A stretch of DNA of 64,000 bases, from assembly GCF_040436405.1 (NCBI RefSeq), contig NZ_AP031575.1:1368501-1432500 (forward strand). Direction: 5' to 3'. Below the pieces are notes generated by a model, which saw only the letters and a program-made list of their open reading frames with translations, did not search any database and had not been told where the DNA came from. Source of the DNA: Marinomonas sp. THO17 (GTDB lineage Bacteria > Pseudomonadota > Gammaproteobacteria > Pseudomonadales > Marinomonadaceae). The position numbers and the translations under genes are program-made. How positions within the stretch are numbered: the first letter of the stretch is position 1; each line of letters opens with the position of its first letter. Shown piece after piece: positions 1 to 64,000 of this stretch.

Positions 1-791
1 GCAAGTAACCTTTCACCACCCAGAGTATCACTGGAAGACAAGTACGCACCGGCGGGTGCCAAACGAGACTTTTCCCACTCATACCCAACATAAGCACCAA
101 GACTAAGTGCTTCTGTTAATGGCACATCCACCGACAGTTTACCGGTAGGAAGAGCGATCTCTTTGAACTGAGAATTAGGCACGGAAGCTAACTTGACAAT
201 ATCCAATGGCGCTTGACCACCCGCAATACCATTTATTCCAAAATACAGACTTTCCCCCCAAAGCAATGAATGTCGTCCCAAACGAACCGTACCTTCCATA
301 CCGTCGGATACAGGAAAATAGGCGTAGGCGAAAGCATCAAGTAAATCCGTATCACCCCCCATTACTTCTTTCGCTTCATCTGAAAATTCACTAGCAGGAC
401 TATGATTTGAGGAGCTACTGGTATTGTCTGTATTGCCATGATAAACCTCGTCATACCACGCGGTTCCACTGACTCGAAAACCCACGTCCTTATAGGACAA
501 ATCCAATTCAGTCAGTAAATCCAGACGATTTGAAACAAGACCCTTATCAAAGTTATTGTCGCCGTCATTCTGATTCGCACCCTGACTTGGGTTATCCGTT
601 CCATTTAATCCATTCGATGCGTCTTTTAATCGAAATGCGGTACTGTATTTAACCGTGTTGTCAAACGTCAGTCGCAGATCTGAATTCCCTGTCTCTATTT
701 CAAAAGCCAACAATGCCGGACTGCATGACATCACTGATAGGGCTACTGCGCTCAGTTTTAACGGAGCCAATTTTTTTATTTTAATGTTCAC
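1..791 (-). CDS. DUF1302 family outer-membrane protein, C-terminus beyond window
   Basis: Open frame running off the left edge, so only about 263 N-terminal residues are visible. It starts at a GTG (789-791) six to nine bases after a strong AGGAGG. The product opens with a signal peptide (MNIKIKKLAPLKLSAVALSV, then a hydrophobic stretch ending in LLAFE) and continues with the DUF1302 pattern: NTVKYSTAFRLKD, a DGDNNFDKGLVSNRLDLLTELD stretch, AWYD, then RLGRHSLLWGESLYFG and GGQAPLDIVKL. DUF1302 proteins are predicted outer-membrane beta-barrel proteins that often lie beside genes for hydrophobic-compound or lipid catabolism; their exact role is not established. It is divergent from the LysR gene at 976, a usual regulator-target arrangement. 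Confidence 0.85.
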   Translation of the reverse strand, partial: MNIKIKKLAPLKLSAVALSVMSCSPALLAFEIETGNSDLRLTFDNTVKYSTAFRLKDASNGLNGTDNPSQGANQNDGDNNFDKGLVSNRLDLLTELDLSYKDVGFRVSGTAWYDEVYHGNTDNTSSSSNHSPASEFSDEAKEVMGGDTDLLDAFAYAYFPVSDGMEGTVRLGRHSLLWGESLYFGINGIAGGQAPLDIVKLASVPNSQFKEIALPTGKLSVDVPLTEALSLGAYVGYEWEKSRLAPAGAYLSSSDTLGGERLL

Positions 792-879
792 TAGTTCCCT
801 CCTCCTTATGGAGTTTTTATTTTTATCGTAAGGAAGAGACAAATCTAATGACGGACAATCTTTCAGTAAAACCCTTTTA

Positions 880-907
880 ATCGAACTAACCTTTCGATGA
901 GATCGAA
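880..907. promoter_or_regulatory. Candidate LysR operator between DUF1302 gene and lysR
   Basis: A perfect ATCGAA-N7-TTCGAT inverted repeat (880-898) is followed by a third half-site ATCGAA at 902-907. It lies in the 184-bp divergent gap, where LysR-type regulators normally bind a dyad of T-N11-A type. Binding by the adjacent regulator is inference. Confidence 0.45.
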
Positions 908-975
908 TGGTAATTACAAGTAAAAAACGCTAGATTGAATGGACAAGAACAACAAAAAATATCTGAGATGACATT

Positions 976-1914
976 ATGCGCTTTAAAAAATTAGACCTTA
1001 ACCTATTGGTTGCATTAGATATTTTATTAGAACAAAAAAGCATCACGCGAACGGCAGAAAAACTTAATATGAGCCCTTCAGCGGTGAGTAATTCTTTATC
1101 AAGACTCAGGGAGTATTTTGAGGATGACTTGCTCACACAGATAGGGCGTAAGATGGTGATCACCCCTCTTGGGGAAAATTTACAATCTCAGGTTAGGAAT
1201 GCACTCTATAACATTGAAAGCACCATTCTCTTACAACCTAACTTTGAACCGGATAAGACCGAAAGGATATTCAGTATTATTTGTTCGGATTACACATTAA
1301 CCGTTCTCGTTCCCCATATTTTAGAAATTGTTAGCCAACAAAAGAGCACAGCTCGATTCCAATTTCTCCCACAAGTCGAAAACCCAAATGAACAACTGGA
1401 AAAAGGTAAAGCAGACTTGCTCATTATTCCGACTGATTTCGTATCAAAAGAACATCCCAGTAAAGTCATATATGATGAAAAGTTTGTCTGTGTCGTTTGG
1501 AGTGAAAGCGAGCTTGCAGATGGAAAGATGACAATGGAACGTTATGCAAATGCAGGACACGTAGTGATGCGCCCCGCGCCAAAAAGACCCAATTATTTTG
1601 AAAAAGTGTTTAGCAATAAATTTGACCTTAAACGCCGCATTGTCGCTACAACATTCAGCTTTGCCATTTTACCTTCTTTAGTCATTGGCTCAGATAATAT
1701 CACTACAGTTCATAGCAAATTAGCGTACAAGATGGCAAAAGTATGGCCGCTTAAAATTTTGGAATTACCATTTGAGCTTCCTAGGATGCAGCAATGTCTC
1801 CAGTGGCATCAGTATCGCAATAATGATGAAGGGCTTATCTGGTTAAGAGGCGTTATTGAAGAAGCCATAGAAAAAATGAATGCATCTCATAACCATCTAA
1901 CTAGTGCGTCATAA
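976..1914 (+). CDS. LysR-type transcriptional regulator (NodD/NahR-like)
   Basis: 312 residues, usual LysR length. The N-terminal winged helix-turn-helix is clear at residues 6-65 (LDLNLLVALDILLEQKSITR, then AEKLNMSPSAVSNSLSRLRE) and matches the NodD/NahR/PnbR branch of LysR, whose members use the LDLNLL opening. The remainder is a periplasmic-binding-like effector domain (SIICSDYTLTVLVPHILE, later DLLIIPTDF). It is transcribed away from the DUF1302 outer-membrane gene across 184 bp containing a palindromic operator candidate, so it probably controls that gene in response to a small aromatic or lipophilic inducer. The inducer cannot be read from sequence. Confidence 0.9.
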   Translation: MRFKKLDLNLLVALDILLEQKSITRTAEKLNMSPSAVSNSLSRLREYFEDDLLTQIGRKMVITPLGENLQSQVRNALYNIESTILLQPNFEPDKTERIFSIICSDYTLTVLVPHILEIVSQQKSTARFQFLPQVENPNEQLEKGKADLLIIPTDFVSKEHPSKVIYDEKFVCVVWSESELADGKMTMERYANAGHVVMRPAPKRPNYFEKVFSNKFDLKRRIVATTFSFAILPSLVIGSDNITTVHSKLAYKMAKVWPLKILELPFELPRMQQCLQWHQYRNNDEGLIWLRGVIEEAIEKMNASHNHLTSAS

Positions 1915-1944
1915 TGACCGTTAACAGCAATACTTTTCCCCCAT

Positions 1945-1978
1945 AAAAAAGCCAATTCCCCAATAATGAAGAATTGGC
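1945..1978 (-). terminator. Rho-independent terminator of the sulfatase operon
   Basis: GCCAATTC (1951-1958) pairs with GAATTGGC (1971-1978); read on the minus strand the stem is followed by TTTTTT. It lies just after the sulfatase stop and between two convergent genes. Confidence 0.8.
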
Positions 1979-2008
1979 AATAGGTGCTACTGAATCTTGC
2001 TTGACCCA

Positions 2009-3322
2009 TTAACGCTGAGGCATGTCAGCCACACTGTAACCTAGGCTAACTACCGCATCTTCAGGGATAGCTGGCATAGTGGCATTCCAATCCAACCATT
2101 GCTGACGCATGGCAGCCAGTTTATCCGGATAGCGCTTACCTAAATTGGCCCGTTCGCGCGCATCGTTTTTGATGTTAAATAGGTACTCATGTTCATCGAC
2201 TTTTAAGTATTTCCAATTGTCTAAACGCAATGCCCGTTGCGCCCTATGCTTCATTCGCCAATATAAGGGCCTTTCAAATCGCTCTTCTTGCCCGGTTAAG
2301 ACAGACATCAGTGACATACCATCCACAGGGTAATCTGGATCAAATGGTCCTTTACCTACTTCCAATAAAGTACGAGACCAGTCCATGGTCATACAATGTT
2401 GCATGCTAACAGAACCCGCTTTTACTTTGCCGGGCCAGCGCACCACCCAAGGCACACGAATTCCCCCCTCGGTTAAATCCATTTTGCCACCCACTAAAGG
2501 CCAATTATCGGAGAAACGTTCGCCGCCATTATCACTGGTGAAAACAATCAGCGTATCCTCCGTTAAACCATGCTCATCTAACGCGGCCATAATACGACCT
2601 ATACCTTCATCCATATGATGAATCATACGTCGATAAGTATGAATATTGCCGCCTTCTAAATGGAATAAGGTTGACAGGTTATCGGCCAAATGTGCGTCGT
2701 CTCTGGTTTCCCACGGCCAATGAGGTGCCGTATAGTGAATGCTTAAAAAGAAAGGTTGTTCAGGCGCTGCTTTGGCACGGCGATGAATGAAGTCCAGCGA
2801 ATGCTCTGAAATCAAATCCGTCAAATAGCCAATTTCTTGATGCTCTTCTTCATTAATCCATAAGTCATGATCACCATGACCACTCTTATGAGAGAAGTAA
2901 TCCACACCGCCTGCCATGATGCCGAAAAACTCATCGTAACCTGAGGATCTTGGACCAAAATGCGGCGGATAACCAAGGTGCCATTTGCCCATCAAACCAG
3001 TGTAATAGCCTGCTTTTTGCAATTGTCCCGGCAAGGTCGGAATGTGTGGCGGCAAACCTAATGTATTACTGCCGATACTTTTGCTGTTAATCGGTTCCTC
3101 TAGTGCGCCACGCAAGCGATATTGATAGGCCATGGTCATTAAAGCGAAACGAGTGGGTGAACAGACTGGTGAATTGGCATAGCCCTCTAAAAAAATCATG
3201 CCTTGCTCAGCCAACTTATCAATATTTGGCGACACCTTCCCAAACTGAGCTTCACGACCACCATAACAGCCTAAATCGGCATAACCTAAATCATCTGCCA
3301 CAATGTAAATAATATTGGTCAT
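2009..3322 (-). CDS. Cytoplasmic formylglycine-dependent sulfatase
   Basis: 437 residues of the alkaline-phosphatase-fold sulfatase family. Visible active-site parts: metal ligands D10-D11 (IVADDLG), the formylglycine motif C54-S-P-T-R58, GKWHLG, HYTAPHW and FTSDNGGERF. No signal peptide precedes the first ligand, so it should act in the cytoplasm, unlike most arylsulfatases. The sequence after the C-x-P-x-R core is FALMTMAYQYRLRG; most relatives have T-G-R at TMA, a position of the conserved sulfatase signature, so the motif is atypical. The gene overlaps the TRAP permease stop by one base (TAATG), implying translational coupling: an imported sulfate ester is probably hydrolysed inside the cell. 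The Cys would need a formylglycine-generating or anSME enzyme, none of which is in this window. The substrate is unknown; choline-sulfatase (BetC) is longer and less likely. Confidence 0.88.
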   Translation of the reverse strand: MTNIIYIVADDLGYADLGCYGGREAQFGKVSPNIDKLAEQGMIFLEGYANSPVCSPTRFALMTMAYQYRLRGALEEPINSKSIGSNTLGLPPHIPTLPGQLQKAGYYTGLMGKWHLGYPPHFGPRSSGYDEFFGIMAGGVDYFSHKSGHGDHDLWINEEEHQEIGYLTDLISEHSLDFIHRRAKAAPEQPFFLSIHYTAPHWPWETRDDAHLADNLSTLFHLEGGNIHTYRRMIHHMDEGIGRIMAALDEHGLTEDTLIVFTSDNGGERFSDNWPLVGGKMDLTEGGIRVPWVVRWPGKVKAGSVSMQHCMTMDWSRTLLEVGKGPFDPDYPVDGMSLMSVLTGQEERFERPLYWRMKHRAQRALRLDNWKYLKVDEHEYLFNIKNDARERANLGKRYPDKLAAMRQQWLDWNATMPAIPEDAVVSLGYSVADMPQR

Positions 3323-5265
3323 TAATCTACTCCTTTTAAACGGCGTCCCATGTTAAAACCCTGTCGTTTATGCCAAGCCCATAACAGCAATGCTCCAATG
3401 ATTCCCACTAGATCCCAGACAGGGTTAGGAGCAAACAACATAATGGCAGCTATCAAGCGGCCAATAATCTCGTACCACGCCAATTTGTGTGAATGAAACC
3501 CGGTTAAGGCGGTAGCTAATAATAAAATGCCCACCACCAGCTTAATGATCAACCAACTCCACACCAGCAAATCAAAGCTCACACCGGATTGTGCAACGGT
3601 TAATAACATAGGATTGAAGGCAAAGGTGAAAGGAATCACAAAAATCATGATGCCAACTTTTGACGCCTGAACAGAAGTTCCAATTGGCCCACCCCCCGAA
3701 ATACTGGCGGCAGCGAAAGCCGCAATGGCCACCGGAGGTGTGATAACAGAACCCACTGCGATGAAAAAGACAAACATATGTGAGGTCAACGCAGACAAAC
3801 CTAACTGCTCCATGGCTGGAATGGCAATGGTAGCTACCGTGACATAGGCGGGCAATGTGGGCATGCCCATACCCAAAACGATACAACAAAAAGCCGCAAT
3901 AATGAGTGATATCAGTAACGAATTAGACACTATACTGGCTAGCAAGACACTGAATTTCACCGGTACACCCGTTGCCGATAATGCCGAAATAACAATACTA
4001 ACGGCTGCTATGGCCATTAATAGACCAGCAAAAGTACGGCCACCAACCTGCAAGCTTTGTATGAGCTTAATAGGCTTACGTCGTATTTCTGGGTTAATCA
4101 AACTGAGTGGAAACAAAGCCGCCAGCGCGGTAATGGAAGCACCAGATGGTGATAAGCCATATAACAATAAGCAAACTATGATTACCAAAGGGACAAAGAT
4201 CAGCAGCAGGTTCAAATAGTCCTGCTTAAGCGGCGCATCCACACCTGTCACTTCTGCGCTGGAGGTGATGCCCAAACGGCGTGATTCAAACACTATCATG
4301 GCAAATAAGCTGGCGTAGTAGGCAATGGATGGCACCAAGACAGCAACAATCACTGTCATATAGTTCACTCCCACGAAGTCCGCCATGACCAAAGCAGCCG
4401 CTCCCATAATGGGTGGCATAATCTGTCCACCCGTCGAAGCGGAAGCTTCCACAGCACCAGCAAAATTGGCAGAAAAGCCCCGTCTTTTAATCATGGGAAT
4501 GGTAATAACCCCTGTCCCCACCACATTACCAACCGCGCTGCCTGAAACCGTACCGAACAAGGCCGATGACAATACTGCAGCGTGTGCAGGGCCACCCGCC
4601 GTTTTCCTCATCCAATGAAAGGCAATACGAATCATTGAATCGCCCGCCCCAACGCCTTCTAGCAAGGCTCCTAGGATGATAAATGGAAAAACCGTGGTAA
4701 TAACGATGGCGAAAGTACTGCCCAAAATCCCCGTATCAAGACTGTACAAAAGATTTTGTGCTAGGGTTTCATTGACATCATGGCTGACTGTCTGCAAGGG
4801 ACCCGGCCAATACTGACCAGTTGCCATATAAAGAATGCCAACCACACCCAATAAGGCAACCGGAATCCCCCAAATACGCCAGCAAAAGTACAAAGCGCCT
4901 AATGATGCCAAGACAGCAATCCACATTTCATTGGCACCGAACAAAAACATTCCCTCGTCTAACTCGCTGCTCACCAAATAAAAAGACCAGCAGCAATAAA
5001 GCATTACAAACAAAAATATAAAGCTGATGATGGCGTTTAATAGTGAGGTTTCGCCTTGGCAATATTTTAAGCAAGCCCCCAAAGCAATGGTCACCACACA
5101 CAAAGCAAAAAATGACGCTCTAAACTCCACCAGTGGAAAAGGCCCCAAGCGAAAATCACCGATCGCCGGCATAACATTCGCTAGACCATAAAAAGCAATC
5201 ACTAAACTGAGTCCCGCCACCATCCATGAAAGCAGTTTCGAACTCATTTGAGACTTGAAAAACAT
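3322..5265 (-). CDS. TAXI-TRAP transporter permease, fused 4TM/12TM
   Basis: About 647 residues, strongly hydrophobic throughout, with the DctQ-like four-helix part fused to the DctM-like large permease, as is normal for TAXI-type TRAP systems. The central and C-terminal GTVSGSAVGNVVGTG, STGGQIMPPIMGA and GMGMPTLPAYV segments are hallmark TRAP permease motifs. An upstream in-frame ATG at 5295 falls inside a hairpin and has no ribosome site; the ATG at 5263-5265 is preceded by GGAG at good spacing, so that start is chosen. It is placed between the receptor gene and the sulfatase in one operon. It should use the sodium gradient to bring in the ligand caught by the TAXI receptor; the ligand is inferred to be a sulfate ester. 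Confidence 0.9.
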   Translation of the reverse strand: MFFKSQMSSKLLSWMVAGLSLVIAFYGLANVMPAIGDFRLGPFPLVEFRASFFALCVVTIALGACLKYCQGETSLLNAIISFIFLFVMLYCCWSFYLVSSELDEGMFLFGANEMWIAVLASLGALYFCWRIWGIPVALLGVVGILYMATGQYWPGPLQTVSHDVNETLAQNLLYSLDTGILGSTFAIVITTVFPFIILGALLEGVGAGDSMIRIAFHWMRKTAGGPAHAAVLSSALFGTVSGSAVGNVVGTGVITIPMIKRRGFSANFAGAVEASASTGGQIMPPIMGAAALVMADFVGVNYMTVIVAVLVPSIAYYASLFAMIVFESRRLGITSSAEVTGVDAPLKQDYLNLLLIFVPLVIIVCLLLYGLSPSGASITALAALFPLSLINPEIRRKPIKLIQSLQVGGRTFAGLLMAIAAVSIVISALSATGVPVKFSVLLASIVSNSLLISLIIAAFCCIVLGMGMPTLPAYVTVATIAIPAMEQLGLSALTSHMFVFFIAVGSVITPPVAIAAFAAASISGGGPIGTSVQASKVGIMIFVIPFTFAFNPMLLTVAQSGVSFDLLVWSWLIIKLVVGILLLATALTGFHSHKLAWYEIIGRLIAAIMLFAPNPVWDLVGIIGALLLWAWHKRQGFNMGRRLKGVD

Positions 5266-5276
5266 AACCACTCCAT

Positions 5277-5297
5277 AAGTGAGGCAAAACCTCACTT
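5277..5297 (-). promoter_or_regulatory. Intercistronic hairpin between TRAP receptor and permease genes
   Basis: AAGTGAGG-N5-CCTCACTT is a perfect 8-bp stem without a following T-run, lying in the 70-bp gap between the receptor stop and permease start. Such stems in binding-protein operons usually stabilise the upstream message or cause partial termination, giving more receptor than permease. The function is inference. Confidence 0.6.
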
Positions 5298-5335
5298 AAT
5301 CAGACCTCATAGGAGAAACATTTAAAGAAAATCAC

Positions 5336-6334
5336 TTAAGGAATTAATTGAGCTGGTATTGGAATCCCAGCCTCTTGATAGTAACGAATGGCCCCTGGAT
5401 GCAGAGGTGCATTTACCCCAACAAAAAAATCCGTAGTGAGTATGTCATTGAATAGCGCATTTGAATCCGCCAAAGCACCGCGGTTTTCTATAAATGTTTT
5501 AGTCAATGTATAAGCAATATCGTCCGACAGGTCTTTATTAACGGCCATCATCATAATGCTTTGCCAAGTAAGTACAGAGGTTTCATTTACTTGACCCGGA
5601 TAAGTATTGGCTGGAATTTCCGCTGACTGCATGCCTAAGCTTTCAGGCGGCACCATTTTTTCCCCAGGAATGCCTAATATCCGAATGGGATTACTTAAAC
5701 TCAGTTCTGCGACCGCTTGTGATCCCAGCGAAAAAGTACCGACAAAAACATCAAACTGCCCATCTTGAAAGCTTTGGACAGCCGCCCCCCATGGGGCTTT
5801 AATGGGGTCATATTCACCTATTGGCAAACCACCCGCAGCAGCCAAACTACTTATTTGTGTGTTCGCCACACCGGCTGGAGGACCAATAAAAACACGTTTA
5901 CCTTTCGCTTCTGGCCAAGATTCAATACCAGAATCAGCACGGGTAATGGCGTGAAAATAACTACCGGGAATGGTAAAGAGTCCACGCACATTGTTCGACA
6001 TTTGCTGGGCCTTCTCAGACATTTTTGCATAAGGCCCAACGCCTTTCTTCATGGCAGAAAAAGCAGGTGGGGGAATGACGGCAGAATCCAAACTGCCTGT
6101 TGCTAATTTGAGCAATGACTTAGTCAGCGTTTGATTGAGAGCAAGTTGGATATCAACGCCCTGTTCCGACCAGTAAGGCGCCATGGCTTGAGGCAACATA
6201 CCTAAAATACTGTTTGGTGTGGCGGATTCCATGCCAATTTTTTCTGCCGTTGCTGCTGTGCTGAACAGCATACCTGCACACATCAAACCAAAAATGCTTA
6301 TCCCTTGACGGAATTGTCCTTTCACATTCTGCAT
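5336..6334 (-). CDS. TAXI-family TRAP transporter substrate-binding protein
   Basis: 332 residues with a clear signal peptide cleaved after STAATA (residues 1-30), then the mature KIGMESATPNSILGMLPQAM opening and GPPAGVANTQISSLAA of the TAXI receptor fold. TAXI receptors bind the ligand in the periplasm and deliver it to the fused 4TM/12TM permease encoded downstream. It is the first gene of a three-gene minus-strand operon with permease and sulfatase, transcribed away from a SulP gene. The family name refers to an old 'immunogenic protein' annotation and gives no ligand; the neighbours point to an organic sulfate ester. Confidence 0.9.
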   Translation of the reverse strand: MQNVKGQFRQGISIFGLMCAGMLFSTAATAEKIGMESATPNSILGMLPQAMAPYWSEQGVDIQLALNQTLTKSLLKLATGSLDSAVIPPPAFSAMKKGVGPYAKMSEKAQQMSNNVRGLFTIPGSYFHAITRADSGIESWPEAKGKRVFIGPPAGVANTQISSLAAAGGLPIGEYDPIKAPWGAAVQSFQDGQFDVFVGTFSLGSQAVAELSLSNPIRILGIPGEKMVPPESLGMQSAEIPANTYPGQVNETSVLTWQSIMMMAVNKDLSDDIAYTLTKTFIENRGALADSNALFNDILTTDFFVGVNAPLHPGAIRYYQEAGIPIPAQLIP

Positions 6335-6375
6335 TCAGAACTCCCACCTTGTTTATTATTTTTAAATTAGGTGTG

Positions 6376-6436
6376 ATCAATCTAACTTGCAAATTGATAT
6401 CCGTAAAATACTTATTTGATAATCCAATCGATCAAA
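6376..6436. promoter_or_regulatory. Paired palindromes in the divergent TRAP/SulP promoter region
   Basis: Two dyads share TTGAT/ATCAA half-sites: ATCAAT-N11-ATTGAT (6376-6398) and TTTGAT-N10-ATCAAA (6415-6436). They sit between the receptor gene start (6334) and the SulP start (6586), an AT-rich stretch that must carry both promoters. The LysR gene at 8380 is the likely binder, by inference. Confidence 0.5.
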
Positions 6437-6585
6437 AATAAATATATTAGTGGTATTTAGTATGCATTTTTGTCGTATTAGAGCGCTTTTTTTCTATTTT
6501 ACGAATATAAAATGCTGTAATAGTATCAATGCCTAACTCTGCAATCTGGGCACTGCCTATCCTTATTATGCATTTGGGGTTCACC

Positions 6586-8355
6586 ATGCTTAATCACCTA
6601 TTAAAGATACTTTTGCCTTTTTTCAGTTGGGGTAGGAAGCTGACTCTCAAGGATCTAAATAAAGATGTCATGGCTGGCATTACCGGGGCTGTTTTAGTGT
6701 TACCGCAGGGGGTCGCCTATGCTTACATTGCAGGCTTACCGCCAGAAATCGGCCTTTATACCGCCATTGTTTCTGCTTCTGTTGCTGCTTTGTTTGGTAG
6801 CTCATTTCATATGATATCTGGCCCAACAGCGGCCTTATCCATTGTGGTTGCCTCTGTGACAAACCAGCTTGGCTACACCAATCCTATTGAACAAATTGGA
6901 CTTGTGGTCAGCCTAACGTTTCTGGTTGGCTTAATTCAGTTCTCACTGGGCGCATTGCGTTTAGGCGCTTTGGTGAACTTTATTTCACATACCGTCATCA
7001 TTGGTTTTACCACCGGAGCTGCCATACTGATCGCCACTAGCCAAATCAAACACTTGCTGGGCCTAGCCGTTCCCTCAGGTCTGTCTTTCATATCAGAACT
7101 GATGGCAATTTTCCAAGCCATGACTGAATTCAATACTTATGCGCTCGCCATTGGGTTAAGCACCTTACTCAGTGCCATTCTCGTCAAAAAGTATCATCCT
7201 AAAGCTCCCAACCTATTAATTGGAATGCTCTTTGGCAGTCTCATGGGAGTCTTTTTACAAGCTGAACAACATGGCGTCGCTATGGTCGAAAGTATGCCTG
7301 GCAGTCTGCCCCCCTTTGTCTTACCAAATGCTTCCTTTGAAATGCTGCAAAGTATCTTTTCAGGCGCTTTTGCCGTGGCCCTATTAGGATTAATTGAAGC
7401 CGTCTCTATTGCTCGCGCTATTTCCATGCGCTCCAAACAGGTCATTGATGGTAACCAAGAATTTATTGGACAAGGCTTGTCTAATATCGTCGGCGGTTTC
7501 TTCTCTTGCTACCCAAGCTCAGGGTCTTTTACTCGGTCTGGAGCCAACTATGATGCTGGCGCGGCAAGTCCTCTTGCTGCAGTATTTGCTGCCATTATTG
7601 TTGCCTTGGTCATTAGCTTTTTTCCACAGGCTACCGCTTACCTTCCTCTTCCTGCCATGGCAGGCAGTGTGCTTCTGATCGCGTGGAATTTACTGGATAT
7701 GAAACACCTTATTGCCACTATCAAAATCAGCGTTTCCGAAGCCTGTATATTGATCGGTACTTTTTTGTCTACCTTATTCATTCAACTGGAATTTGCTATT
7801 TATATTGGCATTCTCTTATCCATTGGCTTTTATCTGCATAGAACCTCGCGTCCCAAGATAATTGACGTTGCTCCATTTTCAAAAGCCGAGCATAGGGTCA
7901 TTCGTAACATTCATCGCTATCAACTCGACACTTGCCCACAACTCAAAATGATTCGCATCGACGGTTCGTTATATTTTGGCTCCATTGACTATGTGCAAAA
8001 AGCCCTTGCAGAATGCAGTCAAGACGGCACTAAATACATCATCATAGTGGCTAAAGGCATCAATTTTATGGATGTATCTGGCGTACTACTTCTAGAAGCC
8101 GAGATAAACAAACTGAAAAAATCTGGTGGTAATTTACTGATTTGTTCTCTTAAAGGTACGGTTTCAGATGAGCTTAGCAGTCTACCCACATACCAAAAGG
8201 TGCTCAAACATCATATTGTCGATAATTCCAAGCAAGCTATTGCCAAGATGCTTGAATGGATTGATCAAACAAAATGCCGTGACTGCCAGTCTCGAATTTT
8301 TAATGAATGCCAACAGTTTCCAAATAATAAATCCAGCTTGCCCTTGATAGAGTAG
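6586..8355 (+). CDS. SulP-family anion (sulfate) transporter with STAS domain
   Basis: About 589 residues. The SulP core is evident: DVMAGITGAVLVLPQGVAYA, GLPPEIGLYTA, SGPTAALSIVV, and CYPSSGSFTRSGANYDAGA in the second repeat. A STAS domain follows the membrane part (MIRIDGSLYFGSIDYVQKAL, later FMDVSGVLLLEAEI), and the protein ends with a small Cys-containing tail (CRDCQSRIFNEC). An in-frame ATG 57 bases upstream (6529) lacks a ribosome site, while the ATG at 6586 follows GGGG at about seven bases, so the shorter start is preferred. SulP proteins move sulfate, bicarbonate or dicarboxylates across the inner membrane. Placed divergently from the TRAP-sulfatase operon, it plausibly handles the inorganic sulfate released or needed, but a different anion cannot be excluded. 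Confidence 0.88.
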   Translation: MLNHLLKILLPFFSWGRKLTLKDLNKDVMAGITGAVLVLPQGVAYAYIAGLPPEIGLYTAIVSASVAALFGSSFHMISGPTAALSIVVASVTNQLGYTNPIEQIGLVVSLTFLVGLIQFSLGALRLGALVNFISHTVIIGFTTGAAILIATSQIKHLLGLAVPSGLSFISELMAIFQAMTEFNTYALAIGLSTLLSAILVKKYHPKAPNLLIGMLFGSLMGVFLQAEQHGVAMVESMPGSLPPFVLPNASFEMLQSIFSGAFAVALLGLIEAVSIARAISMRSKQVIDGNQEFIGQGLSNIVGGFFSCYPSSGSFTRSGANYDAGAASPLAAVFAAIIVALVISFFPQATAYLPLPAMAGSVLLIAWNLLDMKHLIATIKISVSEACILIGTFLSTLFIQLEFAIYIGILLSIGFYLHRTSRPKIIDVAPFSKAEHRVIRNIHRYQLDTCPQLKMIRIDGSLYFGSIDYVQKALAECSQDGTKYIIIVAKGINFMDVSGVLLLEAEINKLKKSGGNLLICSLKGTVSDELSSLPTYQKVLKHHIVDNSKQAIAKMLEWIDQTKCRDCQSRIFNECQQFPNNKSSLPLIE

Positions 8356-8379
8356 AGTGAAGCGAAAGAGACTAACAAT

Positions 8380-9303
8380 ATGGAATCTAAGCACCTTATT
8401 TATTTATCAACCATTTTGGACAAAGGTTCGATCAGTGCGGCGGCCGAATTTCTGAATGTCGCTCAACCTACTTTAACCCGAGCTATGGCCACCTTAGAAA
8501 TGCAAGCTGGCACGCAGCTTTTCACTCGTAGTCGTTTTGGTGTTACCAGCACTGTGGTTGGTGAGTCTTTAGCCAGAGAAGGTCGCGCTATTAGTCGACG
8601 ACTTAACGCAGCAAACGAACAAGTCTCCCGCTTTAAATTAGGCATAAAACAAAATCTTCGCATTGCTTCAGGCTCGCTGCTAGGAATGGGAGTGTTACCC
8701 AAGATCATTGATCGAATGATAGAACAACACCCAGAGGTTTCCCTAACCATCACCTGCTTAAACCCTTCCATAGCCATTGAGGGCTTATTGGATGATCAAT
8801 TTGATATTGTGATTGCCCCGCAATCTTCTGATCGAAACACCAGCAGCCTTCATCATGAACTGATCAAACAAGACAAAATCGGTATTTTTTGTGGTCAACA
8901 ACATCCCCTCGCCTCAAGAAAAAACATCCAAATTGAAGACTTTATGTCACTCGATTGGTTAAGTTTAGGCATTGCCTCATATTTCGAGCAACAAACCACA
9001 GAAATGCTCTCTTCCTACGGCATTCACGGGGCAAGAACCAAGGCGGTATTTCGCAACGATGCTTATATGCTCATAAAAATGCTGGCTTCTGGGCGCTATC
9101 TAGCCGCTCTTCCACACTTCCCTGTTACAGTAATTAAAGAAGCCTTTGCTATCAAAGAAATTCAATTAGAGGGAATTCAAGCGGTTTCAAGAGACTTGTA
9201 CTTATGGTGTATTGAGTCGTTAAAAGACCAAGCTGCTTTTACCTCATTTAAAAACATAGCAACTGACGTTTTTGAAGAACTTGCCTTGCCCATTAAACCA
9301 TAA
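8380..9303 (+). CDS. LysR-type transcriptional regulator
   Basis: 307 residues. N-terminal helix-turn-helix at residues 3-62 (LIYLSTILDKGSISAAAEFL, VAQPTLTRAMATLE), then the effector-binding domain (RIASGSLLGMGVLPKIID, FDIVIAPQSS). It starts 24 bases after the SulP stop on the same strand, so it is probably co-transcribed with it and regulates the divergent TRAP-sulfatase genes and SulP through the dyads at 6376-6436. Effector unknown. Confidence 0.9.
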   Translation: MESKHLIYLSTILDKGSISAAAEFLNVAQPTLTRAMATLEMQAGTQLFTRSRFGVTSTVVGESLAREGRAISRRLNAANEQVSRFKLGIKQNLRIASGSLLGMGVLPKIIDRMIEQHPEVSLTITCLNPSIAIEGLLDDQFDIVIAPQSSDRNTSSLHHELIKQDKIGIFCGQQHPLASRKNIQIEDFMSLDWLSLGIASYFEQQTTEMLSSYGIHGARTKAVFRNDAYMLIKMLASGRYLAALPHFPVTVIKEAFAIKEIQLEGIQAVSRDLYLWCIESLKDQAAFTSFKNIATDVFEELALPIKP

Positions 9304-9308
9304 AAAAA

Positions 9309-9333
9309 ACCGCCATTACTGGCGGTCAAAAAA
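9309..9333 (+). terminator. Terminator after SulP-LysR pair
   Basis: ACCGCC (9309-9314), six-base loop, GGCGGT (9321-9326), then CAAAAAA; preceded by an A-run so it may act in both directions. The T-run is poor on the plus strand, good on the minus strand. Confidence 0.55.
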
Positions 9334-9471
9334 CCGAAGCTTTCTTTAAAAGTAAGCTCGGCTAGGGTAGACATTGAACCTTGCAGGAAAAGGCCAATAT
9401 CTTGAGCAAAATGGCTAAAAATGTCTGTCTAAGATGGATCTTGTTCAATATCACGGTGAAATAGAAAGTTG

Positions 9472-9552
9472 CTAATATGAGATATGAGACGCCGTATTCG
9501 TTGCGGCAAAACTGAAAGTACCAGCAAAAGCATAAGTTTTTAGTAGATTCAT
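9472..9552 (-). pseudogene. 26-residue signal-peptide stub, probable remnant of a secreted-protein gene
   Basis: An ATG (9550-9552) follows a strong AAGAGGAGAG ribosome site and opens MNLLKTYAFAGTFSFAATNT, a plausible signal peptide, but the frame stops after 26 residues (TAG at 9472-9474). No continuation was recognised downstream. A well-made translation start with a palindromic operator in front of it, and no gene behind it, suggests that the start region of a periplasmic binding protein survived a deletion. It could instead be a genuine small peptide. Confidence 0.4.
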
Positions 9553-9570
9553 AGTGTCACTCTCCTCTTA

Positions 9571-9586
9571 AAACCAATATTGGTTT
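9571..9586. promoter_or_regulatory. 16-bp perfect palindrome upstream of the 26-residue stub
   Basis: AAACCAATATTGGTTT is self-complementary over 16 bp and lies about 18 bp before the stub's start codon, where a repressor operator would sit. The LacI-type regulator encoded at 9891 is a natural candidate binder; this is inference. Confidence 0.45.
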
Positions 9587-9890
9587 CAATTTATTTATTA
9601 TTTTTATTCCAAACCCTGTGAAGAAGTGACCATTGCGATCACAAACGAATACTAGAGCGAAAAAGTCATTAAGATCAACATCATTTTGATAAAAAATTAA
9701 CGCATTGCTTTTCATTTATGATAAAAACATATCAAATTTGATTTCAAGCTTTCTTTTATTGGATACTAGACAGGCAAGTTAAAAAGCAAACAGTAGCTTA
9801 CTATCTCAAAATCGAATAGGCTCAATGCCATAGTTAGGCGCTAACCTGTTGTTATTGGTAGCAGCCAGTTGATTAATTTCCAGAGGCATA
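9587..9890. other. AT-rich gene-free stretch before lacI-type gene
   Basis: No gene was recognised. The stretch is AT-rich and holds the perfect palindrome ATCAAATTTGAT (9731-9742) and an ATCAA-N7-TTGAT dyad at about 9674-9691, possible regulator sites for the LacI-type gene that follows. The LacI gene's ribosome site AGAGG is at its right end. Confidence 0.5.
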
Positions 9891-10919
9891 ATGAATTCCA
9901 TACTCAAAAAAGCCACTTTAAAAGAAGTCGCCAATAAGGCAGGGGTAAGCATCGCCACGGTAGATCGTGTTATCACTAAGCGAGCAAAAGTTAGCCCACA
10001 CACTAAAGAGAAGGTATTGGCCGTCATTGAGGAGCTGGCGCAACAACACACCCACCACCCAATCTCGCAAAAAGAACTCAAACTGGGCGTCATCATTGAA
10101 TCGGGGGCGACTTTTATCGAGGCCCTATCGCAAACCATTGAGCATGCCAAAATACATTTTGCAGAACAAAAGATACAACTGGAATGTCTTGCTATAGTAG
10201 ACTTCGATCTAAGCCACTTCCTACAACAACTCAAACAATATGCTGAACAGTTTGATGGCTTAATTGTTTTATCCCGTGAATTACCGCAAATTGTCTCCAC
10301 TATTAATAAGCTGGTTGAACAAGGCACGCCAGTGGTCACCTTAACTTCTGACTTAAATAACTGCACACGACTGTCTCACGCTGGCACTAATCAAATCAGC
10401 GCTGGTCGTACAGCAGGCACCTTGATGGGACATTACCTAAACAAGATGCAAGGAGATATTTTGCTGGTGATGAGTGCCACCTACACCACACAATATGAAC
10501 GTGAATTGGGCTTTCGTAGCGTGTTGCGCAATAAGTTTCCGAATCTTAGAATTCGCGAAGCCATCAAAAATAACGATTCAGATGAAGACAGTTATATCGC
10601 CATTTGCAGAGAAGTCGATACCAATAGCATACCACTGGGCATCTATAATACCTCTGGTGGTAATGCCGGTATTGCCAAAGCATTGCGCGAAAAAGGCTTG
10701 GATCATGACATCGTCTTTATTGCCCATGAGCTAAACAAGGTAACCAAAAACCTATTATTGGAAGATACCATAGACATCATTATTGATCAGAACTTAGAAG
10801 AAAACGTCCACAATGCGGTGACACTGTTAGGACATTATTTGCGCACTGGTGAAACGCTAACAATAAAAACCCCTTTCCCAACCATAATCACCAAAGAAAA
10901 CATTGGCTTTATCCCTTAA
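9891..10919 (+). CDS. LacI-family transcriptional regulator
   Basis: 342 residues, normal for LacI. The N-terminal DNA-binding domain is clear (LKEVANKAGVSIATVDRVIT at residues 9-28, hinge helix region to about 60) followed by a periplasmic-binding-like sugar domain (KLGVIIESGATFIEAL, later SAGRTAGTLMGHYL). The ATVDRV variant of the recognition helix is typical of the branch with a Peripla_BP_4-like effector domain that usually senses sugars or sugar derivatives. Start chosen at the ATG after AGAGG. It faces a convergent hydroxypyruvate-isomerase-like gene; a sugar transporter expected beside such a regulator is missing, and a signal-peptide stub remains at 9472-9552. Confidence 0.9.
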   Translation: MNSILKKATLKEVANKAGVSIATVDRVITKRAKVSPHTKEKVLAVIEELAQQHTHHPISQKELKLGVIIESGATFIEALSQTIEHAKIHFAEQKIQLECLAIVDFDLSHFLQQLKQYAEQFDGLIVLSRELPQIVSTINKLVEQGTPVVTLTSDLNNCTRLSHAGTNQISAGRTAGTLMGHYLNKMQGDILLVMSATYTTQYERELGFRSVLRNKFPNLRIREAIKNNDSDEDSYIAICREVDTNSIPLGIYNTSGGNAGIAKALREKGLDHDIVFIAHELNKVTKNLLLEDTIDIIIDQNLEENVHNAVTLLGHYLRTGETLTIKTPFPTIITKENIGFIP

Positions 10920-10958
10920 TCTTCCAAGATAAACCAGAATAGAAAAATCAAAATCAAT

Positions 10959-10986
10959 AAAAAAGCTCGCAAATGCGAGCTTTTTT
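10959..10986. terminator. Bidirectional terminator between lacI-type and isomerase-like genes
   Basis: AAAAAAGCTCGC-AAAT-GCGAGCTTTTTT, a perfect stem with A- and T-runs on both sides, between two convergent genes. Confidence 0.85.
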
Positions 10987-10999
10987 ACTTCATTTATCC

Positions 11000-11770
11000 C
11001 TAATTAAAGGCTTTTTCAAAGCGTTCTAATGCTAAAGCAGAATCACTGGATGGGAAACCTTCAAAACCAATTACGCCCTGATAGCCAATTTTGCGCAAAT
11101 GCTGAGCGATGGCTGGGTAATTCATCTCCCCAGTACCTGGCTCTTGACGACCTGGCACATCGGCAATTTGAATCTCACCAATGTGTGGTAAGTAGCGAGT
11201 CAAAGAATCTAGGATGTTGCCTTCGTCAATTTGCTGGTGATACAAATCCAACATCATTTTCAAATTTGGATGATTCACTTCGGATACTAGGGTAAAAACA
11301 TCTTCTGCGGTTGCGAAAGGTGTCCCAGGATGATCGACTTTTAAATTGAGGTTTTCCAGTACGAACATAACATCGTTCTTCGCACCTATCTCAGCAATTT
11401 CAGACAATACTTTATAAGCCTTAATCCAGTCTCGACCCGATACAAGAAGACGTGGATTAACTGGCAAGCCTTTATTATCAAGGCCTGTACCATGCAAATT
11501 AAGACGTGGTACACCCAATTTCTTTGCTGCTGCAACCGATTCATGAATGGTCGCAATTAAACGATCACTGTTCTCTAGGAAGTCACCTTCAATGTAACCT
11601 GTCATGGATGAGAACTCGACACCAGTGGCCGCTAACGCATCTATATCATGATTGGTCCAATCCCATAACTCTGGCAGAAAACCCAGTTCAGAGATCTTTT
11701 TCACCCTTTCTACAATAGACAGATCGGTGAACATGGTCTCTGAACAGCAGGACAGAGTGAATTTTTCCAT
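11000..11770 (-). CDS. Hydroxypyruvate isomerase-like TIM-barrel protein
   Basis: 256 residues from the ATG at 11768-11770, which is preceded by AGAGG at eight bases; a longer frame starts at 11806 without a ribosome site. The fold is the AP-endonuclease-2/xylose-isomerase-like TIM barrel. Features shared with E. coli Hyi are FVLENLNLKVDHPG, MMLDLYHQQIDEGN and QIADVPGRQEPGTGEMNY, which carry the metal and substrate residues. Hyi-type enzymes interconvert hydroxypyruvate and tartronate semialdehyde; relatives act on other 2-oxo-sugars or ketoses. The convergent LacI-type regulator suggests a sugar or polyol pathway, but no partner enzymes or transporter are next to it. Confidence 0.8.
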   Translation of the reverse strand: MEKFTLSCCSETMFTDLSIVERVKKISELGFLPELWDWTNHDIDALAATGVEFSSMTGYIEGDFLENSDRLIATIHESVAAAKKLGVPRLNLHGTGLDNKGLPVNPRLLVSGRDWIKAYKVLSEIAEIGAKNDVMFVLENLNLKVDHPGTPFATAEDVFTLVSEVNHPNLKMMLDLYHQQIDEGNILDSLTRYLPHIGEIQIADVPGRQEPGTGEMNYPAIAQHLRKIGYQGVIGFEGFPSSDSALALERFEKAFN

Positions 11771-12135
11771 AGGTATTACCTCTTCTAAGCGTTTAACATC
11801 GTACAAAAAACTTGTGACAATCGCTCATATGAAAAGATGCTTGAGGATCAAACAGCATATCAGGTGATGGTTTATCAAAACCAATTTGCCCAAAACACAA
11901 TGATGAACAAGCTGACGCTTTTACGACTAGTTTTCATATTTTTATTGTCATAGTGGTAACAAGCTACACTGGGTGCAAGCTGATTGCTGTCGAGTATGCA
12001 ATCTTGCCCTAAATCAAGTCAATCATTTTGATGTTATTTTTATCAAAAAGATAATTTAAAAAAACCTACCTTTAACATGGTGCCAAAGCTTGCCTTTCAT
12101 CAGGGCTAAAAACTCTGTAACAATAAAGCTCAATA
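11771..12135. other. Gene-free stretch upstream of isomerase-like gene
   Basis: No intact gene. It contains a dyad TTTTGAT-N9-ATCAAAA (12026-12048) resembling the TTGAT/ATCAA palindromes before the LacI-type gene, which may be the regulator's operator on this side. On the minus strand a short open frame (about 12057-12240) encodes one hydrophobic helix (MVILSLLSFIVTEFLALMKG) but lies over integrase debris and is probably fortuitous. Confidence 0.5.
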
Positions 12136-12405
12136 ACGACAAAATAACCATAGTGATCTCAATGCTGTAGACAAGCGCCCAGCTTGGCTTTGTATGCGTT
12201 AGTGATGGCCCTATGCCTTGTGTAAAGTGTGAGAGCCGTCATTCTCTGGCAGGCCGATATCCTTGCACCATATCCTTACCAGCCTCTTCACTGCGGCAAG
12301 GCTAAGGGCTTTGTTACGCCTTTGGGATCGTGCTTTTTAGGGTGGAAAGAGAGCCTGCTTTGAAGTGATTTTCCAGTGATATGGTTCATCACAGCTGATC
12401 TGCAC
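12136..12405 (-). pseudogene. Degenerate tyrosine recombinase (integrase) fragment
   Basis: Minus-strand frame reading from about 12405 leftward gives ALFPP, stop (12337-12339), then KARSQRRNKALSLAAVKRLV, RIWCKDIGLPENDGSHTLHK, A, stop (12211-12213), GHH, stop (12199-12201), RIQSQA. This matches the catalytic half of short phage-type tyrosine recombinases, where K-LS--V--LV--WC---GL----SH-LRKT-GYH-R is the region of the catalytic Arg and HxxR. Here the Arg in LRKT is His, a Trp/Gln pair became stop codons, and no N-terminal half was found. It is therefore dead. It lies directly behind the parDE locus and 0.8 kb from tRNA-Leu. Confidence 0.65.
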
Positions 12406-12431
12406 CTTACTGTGTAAGGTTTAATAAGGGG

Positions 12432-12739
12432 TTAACAGGGGCGGGATAAACGACTTCGGATGTCCATTGCTTCATGCAAGATACGCACAATGAAAATGTC
12501 AGTCTTTCGCTGGCGGTAAAAGATAGTGTGATGTTTATGCTCAAATCGACGGAAACAACTTTTATCTCATCACAGGCTCTGCCTATGTCGGGGGAATCGA
12601 CAAGCCTGCCGATGGCATGTTTAAGCCCTGCATCATAGCTATCTGCTTGTTTTTGCCCCCATGTGCGAGCACTATAGAGGTAAATATCTATCAAATCTTG
12701 TTCGGCGAGCTTCGAGTAGGTGTGAGTTTTATTCGCCAT
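12432..12739 (-). pseudogene. parE: parE-like toxin gene with a frameshift
   Basis: The first ~60 residues are a normal ParE/RelE toxin start (KLAEQDLIDIYLYSARTWG, GLKHAIGRLVDSPDIGRACD). At the AAAA run near 12558-12561 the frame is lost: the original frame runs on as unrelated sequence to 12407, whereas the -1 frame continues SCFRRFEHKHHTIFYRQRK, TDIFIVRILHEAMDIRSRL and stops at 12432-12434. That is exactly the expected ParE C-terminus, giving 102 residues if one A were restored. The toxin is thus either inactivated by loss of one A, made by -1 slippage, or a sequencing error. Its start overlaps the parD end by 11 bases, normal for this operon. Confidence 0.8.
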
Positions 12740-12983
12740 TTAGCTCTGCTTTGGCTTTAGCAATAATTTGCTCATGCGTAAGGGCACTTTCACCACTCTC
12801 TTCTCCAGCCCGAAGAGCTTGGCGCAAGGTTTCAAGCTTGGTTTGGTACTCCGCTTCTTGTTCTTCTAACAAGCGTAAGCCTGCACGTACTGCCTCACTC
12901 GCATTACGGTAGCGGCCTGTTTCTTTCAATTCCGATAAAAAATTGGTGAAATGTTCACCTAAATCAATGCTGGTCGTTGCCAT
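12729..12983 (-). CDS. parD: ParD-family antitoxin
   Basis: 84 residues from the ATG at 12981-12983 (AGAGG at eight bases; the in-frame TTG six bases before is not needed). MATTSIDLGEHFTNFL opens a ribbon-helix-helix domain, with RNASEAVRAGLRLLEEQEAE as the conserved ParD helix, and an acidic C-terminal tail that would wrap the ParE toxin. It is the first gene of a parD-parE operon and should autorepress through the inverted repeat at 13008-13030. The toxin is frameshifted while the antitoxin is intact, which is the expected order of decay. Confidence 0.88.
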   Translation of the reverse strand: MATTSIDLGEHFTNFLSELKETGRYRNASEAVRAGLRLLEEQEAEYQTKLETLRQALRAGEESGESALTHEQIIAKAKAELNGE

Positions 12984-13007
12984 AATCAAAACCTCTCGTT
13001 TCCATTA

Positions 13008-13030
13008 AAACTACTAATATTTAGTAGTTT
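13008..13030. promoter_or_regulatory. parDE operator candidate
   Basis: AAACTACTAA-TAT-TTAGTAGTTT, a perfect 10-bp inverted repeat 25 bp upstream of parD, where the ParD dimer normally binds its own promoter. Confidence 0.7.
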
Positions 13031-13213
13031 AGTCAATTTTGAGTGACGGTGAAGCCATTTGTGTGCACTCACTGTGATTCATTCTCAAAAATGGTGCTGA
13101 GCTTTGGAATAGATAAACACCAAAAATGGAAAAGAAGGCAAACAGAAAGAATATTAATAGGCGCTAAAAGTTAGATATTGCAAGAGATGGGAGGCTTTAG
13201 GAAAATATGGGCA

Positions 13214-13238
13214 TAAAAAAGGCACCATAAATGGTGCC
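13214..13238 (-). terminator. Terminator of the tRNA operon, overlapping tRNA-Leu 3' end
   Basis: On the minus strand GGCACCAT-TT-ATGGTGCC is followed by TTTTTT. The 5' arm of the stem uses the last bases of tRNA-Leu including the encoded CCA (13232-13238), so terminator folding and tRNA acceptor pairing compete. Confidence 0.8.
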
Positions 13239-13318
13239 CGGGACCGGAATCGAACCGGTACGATATTTCTATCGCAAGATTTTAAGTCTTGTGTGTCTAC
13301 CAATTTCACCACCCGGGC
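13232..13318 (-). tRNA. tRNA-Leu (anticodon UAA)
   Basis: 87 bases; acceptor GCCCGGG pairs with CCCGGGC, T-loop GGTTCGATTCC, long variable arm typical of class II Leu tRNA, anticodon TAA in GACTTAAAATC, CCA encoded. It is the last of three tRNAs after pgsA, the same order as glyW-cysT-leuZ of E. coli. Remains of a mobile element lie just downstream. Confidence 0.95.
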
Positions 13319-13327
13319 AATCTGATA

Positions 13328-13401
13328 TGGAGGCCGGAGTCGGAATCGAACCGGCGTACACGGAGTTGCAGTCCGCTGCATGACCACTCTGCCATCCGGC
13401 C
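13328..13401 (-). tRNA. tRNA-Cys (anticodon GCA)
   Basis: 74 bases; acceptor GGCCGGA/TCCGGCC, anticodon loop CTGCAAC, T-loop GGTTCGATTCC, CCA encoded. Middle tRNA of the Gly-Cys-Leu cluster. Confidence 0.95.
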
Positions 13402-13422
13402 TTTATCAGACGTCTTAAGAAA

Positions 13423-13497
13423 TGGAGCGGGAAACGAGGCTCGAACTCGCGACCCCAACCTTGGCAAGGTTGTGCTCTACCACTGAGCTATTCCCGC
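13423..13497 (-). tRNA. tRNA-Gly (anticodon GCC)
   Basis: 75 bases; acceptor GCGGGAA/TTCCCGC, anticodon loop TTGCCAA, T-loop AGTTCGAGCCT, CCA encoded. First tRNA downstream of pgsA. Confidence 0.95.
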
Positions 13498-13593
13498 GTC
13501 TCAAAAGACGGTGCTTATTCTATGTATTTGAGCTTTCACGTCAAGGAAAATTTCTAAATAAATAACTAACTTAGACACTTTTCTCTATTCTGA

Positions 13594-14154
13594 TTAGTTT
13601 TCGCTCGATTCCTTCGCCATGAGTTCTGGCCAAGCGGCTTTCAAATAAACATACATAGACCAAAGAGTAAGTAAGGCAGCAGCAATCAAAACCCCTTCAC
13701 CCAAATGCGCAATTGGGCTATCAGGACGAGAGCCAAGCAGAATAAAGATGGCCAACATCTGCATGGCCGTTTTTAGTTTGCCAATATAAGACACTGCCAC
13801 ACTGGCACGCTTACCCATTTCCGCCATCCATTCACGCAATGCGGAAATGACAATTTCTCGCCCCACAATGACGGCACTGGCAAGGGTCATCAATGGATTG
13901 GCGTAACTGGCCACCAACAACACCAAGGCAATAGACACCATAAGTTTGTCGGCCACTGGATCAAAGAAAGCACCGAATGCTGATGTCTGATTGAGCTTAC
14001 GTGCCAAATAGCCGTCTAACCAGTCAGTAATGGCCGCCAAAGCAAAGATAATGGCACAGGTATAATAACGCCCTTCCCAAGGCAAATAATAAATAATCGC
14101 CAGTACTGGAATCATCAAAATACGGATAGACGTCAGTATGTTTGGTATGTTCAT
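13594..14154 (-). CDS. pgsA: CDP-diacylglycerol-glycerol-3-phosphate 3-phosphatidyltransferase
   Basis: 186 residues from the ATG at 14152-14154. It catalyses the committed step of phosphatidylglycerol and cardiolipin synthesis in the inner membrane. The CDP-alcohol phosphotransferase motif is complete: TDWLDGYLARKLNQTSAFG followed by FFDPVADK, matching D-x2-D-G-x2-A-R-x8-G-x3-D-x3-D. Several hydrophobic helices and the MNIPNILTSIRILMIP start agree with the family. It lies downstream of uvrC and upstream of three tRNAs, as in E. coli. Confidence 0.96.
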   Translation of the reverse strand: MNIPNILTSIRILMIPVLAIIYYLPWEGRYYTCAIIFALAAITDWLDGYLARKLNQTSAFGAFFDPVADKLMVSIALVLLVASYANPLMTLASAVIVGREIVISALREWMAEMGKRASVAVSYIGKLKTAMQMLAIFILLGSRPDSPIAHLGEGVLIAAALLTLWSMYVYLKAAWPELMAKESSEN

Positions 14155-14205
14155 TCTCAATCCAATTTATATGAGGACACAGATGCCCAGTAAAACAAAG
14201 GGTTA

Positions 14206-16029
14206 TTAACTTTTATGTAGATGCAGATAAATTTCTTCCGCTTTTTTAGCACTAATGCCTTTTACTTTCGCTATGTCTTCCTGACTGGCAGATAACAACT
14301 CTTGATACCCTCCAAAAGCTGTCAGTAATTCTTTGCGTCGATTTGGTCCGATACCAGGAATGTCTTCGAGTACTGAATGACGTCGTTTTTTATCACGACG
14401 TCGGCGGTGACTCTTCACCGCAAAACGGTGTGCTTCATCACGAATATGTTGAATCAAATGCAATGCTGCTGAATCTGGTGGCAACACCACTTCCTCTTCT
14501 TTTGAGCCTATGTATAAGGTTTCTAAACCGGGCTTACGCGTATCTCCCTTGGCTACCCCCAAGAGGAAAATATCCACCAGCCCAAGTTCGGCCAACACGG
14601 CTTCCGCTTGACTCAATTGCCCTTTACCACCGTCAATCAAGAGCACATCTGGCGCGGGGTTTTCACCACTTTTCACCCGTTTATAACGACGCGTTAGGGC
14701 TTGTTTCATGGCGGCATAATCATCACCCGCTTCCACCCCTTCAATATTGAATGAGCGGTAGCGTTTCTTATCTGGTCCTTCTGGCCCAAACACCACACAA
14801 GAAGCCACCGTTGCTTCACCACTGGAATGACTAATATCGAAACATTCCATATGAGCAGGCGGTTCTGCAAAGCCTAACAATTTTTGCAAAGCAGTTATAC
14901 GGCTAAAGTGGTTTCTTTTGTCGGTTAATCGCGCTTGTAAGCCTTGCTCGGCATTTAATTTCGCCAAATCTAACCAGCGCGCCCTTTGGCCACGTACATT
15001 GGCAGTAATTTCTATTTTTTTGCCTGTGGTCTCCAAAATGCCTTCCACCAAGGCATCAAGGTCCTCTACTTCATGACTTAGAATCAAGGCTTTGGGCAAT
15101 TCCTGTGCACCACCTAAGTAAAACTGCGCAATAAAGGATGACAACAACTCCCCTGCCGATATTTCCAATGGCATTTTGGGATAATGACTCTTACTGCCCA
15201 CCACTTTACCGTTACGCACCATCATCACATGCACACACAAACCACCAGGCTGAATGATGGAGGCTAAAATATCGGCTTCGCCGGATTGCCCATGAACATG
15301 CTGCTGCTCTTGAATATGCTTGAGTTGAATCATTTGGTCACGCAGCTCAGCCGCCCGCTCAAATTCCATTTCTTCAGCCGCTTGATGCATCTGAGTCGAA
15401 ATCTCAGCCGTCAGTTCTTTATTGCGGCCTTGCAGAAACATTTTAGCGTGACGCACATCCGCATCGTATTCTTCGTCGCTAATTAAGCCGACACAGGGAC
15501 CAGAACAACGCTTAATTTGGTATTGCAAACAAGGACGTGAACGATTGGCATAGGTGCTGTCTTCGCATTGTCGCACCTTAAATACCTTCTGCATGGTATT
15601 TAGGCTTTCTCTTACCGCTGTGCCACTTGGGAATGGACCAAATAATGTCCCCTGCTTAGATTTATCACCACGACGAAACAATAATGCAGGATGCCGATGA
15701 CTCGAAAGCAAAATATAGGGGTAAGATTTATCATCCCTAAGTAAGATGTTATAAGGTGGTCTATGCTGCTTAATCAGGGTTTGCTCAAGCAACAGGGCTT
15801 CGGTTTCACTCTTGGTAACGGCAATTTCAATATGGTGAATACGACTCACCAAGGCCATGGTTTTAGTGGTTAAGCCGGTGGCACGAAAATAACTGGCAAC
15901 ACGGTTTTTAAGGTTTTTGGCTTTACCGACATACAAGAGCTCACCTTGACCATCATACATGCGATACACGCCTGGGCGCGTTGTCAAATGAGAGACAAAG
16001 TGTTTTGCATCAAATTCTGAATGGCTCAA
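14206..16029 (-). CDS. uvrC: Excinuclease ABC subunit C
   Basis: 607 residues. UvrC makes both incisions in nucleotide excision repair. An N-terminal GIY-YIG nuclease (GVYRMYDGQGELLYVGKAKN), a Cys-containing linker (CLQYQIKRCSGPC), a UVR motif (EFERAAELRDQMIQLK), the RNase-H-like C-terminal nuclease (HMECFDISHSSGEATVAS, LLIDGGKGQL) and two helix-hairpin-helices (LEDIPGIGPNRRKELL, KVKGISAKKAEEIY) are all visible. The start is a TTG with GAGG five bases upstream, and MSHSEFDAKHF matches the family N-terminus. Between gacA and pgsA. Confidence 0.96.
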   Translation of the reverse strand: MSHSEFDAKHFVSHLTTRPGVYRMYDGQGELLYVGKAKNLKNRVASYFRATGLTTKTMALVSRIHHIEIAVTKSETEALLLEQTLIKQHRPPYNILLRDDKSYPYILLSSHRHPALLFRRGDKSKQGTLFGPFPSGTAVRESLNTMQKVFKVRQCEDSTYANRSRPCLQYQIKRCSGPCVGLISDEEYDADVRHAKMFLQGRNKELTAEISTQMHQAAEEMEFERAAELRDQMIQLKHIQEQQHVHGQSGEADILASIIQPGGLCVHVMMVRNGKVVGSKSHYPKMPLEISAGELLSSFIAQFYLGGAQELPKALILSHEVEDLDALVEGILETTGKKIEITANVRGQRARWLDLAKLNAEQGLQARLTDKRNHFSRITALQKLLGFAEPPAHMECFDISHSSGEATVASCVVFGPEGPDKKRYRSFNIEGVEAGDDYAAMKQALTRRYKRVKSGENPAPDVLLIDGGKGQLSQAEAVLAELGLVDIFLLGVAKGDTRKPGLETLYIGSKEEEVVLPPDSAALHLIQHIRDEAHRFAVKSHRRRRDKKRRHSVLEDIPGIGPNRRKELLTAFGGYQELLSASQEDIAKVKGISAKKAEEIYLHLHKS

Positions 16030-16044
16030 ACCAACCTCGTTGAC

Positions 16045-16686
16045 CTAACCCATTCCAAGCACACTGTATCGCACGGCCAGATGAATCAATTCCACATCAC
16101 TGTCGATGTTTAACTTGGTAAAGATGCGAGTCTTATAAGTACTGACCGTTTTGGGGCTGACATTCAAATGCTCGGCAATCTCACTGGACTTTTTACAATC
16201 CACTATCATTTGTGCCACTTGCAGTTCACGATCGGATAATTCGCCCAGGGGAGAACCTTGCTCATCAATGGAAAACTTAGACAAGGCCATACGCTGCGCT
16301 ATGTCTTTGGAAATATAATGCTCACCCTTAGCCACCATGCTAATAGCATCCAGTAACTCTGAGGAATTTGTCCCCTTAGTAACATAGCCTGACGCCCCCG
16401 CTTCAAGCAATTTAACGGGATAAAGGTTGTCATCCAAAGCGGTTAAAGCAATAACCTTGGTTTTCGGAAGAATTCGTTTAATTTCTTTGGTAGCGCCCAA
16501 GCCTCCAATGCCTGGCATATGCACATCCATTAAGACAATATCAGGTGTTGTCGCTCGCGACGTCGCAATGGCTTCTTCACCACTGTGCACCACACCCACT
16601 ACTTCTACATTTTTAACGTCCTGTAAAACGAGGCTAATTCCTTGGCTGACCACATCATGGTCATCCACAATTAACACTTTCAACAT
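16045..16686 (-). CDS. gacA: GacA/UvrY response regulator
   Basis: 213 residues. Receiver domain with acidic pair D8-D9, phosphoacceptor D54 (VLMDVHMPG) and K104, then a LuxR/NarL helix-turn-helix (LSDRELQVAQMIVD, SEIAEHLNVSPKTVSTYK). GacA is the response regulator partnered by the GacS/BarA hybrid kinase and normally switches on CsrB/RsmZ-type small RNAs. Fifteen bases separate it from uvrC; the gacA-uvrC pair is conserved through gammaproteobacteria. The kinase gene is not here. Confidence 0.95.
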   Translation of the reverse strand: MLKVLIVDDHDVVSQGISLVLQDVKNVEVVGVVHSGEEAIATSRATTPDIVLMDVHMPGIGGLGATKEIKRILPKTKVIALTALDDNLYPVKLLEAGASGYVTKGTNSSELLDAISMVAKGEHYISKDIAQRMALSKFSIDEQGSPLGELSDRELQVAQMIVDCKKSSEIAEHLNVSPKTVSTYKTRIFTKLNIDSDVELIHLAVRYSVLGMG

Positions 16687-16821
16687 AGCTACCCCAGATA
16701 TTTTTCAATACAGGTTTCGTTAATCCAATAGGCTTATAACAACGCGCATCGAGAAAATTGTCAATAAACACAAAGCCATAATTTTTGTTTCGTTACCAAG
16801 TCTTTAATGAACTCGGTAAAA

Positions 16822-17640
16822 TTAGTTAGGCAAACTGCCCTGATAACCAAGAGATTCCAACTTCATCTGGCTTTGCTCGCGGTAGCGCTTGCGAATACCA
16901 GAACCCAATGTTTTTTGCGTGTAATATAAAAGTGGCGCAATATCGTCTTCCGCCATATTTAATGCTTGTGCAATCTGTTCGACCAGCTTTGCCACATCGA
17001 AAGTATGCTTATCCTCAATCATTACCACTTGTGGTACACGCAAACGTTCACCAGCAATCACTCGGTCAATCATTTTCAAATAGGCCTGTTCAAACAAAGG
17101 CCAAGTAACCCGTTCTTCTTCTGATTTCAGCTTATACCATCCGGTATCGGCTGCGGCAAAATACACAGCGGGATGACTCCAAGCAAAAGTCAAAGGATCC
17201 ACTCGACAAGCGCAAGCTTGCAAATAAGCAGAACGCGGATCAATCAAGCCATAGGCTTTGTAGGCGGTATTAATCAGCTTCAGAAACTCAGAAATGGTTG
17301 GCGGCCAAGCATAGGTTTCCTTAGTGCGTTCCACCGCATAAGCCAATAAGGGCTCTTGAAAGCCTTTTAGCGCTATGGCCCATTCTCGCTTGGCGAGTTT
17401 AACCTCATCCGGCGTACTGTAAGCCGAAGCAAATTTGTGCGTATAAATGGCTTTAAAACGCGCAAACAGCATATTTACTAAGACACGAGTCTGTTGCTCC
17501 GCTTCCGATGGACCAGAATCTCGCGTTGCTCCCTGCTCGCTGGTGTAATCACCAGTCTGTGTCGTGGATGTTGCTGAGGGCGTCGCTAACCTGTTCTCGA
17601 GAGGTTTTAGTAAATGTTGAACTGTCTGAGGTTCCTTCAT
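16822..17640 (-). CDS. Lambda P-like replication protein (putative helicase loader)
   Basis: 272 residues. The middle part, RVLVNMLFARFKAIYTHKFA, EVKLAKREWAIALKGF, and TYAWPPTISEFLKL, follows the pattern of phage lambda replication protein P (a core of VF--L-A-FP, N-VN-IRRQWVLAF and PSPGQFVAWC). Lambda P binds the replicative helicase DnaB and delivers it to DNA; a cellular version beside a DnaT-like gene would serve as a DnaC substitute. The start overlaps the upstream gene by 92 bases and has no clear ribosome site, so translation may be coupled or the start may lie further in. The assignment is from pattern memory. Confidence 0.6.
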   Translation of the reverse strand: MKEPQTVQHLLKPLENRLATPSATSTTQTGDYTSEQGATRDSGPSEAEQQTRVLVNMLFARFKAIYTHKFASAYSTPDEVKLAKREWAIALKGFQEPLLAYAVERTKETYAWPPTISEFLKLINTAYKAYGLIDPRSAYLQACACRVDPLTFAWSHPAVYFAAADTGWYKLKSEEERVTWPLFEQAYLKMIDRVIAGERLRVPQVVMIEDKHTFDVAKLVEQIAQALNMAEDDIAPLLYYTQKTLGSGIRKRYREQSQMKLESLGYQGSLPN

Positions 17641-18442
17641 ATGAAGACCGATCCGATTGTTTATATTGCCACTGACGTTTTACGTATTTGAAAAATTCAC
17701 TGTTCCAAGTTCTGACATTTTTGCGCTGTTCCTTAATGCGCAATAAAAATTCTGTCTGCAATTCAACCGCGAATTCTCTTGCAATACCCGCTTGTTGAAT
17801 TTGTTCAAAAGTCGCTTCTTCTGGTTGCCATTGGTCTGGCTGACGCGCTCTTTCCTTCTGTTCAAGATACAAATCAAAATCCGTGACACCGCGACGATCT
17901 TTATTGGGGATTGGCTTGGTATCATATTGCCTTATTGGCGTTTGTGTTGAGTAGGTTTTGGCTTGCGGTGTGAACTCAGCGTTCTTTTGCCTTGAGGCTT
18001 TATGCAGGCGATCCATTTTTTCCATCAAAGCATCGTCTTTAGCACGAGCGGCTTCATGGACAGAATCCGCCTGAGTGTCATGACTCATATAGCTGGCTTG
18101 CGGAGAGTTAGGTGAAACTGAATGATGAGAAGTGGCATCATGATTAGTAGCGTAAGCGGTGACTTTATTCCCGGTCAATTGCACTTCAATTATGTCGTTT
18201 TGACGCTGAAAATTCAGTAATTGTCCTAATTGCAAACTGCCCAACACACGCATCAAGATGGGCACAGTCCAAAAAGACAACTGGCCGCTCAGCACTCGCA
18301 CATCCAATCTTAATACTTGTGTATTTTGCGCATAACATTGCTGCTGCAAATAAGTCAGCAACACAGTTTCCTCTAAACCGATTTGCGCAGCCATGGAAAA
18401 GGAGATGGGTAAGGAATAATCGTGTTCCAACATATCACTCAC
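17549..18442 (-). CDS. DnaT-like protein with C-terminal ssDNA-binding domain
   Basis: 297 residues. The N-terminal ~95 residues form a compact helical domain (LEETVLLTYLQQQC, LSGQLSFWTVPILMRVLGSL) of the replisome/primosome DnaT-like or DnaD-like winged-helix type; a variable, Gln/Ser-rich linker follows; the C-terminal part (PDQWQPEEATFEQIQQAGIA, LRIKEQRKNVRTWNSEFFKY) is a good DnaT ssDNA-binding domain with its W-P and WN--F-KYVKRQW signatures. In E. coli DnaT with DnaC reloads DnaB at stalled forks. It overlaps a lambda-P-like gene by 92 bases, so the two probably act together in replication restart. Confidence 0.7.
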   Translation of the reverse strand: MSDMLEHDYSLPISFSMAAQIGLEETVLLTYLQQQCYAQNTQVLRLDVRVLSGQLSFWTVPILMRVLGSLQLGQLLNFQRQNDIIEVQLTGNKVTAYATNHDATSHHSVSPNSPQASYMSHDTQADSVHEAARAKDDALMEKMDRLHKASRQKNAEFTPQAKTYSTQTPIRQYDTKPIPNKDRRGVTDFDLYLEQKERARQPDQWQPEEATFEQIQQAGIAREFAVELQTEFLLRIKEQRKNVRTWNSEFFKYVKRQWQYKQSDRSSYEGTSDSSTFTKTSREQVSDALSNIHDTDW

Positions 18443-18527
18443 TTAAACAATATGGTTACCTAGTTTATCAAAAGCCTAATACATAAGCACGACCAGTACA
18501 CAAGTATTCACAATATAAAAGTATTTA

Positions 18528-18541
18528 AGGAAGGTGCGAAT
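18528..18541. repeat. Solo terminal repeat of the MITE family seen at 47478-47841
   Basis: AGGAAGGTGCGAAT preceded by TA, identical over 14 bases to the right-hand end of the 364-bp element (one base differs at the outermost position). No partner end was found nearby. Confidence 0.5.
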
Positions 18542-18668
18542 TTATTTTATGATAATATGCTCCGGGTTCAGCTTTAAAGCGTAAAAGACATATTCATACT
18601 TGAACTTTGGAACTTTACCCCGCATATTAAGTCCATAGTTAAACATCAACTTGATAGGAGTTACTCCA

Positions 18669-19325
18669 ATGCGTTACACAGATGCCCTTTCGACAACCTC
18701 GTCCCAAGCGGCCAACAAAACGCTCCGCAACACATACGGATTGTTGTCGCTAACCCTATTGTTCAGCGCCTTCACTGCTGGCCTGAGCATGGCATTTAAT
18801 CTACCTCACCTAGGTTTGATTCCCACCTTGGTGGGCTTTTATGGCTTATTGTTCTTAACTTACAAATGTCAGAACAGTGCCGCTGGTCTATTGTGCGTAT
18901 TTGCTTTAACTGGCTTTATGGGCCTTACTTTAGGACCAATTTTAAGCGCATACTTAAGCCTTCAGAACGGCGCTAGCTTGATCATGAGCGCACTGGGCAT
19001 GACAGGACTTTCTTTCCTTGGTTTGTCTGCTTATGCACTGGTTTCAAAGAAGGACTTCAGCTTCCTTAATGGCTTTATCACAGTCGGCTTCTTTGTTCTA
19101 TTGTTTGCTGTGATTGCAGGTTTCTTTGTGCAAATGCCAGCATTGCAAATCTTCATTTCTGCGGGTTTTGCCTTGTTCTCAGGCGCGGTTATCCTGCTGC
19201 AAACCAGTCAAATCGTGCGTGGTGGTGAAACCAACTACATCATTGCTACGGTGAACCTGTATGTCTCTTTGTACAACATGTTCCTAAGCATCTTGTCTTT
19301 GCTAGGCATGTCGAGCGACGATTAA
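18669..19325 (+). CDS. yccA: Bax inhibitor-1/YccA family membrane protein
   Basis: 218 residues from the ATG at 18669, which follows TAGGAG at nine bases; the longer frame starting at 18651 would place the ribosome site inside the gene. Seven hydrophobic segments, with the family's GLTLGPIL centre and terminal NLYVSLYNMFLSILSLLG. E. coli YccA is an inner-membrane substrate and modulator of the FtsH protease. Placement beside tus genes is conserved in E. coli and Pseudomonas. Confidence 0.92.
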   Translation: MRYTDALSTTSSQAANKTLRNTYGLLSLTLLFSAFTAGLSMAFNLPHLGLIPTLVGFYGLLFLTYKCQNSAAGLLCVFALTGFMGLTLGPILSAYLSLQNGASLIMSALGMTGLSFLGLSAYALVSKKDFSFLNGFITVGFFVLLFAVIAGFFVQMPALQIFISAGFALFSGAVILLQTSQIVRGGETNYIIATVNLYVSLYNMFLSILSLLGMSSDD

Positions 19326-19353
19326 GACTCGCATTGAAATAAGCCGTTTTTCG

Positions 19354-19380
19354 AAAGGCCGCTGACTGCGGCCTTTTTTA
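19354..19380 (+). terminator. Terminator after yccA
   Basis: AAGGCCGC-TGACT-GCGGCCTT followed by TTTTTA. Confidence 0.85.
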
Positions 19381-19422
19381 TGTGTAAAATTCACGCCATT
19401 AAGGACTCTAGGTTTATTCTTC

Positions 19423-19815
19423 ATGCAGCACACTCTTTTCATCACGGGTTCCCCCTATCAAACCAAAGCTTGTCATTCTGCTTTGCGCTTTGCGAGGGCC
19501 GCTCTAGAGCAGAGAGCGGACAGTATTAACGGTGTTTTCTTTTATCAAGACGCTGTGCTGATCGGCAATACTTTAGCTCAACCACCGCGAGATGAAATCA
19601 ACTTACATCAAGAGTGGCTTGAACTTGCTCAGCAATTTCAACTTCCTCTCTATATTTGTATTGCTGCGGCTGTGCGACGTGGCGTGATTAATGAAAGCGA
19701 AGCCAATCGTTACCAACTGGAGCAGTTTTCCTTGGCTGATGGCTTTCAATTAGAAGGCTTGGGAAGCTTAGTAGAGCTAATGAATACTTCTGAAAAAGTC
19801 ATTCAATTTAGGTAA
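19423..19815 (+). CDS. tusD: Sulfur relay protein TusD (DsrE-like)
   Basis: 130 residues, DsrE fold. TusD accepts persulfide sulfur from TusA and passes it to TusE in the 2-thiouridine pathway of tRNA Lys/Glu/Gln. The sulfur-carrying Cys is C79 in LPLYICIAAAVRRGV, aligned with C78 of E. coli TusD. First of tusDCBE; four bases separate it from tusC. Confidence 0.95.
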   Translation: MQHTLFITGSPYQTKACHSALRFARAALEQRADSINGVFFYQDAVLIGNTLAQPPRDEINLHQEWLELAQQFQLPLYICIAAAVRRGVINESEANRYQLEQFSLADGFQLEGLGSLVELMNTSEKVIQFR

Positions 19816-19819
19816 CGGC

Positions 19820-20167
19820 ATGACAAAAACACTCATACATCTATCCTCCAGTCCTTACGCTAACTTAGCCTGTAAAGAAGGGTTGGATTTGGCTCTCGTG
19901 TTAGCCACCTTTGAACAAGAAGTGGCTATTTGTGTATCAGGTGCTGCCTTATCATTACTCCACTCTCAGCAAAAGCCAACAAAGCAAGATGGTAAAAACC
20001 TGCATAAGTTACTCGATGGTCTAGAGTTTTATGACATTGATAAAGTCTATGCACTGGCCAGTCAAAACGCTGCTGATGAGCAAGGGTTTTGGCCACAAAG
20101 CATTTTATTAAATGACCAAGAGTGGCAAGACTTATTCACCCAATACCAACAAATTTATCGGTTCTAA
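19820..20167 (+). CDS. tusC: Sulfur relay protein TusC (DsrF-like)
   Basis: 115 residues, DsrF fold (LIHLSSSPYANLACKEGLDL, FEQEVAICVSGAAL). Structural subunit of the TusBCD hexamer. Tightly packed between tusD and tusB. Confidence 0.92.
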   Translation: MTKTLIHLSSSPYANLACKEGLDLALVLATFEQEVAICVSGAALSLLHSQQKPTKQDGKNLHKLLDGLEFYDIDKVYALASQNAADEQGFWPQSILLNDQEWQDLFTQYQQIYRF

Positions 20168-20169
20168 TC

Positions 20170-20457
20170 ATGACATTACATCAGATAAATCAATTAGCTT
20201 ATCCAGGTGATACTGAATCACTTTGGCAACAAAGTCTTGGTCATGGTGATGCCATCATTTTCATTGAAGAAGCCTGTTTACGCTTACAGCAAATGGATAC
20301 GAACTGGTTGCAAAAATTAACGGCACAATCTATCCATTTGTATTATTTGCACAAAGATGCGTTGGCTTATGGCATTCAGCCCAAATGGGGTAAGGCCCTA
20401 TCAGATACAGAGTGGGTTGAATTGACTTTCTCTGCCAATAAACACGTCAGCTGGTAA
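20170..20457 (+). CDS. tusB: Sulfur relay protein TusB (DsrH-like)
   Basis: 95 residues from the ATG at 20170, two bases after the tusC stop; the frame is open further upstream but that part overlaps tusC. MTLHQINQLAYP and LGHGDAIIFIEEACL fit DsrH/TusB. Completes the TusBCD complex. Confidence 0.92.
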   Translation: MTLHQINQLAYPGDTESLWQQSLGHGDAIIFIEEACLRLQQMDTNWLQKLTAQSIHLYYLHKDALAYGIQPKWGKALSDTEWVELTFSANKHVSW

Positions 20458-20462
20458 CAAGA

Positions 20463-20780
20463 ATGTTAGACACTAACTTACTTGATGAAGAAGGTTATCT
20501 ACTTAATCTGGACGATTGGAGTCCAGAGTTAGCGCATCATTTGGCCAAACAAGAAGACATTGAATTAACCTCTGCGCATTGGGAAATCATCACCCTGCTA
20601 CGAGATTTTTATCAAGAGTTTGAAGTCTCGCCCGCCATGCGACCATTGGTCAAAGCCGTTAGCAAAAAGCTTGGAGAGGAAAAAGGCCGCAGTATTTATC
20701 TGATGACCTTATTTCCTGGCAGCCCACCTAAGCTGGCCGCCAAAATCGCAGGTCTTCCCAAACCCGCTAATTGTTTATAA
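20463..20780 (+). CDS. tusE: Sulfur transferase TusE/DsrC
   Basis: 105 residues. DsrC fold with LNLDDWSPELAHHLA near the start and the invariant C-terminal arm ending GLPKPANCL; C104, the penultimate residue, is the persulfide carrier that hands sulfur to MnmA. A second DsrC-type Cys ten residues upstream is absent, as in TusE rather than dissimilatory DsrC. Last gene of tusDCBE; the acceptor MnmA is encoded at 35631. Confidence 0.95.
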   Translation: MLDTNLLDEEGYLLNLDDWSPELAHHLAKQEDIELTSAHWEIITLLRDFYQEFEVSPAMRPLVKAVSKKLGEEKGRSIYLMTLFPGSPPKLAAKIAGLPKPANCL

Positions 20781-20790
20781 GTCTTCGCCC

Positions 20791-21534
20791 TCAGTACTTG
20801 CCGTACCAAGCCAACTTATCTTGCAAGTTCACCACTTCACCTATGATAAGCAAAGCGGGCGACTTCACCTCATTATCCGTCGCCACTTGATACACTTGAC
20901 TAATGGTGGAAGTGAACACACGCTGCACCTTTGAGGTGCCTTTCTCCACCACAGCCACAGGCATACTTGGCGACATACCAAACTTCAACAAGGATTGGCT
21001 AATGTCTTTGAGGCCGGTTAATCCCATATAAATCACCAAGGTTTGAGCAGGATGAACCAACTCTTCCCACGGCAAATCTGTGCTACCATCCTTCAGATGT
21101 CCAGTTAAGAAACGCACCGATTGGGCATAATCTCGGTGTGTTAAGGGAATACCGGCATAGGCCGCACAACCCGCTGCGGCTGTGACTCCTGGCACCACTT
21201 CAAAGGGCACACCTTCTTCAATCAATTCTTCTAGCTCTTCACCGCCACGTCCGAAAATGAAAGGGTCACCGCCTTTTAAACGCACCACTTGATGACCTTC
21301 TTTGGCTTTTGCGGCAAGCAAGGAGTTAATATCCTCTTGCGGCAAGCTGTGTAACGACTTGGCCTTACCCACATACATTTTTTCAGCGCTTGCGGGAATT
21401 TGATTAATGATTTCTTCCCCGACTAAACGATCATACAAAACCACATCGGCCTGCTTTAACAGTCGATATGCTTTCAATGTCAAAAGCTCAGGATCGCCTG
21501 GACCTGCGCCAATTAAATACACTTTACCCGTCAT
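20791..21534 (-). CDS. cobA: Uroporphyrinogen-III C-methyltransferase
   Basis: About 247 residues from the ATG at 21532-21534. It methylates uroporphyrinogen III twice with SAM, giving precorrin-2 for siroheme (sulfite/nitrite reductase cofactor) and B12. Motifs: [54 protein letters not shown]. This is the stand-alone methylase, without the CysG dehydrogenase/chelatase half. Downstream of serS across a terminator. Confidence 0.95.
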
Positions 21535-21548
21535 ACTCTTTACCCACA

Positions 21549-21576
21549 CAAAAAAAGCCTCGCTGGGAGGCTTTCT
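21549..21576 (-). terminator. Terminator between serS and cobA
   Basis: On the minus strand AAGCCTC-N5-GAGGCTT followed by TTTTT, directly after the serS stop. Confidence 0.8.
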
Positions 21577-21591
21577 TTGCCAATACCTTTA

Positions 21592-23316
<1,725 letters not shown>

Positions 23317-23320
<4 letters not shown>

Positions 23321-24675
23321 ACTTCGTCTTCCCAGTCTGTTAGCGGATAACGCTGTTGCGAACTTTGTTTATCCAGATCAGCCAGCCATTCAAGCTTTTC
23401 AGCGATTTTCTTTTCCAAACCTCGATCACTCGGCTGATAATAACGGGATTGCGCTACCTCCTCAGGTAAGTAGCTCTCCCCCGCTGCATAAGCATTTGGC
23501 TCATTGTGCGCATAGCGATATTCATCCCCATGCCCCATGCTTTTCGCCAGTGACGTGGGAGCGTTACGCAAATGAATAGGCACTTCGTAACTGGGTTGCG
23601 CCGATACATCCGCCATGGCCTGTTTGAAAGCCGTGTACACAGCATTACTCTTTGGCGCGCAGGCCATGTAGACAGCTGCTTGAGCAATGGCTCTGTTACC
23701 CTCTCCCGGCCCAACGCGTTCAAAAATGTCCCACGCATTTAAGCCCACTTGTAAGGCTCTAGGATCGGCGTTTCCAATGTCTTCCGACGCAATGGCCAGC
23801 AAACGTCGCGCAATGTACAGCGGATCACAACCACCATCCAACATGCGCGCCATCCAGTACAAGGCACCATCGGGAGAAGAACCGCGCACGGATTTATGAA
23901 AGGCGGATATTTGATCGTAGAAAACATCTCCGTTGCGATCAAAACGACGAATACTGCCCCCCAACACATCTTCTAATTGCTGTTGACTGACCGACTCCCC
24001 CGGCTCAACCATATCCGACAAGATCTCGAGAAAATTCAGACTGCGACGAATATCCCCATCGGCGGCGTGTGCGATGACATCCAAATAATGATCACTTAAG
24101 GTCAAAGCTGAATTGGCCAAGCCGCTCTCTGCGTCTTGCAACGCTCTTATTAACACGGATTTCACCTCTTCCGCGGAAGGTGTTTTTAAGCGGTACACAC
24201 GAGCACGAGACAATAGCGCGGAGTTTAATTCAAACGCTGGATTCTCAGTAGTGGCACCAATAAATAAAAAGGTGCCATCTTCGATATAAGGTAAAAAAGC
24301 ATCTTGCTGAGATTTATTGAACCTGTGCACTTCGTCTACAAACAAGATGGTTTGCGTGCCATTCATCTGACGAAATTGCTTGGCCTGCTCCACGGCAGCG
24401 CGAATTTCCTTCACCCCAGACATGACCGCAGAAATTTCAATAAAATGCCCTTTCAATGCCTGACACAAGAGTTTAGCAAAGGTGGTTTTACCCACACCGG
24501 GCGGCCCCCACAAGATAAAAGAATGGCAGTGACCAGTTTCCACCATGCGTCGTAAAGGCTTTCCCGGCCCAACCAGATGAGCCTGACCAATATAATCTTC
24601 CAATCGAGTGGGCCTCATCCGCGCGGCAAGCGGCTGATAAGCACCATGACTTTCCTCTGCAAACAAGTCTTGCAT
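23317..24675 (-). CDS. rarA: Replication-associated recombination protein A
   Basis: 452 residues, AAA+ clamp-loader-like ATPase that acts at stalled forks. Walker A at residues 57-64 (GPPGVGKT), Walker [13 protein letters not shown], sensor [12 protein letters not shown], and the C-terminal tetramerisation part ([30 protein letters not shown]). Overlaps lolA by one base upstream and crcB by four downstream: one minus-strand unit lolA-rarA-crcB as in many gammaproteobacteria. Confidence 0.96.
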
Positions 24676-25301
24676 TATTGCCCTTCTATGATCAGATCCA
24701 CCTCATCAGGGAGATCCAAAGTGAAGTTTTCTTTTGCTACGCCAGCATGAGTTTCAACCTGATTAAATTCAATCACGGTAGTTTGCCCTAATGCATCCAA
24801 AATACTCATGGACGCTATGTGACCATCATGGAAAGACAAGGTCAGCGCCTGAAATAAGTCTTGTTCTTCACGGGGAACCAAACGAAATGTCTCAGACCCT
24901 AAGGTGGTGATATTGTAATGGGGTAAAACCTCTTCAGCCGGTTGCCCTAATAAGGCGGCAGGTGACGAACCCACTTCTTCCGATAAAGGTTTTTGTGTGG
25001 CTTGCTCTAAATCCACATCCCAAACCGTAATCGTTTTACCATCCGAAACAATACGCTGGGCAAAGGGTTTGATACTGTCCCAAACAAATTGATTTGGTTT
25101 GGCCAGCAAAAAGACACCTTCACTGATTTGCAGTGGTTTGCCTTTTTCATCATAGGTAACCTGACGAAACTCTCCTTCAATATTACGATTTTGTTCCAAT
25201 AGAGACGTCACTTTAGTACGTGCCGCTTCATCTGCCCAAAGTGCACTTGTCACCATCATACTGGTTACAATCAGCAAGGCACTCAGCCATGATTTTCTCA
25301 A
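24675..25301 (-). CDS. lolA: Periplasmic outer-membrane lipoprotein carrier LolA
   Basis: 208 residues. Starts at TTG with AGGAGA six bases upstream; signal peptide [18 protein letters not shown]. Mature LolA features: [52 protein letters not shown]. Shuttles lipoproteins from LolCDE to LolB. Follows ftsK by 34 bases. Confidence 0.95.
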
Positions 25302-25335
25302 GATGCTTCTCCTGTTAGCCTGTTTTACACAAGGG

Positions 25336-28074
25336 TTACTCTGGGATCAGAATGTCACGCTGACCGTTGCTTCCCATGGGCCCAACCAATCCAGCCGCTT
25401 CCATTGCTTCGACCAAATTTGCCGCTCTGTTGTAACCTATTTTCAGACGGCGCTGAATAGAAGAAATAGAGGCTTTACGGGTTTCTATGACAATCTTTAC
25501 CGCTTCATCATACAAAGCATCCTTGTCTTCCCCACCATCATCGGACATCAAATCTTCTGGATTGACCACCACATCATTAATGTACTCAGGCTCACCACGC
25601 TGTTTCCACTCCTCCACTACCGCGTGTACTTCTTCATCGGAAACAAAGGCTCCGTGTACTCGAATGGGCGTTGGCAAACCTGCAGGAAGGTAAAGCATGT
25701 CCCCCATACCCAACAACTGATCTGCGCCCCCTTGATCCAAGATGGTTCGCGAGTCAATTTTCGACGACACTTGGAACGCCATACGGGTCGGGATATTGGC
25801 TTTAATCAAACCAGTGATGACATCAACCGAAGGTCGCTGAGTTGCTAGAATCAGGTGTATACCTGCGGCACGGGCCTTTTGCGCAATACGCGCAATCAAT
25901 TCTTCCACTTTTTTACCCACTATCATCATCATGTCGGCAAACTCATCAACAATGATGACAATATAAGGTAAGGGTTCTAGATACGGCACAGTGCGTGCTA
26001 CGCCCTCTTCAGAAAACATGGCCATTTCAGGTTGCCATAAAGGGTCTTCAATGGGTGTTCCGGCCGCAATGGCGTCACGCACCTTTTTGTTGTAACCCGC
26101 GATATTACGCACCCCCAGTTTAGACATCAGCTTATAGCGGCGCTCCATTTCATCGACCGACCAACGCAACCCATTGGCAGCGTCTTTCATATCGGTAATG
26201 ACTGGCGTCAATAAATGCGGAATGCCCTCGTAGATGGATAATTCCAACATCTTGGGGTCAACCATGATCATTCGAACATCATCTGGGGTGGACTTCAGCA
26301 ACATGCTGAGAATCATAGCGTTCACCCCTACGGACTTACCCGAGCCTGTGGTACCAGCCACCAAAACATGGGGCATTTTTGCCAAATCCACCACAACAGG
26401 CTCGCCCGAAATATCATGACCAAGTGATAAGGTCAGACAAGAAGACGCCTTATCGTACATATCACAGTTAATCACTTCAGAGAAATACACTGTGTCACGC
26501 ACTTGGTTGGGAATTTCAATGCCTATGGTGGATTTACCAGCAATCACCTCCACCACGCGCACACTCATGACGCTCAAAGAGCGCGCCAAATCTTTCGCCA
26601 AATTGGTAATACGAGAAACTTTTACCCCGGCAGCCGGTTGAATTTCAAAACGCGTGATCACTGGGCCGGGGTTCACTTCCACCACCTCGGCTTTGACACC
26701 GAACTCTTGCAATCTTTGCTCCAATAAAGAGGACAAGGACAGCAATTCCTCTTCTGTATAGCCCCCCTGTTTGGGTTTAGGCTGGGTCAACACAGAACGG
26801 TCGGGCAAGGTGTAGGCTTTTTCCTGTGGTTTCACTGGCTCATCCGGAGACACTGGCCCAGCTAGGTTATCCAGCTGCTTGGCTTCGGATAAGGTTCTCA
26901 CCGCTGGCTTATGGCCAACTTGACCTGTTACCAATTGATCAGAAGAAGGTTGATCTATAAGCGGTTGATCTATAAGCGCTTGATCTTTAGCCGGTTGAGC
27001 ATCACCAAACAAGAGTTCGTCTGCCTTGGCCCTTGATAAGCCTTCACTTTCAGGGTCTAAAAGCGGCGGCGCTTGCTCATTATCTTGAGTAGTCCGCTTA
27101 GGCCATTCGTCTTCTATGTAAAGTGTGTCACCAAAGTCGATCTCGGCATCCTCTAAGGTTAAATCGTCAAGACCGCCGAATTCTGGTTCCGTTTGAAGCT
27201 TGGTTGCTGCGTCTGTGGAGTTTGCAGACCCTGCTGTGCTTGACTTGGTGAACAAACCCGACAAGGCGAACCGATTTTTTGTCACAGAGCTTCCTGCCGA
27301 CTCTTCTTCCGTATCAGACTGAGCTGCGGATTGTTTATTGCGCCTTTTACGGAAAATAGCAGGCTCTTCCGCTTCTTCAGCAGCCTCTTCTAAGGCTGCA
27401 TCATCATTAATATGCTCACGATGAGCTCTTTTTTCTGCTTTTTTTTCCGCTTTTTGAGTTCTGCTGTCGCGCCATTTGTTATTAAGCCAAGCAATGCTTT
27501 TGAACACCGCCTCGCCCAGCTTATCCATGAGGCTCAACCAATGTAATTGAGACAAGAGGGTAAAAGCCAGAATCACCAGAGCCAAGCTGACCAAAGTCGC
27601 ACCATCGTAACCAATAACGCCATATAAGGCAGTGCCAAGACTTTGCCCTAAAATACCACCAGCGCCGTATTGCAGATCCTCATTACCCACCGTGTGTAAA
27701 AAACACAGGGCCGAGCCAAAGCACAAATACAAGATACTACCAATAAGACTCAACAAGGCATTATTAACGGGCAACAAAGCATGAGGATTACGCCATACAA
27801 TAATGGCAAGCCAGAAAAATAAAGGGGGTAAGGAGTAAAATAAAGCACCGAAAAAGGCGGACATCAAATCGGCTAAGGTGGCGCCAATTGGCCCCATGGA
27901 ATTTTGAATGGCAGCACCTGTGCCTGAATAAAACCACCCTGCGTCATCAGGATGATACGAATAGGTTGCTAACGCAAAAAAGAATAAAAATACCAAAGCA
28001 ACTATAAAAGTCGCTTGCTTAGCAAACATATCCCAAATTGGTGATCGAGTCGATTCACTCATCTCTTCTGACAA
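25336..28074 (-). CDS. ftsK: DNA translocase FtsK
   Basis: 912 residues. Four N-terminal membrane helices (to ~residue 180) anchor it at the septum; a long acidic, repeat-containing linker follows; the motor has Walker A GTTGSGKS near residue 575 and Walker [14 protein letters not shown]; the C-terminal gamma winged helix ([20 protein letters not shown]) reads KOPS sites. It segregates chromosome termini and activates XerCD. The start is a TTG with AGGAAGG six bases before it (28081-28087); the next ATG is too far from that site. Confidence 0.96.
26948..26998 (-). repeat. 15-bp tandem repeat in the ftsK linker
   Basis: GGTTGATCTATAAGC occurs twice exactly (26948-26977), then as a variant (26978-26992) and a partial copy. 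It encodes repeating LIDQP-type pentapeptides in the disordered linker, a place where copy number can drift freely. Confidence 0.75.
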
Positions 28075-28155
28075 AACTTGCCTTCCTATATTATGCTAAC
28101 CCAAACTTAAGCCTGCTAAATCAAGGGCAGACTAAAAACCCGTTAAGCTTACCAT

Positions 28156-28183
28156 AAAAAAAGCCAGCCCAAAGGGCTGGCTT
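28156..28183 (-). terminator. Terminator after porin gene
   Basis: AAGCCAGCCC-AAA-GGGCTGGCTT, a perfect 10-bp stem, followed on the minus strand by TTTTTTT. Confidence 0.9.
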
Positions 28184-28224
28184 TCGTATTTCCTAAGAAA
28201 GACTTTCTTTTACAAAAAGGAACC

Positions 28225-29103
28225 TTAGAAGAAAGTTTTCACACCAACGATTGTACGCTCTGAACCTGCGTCAATAGTAGCTTCTGATGTGTCACCCGCA
28301 TAGTTCTTAACATAGTAAGTCAAGTCACCTGAAACGAACTCACCAACGAAATATGTAGCGGAAGGCTCACCATCAGTCTCTAAATCTTGAGAGTATTCAA
28401 GAGTTAAAGTCAACGCATCAGTCGCTGCAAATGCAATGGAAGCGGTCATTTGTTCTACATCAGTATCACCTGTAGCGCCTTTAGCACCTGAACCATAGTT
28501 CAAAGACAATGTAGCAGGACCTGCTTGTGTTTGAAGACCTACGTTCACTGCATTTGCGTCACCAACAGAACCACCGGAGACACCAGCTTTAAAACCACCT
28601 AAGTCAGCTACATAAGAAAGAGCAAAACCAATATCAGAATCTTCAGTATCAGTAGCAGAAGTTGCTTCAACTGCAAAAGTCAGCTCTGGAGTGGCTTTAT
28701 AACGAATACCAGTATTATCAGTATCGTTATCAGTAGAAGTCACAAGATCAACACCACTATAAATTTCATCCATACCCATGAATGAACCAGTTGACACTGA
28801 ACCATCAAAACGACCGAAAGAAACTGCGCCTTGTTTTACGTACAACTTCTCAAGACCAGTTGTTACACCCTCATCATCGCCAGTTGTTTTAAACTCTAGC
28901 TCAGCGTAAACGATACCAGTATCAACGTGAAGCTCTAGCTCTCCAAGATCAGTACCATCAAGCTCATCAACGCCGTCATCAATAGTAACAAACTCAACAC
29001 CAGCTTCACCAGTGATGATAGCATCAGCAGCTAGAGTTGAAGTAGACACAGCAGCTGCAACAGCAGATACCGCAAACACAGAAGCAAGTTTAATCGCTTT
29101 CAT
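28225..29103 (-). CDS. Gram-negative porin
   Basis: 292 residues. Signal peptide cut after STSTLA, mature chain DAIITGEAGVEFVTIDDG, many short amphipathic alternating strands, acidic composition and a terminal Phe-Phe (GVKTFF), the outer-membrane assembly signal. VSFGRFDGSVSTGSFMGMDE recalls the constriction-loop region of general porins. The acidic chain is typical of marine bacteria. It stands alone with its own terminator and a long AT-rich upstream region, in the gap between ftsK and aat where Pseudomonas carries trxB. Its substrate range cannot be read. Confidence 0.85.
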   Translation of the reverse strand: MKAIKLASVFAVSAVAAAVSTSTLAADAIITGEAGVEFVTIDDGVDELDGTDLGELELHVDTGIVYAELEFKTTGDDEGVTTGLEKLYVKQGAVSFGRFDGSVSTGSFMGMDEIYSGVDLVTSTDNDTDNTGIRYKATPELTFAVEATSATDTEDSDIGFALSYVADLGGFKAGVSGGSVGDANAVNVGLQTQAGPATLSLNYGSGAKGATGDTDVEQMTASIAFAATDALTLTLEYSQDLETDGEPSATYFVGEFVSGDLTYYVKNYAGDTSEATIDAGSERTIVGVKTFF

Positions 29104-29731
29104 TCAAGATTCCCCTTTATATTATATTGTGTGGCCTTGTAGACCTTTTGATAGATTTTCGTCTTACCAAGAAACGTTGTTAAATCAACGACTCATGTAT
29201 CTTAAAACCAATCAGTTTCACTTTTGTGACAATTGCCATAAAAGCAAAAAATCGAGTAGTTCCAAAACTGCATCCAACAATTTTTCGAATTACCGTTTAG
29301 GACTGCATCGATTAAAACCAAGTTTTCCTTTATTGGTCAAGCACTCCTTGCACTTTTTTTCTATTTTTTTTCAATTTGCACCCTTTTTTGGACAAAAAAC
29401 AGTCAATTTTGACTGGCGCAGCCATTTTTCCTTTTTACTTTGTGCACATTAGCACGAAATATTTGTCAGAATGTGTCAGCAAGTCGCAGCTTGAATATCT
29501 TTTTTTCCACAATTGAAATATCGCATTTTTTTAGAAAAACTTTACTGTTTTCTTTTGATTTTTTTGATTTTTATCAAGCTTGGCGTTTACATTCACAATG
29601 GTTATAATTTTTCACAGTGGTTTTACTTTTTCGCAATAGTCATACTTGGCTGCCATACAGACAAGATGATCGAAAAAATGATAAAAGCACCCCAACGCAT
29701 GATCAAATGCTAAGGAATTAATCTAATAGTC
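29104..29731. other. Long AT-rich divergent region between porin and aat
   Basis: 628 bp without a convincing gene. It has numerous T/A-runs and must carry the porin promoter (and its long leader) and the aat promoter. A 66-codon open frame at 29513-29713 is hydrophobic but starts at TTG without a ribosome site. No recognisable riboswitch or tRNA was seen; porin promoters of this kind are often targets of OmpR or small RNAs. Confidence 0.5.
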
Positions 29732-30553
29732 ATGCCCAATAGTTCAGAGTCTAACAGTTTAGAGCCCAATAACTCAGATCCCAATCATTTAGAGTCAAAT
29801 GGCTCAGACCATCAGGATGTAAATGAGGCTTGTGAACTCGTCATTCTCTCTGAGTCACCTTACGATACGCCACAACCTCATAAAGCCTTGCAAGACCCTG
29901 AAGGCCTATCTGCTTTAGGTGGGGATTTATCATGCGAGCGATTGATTCACCTGTATCGCCACGGTTTTTTTCCTTGGTACAGCGATCCAGACCCTATACT
30001 CTGGTGGCACCCCGAACAAAGGTGTGTACTCAAGCCTGAACATTTTCATACTTCGAAGTCCCTTAGCAAAGCCATCAAAAAAGGCCAATACCAATTTTCC
30101 ATTAATCACGCCTTTGATGCCGTTATTGGACATTGCTCTGCTTTACGAGCTGATAAGGAAGGTACTTGGATTTCCAAAGATATCAAACGAGCTTATCAAT
30201 CATTGCATAAATTGGGGTTTGCTCACTCTGTTGAAGTGTGGCAGGACGAACAGCTCATTGGTGGTTTTTATGGTGTCGCCATGGGACAGGTTTTCTTTGG
30301 TGAGTCTATGTTTTCGTTACAGGCCAATGCTTCGAAAATAGCGTTAAAAACCTTCTGCGACCAGGCAAACCACTTCAATATCCAACTCATCGACTGCCAA
30401 GTAAAGTCCGAACACCTGTTATCACTCGGAGCCAAGCTCATTCCCCGTAACGATTTTATTACCCAACTTAAGCGCAATATCGCCTCACCTGATAAGAACC
30501 AAGCCTTAAATAACTTGGCTAAGATGCAAAAAAAGCAGCAAATTTTCGGGTAA
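29732..30553 (+). CDS. aat: Leucyl/phenylalanyl-tRNA-protein transferase
   Basis: 273 residues; relatives are nearer 230-240. The core is typical: GLSALGGDLSCERLIHLYRH, GFFPWYSDPDPILWWHPEQR, EGTWISKDIKRAYQSLH, GGFYGVAMGQVFFGESMFS. It adds Leu/Phe to proteins with N-terminal Lys/Arg, marking them for ClpS-ClpA, both encoded nearby. The extra N-terminal ~29 residues are a 5-residue repeat (S/L-E/D-x-N-x) encoded by a 15-bp tandem repeat, unusual for the family and maybe untranslated if an internal start is used. Confidence 0.94.
   Translation: MPNSSESNSLEPNNSDPNHLESNGSDHQDVNEACELVILSESPYDTPQPHKALQDPEGLSALGGDLSCERLIHLYRHGFFPWYSDPDPILWWHPEQRCVLKPEHFHTSKSLSKAIKKGQYQFSINHAFDAVIGHCSALRADKEGTWISKDIKRAYQSLHKLGFAHSVEVWQDEQLIGGFYGVAMGQVFFGESMFSLQANASKIALKTFCDQANHFNIQLIDCQVKSEHLLSLGAKLIPRNDFITQLKRNIASPDKNQALNNLAKMQKKQQIFG
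29744..29818 (+). repeat. Five degenerate 15-bp tandem repeats at the 5' end of aat
   Basis: Units begin alternately TCAGA and TTAGA and encode SESNS, LEPNN, SDPNH, LESNG, SDHQD (residues 5-29). They resemble recent tandem duplication followed by drift. Confidence 0.75.
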
Positions 30554-30774
30554 ATCCCGTAAAATTCACATGGGAATTTGCCTTGCGCTGGGTTTTTAGG
30601 CAGAATATGCCTCGATAATTTTTTCGGTGTGAATAAAACGTTAGGCTTGATTGAAGCGAATTTAAAGTAATCCATACTCACTGAATTCTTCTCACAGGCT
30701 TTTTAGATCAGCGCCGCTAAACTGAATAGCAAAGTCATTAAACCAAATTAAGTTAACACCATAGGACACATATT

Positions 30775-30993
30775 GTGGCAAAAGAAGAAGGCTTAGAAAT
30801 GGAAGGCACTATCATTGATACGTTGCCGAATACCATGTTTCGCGTCGAATTAGAAAACGGACACGTTGTTGTCGCACATATTTCAGGAAAAATGCGCAAA
30901 AACTACATCCGCATCCTGACTGGCGACAAAGTAAAAGTAGAATTAACCCCTTACGATCTGTCCAAGGGTCGCATTGTTTACCGCGCTCGCTAA
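30775..30993 (+). CDS. infA: Translation initiation factor IF-1
   Basis: 72 residues, full length. S1-like OB fold with [36 protein letters not shown] and [14 protein letters not shown], nearly identical to E. coli IF-1. Starts at GTG with AGGA eight bases before. Ends in a terminator shared with the convergent clpA. Confidence 0.98.
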
Positions 30994-31050
30994 TAATAAT
31001 CAAGGCTTCTTCTATCAATTTACTTTGTGAAGCTTTGGTTGTTCATCCAT

Positions 31051-31079
31051 AAAAAAACCACGCTGTTGCGTGGTTTTTT
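31051..31079. terminator. Bidirectional terminator between infA and clpA
   Basis: AAAACCACGC-TGTT-GCGTGGTTTT within A- and T-runs, between convergent genes. Confidence 0.88.
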
Positions 31080-31111
31080 GTTTATAAAGTAAATCGAGTG
31101 AATGAGCTATT

Positions 31112-33364
31112 TTAGTGAATAACAGCTTCTTTCACTACGTCAAACTTAAGCTTGTCTTTCTTCTCATCCAAGGTCACTTTGACATTGCCGCCTTCGTTTA
31201 AGTCACCAAACAATATCTTATCGGCCAAGGGTTTCTTCAAGTGTTCTTGGATGACGCGCGCCATAGGTCGAGCCCCCATCTGACGATCGTAGCCTTTGTG
31301 GGCCAACCAGCCCCGCGCGTTATCTGATACATCCAGCAAGACGCCTTTAGGATCCAGCTGAGCCTGTAACTCCACTAGGAACTTATCCACCACATTGAAG
31401 ATGATGCGTTCATCCAATTGCTGGAATTGAATCACTGCATCCAAGCGGTTTCTAAATTCCGGTGTGAAAGTACGATTAATCACTTCCATACCATCCGTTG
31501 AGTTATCTTGGTTAGAGAAGCCAATGGATCGACGAGCCAACTCTTCCGCACCGGCATTGGACGTCATGATCAAAATCACATTGCGGAAGTCTGCTTTACG
31601 ACCATTGTTGTCCGTCAAGGTACCATGATCCATGACTTGCAACAGCAGATTAAAGACTTCAGGATGGGCTTTTTCAATCTCATCCAACAAAACCACGCTG
31701 TGAGGATTCTTAGTCACGGCTTCCGTTAATAACCCACCCTGATCAAAACCGACGTACCCAGGTGGTGCACCAATCAAGCGCGATACCGCATGGCGTTCCA
31801 TGTATTCGGACATATCGAAACGAATCAACTCCAAACCAAGCTGTTTGGCCAATTGTTTGGTCACTTCCGTTTTACCAACCCCTGTAGGGCCCGCCATCAG
31901 GAAGGAACCAATCGGCTTCTGCTCAGCTTTTAGACCAGCACGTGACAACTTAATGGCCGCCGACAAAGAATCAATCGCATCGTCTTGTCCAAACACCACC
32001 ATTTTCAGGTTACGCTCTAAGTTTGCCAATACTTGTCTGTCATCTGAATTCACCGCTTTAACAGGGACACGGGCGATTTTAGAGACAATGTCTTCTATTT
32101 CTGCCACCGTAATCACAGACTTACGCTGTTCTTCTGGCTGCAGTCTTTGATACGCGCCCGCTTCGTCGACAACATCAATGGCTTTATCCGGCATGTGACG
32201 ATCTGTCACATAACGCTGCGCTAATTCTGCTGCTGCCAATAGGGCTGGCTCTTCATATTTGATTTGATGATGTTCTTCAAAAGCACCAATGATGCCTTTG
32301 AGAATTTGATAGGTATCATCAACACTGGGTTCGTTCACATCAATTTTCTGGAAACGACGAGCTAAGGCATGGTCTTTTTCAAACACCCCGCGAAACTCTT
32401 GGAAGGTGGTTGAACCGATACAACGTAACCCACCCGAGCTCAACACAGGTTTCAACAAGTTAGATGCGTCCATCACGCCACCAGAAGCCGCCCCTGCCCC
32501 TATGATGGTATGAATTTCATCAATGAACAGAATTGCATTAGGCAGCTTCTTCAACTCACTTAGTAACTGTTTCAAGCGTTTTTCGAAGTCACCACGGTAT
32601 TTGGTACCGGCCAACAGTGCACCAAGATCCAAGGAATAAACCACGCCATCGGCAATAACATCTGGCACCTGCCCATCGACAATGCGTTTGGCCAAGCCTT
32701 CTGCAATGGCGGTTTTGCCCACACCCGACTCACCAACCAATAAGGGGTTGTTTTTACGGCGACGGGACAAGGTCTGGATAACACGCTCTACTTCGTATTC
32801 ACGACCAATCAGCTTGTCTATCTTACCGTTGCGAGCTTCTTCATTGAGGTTGAGCGCAAACTTCTGTAGAGGAGCGGTATTGGTTTCTTCCGTATCCTCA
32901 TCTTGCTCAACTTCATCCGAAGAATCGCCCATTTTGGAAATGCCATGGGCAACATAATTCACCACGTCAATGCGCGCAACGCCATGACGTTTTAACAAGT
33001 AAACCGTTTGACTCTCTTGCTCGCTGAAAATAGCAACAAGAACATTAGCACCCGTCACTTCACGCTTGCCCGAGGATTGCACATGAAAAACGGCACGTTG
33101 CAGAACGCGCTGGAAGCCTAATGTTGGCTGCACTTCACGTTCTTCATCATCTTCAGGAATTAATGGTGTCGTACTGTCGACGAATTCAATTAATTCCTTG
33201 CTTAAGGTTTCTAAGTTTACGCCGCAAGCTTTTAGTACACTTGAGGCTGCGCCATTTTCAATCAAAGCCAACAAAAGGTGCTCAACCGTCATGAATTCAT
33301 GACGTTTGTCTCGTGCTGCTTTAAAAGCCGTATTCAGGGTTTGCTCTAGTTCTTTATCTAACAT
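31112..33364 (-). CDS. clpA: ATP-dependent Clp protease ATPase subunit ClpA
   Basis: About 750 residues from the ATG at 33362-33364 (AGAGGG upstream); the longer frame from 33388 overlaps the end region of clpS and is not needed. N-domain ([20 protein letters not shown]) that docks ClpS, two AAA+ modules with Walker A GESGVGKT and GPTGVGKT, the [12 protein letters not shown] Walker B and an IGFSNQ ClpP-binding loop. Unfolds substrates for ClpP. Downstream of clpS. Confidence 0.96.
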
Positions 33365-33384
33365 TGCTATTCCCTCTCTCTGAA

Positions 33385-33735
33385 TCAATCAACCTTTTGT
33401 AGGTCACACATTAAGGGGTGCTCGTTTTGCTGTACGAACTGTTGAACCATTGCCACTTTCGTTTCGGCAATATCAAAGGGGTAAATGCCGCAGACACCCT
33501 TCCCTTTGGTATGCACTTCTAACATTACCTGTTTGGCCTTCTCTCCGTCCATTGAAAAAAAACGTTGTAATACAAATACGACAAAATCCATTGGCGTATA
33601 GTCGTCATTAAACAATACCACCTGATACATGGAAGGTGGCTTCAACTCGGTTTCTTCTGGTGCGATGGCAACACCAGAGTGACCTGGCTGATCTTCTTCT
33701 GATGTTAGCTTAATTTGCTGGTTTACAATCATCAT
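33385..33735 (-). CDS. clpS: ClpS N-degron adaptor
   Basis: 116 residues; two adjacent ATG codons (33735 and 33732), the second better spaced from AGAGG. The core [40 protein letters not shown] is the ClpS signature, with the hydrophobic pocket for N-terminal Leu/Phe/Trp/Tyr and the His that contacts the amino terminus. Delivers N-degron substrates, including those made by Aat, to ClpA. Confidence 0.96.
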
Positions 33736-34037
33736 ATGCCTCTGAGGCTACAATTTTTCACGTAATTTGCCAAATCTGACGCATTACAACTTATTTACGC
33801 TACACATTTGCTATTGGATTTTACAAATCCCGAAACGACTTCTACGCTCATTATTAGGGTATCTAAAAATGCATTCAATGCTTTGTGTAAAAGATTCTAC
33901 CACGTCAAGCACAAAACAGTTTGCAGCTATTTAGAAATCTGCCCCAACAAACGCGACACCTTTGGCGCTCACCAACCAAGGTTGGTTTTAGCAAAATTAA
34001 TATCGAGTAATTATTTTGAGTGGATAAGGAGTGACTC

Positions 34038-34313
34038 ATGCATCACGGATCCGTAAAGTGGTTCAACAATGCAAAAGGCTATGGCTTTATTATTTCAGAG
34101 GATTTTGATGAAGATTTGTTCATTCATTACTCTGCCATTAACGTCGAGGGGTATAAGACGCTTAAAGCCGGACAAGCAGTAACTTTTGATGTGGAACCAG
34201 GTGAACGTGGCCTTCATGCCATAGACATCAACCCTGTTGTAACAGAGACCATCAAAAATGAGACAGTAAAAAAGGAAACCGTTAGTACCAGCAAAGAATC
34301 GCTTCCTGCCTAA
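34038..34313 (+). CDS. cspD: CspD-like cold-shock domain protein
   Basis: 91 residues. One cold-shock domain with RNP motifs (GSVKWFNNAKGYGFI, DLFIHYSAI) and a charged Lys/Thr/Glu-rich tail of ~25 residues. Divergent from clpS, the standard cspD location; E. coli CspD is a stationary-phase inhibitor of replication. The ATG follows AAGGAG. Confidence 0.9.
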   Translation: MHHGSVKWFNNAKGYGFIISEDFDEDLFIHYSAINVEGYKTLKAGQAVTFDVEPGERGLHAIDINPVVTETIKNETVKKETVSTSKESLPA

Positions 34314-34431
34314 GCGACGCCCTCTTGTCAGTATCGATATTTGGGGTGTTTTTTGGTATCTTGCTTCTACAAAGAAGTAAGCGACCTTAATTCGCCCTTC
34401 CCTTTTCGTCGATAACTGACTTTACTGCGTT

Positions 34432-35145
34432 ATGCCAAGCAACCTCATTGTTTTCAACAAACCTTTTCATGTACTTAGCCAATTCACCTCAGATGGTGAA
34501 AAAGCCACTCTAGCAGATTACATTCAAGCCGCTCATTTTTATCCAGCTGGCCGTTTAGACTATGATTCTGAAGGTTTGTTGTTACTGACCAATCAAGGTG
34601 CACTTCAACATCTCATCGCTTCTCCTAAATTCAAAATGCCCAAAACCTACTGGGTACAAGTGGAAGGTGAGATTACTGAGCAAGCACTGCAAGCATTACG
34701 TCAAGGGATTAAACTCAAAGATGGCCTTACCTTACCAGCACAGGCCAACCAGATGGCAGAACCTGAATTATGGTCAAGAACGCCACCCGTACGTGAACGC
34801 AAAACGATTCCGACTAGCTGGCTGAGCCTAACCATTCGCGAAGGTAAAAACCGTCAAGTCCGCCGTATGACGGCCGCGGTAGGTTTTCCAACACTCAGGC
34901 TTATTCGCTACGCCATAGGACCTTATACTTTAGATCAGGTACCTCATGGACAGTGGCAATATGCAGAGACGACCGAAGCACTTCAACAAGAGGTAATACA
35001 GTTTGAACAACGAAGAAACAAGCCGACTTCCTCACCTCACCGTCGCCGCACTGGTCAAACAGGGCGATCGCTACCTCATGGTAACAGAACGTCAGGACGA
35101 GAAAATCGTCCTCAATCAGCCAGCCGGTCACGTGGAAAACAATGA
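34432..35145 (+). CDS. rluE: 23S rRNA pseudouridine synthase, RluE-like
   Basis: 237 residues. RsuA/RluE family: VFNKPFHVLSQFTSDGEKAT, the catalytic AGRLDYDSEGLLLLTN (Asp), and IREGKNRQVRRMTAAVGFPT. RluE modifies U2457 of 23S rRNA. The last ~45 residues are a basic Arg/Ser-rich tail that exists only because the frame continues for 143 bases into nudJ; the enzyme core ends before it. Neighbours nudJ-mnmA-hflD-purB match E. coli and Pseudomonas order. Confidence 0.92.
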   Translation: MPSNLIVFNKPFHVLSQFTSDGEKATLADYIQAAHFYPAGRLDYDSEGLLLLTNQGALQHLIASPKFKMPKTYWVQVEGEITEQALQALRQGIKLKDGLTLPAQANQMAEPELWSRTPPVRERKTIPTSWLSLTIREGKNRQVRRMTAAVGFPTLRLIRYAIGPYTLDQVPHGQWQYAETTEALQQEVIQFEQRRNKPTSSPHRRRTGQTGRSLPHGNRTSGRENRPQSASRSRGKQ

Positions 35146-35473
35146 AGACCTGCTCACCGCAGTTATCCGTGAAACACAGGAAGAGTCTGGTTGGTTAGTG
35201 GAACCAATAGGTTTGCTCGGTTTATACGCTTTCACCCCATACCCTGGCGCCGACACGTACCATAGACTCTGTATTTTATGCCAGCCAATCAAACAGGTCT
35301 CTGAGCAATTAGACGATGACATATTGTCCAGCCAGTGGCTTACTTATGAAGAGATTCAAGCACAGCCACATCGTAGCCCATTGATCAATGCCTGTATTGA
35401 AGATGCCAATAACAAGTCGCCGATTCCATTGCATTTTTTATCAAAGCAATTCCTCACTCCCGATGCGCCTTGA
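35003..35473 (+). CDS. nudJ: NudJ-type Nudix phosphatase
   Basis: 156 residues. Nudix box G-HVENN-E-DLLTAVI-RETQEESGW (G-x5-E-x7-REUxEExGU complete) after QPAGH. NudJ hydrolyses nucleoside di- and triphosphates and hydroxymethylpyrimidine pyrophosphate. The start is a TTG at 35003 with AAGAGG about nine bases before it, so the 143-base overlap with rluE appears real. LPHLTVAALVKQGDRYLMV matches the family start. Confidence 0.92.
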   Translation: MNNEETSRLPHLTVAALVKQGDRYLMVTERQDEKIVLNQPAGHVENNEDLLTAVIRETQEESGWLVEPIGLLGLYAFTPYPGADTYHRLCILCQPIKQVSEQLDDDILSSQWLTYEEIQAQPHRSPLINACIEDANNKSPIPLHFLSKQFLTPDAP

Positions 35474-35630
35474 AAATGAGTAAGTTTAAAGCTATCCATT
35501 GCCAAGAACCTAGGAAGAAGATGTCAAAATCCCATAAAGAGGTCACATTCAAGCAGAGTAAAATGTTACAATTTTGACCATTTCTAGCCTTTCTAGGCAA
35601 AAGCTTATTTTAAGTGAGACTGTATAAAGA

Positions 35631-36752
35631 ATGAACGACAGCGCCCTTGCGACGAACGCAAACAGCACGAAAAAAGTCATCGTTGGTATGTCCGGCGGTG
35701 TAGATTCTTCCGTTTCCGCCCTTATTTTGATGCAACAAGGTTACCAAGTGGAAGGTTTGTTCATGAAAAACTGGGACGAAGACGACGGCACGGAATATTG
35801 CACCGCTAAAGAAGATCTGGCCGATGCTCAAGCCGTAAGCGACAAACTCGGTATTAAGTTGCACACTGCGAATTTTGCAGCGGAATACTGGGACAACGTC
35901 TTTGAGCATTTTCTTGCCGAATACAAAGCCGGTCGAACCCCCAATCCAGACATACTCTGCAACAAAGAAATAAAATTCAAAGCCTTCTTGGAATACGCCT
36001 TAGCATTAGGTGCCGATTACATTGCCACTGGCCATTATGTTCGTCGTGGTGAGCAAGATGGCCAACCTTTGTTGCTCAAAGGCTTGGATAACAACAAGGA
36101 TCAAAGTTACTTCTTATACGCGGTCGGTAAAGACGAAATCGCTAAAACCCTATTCCCTGTGGGCGAGCTGGAAAAGCCAGCAGTTCGCCGTCTCGCGGAA
36201 GAACATGATTTGGTCACTCACAATAAAAAAGACAGCACAGGCATTTGCTTCATTGGCGAACGCCGCTTTAAAGATTTTCTTGAACAATATCTTCCTGCGC
36301 AACCTGGCGACATTGAGACCCTTGAAGGCGACAAAATTGGTCGTCATCACGGTTTGATGTATCACACCATTGGTCAACGTCAAGGGCTGGGTATTGGCGG
36401 TTTAGCCAATTACTCTGATGATCCTTGGTATGTTGTTGAAAAAGATCTTAAGCGTAATGTGCTACTGGTTACGCAAGGTGGTCAGCATGAATCCTTGTTC
36501 AAAACACACTTAATTGCCGACAATTTTGACTGGGTTGCCCGACAAAAACCCCGTTTTCCCCTGACTTGCAAAGCCAAGTGTCGTTACCGCCAACCAGATC
36601 AAGAGTGCACCCTCAATGAATTAGCCGATGGCCGAGTGGAAGTCTGCTTTGAAACGCCACAGCGTGCTATCACACCCGGCCAGTCCGTGGTGTTTTATCT
36701 TGACGATGTATGTCTAGGTGGCGGTATTATTAATGCTGCGTTTAACAAATAA
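35631..36752 (+). CDS. mnmA: tRNA-specific 2-thiouridylase MnmA
   Basis: 373 residues. PP-loop GMSGGVDSS (19-27), catalytic C110 ([12 protein letters not shown]) and C206 ([10 protein letters not shown]), then the [10 protein letters not shown]-like OB-fold C-terminal part. It thiolates U34 of tRNA Lys/Glu/Gln using sulfur from TusE, encoded about 15 kb upstream. Followed by hflD. Confidence 0.97.
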
Positions 36753-36790
36753 TCGCGACAGATTCACCTTGATGGATAAAGAGAAAAGCC

Positions 36791-37420
36791 GTGAGTAACC
36801 GAGAAAAAGAGCAAGTTATTGCCCTATCCGCCGTATTCCAAGCAGCAGAATTAGTTGCCAATCTCGCCAAATCAGGCCAGGTTGATCAAGATTATTTGCA
36901 GCCCTTGATCGAAAGTGTACTGACTCTCGATGCGCCAACCACAGAAGATATCTATGGCGGTCAATGGGATTGTCAAACTAATCTGGCCATGGGGCGACGC
37001 ATTGCTCGTCAAGCTTTGGGAAAAGACAGAAATAGCCTTAATCCAAATACTTTGCGCTATGCGTTAAGCCTGGTTCATTTGGAAAGCAAACTCGCTAAAC
37101 AACCGGACATGTTGTCCTTGATTGGTCAGCGTATTCAGCAGATCGCCGCTAAACAGTCTCACTACGATTCTGTGTTACATGAAAATATGATGGCCGCTAT
37201 TTCTGGCTTGTATCAGGACTCATTGAGTAAATTGCCGTTCCGCATTCAGGTGCACGGTGACAGCCGATATTTACAGCAAGCACACATCGCCAACCAAGTA
37301 CGCGCTATTTTGTTAGCCGGTGTACGTGGCGCCATGTTGTGGCGCCAGCTAGGAGGAAAACGCTGGCATTTGATTTTCAAACGCAAAGCTCTTTTGGCTG
37401 CGTTAGAGGCGCGAAATTAA
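36791..37420 (+). CDS. hflD: HflD high-frequency lysogenisation protein homologue
   Basis: 209 residues, all-helical. VIALSAVFQAAELVANLAKS, LESVLTLD-type and LPFRIQVHGDSRYLQQAHIA are HflD signatures; E. coli HflD is a peripheral membrane protein that binds lambda CII. Starts at GTG. The mnmA-hflD-purB order is conserved. Confidence 0.94.
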   Translation: MSNREKEQVIALSAVFQAAELVANLAKSGQVDQDYLQPLIESVLTLDAPTTEDIYGGQWDCQTNLAMGRRIARQALGKDRNSLNPNTLRYALSLVHLESKLAKQPDMLSLIGQRIQQIAAKQSHYDSVLHENMMAAISGLYQDSLSKLPFRIQVHGDSRYLQQAHIANQVRAILLAGVRGAMLWRQLGGKRWHLIFKRKALLAALEARN

Positions 37421-37425
37421 ATAAT

Positions 37426-37450
37426 AAAAAGGCCTTCGTGGTCTTTTTTT
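37426..37450 (+). terminator. Terminator after hflD
   Basis: AAGGCC-TTCGT-GGTCTT (one G-T pair) followed by TTTTT. Confidence 0.65.
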
Positions 37451-37638
37451 ATGACGTAAAATAAACAAGAATAAGTTGCATTAATTACGAGTATAGTTTG
37501 CAACCAATAGGACTTGAGACTTTTTTTCGTTAGTATACTTGCAAATTTTTACCCACTGTCCACGGGTAGAATAGCAATGGCGGCGATAAGTCATCTTAGA
37601 TTCAATGGGCACAACGCCTGAAATGTTAGGGGAACTAC

Positions 37639-39858
37639 ATGTCAAAACAAACCATTTACTACACTCTGACCGATGAAGCACCAGCTTTGGCGACATCTTC
37701 TTTATTGCCAATCTTCAGTACTTTTGCAAAAGAAGCAGACATCGAACTTGAGCTTACCGATATCTCTCTTGCTGGTCGTATCATAGCGGCTTTCTCTGAT
37801 GTTTTACCTGCTGACAAGCAAGCGGAAGATGGCCTTAAGTTTCTAGGAGAACTGACCCTTTCTCCTGAAGCCAACATAGTAAAATTGCCTAACATCAGTG
37901 CTTCTTTGCCTCAGCTAAATGCAGCAATCAAAGAACTGAATGAACAAGGTTACAATCTTCCTGACTACCCAGAAAACCCAACTACAGACGCCGAAAAAGA
38001 CGTGCAGGCTCGTTACGCTAAAGTACTGGGCAGTGCGGTAAACCCTGTACTACGTCAAGGTAACTCTGACCGTCGTGCACCAGCTGCGGTAAAAAGCTTT
38101 GCTCGTAAATACCCTCACTCTATGGGTAAATGGAAAAAGACCTCTACTTCACATGCCGATTACATGCGTGGCGGCGACTTCTTCTCTTCTGAGCAGTCTG
38201 TCACGATGGAAAAAGACCAGACCGTACGCATTGAATTTGTTGCTAAAGACGGTTCTGTTGAAGTGAAAAAATCACTGCCTTTGATTGCTGGCGAAGTATT
38301 AGACAGCATGAACATGAGCAGCAAAAAACTTCGTGCTTTCTTTGAAGAGACGCTACAAGATGCCAAAGAAAACGACATCATGTGGTCTCTTCACGTAAAA
38401 GCCACCATGATGAAGGTATCTCACCCTATTGTGTTCGGTCACGCTGTAACCGTTTTCTACAAAGACGTGTTTGAAAAATACGGTGAGCTTTTCAAAGAAA
38501 TCGGTGTTAACCCAAACAACGGTCTAGGCAGTGTTTACGATAAAATCAAAACACTTCCAGCAGCACAGCAAGAAGAAATCAAACAAGCCATTCAAGACGT
38601 TTACAACACACGTCCAGAATTGGCCATGGTCGATTCTGACAAAGGCATTACTAACCTACACGTACCAAGTGACGTGATCGTCGACGCCTCTATGCCTGCC
38701 ATGATACGTAACTCAGGCAAAATGTGGGGCCGTGATGGCAAAGCACACGACGCCAAAGCCGTTATGCCAGAAAGTACTTACGCTCGTATCTACCAAGAAG
38801 TGATCAATTTCTGTAAAACCAATGGCGCATTCGATCCTGCTACTATGGGCACAGTGCCAAACGTTGGTTTAATGGCTCAAAAAGCGGAAGAATACGGTTC
38901 TCACGATAAAACTTACGAAATGGCCGCAGATGGCACCATGCGTGTTGTTGATGAGCAAGGCAATGTGCTGATGCAGCATCAAGTTGAAAAAGGTGATATC
39001 TGGCGTGCTTGTCAAACCAAAGACGCGCCAATTCGTGACTGGGTGAAATTGGGCGTGACTCGTGCTCGTCAATCTAACACGCCAGCGGTATTCTGGTTGG
39101 AAGAAGAACGCGCTCACGATTCTCAACTGCGTAAAAAAGTTGAGAAGTACCTACAAGAACACGATCTTGACGGTTTAGACATTCGCATCATGCCTTACAA
39201 CGAAGCAATTCGCTTCTCTATGGAACGCATCATTCGCGGACTGGACACCATTTCCGTTACTGGTAACGTGCTACGTGACTACCTAACAGACTTGTTCCCA
39301 ATCATGGAGCTAGGTACCTCTGCGAAAATGTTGTCTATCGTACCCATGCTAAATGGTGGCGGCATGTACGAAACAGGTGCCGGTGGCTCTGCACCGAAAC
39401 ACGTTCAGCAGCTTCTAGAAGAAAACCACCTTCGTTGGGACTCTCTAGGGGAATTCCTAGCGGTCGCTGTGTCTTTCGAAGAGCTTGGCATTAAGCAAAA
39501 CAACGAGAAAGCAAAAGTCTTGGCAAGCTGCCTAGACAAGGCGACAGGTAAACTCTTGGATACCAACAAGTCACCTTCTCGTAAAACTGGTGAAATCGAC
39601 AACCGTGGTAGTCACTTCTACCTAGCCATGTACTGGGCACAGGAATTGGCAGCACAAACTGACGATACCGCTTTAGCAGCTAAATTTGCACCGCTAGCAA
39701 AAGAGCTGACTGATAACGAAGCGAAAATTGTTGCTGAGTTGACAGAGGTTCAAGGCAAGCCAGCAAGTTTAGCAGGTTACTACCACATGAACTTGGAAGA
39801 AGTGGCTAAGATCATGCGCCCTAGCGCAACCTTCAACCAAGCGTTAGCGTCTTTATAA
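37639..39858 (+). CDS. icd: Monomeric NADP-dependent isocitrate dehydrogenase
   Basis: 739 residues, the length of the single-chain IDH (about 740) rather than the ~415-residue dimeric form. [60 protein letters not shown], and [18 protein letters not shown] are characteristic. Oxidatively decarboxylates isocitrate in the TCA cycle. In Pseudomonas both IDH types sit side by side at this locus; only the monomeric one is present here. Confidence 0.97.
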
Positions 39859-39887
39859 GCGATTTATTAAACAAATAAATCGGCTCA

Positions 39888-39927
39888 AAGCCCAGATAGC
39901 GAATCAAAACGGCTATCTGGGCTTTTT
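39888..39927 (+). terminator. Terminator after icd
   Basis: AGCCCAGATAGC paired with GCTATCTGGGCT around an 11-base loop, followed by TTTTTT. Confidence 0.92.
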
Positions 39928-39975
39928 TATATCAAAGCCATCGCCTTATCCCTGTATTACCCTGCCTGTTTTGCC

Positions 39976-39981
39976 TATAAT
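39976..39981 (+). promoter_or_regulatory. purB: Possible purB -10 element
   Basis: A consensus TATAAT lies 38 bases before the purB start and after the icd terminator. A convincing -35 box was not seen at the right distance, so confidence is low. Confidence 0.35.
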
Positions 39982-39983
39982 AG

Positions 39984-41393
<1,410 letters not shown>

Positions 41394-41413
41394 TCCTTTT
41401 ATCAATACGGATG

Positions 41414-41443
41414 TTAAAAGAGCCGATTTATCGGCTCTTTTTT
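41414..41443 (+). terminator. Terminator after purB
   Basis: AAAGAGCCGA-TTTA-TCGGCTCTTT followed by TTT. Confidence 0.88.
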
Positions 41444-41480
41444 ATCCACTGAACTCATTTCATTTTTTATTGAGCCTACT

Positions 41481-42692
41481 ATGTTTGATATCCACACTCC
41501 TCTTTCCATTCTTGGTGGTATGACAGCAGACACTTTTATGAACGAATACTGGCAGAAGAAACCTCTGCTGATTCGAGCCGGATTAACGGACTTCGAAGTG
41601 CCACTGGATGCCAATGAATTGGCTGGGATGGCAATGGAAGAGGAAGTGGAGTCTCGCATTGTAATAGAAAATGGCGATACCCCTTGGCAATTATTACAAG
41701 GGCCCTTTAATGAAGACACATTCGCTACTTTGCCTGAGCAAGAATGGACACTGCTTGTGCAAGCGGTGGATCATTGGATTCCAGAAGTACAAGCCTTAAA
41801 AGAAGGCTTCCAATTCTTACCCAGCTGGCGACTCGATGACGTCATGATCAGCTATGCCACCACAGGCGGCAGCGTCGGGCCTCATTATGATCAATACGAT
41901 GTGTTTCTAGTTCAGGTTGCTGGTAAGCGCCGCTGGCAAGTATTGGCACCTAAAGACTATCAAGATTCCGCCATTGCTGGGATCGATTTACACATATTGG
42001 ATAATTTCAATGCCAAGCCAGACATGGACTGGATTCTAGAAGCAGGCGACATTCTGTATTTACCACCCAATTACGCTCACAATGGCCGTGCAGAAGACGA
42101 CGATTGCATGACCTATTCTGTCGGTTTTAGGGCTCCTAGCTTACAAGATGCCTTGACTGGAGTGCGTGATAAGCTCTGTGAGCAGATCAATGAGAAGCAA
42201 CGCTTTGCCGCTCCAGAAACAGAAAAAAGAGAACACAATGCCGAAATTCATGCCGACGACATTGCTTATCTACAGCAAAAACTCAGCCAAATGCTGGAAC
42301 AGCCTGATCTCTTAGCGGAATGGTTAGGGCAAACCATGAGCGAAAGCAAATACCCTGAATACCACCCACCGCTCAATAAAACAGAAGTGGATCAGGCTTT
42401 CCATCATGCGATTCAAGGCCATACCTTTATCCGTCCTGGGGATGCGCGCATTTGTTACTACCTACAACAAACTGACACACACCAAATTAAAGTATTCTGC
42501 AACGGTGAATACATTGTCGTTGATAAGGAAATGATCAGTTTTGTGCAAGCCATTTGTGATCAAAGCGAATTTGACTTTTCTGGTTTAGACTTAAACTTAC
42601 ATATCGACCTAACTCCGCTGGTGCGTTTTTTCATTCGCCAGCAAGGTCTCATCGAAGTGACCGCCAATGAAACGGATGAGGACACAAAATGA
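41481..42692 (+). CDS. roxA: RoxA/YcfD-type ribosomal protein L16 arginine hydroxylase
   Basis: 403 residues. JmjC-like Fe(II)/2-oxoglutarate oxygenase: iron ligands in VGPHYDQYDVFLVQVAGKRR (HxD) and LPPNYAHNG (distal His), DILYLPP strand, then the C-terminal dimer/winged-helix region. E. coli YcfD hydroxylates Arg81 of L16. Start MFDIHTPLSILGGMTADTFM fits. A four-base overlap (ATGA) links it to a GNAT gene, as in Pseudomonas downstream of purB. Confidence 0.93.
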   Translation: MFDIHTPLSILGGMTADTFMNEYWQKKPLLIRAGLTDFEVPLDANELAGMAMEEEVESRIVIENGDTPWQLLQGPFNEDTFATLPEQEWTLLVQAVDHWIPEVQALKEGFQFLPSWRLDDVMISYATTGGSVGPHYDQYDVFLVQVAGKRRWQVLAPKDYQDSAIAGIDLHILDNFNAKPDMDWILEAGDILYLPPNYAHNGRAEDDDCMTYSVGFRAPSLQDALTGVRDKLCEQINEKQRFAAPETEKREHNAEIHADDIAYLQQKLSQMLEQPDLLAEWLGQTMSESKYPEYHPPLNKTEVDQAFHHAIQGHTFIRPGDARICYYLQQTDTHQIKVFCNGEYIVVDKEMISFVQAICDQSEFDFSGLDLNLHIDLTPLVRFFIRQQGLIEVTANETDEDTK

Positions 42693-43105
42693 ATGTCTTA
42701 ACGTCAGATTGGAATAGCAGTAGAGATCAACTGAAATTTGTACGCACGCAAGTTTTTATAATAGAACAAGGTATCGAGCCCCAAGATGAGTGGGACAATG
42801 AAGATGAAGACTCAGTGCACTTCTTGTCATTTGGTACTACGGCTGTGCCCACTGGTACTTGCCGATTAACAGAACAAGGACAAATTGGCCGCCTTGCTGT
42901 TTTATCCGCTTATCGTCATCAAGGCTACGGTGAAAAACTCCTGCGCAAAGCCGTACAAGTGGCCAGAGAAATGGGGCATCGTCAGGCATTTCTGAATGCT
43001 CAAGTAGACGTCCAAAGCTTTTATGAAAAACAAGGCTTTCGCAGTGATGGTAAAGTCTTCCTTGAAGCAGGAAAGCTTCATGTGCGCATGACGAGAGATA
43101 TTTAA
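42689..43105 (+). CDS. GNAT-family N-acetyltransferase
   Basis: 138 residues, ElaA/YjcF-like GNAT fold: VFIIEQGIEPQDEWDNEDED, acetyl-CoA loop LAVLSAYRHQGYGEKLLRKA, and FYEKQGFRSDGKVF near the end. Coupled to roxA by start-stop overlap, so possibly involved in protein modification too, but its acceptor is unknown. Confidence 0.88.
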   Translation: MNVLTSDWNSSRDQLKFVRTQVFIIEQGIEPQDEWDNEDEDSVHFLSFGTTAVPTGTCRLTEQGQIGRLAVLSAYRHQGYGEKLLRKAVQVAREMGHRQAFLNAQVDVQSFYEKQGFRSDGKVFLEAGKLHVRMTRDI

Positions 43106-43134
43106 TTGGTTTGCTACTGTTAAGAGATAAACGT

Positions 43135-43162
43135 AAAAAAGCGAGCCGAAGCTCGCTTTTTT
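43135..43162. terminator. Bidirectional terminator between GNAT gene and fklB
   Basis: AAAAAAGCGAGC-CGAA-GCTCGCTTTTTT, perfect stem with A- and T-runs. Confidence 0.92.
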
Positions 43163-43200
43163 ACGCTGTTAAACTTATCTAATATCTAATAATATAAAGC

Positions 43201-43821
43201 TTAAACAATAGCGATCAATTCAACATCGAACTGAAGAACAGAATGAGGCTTGATCATAGCGCCAGCACCTTGTTCACCGTAAGCCAATTCAGCTGGAATA
43301 GTAAGACGGTATTTCGCACCTTCTTTCATTAGCTGTAAACCTTCTGTCCAACCAGCAATGACACCCGTTAGCGGGAACTCAATCGGCTCACCACGCGCAA
43401 TAGAACTGTCGAATACCTGACCGTCGGTTAAACGGCCTTCGTAATGCACTCGTACTGTTGCGTCTGCACTCGGCATTTCACCTTTACCTTCTTTTAGCAC
43501 CTCATACTGCAAGCCAGAATCCGTCACTTGTACGCCATCTTTTGCCTTGTTTTCGGTAAGAAAAGCCTCACCAGCTTCGATGTTTTCAGCAGACGCTGCG
43601 CGACTTTTTTCTTCCATTTTTTGTTGCAGTTCAGCAAATGCCGCTTCCAACTCAGCACCTGGAACACGCATTTCAGCATTGTTCAACGCGTCTTCAATCG
43701 CAGCAAACAAATGAGTCAAAGACAACTCACCTAGATCACTACCACGTAGCTGGTCACCAATTTGACGACCAATACCATATGCTATTTTTGCTTCATTTGA
43801 GTCGAACGACAGTTCTGACAT
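43201..43821 (-). CDS. fklB: FKBP-type peptidyl-prolyl isomerase, FklB-like
   Basis: 206 residues without signal peptide, so cytoplasmic like FklB rather than periplasmic FkpA. N-terminal helical dimer domain (KIAYGIGRQIGDQL; GAELEAAFAELQQKM), then the FKBP domain: VRVHYEGRLTDGQVFDSS, GVIAGWTEGLQLMKEGAKYR, IPAELAYGEQGAGAMIKPHS. Confidence 0.94.
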   Translation of the reverse strand: MSELSFDSNEAKIAYGIGRQIGDQLRGSDLGELSLTHLFAAIEDALNNAEMRVPGAELEAAFAELQQKMEEKSRAASAENIEAGEAFLTENKAKDGVQVTDSGLQYEVLKEGKGEMPSADATVRVHYEGRLTDGQVFDSSIARGEPIEFPLTGVIAGWTEGLQLMKEGAKYRLTIPAELAYGEQGAGAMIKPHSVLQFDVELIAIV

Positions 43822-43953
43822 AAATACACTCTCTATTTCAATGGCTTCAAAAATTCAGGCGCCATCATAACATAGCTAATAGATATGGGACATGTCACAA
43901 ACCAGAAAGGACACTGGTTAATTTTTATAATAGAAAAGATAGATTTTTTAAAT

Positions 43954-43972
43954 GACATTGATTATCATTAAC
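43954..43972. promoter_or_regulatory. Fur box upstream of a small membrane-protein gene
   Basis: GACATTGATTATCATTAAC agrees with the E. coli Fur consensus GATAATGATAATCATTATC at 15 of 19 positions, including the central ATCATTA. It is 33 bases before the start of the 46-residue gene, overlapping where the promoter should be. Confidence 0.6.
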
Positions 43973-44004
43973 ATAATATTAACTTGATACAAAAGGAAAT
44001 CGTC

Positions 44005-44145
44005 ATGAAGACAGGTGCTTTTGTTCCAGCCCCCCAAACTAACAAATCAGACAAAAAAACCGCTGACTACTGGAGCATGCTCTTTATCAGCTTTGTTTTC
44101 ATTACCTCAATGAGCTGTTTTCTGTTTGCTAACCACGTCAATTAA
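44005..44145 (+). CDS. 46-residue single-helix membrane protein, probably iron-regulated
   Basis: A short gene of 46 codons. ATG follows AAAAGGAAA at seven bases. The first ~20 residues are polar (MKTGAFVPAPQTNKSDKK), then YWSMLFISFVFITSMSCFLF forms one membrane helix, ending FANHVN. No family was recognised. A Fur box just upstream predicts expression under iron limitation. It stands between fklB and a universal stress gene with no linked siderophore or transport gene. It could tune an iron transporter or other membrane complex, but that is guesswork. Confidence 0.65.
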   Translation: MKTGAFVPAPQTNKSDKKTADYWSMLFISFVFITSMSCFLFANHVN

Positions 44146-44277
44146 ATTTAGGCATTCAATACATTCAACGAAACTTTGCCTGTCACTTGTCTATTAATTG
44201 ATGCAGATCAGCAAAGAAAAAGCTGACTGGACTAAGCTTAAAGCGTCTAAATAAAAAAAGGATGTGGAGGCGAAGTT

Positions 44278-44760
44278 ATGTTACCCAAACTCAATACCCT
44301 GCTTTATGCCTGTGATTTAGAGACTCATACACAGTCCGCAATTGAACTGGTGTTCAGCCTAGCACTTACTCATCAGGCTAAAGTCATTTTTATGCATGTT
44401 ATGGAACCCTTAAATCCACAAGCTGCTACTATGATACATAACTACATCAATGATGATGTATTGGAAAGCATGCGAAAAGAAGCGAAAGAGCAGGTGCAAA
44501 ACCGTTTGGACGATGCTCTACAAGGCTTTCTTACGCAATATCAAGATTCCGTAAAACAGCTGACTTATGCACCTGAAACCCTCATTGTGAGTGGTTCGCC
44601 AGCAGACTCCATTCAGCAAATTGCCAAACAGCATCAAGCCGACCTCATCATTATGAACAGTCGAACACACAGTACCCTTGGACAAATGTTGCTTGGCTCC
44701 ACCGCCAATAAGGTCATTCACTCAAGTGACATTCCCGTATTGGTTGTGCCCATCAAATAA
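44278..44760 (+). CDS. Universal stress protein, UspA family
   Basis: 160 residues, one Usp domain. Strong GGAGG before the ATG. LNTLLYACDLETHTQSAIEL opens the fold; VVSGSPADSIQQ-like and the ATP-binding G-QMLLGSTANKVIHSSDIPVL (G-2x-G-9x-S/T) close it, so it is likely an ATP-binding type. Usp proteins respond to starvation and oxidative stress. Its immediate neighbours are a Fur-box gene and a LexA-box gene. Confidence 0.9.
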   Translation: MLPKLNTLLYACDLETHTQSAIELVFSLALTHQAKVIFMHVMEPLNPQAATMIHNYINDDVLESMRKEAKEQVQNRLDDALQGFLTQYQDSVKQLTYAPETLIVSGSPADSIQQIAKQHQADLIIMNSRTHSTLGQMLLGSTANKVIHSSDIPVLVVPIK

Positions 44761-44797
44761 ATCAACTCTGGTGTTAATGAAAACACTTGGTTACACT

Positions 44798-44817
44798 TAC
44801 TGTATATATAAACAGTA
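44798..44817. promoter_or_regulatory. LexA (SOS) box touching the topoisomerase III start
   Basis: TACTGTATATATAAACAGTA matches the E. coli LexA consensus TACTGTATATATATACAGTA at 19 of 20 positions. It lies 9 bases before the ATG at 44827 and is embedded in a longer 15-bp inverted repeat (44789-44803 with 44812-44826). Confidence 0.8.
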
Positions 44818-44826
44818 AGTGTGACC

Positions 44827-46806
44827 ATGATTCTTTATATTGCCGAAAAACCCAGTTTAGCTCGTGCCATAGCAGCGGCGTTTTCTGGCTCCCAAAAAAA
44901 GCAAGAAGGTTGTATCTGGTTAGCCAATGGAGATTGTATTAGCTGGTGCATAGGACATCTGCTTGAACAAGCCGAACCACACATTTACAACCCTGCGTTT
45001 AAATCTTGGCAATTGGATCATTTGCCTATCATTCCTGAGGAGTGGCTATGGCAAGAGAAAAGTAACACTAAAAAACAACTTAGCATCCTCAAAAAGCTTA
45101 TTAAACAAGCAGACCAACTGGTTCATGCCGGAGATCCGGACAGAGAAGGACAATTGCTGGTCGATGAGGTGTTGCATTACTGCAAAGTACCGGCACAAAA
45201 GCTACGCGACACGCAACGCTTGTTGATCAGTGATCTCACGCCAAATGCTGTGAAAAAAGCACTCCAACAAATACGCTCCAATAGAGAATTCTCTGCCTTA
45301 TCCCGTTCAGCGTTAGCACGCGCCAGAGCCGATTGGCTATTTGGCCTTAACATGACACGTGCTTACACCATTCGAGGCCGTCAGGCAGGTTATCAAGGGG
45401 TTTTATCCATAGGTCGAGTACAGACACCAGTGCTGGGGTTGGTTGCCAATCGTGACAAAGAAAGAGAAGACTTCATACCCAAAGACTTTTACCAAGTATG
45501 GGCACAACTCATCACGCCAGAACAACAAATTTTTCGTGCCAAATGGTTACCCAGTGAGGCTTGTCGCCCGCACATGGATGAAGAAGGTCGGGTATTAAAT
45601 CGCGCCTTGGCAGAAAATGTTGCAACACGCATTAGTAACCAAGCTGCGCTGGTCATCTCATCGGATTACCAACAGAAAAAACAAGCAGCGCCATTACCTT
45701 ATAATTTATCGGCACTGCAAATTGATGCAGCTAAAATATATGGCATGTCAGCACAACAGGTCTTAGACATTTGTCAGGCCTTGTACGAAAAACATCAAAT
45801 AATCACCTATCCAAGGTCCGATTGTCGATATTTACCCAGTTTGCAGCACCATGAAGCCAAAAGCATTATTCAAGCACTTTCAGGCGTCTCAGAGGAATTA
45901 GCAAAAGGGACTGCTCATGCAAACCCGGCTTTAAAAAGTAAAGCCTGGAATGATAAAAAAGTTACTGCTCACCATGCCATCATACCTACATCACAAGCTC
46001 ACAAAGCCAGTGCACTTAGTAAAGCTGAGGGACAAGTTTTTGGCTTGATCGCGCGTCAATATTTGATGCAATTCTATTCTGACTACCAATACCTAGCGAG
46101 CACTATTCGTGTGCAAATTGCTGGAGGAATATTTGAGGCCAAAGGTAACACTCCCATCGCGGAAGGGTGGCGCGCTTTATTGCCAACCAAGAAAAAATCT
46201 GATCAGGACGAGGAACAAGATCAGCTACCACAATTGGTCACTGGGGACCAAGCTTGGTGTCAACAAGGTATTATTTTAGATAAGGTCACCACACCGCCCG
46301 CCGCTTTTACTGACGCGACTCTTTTGGCGGCCATGACAGGCATCAATCGATTTGTTGCTGACAAAAACATTAAAGCCATTTTGAAAGATACGGATGGTTT
46401 GGGTACGGAAGCGACCAGAGCTGGCATTATAGAACTTTTATTCAAACGCGGATTTTTACAACGTCAAGGCAAACAAATTCACGCTAGCATAACAGGTCGA
46501 GCCTTTGCTGATGCGCTACCTGAACAATTAATCACGCCCGACATGACAGCAAAATGGGAAGCAAGACTCAATGCAATGAGTTTAGGTGAGGCCAAATATC
46601 AGGACTTTATGACCGCGCTGACTGGCAATTTGTCTGAGCTGTTAACTCTGTCACAACAATTATCCAGCCAGACCCTGCAAAACTTACCCGCACCGAAAAA
46701 GAGCCCGTTTAAAAAACGCAGGTACAAATCCAATGCAGGGAAAAACAAACGCGCTACCGAAACAAGCAGCAAGACGGCTAAAAAACGCAATAAGAGCAAA
46801 GCTTAA
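44827..46806 (+). CDS. topB: DNA topoisomerase III (type IA)
   Basis: About 659 residues from the ATG at 44827; the GTG six bases earlier is an alternative. Toprim domain (IAEKPSLARAIAAAF; AGDPDREGQLLVDEV), RADWLFGLNMTRAYT, the active-site Tyr in TYPRSDCRYLP near residue 328, and DGLGTEATRAGIIELLFKRG. No zinc ribbons; a Lys/Arg-rich tail (KKSPFKKRRYKSNAGKNKR) replaces them, as in other TopB. It decatenates DNA and removes precatenanes and recombination intermediates. The LexA box at its start predicts SOS control, which E. coli topB is not known to have. Confidence 0.93.
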   Translation: MILYIAEKPSLARAIAAAFSGSQKKQEGCIWLANGDCISWCIGHLLEQAEPHIYNPAFKSWQLDHLPIIPEEWLWQEKSNTKKQLSILKKLIKQADQLVHAGDPDREGQLLVDEVLHYCKVPAQKLRDTQRLLISDLTPNAVKKALQQIRSNREFSALSRSALARARADWLFGLNMTRAYTIRGRQAGYQGVLSIGRVQTPVLGLVANRDKEREDFIPKDFYQVWAQLITPEQQIFRAKWLPSEACRPHMDEEGRVLNRALAENVATRISNQAALVISSDYQQKKQAAPLPYNLSALQIDAAKIYGMSAQQVLDICQALYEKHQIITYPRSDCRYLPSLQHHEAKSIIQALSGVSEELAKGTAHANPALKSKAWNDKKVTAHHAIIPTSQAHKASALSKAEGQVFGLIARQYLMQFYSDYQYLASTIRVQIAGGIFEAKGNTPIAEGWRALLPTKKKSDQDEEQDQLPQLVTGDQAWCQQGIILDKVTTPPAAFTDATLLAAMTGINRFVADKNIKAILKDTDGLGTEATRAGIIELLFKRGFLQRQGKQIHASITGRAFADALPEQLITPDMTAKWEARLNAMSLGEAKYQDFMTALTGNLSELLTLSQQLSSQTLQNLPAPKKSPFKKRRYKSNAGKNKRATETSSKTAKKRNKSKA

Positions 46807-46810
46807 CTGA

Positions 46811-47428
46811 TTAACCTATGGCTAACCAAAGCCCTACGCCCACCATCAAACTGCCCGCAATGCGATTCATGATGCGCACATTACCACTTTGCATCAACAA
46901 TGATTTCAAAGTACGACCACCAGTAGCATAGATCAACAGACAACTGAACTCTAAGGTTAGAATAATACTAATTAACACAATCAATTGTTGAGCTAGAGGT
47001 TGATTGGCCACTAAAAATGGTGGTAGTAATGCAACAAAGAAAGCCCAACCTTTAGGATTAGCAATTGCGGTGACAAAACCCTGTGACATAAGCTCTTTGC
47101 GTGAAGCAGAGGTGCTAGCTTCACCACTTTTAATCGCCATCTTGCCTTTGGACAACCACATTTGAATACCAATAAAGGCCAAATAGGCACCACCAAGATA
47201 CTTAAATAGGGTAAACACATTCGGGTAATTCAATAACAATGCAGCCACACCAATCGCCGATAAAACGGCCACGCTTCCCACACCAATCAACTCACCTAAC
47301 ATCATCCACAAGGCCCGTTTAACACCCACTGTCATACCTAAGGTCATGGCCAATGTCATACACATACCAGGCGTAATAGAAACAAAGAAAAAGGTGGGAA
47401 TAAAAGCCGACAACAAAGCAAAATTCAC
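46811..47428 (-). CDS. LysE/RhtB-family amino-acid exporter
   Basis: 205 residues, six membrane helices, with the LysE opening FVSITPGMCMTLAMTLGMTVG, GAYLAFIGIQMWLS and TAIANPKGWAFFVALLPPFL. Starts at GTG with AGGA seven bases before. Exports a small amino acid or derivative; the substrate is unknown. Convergent with topB. Confidence 0.9.
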   Translation of the reverse strand: MNFALLSAFIPTFFFVSITPGMCMTLAMTLGMTVGVKRALWMMLGELIGVGSVAVLSAIGVAALLLNYPNVFTLFKYLGGAYLAFIGIQMWLSKGKMAIKSGEASTSASRKELMSQGFVTAIANPKGWAFFVALLPPFLVANQPLAQQLIVLISIILTLEFSCLLIYATGGRTLKSLLMQSGNVRIMNRIAGSLMVGVGLWLAIG

Positions 47429-47477
47429 AGTAACATCCTTTTAACAATTCACAAGTAAATATAAAGGGTTAGAACTA

Positions 47478-47841
47478 AGGAAGGTACGAACAAGTCCACT
47501 GACTACGGCAACGTGCTCCTGCGTTGCTCTAACCCCCTACATCCATGTAGGGGTCAGCGTGTGGATAACTCTCTTTTATTCGAGGCAAGTTTCGCTGTCC
47601 AATATAAGCATATTGGCAAGAAGCTTAACAAAGAATAAAGAGAGCTTAACCCACGCTCGGCAGCAAGCTCCTGCGCTGCCCTAATGCCCTACATCCATGT
47701 AGGTCTCCTTCGGGTCTTTCGGAGAAACGACCTCTCTGTGTTAAGAGTGATTGAAAGGTATTAACATTCCTGCTCACTCTTGCCTTGATAGGCCATTTCT
47801 CTGATAAGACTGATGTTCAGAAGACTTATTCGCACCTTCCC
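47478..47841. mobile_element. MITE-like element with 19-bp terminal inverted repeats and TA duplication
   Basis: Ends AGGAAGGTACGAACAAGTC (47478-47496) and, in reverse complement, GGGAAGGTGCGAATAAGTC (47823-47841) match at 16 of 19 bases. Both are flanked by TA (47476-47477, 47842-47843), the target of IS630/Tc1-type transposases. The 364-bp interior codes for nothing but contains two diverged copies of a ~50-bp unit with CTCCTGCG and the palindrome CCTACATCCATGTAGG (47537-47552 and 47688-47703). It explains the 430-bp gene-free gap here. No transposase of this type is in the window. Confidence 0.7.
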
Positions 47842-47858
47842 TAAATAAAAAGAAACGC

Positions 47859-48641
47859 TTAAAAGCGTTTTTTCTCCTGAAAAGTCGAACTTTCAATGAA
47901 TTTATTCCATTCATCATCTAACTCTTCTTCTTTTTCACTTTCCATACTTTTAATTAATTCTTCCTCAGCTTGTTGTAATTCCAAGTCTTGCTGAATTTCT
48001 TGTAGTAAATCCGTGTACTTTTGAATGATAGACTGAGCTTCAAGATCATCCTGTATAGGATTCAATTGATTTATAGCTTCTTTATAAAGGTCCATTGCAC
48101 TTTCCATTTGACCACTCAGGAAAGCCCTTCTGGCTAGATAAGCATGATAATCGGCGTTTACTTTGTAATGATAAAAATCCATTAACTTACGATATCTATG
48201 CACCACATCCGAGTTAATAATTTTATCTTTCTGAGACTGAACGAGAAAAGATTTGAAGGATTCAAACAAACGTTTAACTTCAATAATTTTAAGCTCATCG
48301 TTCATTGGTAAGGCACGACGTTTTTGCTTACTTTCTTGAAATTCCGACAACTCTTCCGCAAGATTATTGCGACGTCGTTTTAAACTGGCATCTGGCTGTA
48401 ATGAGATAAGTTGATCATATATCGCCAACATTCGGGTAAATAACCAAATGCGCATATCTTTGGGTTGATATTGTGGCGGCATTTCATCAAGATAGCGACG
48501 AACTTGTCGTAACTGGTTGTTTAGCGACGCTACTTTGCGTAACTTCTCTAGCCGTGCCTGCTCTTTTAATTGCAGCACGATAGCGAAAGTAATAAAACCG
48601 CCAATTACTAACAACAGCACGGTAATGGTAACTGTACTCAT
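47859..48641 (-). CDS. Uncharacterised membrane-anchored helical protein
   Basis: 260 residues. One N-terminal membrane helix (TVTITVLLLVIGGFITFAIV) and a cytoplasmic, highly charged, almost wholly helical remainder with coiled-coil stretches (EQARLEKLRKVASLNNQLRQ; DLLQEIQQDLELQQAEEELI) and an acidic end. The residues ~170-230 look like a TPR-type pair (AFLSGQMESAMDLYKEAINQ). Not recognised as a known family. It lies 78 bases downstream of a gene of the same architecture (48719-49399), both upstream-facing pit. Confidence 0.7.
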   Translation of the reverse strand: MSTVTITVLLLVIGGFITFAIVLQLKEQARLEKLRKVASLNNQLRQVRRYLDEMPPQYQPKDMRIWLFTRMLAIYDQLISLQPDASLKRRRNNLAEELSEFQESKQKRRALPMNDELKIIEVKRLFESFKSFLVQSQKDKIINSDVVHRYRKLMDFYHYKVNADYHAYLARRAFLSGQMESAMDLYKEAINQLNPIQDDLEAQSIIQKYTDLLQEIQQDLELQQAEEELIKSMESEKEEELDDEWNKFIESSTFQEKKRF

Positions 48642-48718
48642 ATTAAACGTCGTTTGTTAAGTTAAATTTACATCAACCCTGACTAAATAATAGACGCAGG
48701 TTAACCAATTAAGTAATT

Positions 48719-49399
48719 CTAATCGCTATTTTCACTCTTTGTTTTAACAAGTAACTCTTCTTCGACGTCCAATATCATGTTTTGTAATCGTGATGACTCT
48801 TTGCGAGCCAAATCTATGGTACTGTGCTTATCCATTACTGCCAGCGCCAAACGATATTTTTCTATTGCACGACTACGTCTTTCATGTTCCAAATCTTGTT
48901 TGGCTTGAAAGACCAGTAAATCGCGATAAGCCAGTGAATGCGTGAAACGCATCAAACCTATGTGATGTCTAATCATCACCCTACTTGTGTAATTCAGTTC
49001 CAATAAATTACGTAATTCTTTGAGAATATATTGCAACGCACCTTGCGTTTGATCAAATTCGACTTGGCTGCTTACTCTGCGTTTTTCAGCAACGTATTTA
49101 CTGGATGAAATTTCTGCATACAAGCGCGTTAAATTGTATTGCTGATAAGTAAACTCCGTATGCATACCAGCTTGTTTTAACCGCTGAATCACAGACAATA
49201 AATATTCAATTAAAAAGAGTTTAGTTTCTCTTAAAAAATATCGCTCCGTTAACATACTAAAAGCATGTAACAGCTTTTCTCCGCGATTGGATAATCGCTC
49301 CAGTATGCGTCTCTTGAGTTCATTTTGCTTGTGTTTCCATTGAACAAAAAGAACCACGCTACACAAGGCGATCATGCTAAGAATGAGAGTCAATATCAA
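48719..49399 (-). CDS. Uncharacterised membrane-anchored helical protein
   Basis: 226 residues. N-terminal helix (LTLILSMIALCSVVLFVQWK) and then a charged helical domain (RILERLSNRGEKLLHAFSML; LRNLLELNYTSRVMIRHHIG), with DLEHERRSRAIEKYRLALAV resembling a TPR helix pair as in its neighbour. The start is TTG with AGGGA eight bases before it; an ATG eight codons further in is the alternative. No family recognised. The two similar genes probably form an operon. Confidence 0.65.
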   Translation of the reverse strand: MILTLILSMIALCSVVLFVQWKHKQNELKRRILERLSNRGEKLLHAFSMLTERYFLRETKLFLIEYLLSVIQRLKQAGMHTEFTYQQYNLTRLYAEISSSKYVAEKRRVSSQVEFDQTQGALQYILKELRNLLELNYTSRVMIRHHIGLMRFTHSLAYRDLLVFQAKQDLEHERRSRAIEKYRLALAVMDKHSTIDLARKESSRLQNMILDVEEELLVKTKSENSD

Positions 49400-49498
49400 C
49401 AGACTTTTCCCTTATTAAACACTTCCTAATAAGATTCAAAGAACCAATGCATTTAAAATCTTGTTGTTTATATACCACAGATGCGGTTATTAAAACAG

Positions 49499-49522
49499 AA
49501 AAAGACCAAATGATTGGTCTTT
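49499..49522 (-). terminator. Terminator downstream of pit
   Basis: AAAGACCAA-ATGA-TTGGTCTTT, read on the minus strand followed by TTTT. It lies 125 bp after the pit stop. Confidence 0.7.
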
Positions 49523-49647
49523 CACGGCTTGTTAAAACAAGCTTTTAACGACTGCGTTGAATCCCTTTTTAGGAGGGTTCTACTCCAATCCTGTGCCTTC
49601 TCAAAATCATTCAAGCCATTCAAGAAGGCACGGATAAGGTTTTTACC

Positions 49648-51228
49648 TTATGAAGCGTGTGTGACAGAGAAACCCAACAACATATAAAATATCAAGCCCG
49701 CTAAAATCGCTGATGCAGGTACTGTAATGACCCAGGCAGCGGCGATTTTAAGCAAGGCAGAACGTTTAACAAGCTCTTTTTTGGTCGCTTTCTTCAAACC
49801 TTTACGCTCAGCAGAAGAAATTGGAGACGCCAATTTAGAAGCTTTTAGCTCCCGTAAAATGGCACGCTTTTCAGTAACATCAGCAGCATTAAAGCGTTCT
49901 ACAAAAGCTTGTGTTTGTTCTGCATCATGACCAGCTTCTTCCGAATGTGCAGTTATGGCCGCAAGTTTTTTATTATAAGACAGTTTTAAGTACTCACGCA
50001 AAAAACCCACTCCAAAAATACCACCTACTGCAATGTGCGTAGAACTCACGGGCAAACCAAGCTGCGAAGCAATAATGACGGTAATAGCTGCAGCCATTGC
50101 CACACAAAAGGCACGCATTTTATCCAACTCGGTAATTTCAGAGCCTACTGTCCGAATCAATTTAGGTCCAAACAATGCCAAACCAACTGCAATACCAACG
50201 CCACCAATCAACATAACCCATAAAGGGATGGCCGCTTTACCAGAAACCGCACCAGAAATAAGCGCATCGTTGATTGCTGCTAAAGGCCCAATTGCATTTG
50301 CAACATCGTTAGCACCATGAGCAAAACTGAGCAACGCAGCAGAAACAATCAAAGGAATTGTAAATAAGCTGTTTACCGCATCTTTATCGTTTTTTAGGCT
50401 TGATGCCGCTTTGTCAACCATTGGGCGAACCAAGAAATAGACGGTTAGAGCAATGGCAAATCCAATTAAACCCGCCGCAACGATATCCAGTTTCCAGATC
50501 TTTTTCAGGCCTTTCAGAATCAAGTAGGTCGAGAAAGCCCAAACCATGATACCCACCAACAATGGCACGGTTTTCCTAGCCGCTTCGATCATGTCGCTTT
50601 TATAAGTCACAGCTCGCTTGATGTAGATAAGAAAGGTCGCAGCGATCACCCCACCCAAAACAGGAGAAATAACCCAGCTGGCAACAATAGCAGTCATTTT
50701 GTCCCAGTTAGCAATATCCCAACCACCTGCAGCAATGCCAGCACCAAGTACACCCCCTACAATAGAGTGAGTAGTGGAAACTGGTGCACCTAAGTAGGTT
50801 GCCAAGTTCAACCAAATAGCACCCGCCAAAAGCGCGGCCATCATCACCCAGATGAAAGTTTCTGCATCGGCAATGGCATTTGGATTAATGATGCCTTTCT
50901 TAATGGTGCCCACAACGGTGCCACCAGCAATCAATGCACCTGCGGCTTCAAATATGGCGGCGATCAAAATAGCGCCTGTCATTGACAAGGCTTTAGACCC
51001 TACCGCAGGGCCTACATTGTTGGCTACGTCATTGGCACCGATATTCACTGCCATATAGGCACCAATTGCCGCAGCAATTGCCAGAATAGATAAGTTAGAT
51101 GCTGCCATACCATTCGCAGAAGCGTAAAAACCGCAACCGAGAATGAAAGCTAAAGCAATTAACACGCGAATAAAATCATTACCAACTAACGAATTGGATT
51201 CTTTCTTGGAATTGTATGTCAGATCCAT
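49648..51228 (-). CDS. pit: Low-affinity inorganic phosphate transporter, Pit family
   Basis: 526 residues. Both PiT repeats carry the signature GANDVAN: NIGANDVANNVGPAVGSKAL and HGANDVANAIGPLAAIND. Twelve or so helices with a basic central loop and a long cytoplasmic segment near residues 430-490. Takes up metal-phosphate with protons or sodium. No PhoU-like gene of the Pit partner type is adjacent. Confidence 0.94.
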   Translation of the reverse strand: MDLTYNSKKESNSLVGNDFIRVLIALAFILGCGFYASANGMAASNLSILAIAAAIGAYMAVNIGANDVANNVGPAVGSKALSMTGAILIAAIFEAAGALIAGGTVVGTIKKGIINPNAIADAETFIWVMMAALLAGAIWLNLATYLGAPVSTTHSIVGGVLGAGIAAGGWDIANWDKMTAIVASWVISPVLGGVIAATFLIYIKRAVTYKSDMIEAARKTVPLLVGIMVWAFSTYLILKGLKKIWKLDIVAAGLIGFAIALTVYFLVRPMVDKAASSLKNDKDAVNSLFTIPLIVSAALLSFAHGANDVANAIGPLAAINDALISGAVSGKAAIPLWVMLIGGVGIAVGLALFGPKLIRTVGSEITELDKMRAFCVAMAAAITVIIASQLGLPVSSTHIAVGGIFGVGFLREYLKLSYNKKLAAITAHSEEAGHDAEQTQAFVERFNAADVTEKRAILRELKASKLASPISSAERKGLKKATKKELVKRSALLKIAAAWVITVPASAILAGLIFYMLLGFSVTHAS

Positions 51229-51406
51229 AAGGCTCTACTTCGTAAAATTAATCTCTACCAAATTTTTAGGGTCATTTGGTGCTAAATCATTTCGTCACAT
51301 TTCTGTAAGATTTAAAATGCGGCGCCATTCTACACTGGGGCTTTTTAGATAAAAACCCTCTCTGTTAGAGAAAGTGTTATAGATAGTGGCTGCTAAAATG
51401 ATCCGA

Positions 51407-51432
51407 AAAAAAAAGCGCCTCAAAAGGCGCTT
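51407..51432 (-). terminator. Terminator after serine dehydratase gene
   Basis: AAGCGCCT-CAAA-AGGCGCTT; on the minus strand followed by TTTTTTTTT. Confidence 0.92.
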
Positions 51433-51498
51433 AAAATCAATATACTAGAGATATATGACATTTTTGTTACATGCCATATTTTTGCAATAAAAATGTCA

Positions 51499-52881
51499 TC
51501 AACACTCAATGACATTGACAGCCAAACCACCACGAGACGTCTCTTTGTATTTGTCATTCATATCACGTCCAGTATCCCGCATAGTACGGATTACTTTATC
51601 CAAGGAAACATAATGGGAACCATCTCCACGCAAAGCCATGGTGGCGGAATTGATGGCCTTCATTGACGCCATAGCATTTCGTTCAATACAAGGTACCTGA
51701 ACCAAACCACCAATCGGATCGCAAGTTAATCCTAAATTATGTTCCATACCAATTTCCGCTGCATTCTCTATTTGTTCTGGTGTTCCACCTGTTGCCGCCG
51801 CCAAACCCGCTGCCGCCATAGCGCAAGCCGAGCCCACTTCACCTTGACAGCCTACTTCGGCACCTGAGATAGAAGCGTTTTCTTTGAACAACAAACCAAT
51901 CGCAGCAGCCGTTAACATAAAGTCAATGACACCTTCTTCATTGGAACGCGGACAAAATTCCCAGTAGTAATGCAACACAGCAGGAATAATGCCAGCAGCA
52001 CCATTGGTGGGCGCTGTTACCACACGACCACCGGCAGCATTTTCTTCATTCACTGCCAAGGCATAAAGGTTTACCCAATCCATAGCACCAAGAGAAGGCG
52101 TAATCATGTCCATACGCGTTTTATTCAGTAAATCACGATGTAAACTGGCAGCTCGACGCTTTACCTTAAGACCACCTGGTAAAATCCCCTCATTCTGAAT
52201 GCCCTGTTTAACGCATTCCTTCATTACTGACCAAATGTCTAAAATGCCCTGTCGAATATCCGTCTCACTACGCCAAACTTGTTCGTTGGCCATCATGATC
52301 TCAGCAATGCTTTTATCATGATCCCGACATAATTCAATCAGGGTATGAGCATCGTGAAAGTCATAAGGTAACTTAGTTGTGTCCTCCACTAACTGCACAT
52401 TACCTTGATCGTCTTCCTCAACAATAAAACCACCGCCAACGGAATAATAAGTCGCTTTTTGTAAGCTTTTCCCCGTTGCATCAAAAGCCTCTAACGTCAT
52501 GCCGTTAGCATGAAAGTCTAAACGATCAATACGGTGATAAATCACATCTTCATTCACCACCATGCTAATAGGATGCATTCCAAGTAAAGCCATTTTTTGT
52601 TCGGTTTCAATTCGCTCTACTCGTTCAGTAACACTATGTGTATCAATACTTTCGGGTAGTTCCCCAGCCAAGCCCATAAGTACAGCAACACCGGTACCAT
52701 GACCTTTTCCTGTGGCACCAAGAGAACCATATAAATCAATTCTTAAGCGCATCACACGTGACATAACAGTTTGCTTTTGCAGACGATGTGCAAATTCATT
52801 GGCCGCTACCATAGGTCCAACGGTATGTGAGCTAGAAGGACCTATGCCCACTTTAAAAAGGTCAAATAAACTGATTGCCAT
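51499..52881 (-). CDS. sdaA: L-serine dehydratase (iron-sulfur type)
   Basis: 460 residues from the ATG at 52879-52881. [20 protein letters not shown] opens the beta domain; cluster ligands C345 ([13 protein letters not shown]), C387 (LTCDPIGGL) and C398 (VPCIERNAM) align with those of E. coli SdaA. Converts serine to pyruvate and ammonia. Single-gene unit ending in a strong terminator. Confidence 0.96.
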
Positions 52882-53017
52882 AGACAAGCCTTAAGGATGA
52901 CATTACTCAAAATTAACTAAGTTGAAAATTACCACTTATGAAATTAAGTTTCCAATAGGAAACAAGAAAATATTTCGATGAAAGGCAAGAAAGTGACGTG
53001 AACAGTCCTTTTGGTAT

Positions 53018-53050
53018 AAAAAAGCCAGAACCAGCAAAGCCGACTCTGGC
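53018..53050 (-). terminator. Terminator after aldehyde dehydrogenase gene
   Basis: GCCAGA (53024-53029) pairs with TCTGGC (53045-53050); minus-strand read ends in TTTTTT. Confidence 0.75.
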
Positions 53051-53087
53051 AAGATTGACCAAATCTGTGTCAGTTCGAATGAATCAG

Positions 53088-54605
53088 TTAGAAAAAGCCT
53101 AATGGGTTAATGTCATAACTGATCAGCATGTTTTTAGTTTGTTGGTAATGGGCTAAAGCCAATTTATGAGTTTCTCGTCCCACACCCGACTTTTTGTAGC
53201 CGCCAAACGCGGAATGAGCTGGATAATGATGATAACAGTTCATCCACACCCTTCCCGCTTCAAGACCACGTCCCATGCGATACGCTAGGTTGGTATCTCG
53301 TGTCCACACCCCTGCGCCTAAACCAAACTCACTGTCATTGGCGATGGCCAGTGCTTCAGCTTCATCCTTAAAGGTGGTCACACTGACCACTGGGCCAAAA
53401 ATCTCTTCTTGGAAAATGCGCATTTGATTCGAACCTTTGAACAAAGTAGGCTGCACATAGAAACCATTGTCTAAGCCATCTACCTGTTCAACATTTCCAC
53501 CAATTAACAACTCCGCACCTTCTTTTTGGCCAATATCAATGTAGTTAAGAATTTTATCAAACTGCTCTTTTGAAGCTTGAGCACCAACTTGGGTCTCTGT
53601 ATCCAAAGGATTGCCACGTTTAATGGTTTTGGTACGTTCCACTACCAACTTCATAAAATCATCGTAAATGGATTCATGAATCAAAGCGCGAGATGGACAA
53701 GTACAGACTTCCCCTTGGTTAAAGAAAGCCAACACCAAACCTTCGACGCATTTGCTGATGTACTCTTCTTCCTGTTGCATGACGTCGGCAAAATAAATAT
53801 TTGGCGACTTACCACCTAATTCAACCGTAGAAGGGATGATGTTTTCCGCGGCGCATTTGAGGATATGTGAGCCAACAGGAGTAGAACCTGTGAAAGCAAT
53901 TTTCGCGATACGCTTGCTGGTTGCCAAGGCTTCGCCCGCTTCTTTACCAAAGCCATTGACGATATTAAGCACACCAGGCGGCAATAAATCACCAATAATT
54001 TTCATTAGTTCCAAAATAGAAACCGGTGTTTGTTCTGCCGGTTTTAACACCACACAATTGCCTGCGGCCAAAGCTGGCCCCAGTTTCCAAGCAGCCATTA
54101 GAATTGGAAAGTTCCAAGGAATGATTTGTCCGACCACGCCAAGCGGTTCATGAAAATGATAAGCCACTGTATGTTCATCTAGCTCTGCAGTGCTGCCCTC
54201 TTGGGCTCGAAGGCAACCAGCAAAATAACGAAAATGATCAGCGGCAAGCGGAATATCCGCATTGATCGTCTCACGGACAGCCTTACCATTGTCCCAAGTT
54301 TCAGCCACCGCTAAGGCTTCTAAGTTAGCTTCAATACGATCGGCGATTTTCAGTAGAATATTAGAACGAGCAGTAACAGAGGTTTTTCCCCAGTCAACTC
54401 GTGCCGCGTGTGCCGCGTCCAATGCAAGGTCAATGTCTTCTGCACTGGAACGGGGAATGCGACAAAATACTTCACCGTCCACAGGGCTGGTTTTATCAAA
54501 GTATTGGCCTTTTACTGGTGCAACCCATTGTCCACCAATGTAATTACCGTACTCAGCTTGAAAACTAATTAGGCTACCTTCAGTACCAGGTTTGGCATAA
54601 ATCAT
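53088..54605 (-). CDS. NAD(P)-dependent acetaldehyde dehydrogenase (AldB/ExaC/AcoD type)
   Basis: 505 residues from the ATG at 54603-54605 (GGAG upstream); the longer frame from 54644 lacks a site. Catalytic E262 (VELGGK) and C301 ([11 protein letters not shown]), NAD fold [11 protein letters not shown], and the AcoD/ExaC ending [13 protein letters not shown]. Oxidises acetaldehyde and similar aldehydes from ethanol or acetoin breakdown. Divergent from an AraC regulator across 200 bp, which presumably activates it. Confidence 0.92.
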
Positions 54606-54805
54606 ATTATTTCTCCGTTCGTTTGTTATTGTTTTAAGACCCACTTTAGGAAGAAAATAAGGGAAAAACTTGCCTCACAGTCCAAGATACTTATCCAACA
54701 ATCCAAATCTATTCACATTTTAACGATTGACCAAACACATGTCTCAAGCCATGATGAGTACACAAAATGCAACACGCCAACAATAATAAATCCAGAGGTG
54801 TGATT

Positions 54806-55723
54806 ATGAATGGTTCTAATTCTGCAAAAGTCAATCTGGCCGCCAAACGTACGCCAGTTCAATTGGTTGAAAACCGCGTCTGTTTTGCCGGACCACATTC
54901 CGAATTGAGTATTTATGATACCTATGAACAGGCCTACAAGGTCAGTCTCAAAGCCGATACCTTACTCTATTGTGGCATGATCACGGGCGCTAAGGTCATG
55001 CACACTCAAGACCACAACAGTGTACCTTTTTTGCCACATGAATCATTCATTCTTGCTCCGAACGAGGAGGTTCTTATTGATTTTCCTGAGGCTCAACTAA
55101 ACAAACCAACCACCTGTTTAACCATCGCCATTGAACAGGAAAAAATCGCTCAAATTTGTGATCGCATGAATGACATCATGCAGCAAAGTCTGCCTCAACA
55201 TCTACCCATTGATCCCAATCATCATTTGCACACCATACATACGCAAGCCACTCAACAAGTATTAGACAGGTTGGCCAGTAACTTTGTTCGTGATGATCCC
55301 GATCGAGATTTATTAGTGGATTTTGGTGTCAGTGAACTGATTACCCGCATCTTGCGTCATCATGGTCGTGAAACCTTATTGCAATTCGCACAAAGTAGCC
55401 CAGATGCCAATGGCATTACTCAAGTTATCTATTGGATTGAACAACACCTTGCACAACCTTTAGACACCCTAAAGTTGGCCAAAATGGCTTGTATGAGCCG
55501 CAGTCGCTTTTATCAGAGTTTTAAACAACAGCTTGGTTGTACGCCATTAGAATACCAACACCAAAGACGCATGAGTCGCGCTTATCAACTGCTACAGAAA
55601 AATCATTCAGTAACACAAGTAAGTTACGACTTAGGTTATCAAAGCTTAAGTCATTTCAGTCGACGCTTTCATCAGCATTTTGGCCTGTCACCACGACAAG
55701 TGGCGCAAGCCAAACTTAATTAA
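54806..55723 (+). CDS. AraC-family regulator, probably of the aldehyde dehydrogenase
   Basis: 305 residues from the ATG at 54806 (AGAGG upstream). N-terminal cupin-like sensing region (ADTLLYCGMITGAKVMH, ILAPNEEVLIDFPEA) and a C-terminal double helix-turn-helix: LKLAKMACMSRSRFYQSFKQ and the conserved HSVTQVSYDLGYQSLSHFSR. Placed head-to-head with the aldehyde dehydrogenase gene, the arrangement seen for ExaC/AcoD-type genes and their activators. Confidence 0.9.
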   Translation: MNGSNSAKVNLAAKRTPVQLVENRVCFAGPHSELSIYDTYEQAYKVSLKADTLLYCGMITGAKVMHTQDHNSVPFLPHESFILAPNEEVLIDFPEAQLNKPTTCLTIAIEQEKIAQICDRMNDIMQQSLPQHLPIDPNHHLHTIHTQATQQVLDRLASNFVRDDPDRDLLVDFGVSELITRILRHHGRETLLQFAQSSPDANGITQVIYWIEQHLAQPLDTLKLAKMACMSRSRFYQSFKQQLGCTPLEYQHQRRMSRAYQLLQKNHSVTQVSYDLGYQSLSHFSRRFHQHFGLSPRQVAQAKLN

Positions 55724-55738
55724 ACGAAACCACTCAGG

Positions 55739-56959
55739 TTAGTCGAATGCGGCACCGAATTTGGCTCGACAGTAGACAAAAACACAACACATCCCTACTA
55801 AGCTAAGGATCAGCGCCAAAAAAGGAACAGCTTGTCCAAGCTGATAAAAAGACGCCATGATAACTGGCCCTAAAGCGGCGCCCAATCCCTGCATTGACGC
55901 ATTCATACTGGCCAAGCGGCTCTGCTGATCATCTTTTACCAGCAAGGTTTGTGCTGTGATAATACCAGGGAAAAGAAAACCAAAACCTGCGCCAAACAAT
56001 GCCATAGCAACAAATACGCCGAATAAAGATTGCCAGAACAAAAAGACGCAGTGAGCAAATATTCCTACGGACACCCCAGCAAAAATTAAGGTGACCACCC
56101 CCAACTTAAAACGCGGAACCAATATTAGTTGTACCAAAATACTAAAACACGACATGGTCATCATCGCAGCCCCAAGTTGATGAGTCGTCTGCACCACATC
56201 CAAGTGAAACCTATCTTGGATCAAAAAACCCATGATCTGTTGTATGCCAGTCACCGACAATAGCGCCAAAGTAGACATACACAAAAATGGCATAACAGGT
56301 TGAGTTAGCCAGTTAATACGAGCAGGCTTTTCCAATTGACGAACATGTTTACCGTCTTTCGTATACAAGGCGACGAGCAAGGAAGCACATCCAGCCAATA
56401 TACCAATAATATAAAAAGGCACGGTCAATCCTAGATTACTTAGCAAGGCGGCGAAAGCTGGCCCTAGTATCATCCCCATACTAAATGACGCTCCTATCAA
56501 AGCAATGGTAGCGCTGCGTTGCTTTATGTCCGTATGGGCTATCAAATAAGTTTGAATAGAGGGCAAAATACCAGCAATCCCCATTGAAAAGATAATGCGT
56601 AAACTGAATACCATCAAATAGGTTTGCTGCGCAGTAAAATGCCCTTGCAGAGCATTTTGCAAAACAAACCCAGTAGCACTTATCGTCAACGCATAACTGC
56701 TCATACCAATGATAACAGCACGAACACGGCCAATCCGATTGATGATTCCCCCCCAAAAAAACGATGCAACTACAAATGTCGCCGCACCTGCGGTGATAAG
56801 TGTACTGATTCGCACATCCGACAAACCAATTTCACGACCAATCGGCGGCAAAGAGGTGAATACAAAGGATTGTCCTATTCCAGCAATGGTCAGACAAATT
56901 AATAATAGCCATCGGGAAGTCGCTACATATGGAGAAGAATACGTTTCTGAGTGATTCAC
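55739..56959 (-). CDS. MFS transporter
   Basis: 406 residues, twelve helices. GTG start with AAGGA seven bases before. Loop 2-3 motif GGIINRIGRVRAVIIGMSSY fits the MFS G-x3-(D/N)-RxGRR/K rule; the second half repeats it weakly. It resembles multidrug/small-molecule exporters (DHA-type), but the substrate cannot be told. Convergent with the AraC gene. Confidence 0.85.
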   Translation of the reverse strand: MNHSETYSSPYVATSRWLLLICLTIAGIGQSFVFTSLPPIGREIGLSDVRISTLITAGAATFVVASFFWGGIINRIGRVRAVIIGMSSYALTISATGFVLQNALQGHFTAQQTYLMVFSLRIIFSMGIAGILPSIQTYLIAHTDIKQRSATIALIGASFSMGMILGPAFAALLSNLGLTVPFYIIGILAGCASLLVALYTKDGKHVRQLEKPARINWLTQPVMPFLCMSTLALLSVTGIQQIMGFLIQDRFHLDVVQTTHQLGAAMMTMSCFSILVQLILVPRFKLGVVTLIFAGVSVGIFAHCVFLFWQSLFGVFVAMALFGAGFGFLFPGIITAQTLLVKDDQQSRLASMNASMQGLGAALGPVIMASFYQLGQAVPFLALILSLVGMCCVFVYCRAKFGAAFD

Positions 56960-57201
56960 AGTATGTCCTTTTTTCCTTTTTTATACCAAGCTAAAGTCAC
57001 TTGGATGACACAGGCTTGCTATCCGAGCAAACAATGAAATTACCGTGGTACATTATTACTTAATCTGATCAAATCGACCCTATGTTAAGAGCTTACCAAT
57101 CAAAATTCACAATTTTTAAACTTTTCAATTCGTTCAACAAGACACATCTTGTTTACAAAGCAGGCTAGAATAGCGACACAACAGCTAACAGAGATAAAAC
57201 C

Positions 57202-58437
57202 TTGAATTCTGACTTACCCGAACTGTTTCATAATAAAAACTTTCGTCATTACTGGATTGGACAAATTGCCTCATCATTTGCATTTCAAATGCTTAGCGTA
57301 GGCATTGGTTGGCAAATTTACGACCTTACGGACAGCCCTCTCGCGCTGGGGTTAGTTGGCTTATATCAATTTTTGCCACAGCTTTTACTTACTTTAGTGG
57401 TCGGGCACGTGGCAGACCGCTATAACCGTAGATTGATTTGCATATGTACACGCTTAACCATGGCTTTTACTGTCGGCATCATGGCTTATGGCAACCTAAC
57501 CAATAGCATTTCAGCCAATATGATTTATGTTTGTGCAATATTATTGGGGACAGCAAGGGCATTTGAATTACCAGCCAATCAGGCCATTTTACCTAACTTA
57601 GTGCCCAGTGAACTACTCTCTCGAGCCGTCAGTGCCATCGCTTCAGCTCGAGAAATCTCGGTTATTGCTGGCCCGGCATTAGGTGGCGTAATTTATTTAC
57701 TCGGGCCAACCACCTTGTTTGCCACCAGCATGAGCTGTTTCTTATTGTCTTGCACCATTCTATTATTCTTGCAATATAACTTTGTGGTTAAGCACAAAGC
57801 CCCTATCAATCTGGAGCACTTACTAGGCGGACTGCGTTTTATTAAAGGCAATAAAGTTATTTTGGGATCAGTGTCGTTGGACATGTTTGCCGTATTGTTA
57901 GGCGGAGCAACCGCACTCTTACCCATAGTCGCCAAAGATATTCTCCATACGGGCCCTTGGGGCTTAGGCTTATTACGTTGCTCGCCTGCTGTTGGGGCTT
58001 TGCTTATGTCTATTTATTTAGCACGACGGCCACTGCAACACAGTGTCGGCAAAATCATGTTTGCTGCCGTCGCGGTATTTGGCGTGGCAACCATTTTATT
58101 TGGTTTATCCAGTCATCTTATTTTTTCTATGTTGGCATTAGTACTACTAGGCGCATCAGATATGATCAGCGTGGTCATTCGTTCAACTCTGGTACAATTG
58201 GAAACACCAGATGAAATGCGTGGTCGAGTCAGTGCCGCCAACTCCATATTCATCGGCAGCTCAAACCAACTAGGGGAATTTGAATCTGGTGTTACAGCCG
58301 CTTGGTTTGGCGTGGTTCCAGCTATCATCATAGGCGGGGTTGGAACCTTAGCGGTCGTCGGCATTTGGATGTGCTTATTCCCTGCTTTGTTACAGAGAAA
58401 TCAATTAGAAAACGACCCTGAAAGCAAAACCAATTAG
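57202..58437 (+). CDS. MFS transporter, EntS-like
   Basis: 411 residues. The opening FHNKNFRHYWIGQIASSFAF and GHVADRYNRRLICICTRLT with SAIASAREISVIAGPALGGV are the MFS_3/EntS branch, several of which export siderophores or drugs. TTG start preceded by AGAGA. Substrate unknown; no siderophore genes are nearby. Confidence 0.85.
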   Translation: MNSDLPELFHNKNFRHYWIGQIASSFAFQMLSVGIGWQIYDLTDSPLALGLVGLYQFLPQLLLTLVVGHVADRYNRRLICICTRLTMAFTVGIMAYGNLTNSISANMIYVCAILLGTARAFELPANQAILPNLVPSELLSRAVSAIASAREISVIAGPALGGVIYLLGPTTLFATSMSCFLLSCTILLFLQYNFVVKHKAPINLEHLLGGLRFIKGNKVILGSVSLDMFAVLLGGATALLPIVAKDILHTGPWGLGLLRCSPAVGALLMSIYLARRPLQHSVGKIMFAAVAVFGVATILFGLSSHLIFSMLALVLLGASDMISVVIRSTLVQLETPDEMRGRVSAANSIFIGSSNQLGEFESGVTAAWFGVVPAIIIGGVGTLAVVGIWMCLFPALLQRNQLENDPESKTN

Positions 58438-58463
58438 ACTCTCAGTCTGTGTTACTTTGCTGT

Positions 58464-59687
58464 CTAGTGAGCATCTACAGAATGCCTTAGTCCTCTGTCT
58501 GCTTTGTTAATGATGATCACAAACAAGGTAAGTAACACCAAGGCGTAAATAAGTAAGCTGATACTCAAAACGGTTAAGCCAAATAACTCGCCTAATAAAC
58601 CACTAATAAATGGCAATGTCATAGCACCACTTACCGCGGCACTCATCTGAAAACCTATGGCATGAGCGGCAAGTGGTTTGCCCACTCGCAGCGCAGTTTG
58701 TGAAATCATACAAGGAAAAATAGGTGCAGCACAGAAGCCCATTAGCATAAGGCCTAAGTAACTATAATAAGCATGATAGGGCAGACTGAAGCTGAACGCG
58801 CCTAGTACCATACCCATCAAACACAATGCCAATAAAGGGTCTACCGCAAAGTGTTCTACCAAAAAACCAAAAATGGCTCGTCCAAAAGCCAACGCTCCCC
58901 AAAATATTGCCACCCAAGTACCTGCTGTACTGATAGAGATGCCCCGGGAATCCGTCATAACCGTAAATGCCCATTGTCCGACCCCTACTTCCAGACCGGT
59001 GTAAACGAGAAAAAAAGCAATTTGTAGTCGCACCAGAGGATGTCGCAATGCCTGCCACTGGCTAACGTTTGCTGGCGCTGGCTCTGTGACGTCGGATTTG
59101 CAGGAATCAGGATTCAACGCTATTGATTGAGATGGATTGCGCCAAAGGTGACGACTCAACACAAAAACCATCGTCATAAAAAGTAAAATAGTACCGATAA
59201 CCCCATAAGCTAAACGCCAATTTTGCGAGAAATGCACCAATACACTGGTAACGATAATAGGGCCTGAGGTTGCACCAATACCAAAGGCTGCGTGTAGCCA
59301 ATTCATATGCTGCGTAGAGAAATTTTCTGCTGCGTAGGCATTTAAGCCAGCATCAATGGCACCAGAACCAAGGCCAATGACCACAGCAAACAACATAAAA
59401 CAGATAAAATTAGGACTCAAACAAAAGCCGAATAAGCCTATACTAACCAACAAACTGCTTAGAATAAGTAACCAACCCACTCCACAACGAGCCAACAGAT
59501 TTGCAACGGAAAAACTGGACACTAAATAGCCTACACCACCACTGGCAATAACCAAGCCCAGCCAGCCAGTTGGTACATGGTAGTCTGCGCGCACAAAGGG
59601 CCAATTTATACCATGGGCCGCATCAGGTAACCCCAAACTGATAAAACCTAAATAAGCGACCAGTAAAACAATACCAGAAGTTCGCAT
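58464..59687 (-). CDS. MFS transporter, sugar/FucP-like branch
   Basis: About 407 residues from the ATG at 59685-59687. Twelve helices; AYLGFISLGLPDAAHGINWP, GLGSGAIDAGLNAYAAENFS, MNWLHAAFGIGATSGPIIVT recall the fucose/glucose-galactose transporter branch, where G-A-x-D-x-x-x-N-x-x is characteristic. A nutrient importer is likely, the ligand unknown. Third MFS gene in a row. Confidence 0.83.
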   Translation of the reverse strand: MRTSGIVLLVAYLGFISLGLPDAAHGINWPFVRADYHVPTGWLGLVIASGGVGYLVSSFSVANLLARCGVGWLLILSSLLVSIGLFGFCLSPNFICFMLFAVVIGLGSGAIDAGLNAYAAENFSTQHMNWLHAAFGIGATSGPIIVTSVLVHFSQNWRLAYGVIGTILLFMTMVFVLSRHLWRNPSQSIALNPDSCKSDVTEPAPANVSQWQALRHPLVRLQIAFFLVYTGLEVGVGQWAFTVMTDSRGISISTAGTWVAIFWGALAFGRAIFGFLVEHFAVDPLLALCLMGMVLGAFSFSLPYHAYYSYLGLMLMGFCAAPIFPCMISQTALRVGKPLAAHAIGFQMSAAVSGAMTLPFISGLLGELFGLTVLSISLLIYALVLLTLFVIIINKADRGLRHSVDAH

Positions 59688-59794
59688 GACCACACCCTTT
59701 TCATCAATAGCGGATGATCAATAAGAAGCCAAAAATACAGATATGAAAGTGAGAGTGTAGCCGATTTATAACAGGTTGATATCTTTAACTTTAC

Positions 59795-60064
59795 TTAAAA
59801 CCATTTACGCTTTTCTTTTGCAATGGGTTTCCACTTCCAGCTCGGCGCTTCGCCTTTTAGATAACAAATAATTAATAACACTGTGGTGTTTATCACTACC
59901 CAAACAAACCATTCTAATAAAGCTTGTTTGGGATCAATCAATATCGAGATGAATAAAACGGCCGCAAGATAGGCAAGCAACACACTCCAGCCTTGCCATG
60001 TATTGGGTTTGCCCCAACCCAAACCGTTTTCTTTTGCTGGAAACCAGTATTTTTTATCCGACAT
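59795..60064 (-). CDS. Small conserved two-helix membrane protein
   Basis: 89 residues: WFPAKENGLGWGKPNTWQGW, two membrane helices (SVLLAYLAAVLFISILI; FVWVVINTTVLLIICYL) and a terminal KGEAPSWKWK tail. The GWG-P-WQGW and KGE-P-W-W motifs suggest a real conserved family, function unknown. Confidence 0.7.
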   Translation of the reverse strand: MSDKKYWFPAKENGLGWGKPNTWQGWSVLLAYLAAVLFISILIDPKQALLEWFVWVVINTTVLLIICYLKGEAPSWKWKPIAKEKRKWF

Positions 60065-60121
60065 TACTTTTTCTACTCACGAATTTTTGCCATAGGATGT
60101 TAAGAATTTGTTTATTCTGAC

Positions 60122-60157
60122 ACAAAAAAAAGAGCCTACAAATACGAGACTCTTTTT
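60122..60157 (-). terminator. Probable terminator after folE
   Basis: Minus-strand AAAAAGAG...CTCTTTTTTT imperfect stem followed by T-run, 25 bp after the stop. Confidence 0.5.
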
Positions 60158-60181
60158 AATCATTACTTTCATCATGATGAA

Positions 60182-60865
60182 CTATTGGGTAAGAAATTCC
60201 CCACGAGTTTTGTCACTACGTTTAAATAAACCACCCAGAGCAGTGGTTTGCGTGGAAGAACTCGCATCCATAACACCACGCGCTTTCACACAGTAGTGTA
60301 CCGCGCTAATACTAACCGCGACGTTTTCTGTTTCTAACAGAGATTGCAAAGTCACCAAGATTTGTTGTGTTAAACGCTCTTGTACCTGAGGACGCTGCGC
60401 AAAAAATCGCACAATACGATTAATCTTCGATAAACCAATGATCTTGTCTTTAGGTAGATAAGCTATTTTAGCCATACCATCAATGGTCACAAAATGATGC
60501 TCACAGGTGCTGGTGAAGCTGATATCACTCACCTTAACCATTTCATCCACATTCATCTTATTCTCAATGACGGTGATCTTAGGAAACTGAGTGTAATCCA
60601 ATCCTGAGAAGATCTCTTTAACATACATTTTTGCAATACGATGGGGCGTTTCAGCCAGACTGTCATCTGTTAAATCCAATCCCAGAGTACTGACCACATC
60701 TTCAAAAGCCATTTTAATACGTTGGTATTTCTCTTCCGTGGTCAGACCATTATCAATCATAGGCGTTTCTAACCCACTTTTGACAAGTGCATCACGAACT
60801 TGCTTAGCCTCCTCAGAGAGAAAGGCATGTTTAACCATCGAGTTTTCCACTATGTTAGCTTTCAT
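60182..60865 (-). CDS. folE: GTP cyclohydrolase I
   Basis: 227 residues. Makes 7,8-dihydroneopterin triphosphate from GTP. Zinc ligands C121, H124 ([10 protein letters not shown]) and C192 ([11 protein letters not shown]), plus [20 protein letters not shown] and [20 protein letters not shown]. Type IA, zinc-dependent. Start at the first ATG after AGGA. Followed downstream by nothing; folM lies 68 bp upstream on the same strand, so they can be one operon. Confidence 0.96.
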
Positions 60866-60933
60866 ATCTTTGTCCTACGTTACTGTCTCCTGTCTGTGAC
60901 AAGGAGGCTTTGCTAAAAGAAGTCCCTATTTGG

Positions 60934-61656
60934 TTATACCAAATGTCTGCCTCCATCCAGAGACAAGGTTCTACCTGTCAAGTAGCCGCTTTCCAATACA
61001 TACTTAACAGCGAGTACGCCTTCCTGCTCTCCTGGCTCCTTTCGTAACAGTGACTTATTTAAGGCTTTCTGCCGATAGTCTTCATCGTCACTGTGATTAA
61101 ACATGAGTAATGAAGGTGCAATGGAATTCACCTTAACTTGAGGCGAATAACGTTTTGCAAAGGAGCAAGTCAAATTGGCTAACCCCGCTTTGCTTGCAGC
61201 GTACGCAATATGCTTATCACTGCCTTTTTCTGCGACATAATCCGTCATGTGAATAATGTCAGCAATGCCATCTTCTTTAAAACCAGCACATAATAATGCT
61301 TCAAAGGCAAGATTAATACGGTATGGAGCAAATACATGTACTTGCCACATTTTTTCCATTAATAGTGCCGTATCTGAGCAAGTATTTTCTGCTTGCCATT
61401 CGGATGCATTGTGTATGATGCCACCTAAAGCTTGATATTCGTCTAAAATTTGGTCAATAAATGCATCCACTCCCTCAGCACTGGAAAAGTCCGCCTGCAC
61501 ACAACGAATACCTAAGGATTCAATGTCTGCGATGTCTTCTCTCTGACGACGGTAAGTAATGATTACTTGGTAGCCTTCTTGCTGCAGTGCTTTTGCACAT
61601 GCCAAGCCTAGGCGCTGACCCCCTCCTGTAATAATGATAGGCGATTTGCGCGTCAT
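60934..61656 (-). CDS. folM: Dihydromonapterin reductase FolM-like short-chain dehydrogenase
   Basis: 240 residues from the ATG at 61654-61656 (AAGGA upstream). SDR Rossmann start PIIITGGGQRLGLACAKALQ, HNASEW, catalytic Tyr-Lys in YAASKAGL. The HNASEW and GGQR patterns are typical of FolM/pteridine reductases. FolM reduces dihydromonapterin to tetrahydromonapterin, the cofactor of phenylalanine hydroxylase in many gammaproteobacteria. Upstream of folE. Confidence 0.9.
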   Translation of the reverse strand: MTRKSPIIITGGGQRLGLACAKALQQEGYQVIITYRRQREDIADIESLGIRCVQADFSSAEGVDAFIDQILDEYQALGGIIHNASEWQAENTCSDTALLMEKMWQVHVFAPYRINLAFEALLCAGFKEDGIADIIHMTDYVAEKGSDKHIAYAASKAGLANLTCSFAKRYSPQVKVNSIAPSLLMFNHSDDEDYRQKALNKSLLRKEPGEQEGVLAVKYVLESGYLTGRTLSLDGGRHLV

Positions 61657-62030
61657 TAGTATTCTTTCCTTCAACCAACTTCAGTAAGAATGACAATCTT
61701 TATCACAACTAACAATAGCCAAAATGGCAAGTTTTAATGAACTTGTTAGTCAGCCGCTCTCAGCCTAAGTTATTGCTTCAGCCAATCAAACCTAACTTTC
61801 CGTTATACGCATGTAAACCAATTTTAGATCATGTTACGTACAAAGATTGTGAGTAAAATTTTGAAATTTTTTGTACGAAAAATGAACTTAGCAAACAAAA
61901 TCCAATCTAAGTTATGCGTTGTAGTCTGTAAACATGGTGTTACGAAAGCAGGTACGATGGGCTCAAGCTTTTGATGGGCATAAGTAAATTCTTATTCGTA
62001 CCTTCCCTATGAAGAAAAGAAGGAATTGAA
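61657..62030. other. Gene-free region between folM and yghX-like gene
   Basis: 374 bp without a gene. Contains a GTACAAA-N25-TTTGTAC inverted repeat (61838-61876) of possible regulatory use and a solo MITE end at 61991-62007 close to the ribosome site of the next gene. Confidence 0.5.
61991..62007. repeat. Solo terminal repeat of the MITE family
   Basis: CTTATTCGTACCTTCCC, reverse complement GGGAAGGTACGAATAAG, equals the ends of the 47478-47841 element and is flanked by TA (62008-62009). A degraded partner GGTACGA lies at 61951-61957. Confidence 0.6.
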
Positions 62031-62948
62031 ATGAATCAAACAGCAGAAATAACCACCCCTATCAAAACAAGCGATATTCCCCAAGAAGCTTTTGACTGGT
62101 ATGACGAATATGCCCACGGCGACATAGACAGACGTACATTTTTATCGCGTTTGGGTACCTTAGGAGTCACAGGCTTATCTTTATCCGTCATCGCGAAATC
62201 TCTAACTCCCAATTATGCTCAAGCCGAGCAAGTGTCTTTTAATGACCCTGACATTACGGCCTCTTATATAGACTTTGCAGCACCGAGTGGTCATGGCAAA
62301 GCACGAGGCTATTTGGTTATTCCCAAAAACGTCAATGCAGAAAATCCAGCACCTGCAGTTCTTGTCGCTCATGAAAACCGTGGTTTAAACCCTTACATTA
62401 AAGATGTCGCTAGACGTTTGGCAAAAGCTGGTTTTGTCGCCCTGGCTCCCGACGCTCTGTTTCCTCTCGGTGGTTATCCTGGCAATGATGATGAAGGACG
62501 TGCCATGCAAAGAACCTTAGACAGAAGCAAAATTGAGGGGGATTTTATGGACGCCGCTCGAGTGCTTAAAGATCACGAGCTAACCACAGGAAAAGTCGGT
62601 ATGGTGGGCTTTTGCTTTGGTGGCTATCTGACCAACACATTAGCGGCCTATATCCCTGATGTGATCAATGCAGGAGCGCCTTATTATGGAACCCCAGCAA
62701 ATGACAAAATTGATCAGATTAAAGCACCTCTTCAAATACATTTTGCAGAAATGGACAAACGCGTAAACGATACATGGCCTGCTTATGAGGAAGCATTAAA
62801 GGCGAATAATGTGGATTACGTGGCCTACACTTATGAAAAAACCAATCATGGTTTCCACAACGACTCCACTGCAAGATATGATGAAAAGAATGCCGAATTG
62901 GCTTGGGCGCGTACCTTGGCTTTCTTTAATGAGAACTTAACATCCTAA
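62031..62948 (+). CDS. yghX: YghX-like dienelactone-hydrolase-family protein, Tat-exported
   Basis: 305 residues. Opens with a leader in which RRTFLSRLG (34-42) is a twin-arginine motif followed by a hydrophobic core, so it should be exported folded. The alpha/beta hydrolase triad is C195 (GFCFGG), D242 (AEMDKR) and H273 (TNHGFHND). Closely follows E. coli YghX in order of motifs (AHENRGLNPYIKDVARRLAK, GGYPGNDDEGR). Dienelactone hydrolases open cyclic lactones; the role of YghX itself is unknown. Strong AAGGA ribosome site. Confidence 0.9.
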   Translation: MNQTAEITTPIKTSDIPQEAFDWYDEYAHGDIDRRTFLSRLGTLGVTGLSLSVIAKSLTPNYAQAEQVSFNDPDITASYIDFAAPSGHGKARGYLVIPKNVNAENPAPAVLVAHENRGLNPYIKDVARRLAKAGFVALAPDALFPLGGYPGNDDEGRAMQRTLDRSKIEGDFMDAARVLKDHELTTGKVGMVGFCFGGYLTNTLAAYIPDVINAGAPYYGTPANDKIDQIKAPLQIHFAEMDKRVNDTWPAYEEALKANNVDYVAYTYEKTNHGFHNDSTARYDEKNAELAWARTLAFFNENLTS

Positions 62949-62956
62949 TCCCTTTA

Positions 62957-63000
62957 TTACTTCAAGGAACATTACTTCAAGCAACACTTATTCAAAGAAA
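62957..63000. repeat. Three degenerate 15-bp tandem repeats after the yghX-like gene
   Basis: ATTACTTCAAGGAAC, ATTACTTCAAGCAAC, then ACTTATTCAAAGAAA. Short, no obvious function. Confidence 0.55.
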
Positions 63001-63034
63001 AATGCGCGGCTGTTTAAACAGTCGCGCGTTTCAT
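63000..63034. terminator. Terminator between yghX-like and glycosyltransferase genes
   Basis: Near-perfect GCGCG-GCTG-TTTAAA-CAGT-CGCGC stem with A's before and T's after, between convergent genes; overlaps the end of the glycosyltransferase reading frame. Confidence 0.75.
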
Positions 63035-64000
63035 TGTGTTTTGATTTAAGCTTTTTTGAGCATATGGGTAATGAAAACTAAGTTGTTTAAGGTTAGGGAC
63101 TTGTTGCCACAAACTTTGACATAAATCCACCACACTCGAATCATCATTTTCTTGCAACCAATTCACTACAGCCTTAGCCACATTAGGGTATTCTATTTGC
63201 ACCACACGACTGGTTTCCAACCATTCTTTAATGCACTCAGCGCTCAGTGTTTCTGTGGTCATACCTATACCTAAATACTCTAATGCAATGGCATTGGAAT
63301 GTTGTTCAATCTGACCTTGCATGGGCTTAGCCAAGATACGGCGGCCTAAGTGTAAGGCTTCAGAATTCAACTCAAAACCGGCGTTACAGAGAACAGATTC
63401 ACATTCACTAAGGTTTTTTTGGAATTGGGTACGGCTAAAAGGAAACACTTCCACATTGCCATACACACCGGGCTCTATGTCTTTGCAATGCAATCTAAAT
63501 TGATAATCTGGAATGGCGTCTAACCAATCCAAAACCGCTTCACTGTTTTCAAATGGCAAATACACTAACACCTGATTCGATTGCGGCGTATTATCCAGCT
63601 CATGATGTTGAATAAGCGGAGGCAAGATAGCGTGACCAAAATGATGCCAATGGGCTCCTAAATGTGTCTCAGCTGGTGCGAAATTCGCCATAATCCATTG
63701 TGCTATCGGATTTTTTTGGTAACGGGGAATATCATACTTAAAAGCATATTGGTGACCAAACCCTAAACAAGGCACACCTTGACGTTTTGCAGCCCAAGCA
63801 ACGATAGGCTCGTAATCCGTGATCACCAAGTCATATCCACGCGTATCCAGCTCTTTAATGTCACGATACAAGCGTAAAAAATTAGCCTTACGAAAGGTAG
63901 CGTACAGATCCAACTTACCATCGCGTGCAACAAAGCTTAATCCTTCAAAGGTACGATAATCACCAAACAACTCCATATCAAAATAGTCATGTTTAGCCCG
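63014..64000 (-). CDS. MJ1255/VC2487-type glycosyltransferase, N-terminus beyond window
   Basis: At least 328 residues, open to the right edge (RAKHDYFDMELFGDYR), so the true start is outside. GYDLVITDYEPIVAWAAKRQ, GVPCLGFGHQYAF, and the C-terminal donor-binding part CNAGFELNSEALHLGRRILA with KPMQGQIEQHSNA fit the GT-B MJ1255/VC2487 family, predicted UDP-GlcNAc-type transferases of unknown acceptor. The gene ends inside a terminator shared with yghX. Confidence 0.82.
   Translation of the reverse strand, partial: RAKHDYFDMELFGDYRTFEGLSFVARDGKLDLYATFRKANFLRLYRDIKELDTRGYDLVITDYEPIVAWAAKRQGVPCLGFGHQYAFKYDIPRYQKNPIAQWIMANFAPAETHLGAHWHHFGHAILPPLIQHHELDNTPQSNQVLVYLPFENSEAVLDWLDAIPDYQFRLHCKDIEPGVYGNVEVFPFSRTQFQKNLSECESVLCNAGFELNSEALHLGRRILAKPMQGQIEQHSNAIALEYLGIGMTTETLSAECIKEWLETSRVVQIEYPNVAKAVVNWLQENDDSSVVDLCQSLWQQVPNLKQLSFHYPYAQKSLNQNTMKRATV

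Follow-up and report, generated by a model that had tools for sequence, protein, structure and literature searches.

The topB gene for DNA topoisomerase III of this Marinomonas genome was found to carry a LexA (SOS) box that is real and, judging from sequence comparison, very likely works. An inverted repeat that runs up to the topB start codon is centred on this box. LexA control of topB would extend a finding known from Vibrio and Shewanella. The hairpin around the box did not figure in the earlier note on this DNA; as a conserved structure abutting the start codon, it is the new part of this work and is well supported as a pattern in the sequences compared. The window means the whole 64-kb stretch of DNA that was analysed, and the features of its topB region are as follows.

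44278..44760, forward strand: universal-stress-protein-like gene, ending 66 nt before the topB ATG; Usp models matched it weakly, all below cut-off.
44789..44803, forward strand: left arm GGTTACACTTACTGT of the inverted repeat (16 pairs when 44788 is included).
44798..44817, forward strand: LexA (SOS) box TACTGTATATATAAACAGTA, with the core motif common to recA, umuDC, dinB, yebG and lexA.
44804..44811, forward strand: 8-nt loop ATATATAA, which is the spacer of the LexA box, with a putative -10-like TATATA/TATAAA.
44812..44826, forward strand: right arm ACAGTAAGTGTGACC, its last base lying immediately before the ATG.
44827..46806, forward strand: topB, DNA topoisomerase III, 659 aa, assigned by curated family models.

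The 20-mer TACTGTATATATAAACAGTA was located on the forward strand at exactly the position given in the earlier note, and it differed at a single base (position 14) from TACTGTATATATATACAGTA, the E. coli LexA consensus. The distance of 9 bp between the box and the topB ATG (44827) that had been claimed was confirmed, and so was the identity of the ORF, which scored 728.5 bits with TIGR01056 (cut-off 515.75) and 837.1 with NF005829 (cut-off 597). The longest topB ORF opens at GTG 44821, and the relatives share ATG 44827 as start; a topB search of named records returned 17 loci, 15 of them from Marinomonas. When both strands of the window were searched for TACTGTATATATAAACAGTA with up to three mismatches, the topB site was the single match, with 0.01 expected by chance. 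The looser core CTGT-N8-ACAG was present at two places in the window (the second at 20274–20289) where 0.78 were expected, and is thus unconvincing on its own, whereas the full 20-mer is convincing.

In the whole genome (3.92 Mb, single contig), a search that allowed up to three mismatches placed the 20-mer at 10 distinct sites and the reversed-pattern control at one. The neighbours of these places include topB, a PA0069-type radical SAM gene, dinB, umuDC, an integron-type integrase, recA and yebG, as assigned by ORF reading and partly by family models, and the LexA core of the PA0069-family gene is identical to that of topB. Two more boxes lie between lexA and an ORF read as dinG, and one lies before an ORF read as ruvC. 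The earlier note would have been contradicted by a missing lexA or by a different motif at the known targets. It was observed that lexA scored above the family cut-off in all 48 genomes of the genus (243.2 bits in G000, cut-off 110.95), and that the boxes at recA, umuDC, dinB, yebG and lexA/dinG read CTGT-N8-ACAG. The SOS genes of the same genome, including the ruvC region, share the operator core with topB. In the expected mode of action, LexA bound over the topB promoter would keep topB low, and DNA damage would release it through RecA-stimulated LexA cleavage, as for recA, umuDC, dinB and yebG of the same genome.

Several other arrangements were noticed while LexA sites were collected. Tandem LexA-like boxes (L020, L084; G000:C1:800953-800988) precede a 194-aa ORF without Pfam match, and a LexA-like box at L022 separates an XRE/S24 repressor-like gene from a short ORF whose first residues, by reading, resemble CsrA. 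A LexA box at L025 precedes a gene of the Phage_integrase family, by reading the integrase of a chromosomal integron; integron integrases are known to be under SOS control (PMC3323433). In addition, recA is split in G006, G025, G036, G040 and G045 into an N-terminal piece (approximately residues 1–69) and a C-terminal piece (from residue 63) that lie apart. An extra recA copy with ~78–80% identity is present in G006, G025, G036 and G040, and the copies among the matches listed for G045 were all partial. These sequences suggest an element that integrated in recA and brought its own recA.

A topB match was found in 48 of 48 genus genomes, and the box kept at least seven of the eight core bases in 37 of them, comprising 26 with CTGT-N8-ACAG, eight ending in CCAG and three ending in ACAT. 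For the genus as a whole, the orthologous topB promoters therefore do not lack the box, as they would have done had the earlier note been wrong on this point. A degenerate CTGT-N8-CCAT with six of the eight core bases is present in eight genomes, which counts against LexA control, as do the remaining three of the 48, in which the box is split by an insertion, with both junctions read in one alone. The gene itself is in three pieces, one of them with stops, in G023:C20, and G004:C18 has a second topB match that is 37% identical.

Outside the genus, 60 topB hits were taken, which were mostly the better-scoring ones, as some were passed over because of stops or contig ends and the lower-scoring rest was left out. 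In this set, a box with at least seven of eight core bases was found upstream of 34 genes (2.6 of 60 on average in letter shuffles), 32 with an added filter on the whole 20-mer and 19 with all eight core bases; the other 26 upstreams were without a box at the 7/8 threshold, which likewise counts against LexA control. The 34 boxes suggest that the link between LexA and topB is widespread in the order. In the accessible parts of the respective papers, LexA bound the topB promoter of Vibrio parahaemolyticus in EMSA (PMC3323433), topB of V. cholerae (VC2043) is tabulated with a value of 4.8 as part of the extended SOS regulon (PMC5963079), and in a lexA mutant of Shewanella piezotolerans WP3 expression was increased for a gene that appears in print as “topA (DNA topoisomerase III)” (PMC4471891). 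As far as these parts go, the likeness to Marinomonas lies in a topoisomerase III gene with a LexA-bound promoter (V. parahaemolyticus) or a listing in the SOS regulon (V. cholerae), and in LexA-dependent expression of such a gene in S. piezotolerans; those of the Vibrio reports make no mention of a long inverted repeat that reaches the start codon, and that of the S. piezotolerans report does not describe the operator. Thus, the LexA interpretation of the earlier note was supported for the genus as a whole, and its view of the box as specific to this lineage was not supported, given the Vibrio and Shewanella reports and the boxes of the other genera.

A reading of the 20-mer as a chance match, with topB outside LexA control, is hardly credible in the face of the window expectation of 0.01, the conservation of the box in the genus and the order and the LexA binding in Vibrio; chance as the origin of the box was rejected on that expectation and the whole-genome control counts. 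The box, the regulon motif and their conservation were observed, and from them we infer LexA binding and damage induction in this genome. It is highly probable that the 20-mer is the LexA operator of topB and that topB is under LexA control.

A 40-bp inverted repeat (44788–44827) with 16 pairs and an 8-nt loop is centred on the LexA box and ends at the ATG. The predicted RNA fold of 44761–44870 had z = -4.85 relative to shuffles. When the 44 ORFs of at least 150 aa in the window were scored for stems ending within five bases of the start codon, topB scored 35 and the next best 17. The Shine-Dalgarno pairing of topB was -1.0 kcal/mol, and the median for these 44 ORFs, topB included, was -4.2. 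No sigma-70-type site or -35/-10 pair was detected at topB by consensus scan. No published description of a hairpin at the LexA box or topB was found in the literature searched, which was mostly without subscription papers.

Across the genus, 39 of 48 genomes have a stem that abuts the topB ATG and was matched by 0/200 shuffles, and one further genome has a stem matched by 2/200. No significant abutting stem was found in the other eight, which are G006, G013, G047 and G045, all with insertions, and G010, G016, G024 and G034. Where present, the stem ends 0–2 nt before the ATG although the position of the LexA core shifts. The arms vary but stay paired: the commonest left arm, ATACACTTACTG, was counted in 22 of 48 genomes and goes with right arms like CAGTAAGTGTAT, whereas the pair is GGTTACACTTACTGT/ACAGTAAGTGTGACC in the window genome and GTATACACTTTACTG/CAGTAAAGTGTATAC or AAACTACTGTATATAT/ATATATACAGTAGTTT in others of the genus. 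In seven genomes the stem, of the GGATGCACAAA type, is off-centre and encloses a degenerate LexA site, which ends in CCAT in six of them and in ACAT in one. In this group, 98.7% of the cells were paired, two pairs were changed on both sides, and five G.U cells were counted vs one A.C cell, the latter at the innermost pair; the loop varies between 28 and 34 nt and the stem remains paired. As judged from these alignments, the stem in the seven genomes is tied to the ATG and not to the LexA core.

The covariation of the arms was evaluated on alignments of distinct sequences only. The main-type topB alignment had 14 rows, as four of 18 distinct rows were excluded for stem register (G003, G023, G036, G042) and another 15 genomes had already been left out because of insertions or of off-centre or absent stems. 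It was 94.4% paired vs 90.9% in shuffles and had two pairs changed on both sides, a count that was unexceptional (186/500 shuffles), and the covariation score was exceptional (1/500). The Marinomonas PA0069-family gene (NF033668) likewise has its LexA box centred in an inverted repeat that reaches close to the ATG, with arms that are very different between species and unrelated to those of topB. At PA0069, 80.0% of the cells were paired vs 65.3% in shuffles, seven of ten outer pairs were changed on both sides (a count equalled by 63/500 shuffles), and the covariation score was 0.339 vs 0.138 in shuffles, reached by 0/500; the dinB control gave 0.221 vs 0.209 (162/500). With dinB as the control, compensatory change appears to hold the topB and PA0069 stems, a pattern that template switching could mimic. 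PA0069 is a LexA target in Pseudomonas aeruginosa, and LexA boxes were found at 27 of 28 other-genus PA0069 copies (the 28 best hits recovered as loci). No paper joining PA0069 and LexA was found in the literature searched, mostly without subscription papers.

Furthermore, the pairing of the flanks of the box was compared within and across genomes, with p values that are optimistic because shuffles and permutations ignore relatedness: it was 5.43 vs 3.78 of 8 for topB (p = 0.0006), 5.90 vs 4.60 of 8 for PA0069 in the genus (p = 0.0002), 3.19 vs 2.48 for PA0069 outside the genus (p = 0.0012) and 6.04 vs 5.45 for yebG (p = 0.0002). The recA and dinB boxes of same-genus genomes serve as the control for relatedness, and no difference was seen there (4.48 vs 4.40 and 2.00 vs 2.06, respectively), so that these boxes, unlike that of topB, have no covarying arms. 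G013 was excluded from the comparison for PA0069 and yebG, and the recA, dinB, yebG and lexA comparisons used the best 30 of 48 loci. At yebG (L121–L150), the AT-rich arms covary between species and the Shine-Dalgarno lies outside the stem; the neighbour was divergent in all six loci checked of 30, neighbour orientation having been read at six yebG and six dinB loci. At topB of other genera, long arms were not significant (30 unique flanks, p = 0.15–0.25).

These observations led us to a tentative proposal, which we hold at somewhat less than an even chance, that the LexA operator has two jobs. As DNA it would be the SOS repressor site, and in RNA running in from upstream its arms would fold over the start codon, so that topB and PA0069 would be translated only from an SOS promoter inside the repeat; compensatory change would preserve the stem, also in genomes with a degenerate LexA core. 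RNA entering from the upstream uspA-like gene would contain both arms, fold, hide the start region devoid of Shine-Dalgarno and stay untranslated, while a LexA-controlled promoter would start the RNA inside the repeat and give an mRNA without the left arm and with an open start. The covarying arms and the difference in predicted accessibility were observed, and from these we infer the translation block and a transcription start inside the repeat, the position of which was assumed since the consensus scan found no promoter. The same logic is known from IS10/Tn10 and from T4 late-gene messages, in which run-in RNA folds over the start site and RNA from the own promoter is open. The logic predicted at topB would be alike, and the setting is different, being a transposon end or a phage gene in those cases and a LexA operator in Marinomonas.

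The predicted cost of opening the region from -15 to +6 had a median of 17.2 kcal/mol for run-in RNA vs 3.5 kcal/mol for an assumed start in the spacer at topB (n = 44, without G006, G013, G045 and G047, which have insertions), and of 14.7 vs 5.4 kcal/mol at PA0069 (n = 20). The latter set came from 24 loci, as G013 and G016 were not entered, G009 had no in-frame ATG and one more was lost, and its scripted starts look wrong in G027 (too far downstream) and G033 (ATG inside the arm). Unlike topB, the dinB (7.0 vs 5.3, n = 20), yebG (9.3 vs 7.4, n = 29) and lexA (3.4 vs 2.4, n = 30) genes showed little predicted occlusion of the start codon, and other-genus topB gave 8.3 vs 5.9 (n = 29); the filters were passed by 20 of 30 dinB loci and 29 of 60 other-genus topB. 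Codirectional uspA-like genes lie 61–108 nt upstream of topB in 38 of 48 genomes, a count for which spurious ORFs called in some genomes were handled by a motif recheck, plus reading for seven genomes. In one genome, G034, the neighbour reads as divergent, the stem is absent and the LexA core is intact. The predicted occlusion of the start by the stem, the codirectional upstream gene and G034 together fit a stem that silences run-in RNA. G010, G016 and G024 keep the codirectional uspA-like gene, yet have no significant abutting stem. The PA0069 arms are kept where the neighbour reads divergent (G040, G039, G044), which weakens read-through as the sole reason for the arms, and the covarying arms of yebG with its divergent neighbour are unexplained by the occlusion model. 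An RNA stem is expected to tolerate G.U and not A.C; in unique flanks (G006, G013, G045 and G047 excluded for topB, G013 for PA0069 and yebG) the G.U and A.C counts were 9 vs 6 for topB, 5 vs 7 for PA0069 and 4 vs 5 for yebG. The stemless dinB gave 10 vs 1, which indicates that this strand test is biased by base composition, and overall it was unsupportive of RNA-level selection.

Mobile elements were also seen in these palindromes. An IS1595-family element (L008:1450-2477, also L041), with its transposase at L008:1488-2435 (PF12762), lies exactly in the 8-bp spacer of a topB LexA box and is flanked on each side by ATATATAA. Its right junction recurs at topB in G006 and G047 and, as right junction alone, at PA0069 in G013. 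Both junctions were found in a LexA-like palindrome in G002, and L365 and L360 are further loci of the element. The sequences suggest that this element may target SOS-box palindromes, in a sample that is biased because the junction search pattern held ATATAT. In G045 (L036), the hairpin is broken by an insertion of ~140 bases that separates the LexA box from the topB ATG.

A serious rival to start-codon occlusion is that the arms are a mutational by-product without function, the palindromic LexA core seeding template switching in replication so that the arms are made to match without being of use. According to two papers, template switching generates and preserves perfect stems and multibase compensatory changes, so that stems can be made or mended by mutation alone (PMC8794818), and it homogenises arms and inverts spacers (PMC8604942). 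Such a process would also cover yebG, the arms of which covary though blocking makes no sense there, and the PA0069 loop occurs in both orientations (ATATATAA and TTATATAT), which spacer inversion could produce, although two base changes would suffice. It does not readily account for the recA and dinB boxes, which contain the same seed in the genomes of the genus without any matching of their arms, or for a topB stem that holds its end at the ATG despite a moved LexA core and stays paired when off-centre around a varying loop. We regard this origin as quite possible, though less likely than not.

Less probable again is that the long palindrome works as DNA, with its flanks increasing the affinity for LexA, as the site of another regulator that is symmetric, or as an extruded cruciform. 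The symmetric extension at three LexA sites (topB, PA0069, yebG), where G.T and A.C mismatches are about equally common, is in line with such a role, and so is the IS1595-type element inside the 8-bp centre of three such sites (one seen at one junction only), which points to the DNA centre as a target. However, the arms differ between genes and species, so that no fixed operator would be read, and the dinB and recA sites are without covarying arms. We consider it quite improbable that the hairpin is the intrinsic terminator of the upstream gene and shares the LexA box by chance. A loose scan marked 44788–44827 as terminator-like, but one such site was found where 0.5 were expected by chance, and TTTTT follows several PA0069 stems, whereas after the topB stem (through 44827) comes TGATTCTTTA, with no proper T tract. 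With six of 16 pairs being G-C and this tail, the GC-rich stem and immediate T tract of an intrinsic terminator were not found at topB.

These results together suggest that topB belongs to the SOS regulon well beyond Vibrio, with boxes in many genera of the order, and this wide occurrence favours an old place for damage-induced decatenation or junction processing in the SOS response. The stems at topB and PA0069 offer a test case for distinguishing selected stems from by-products of template switching, in which the recA and dinB boxes are built-in controls. If start-codon occlusion is true, an SOS operator would double as a translational insulator and give very tight silence to a gene lying closely downstream of another.
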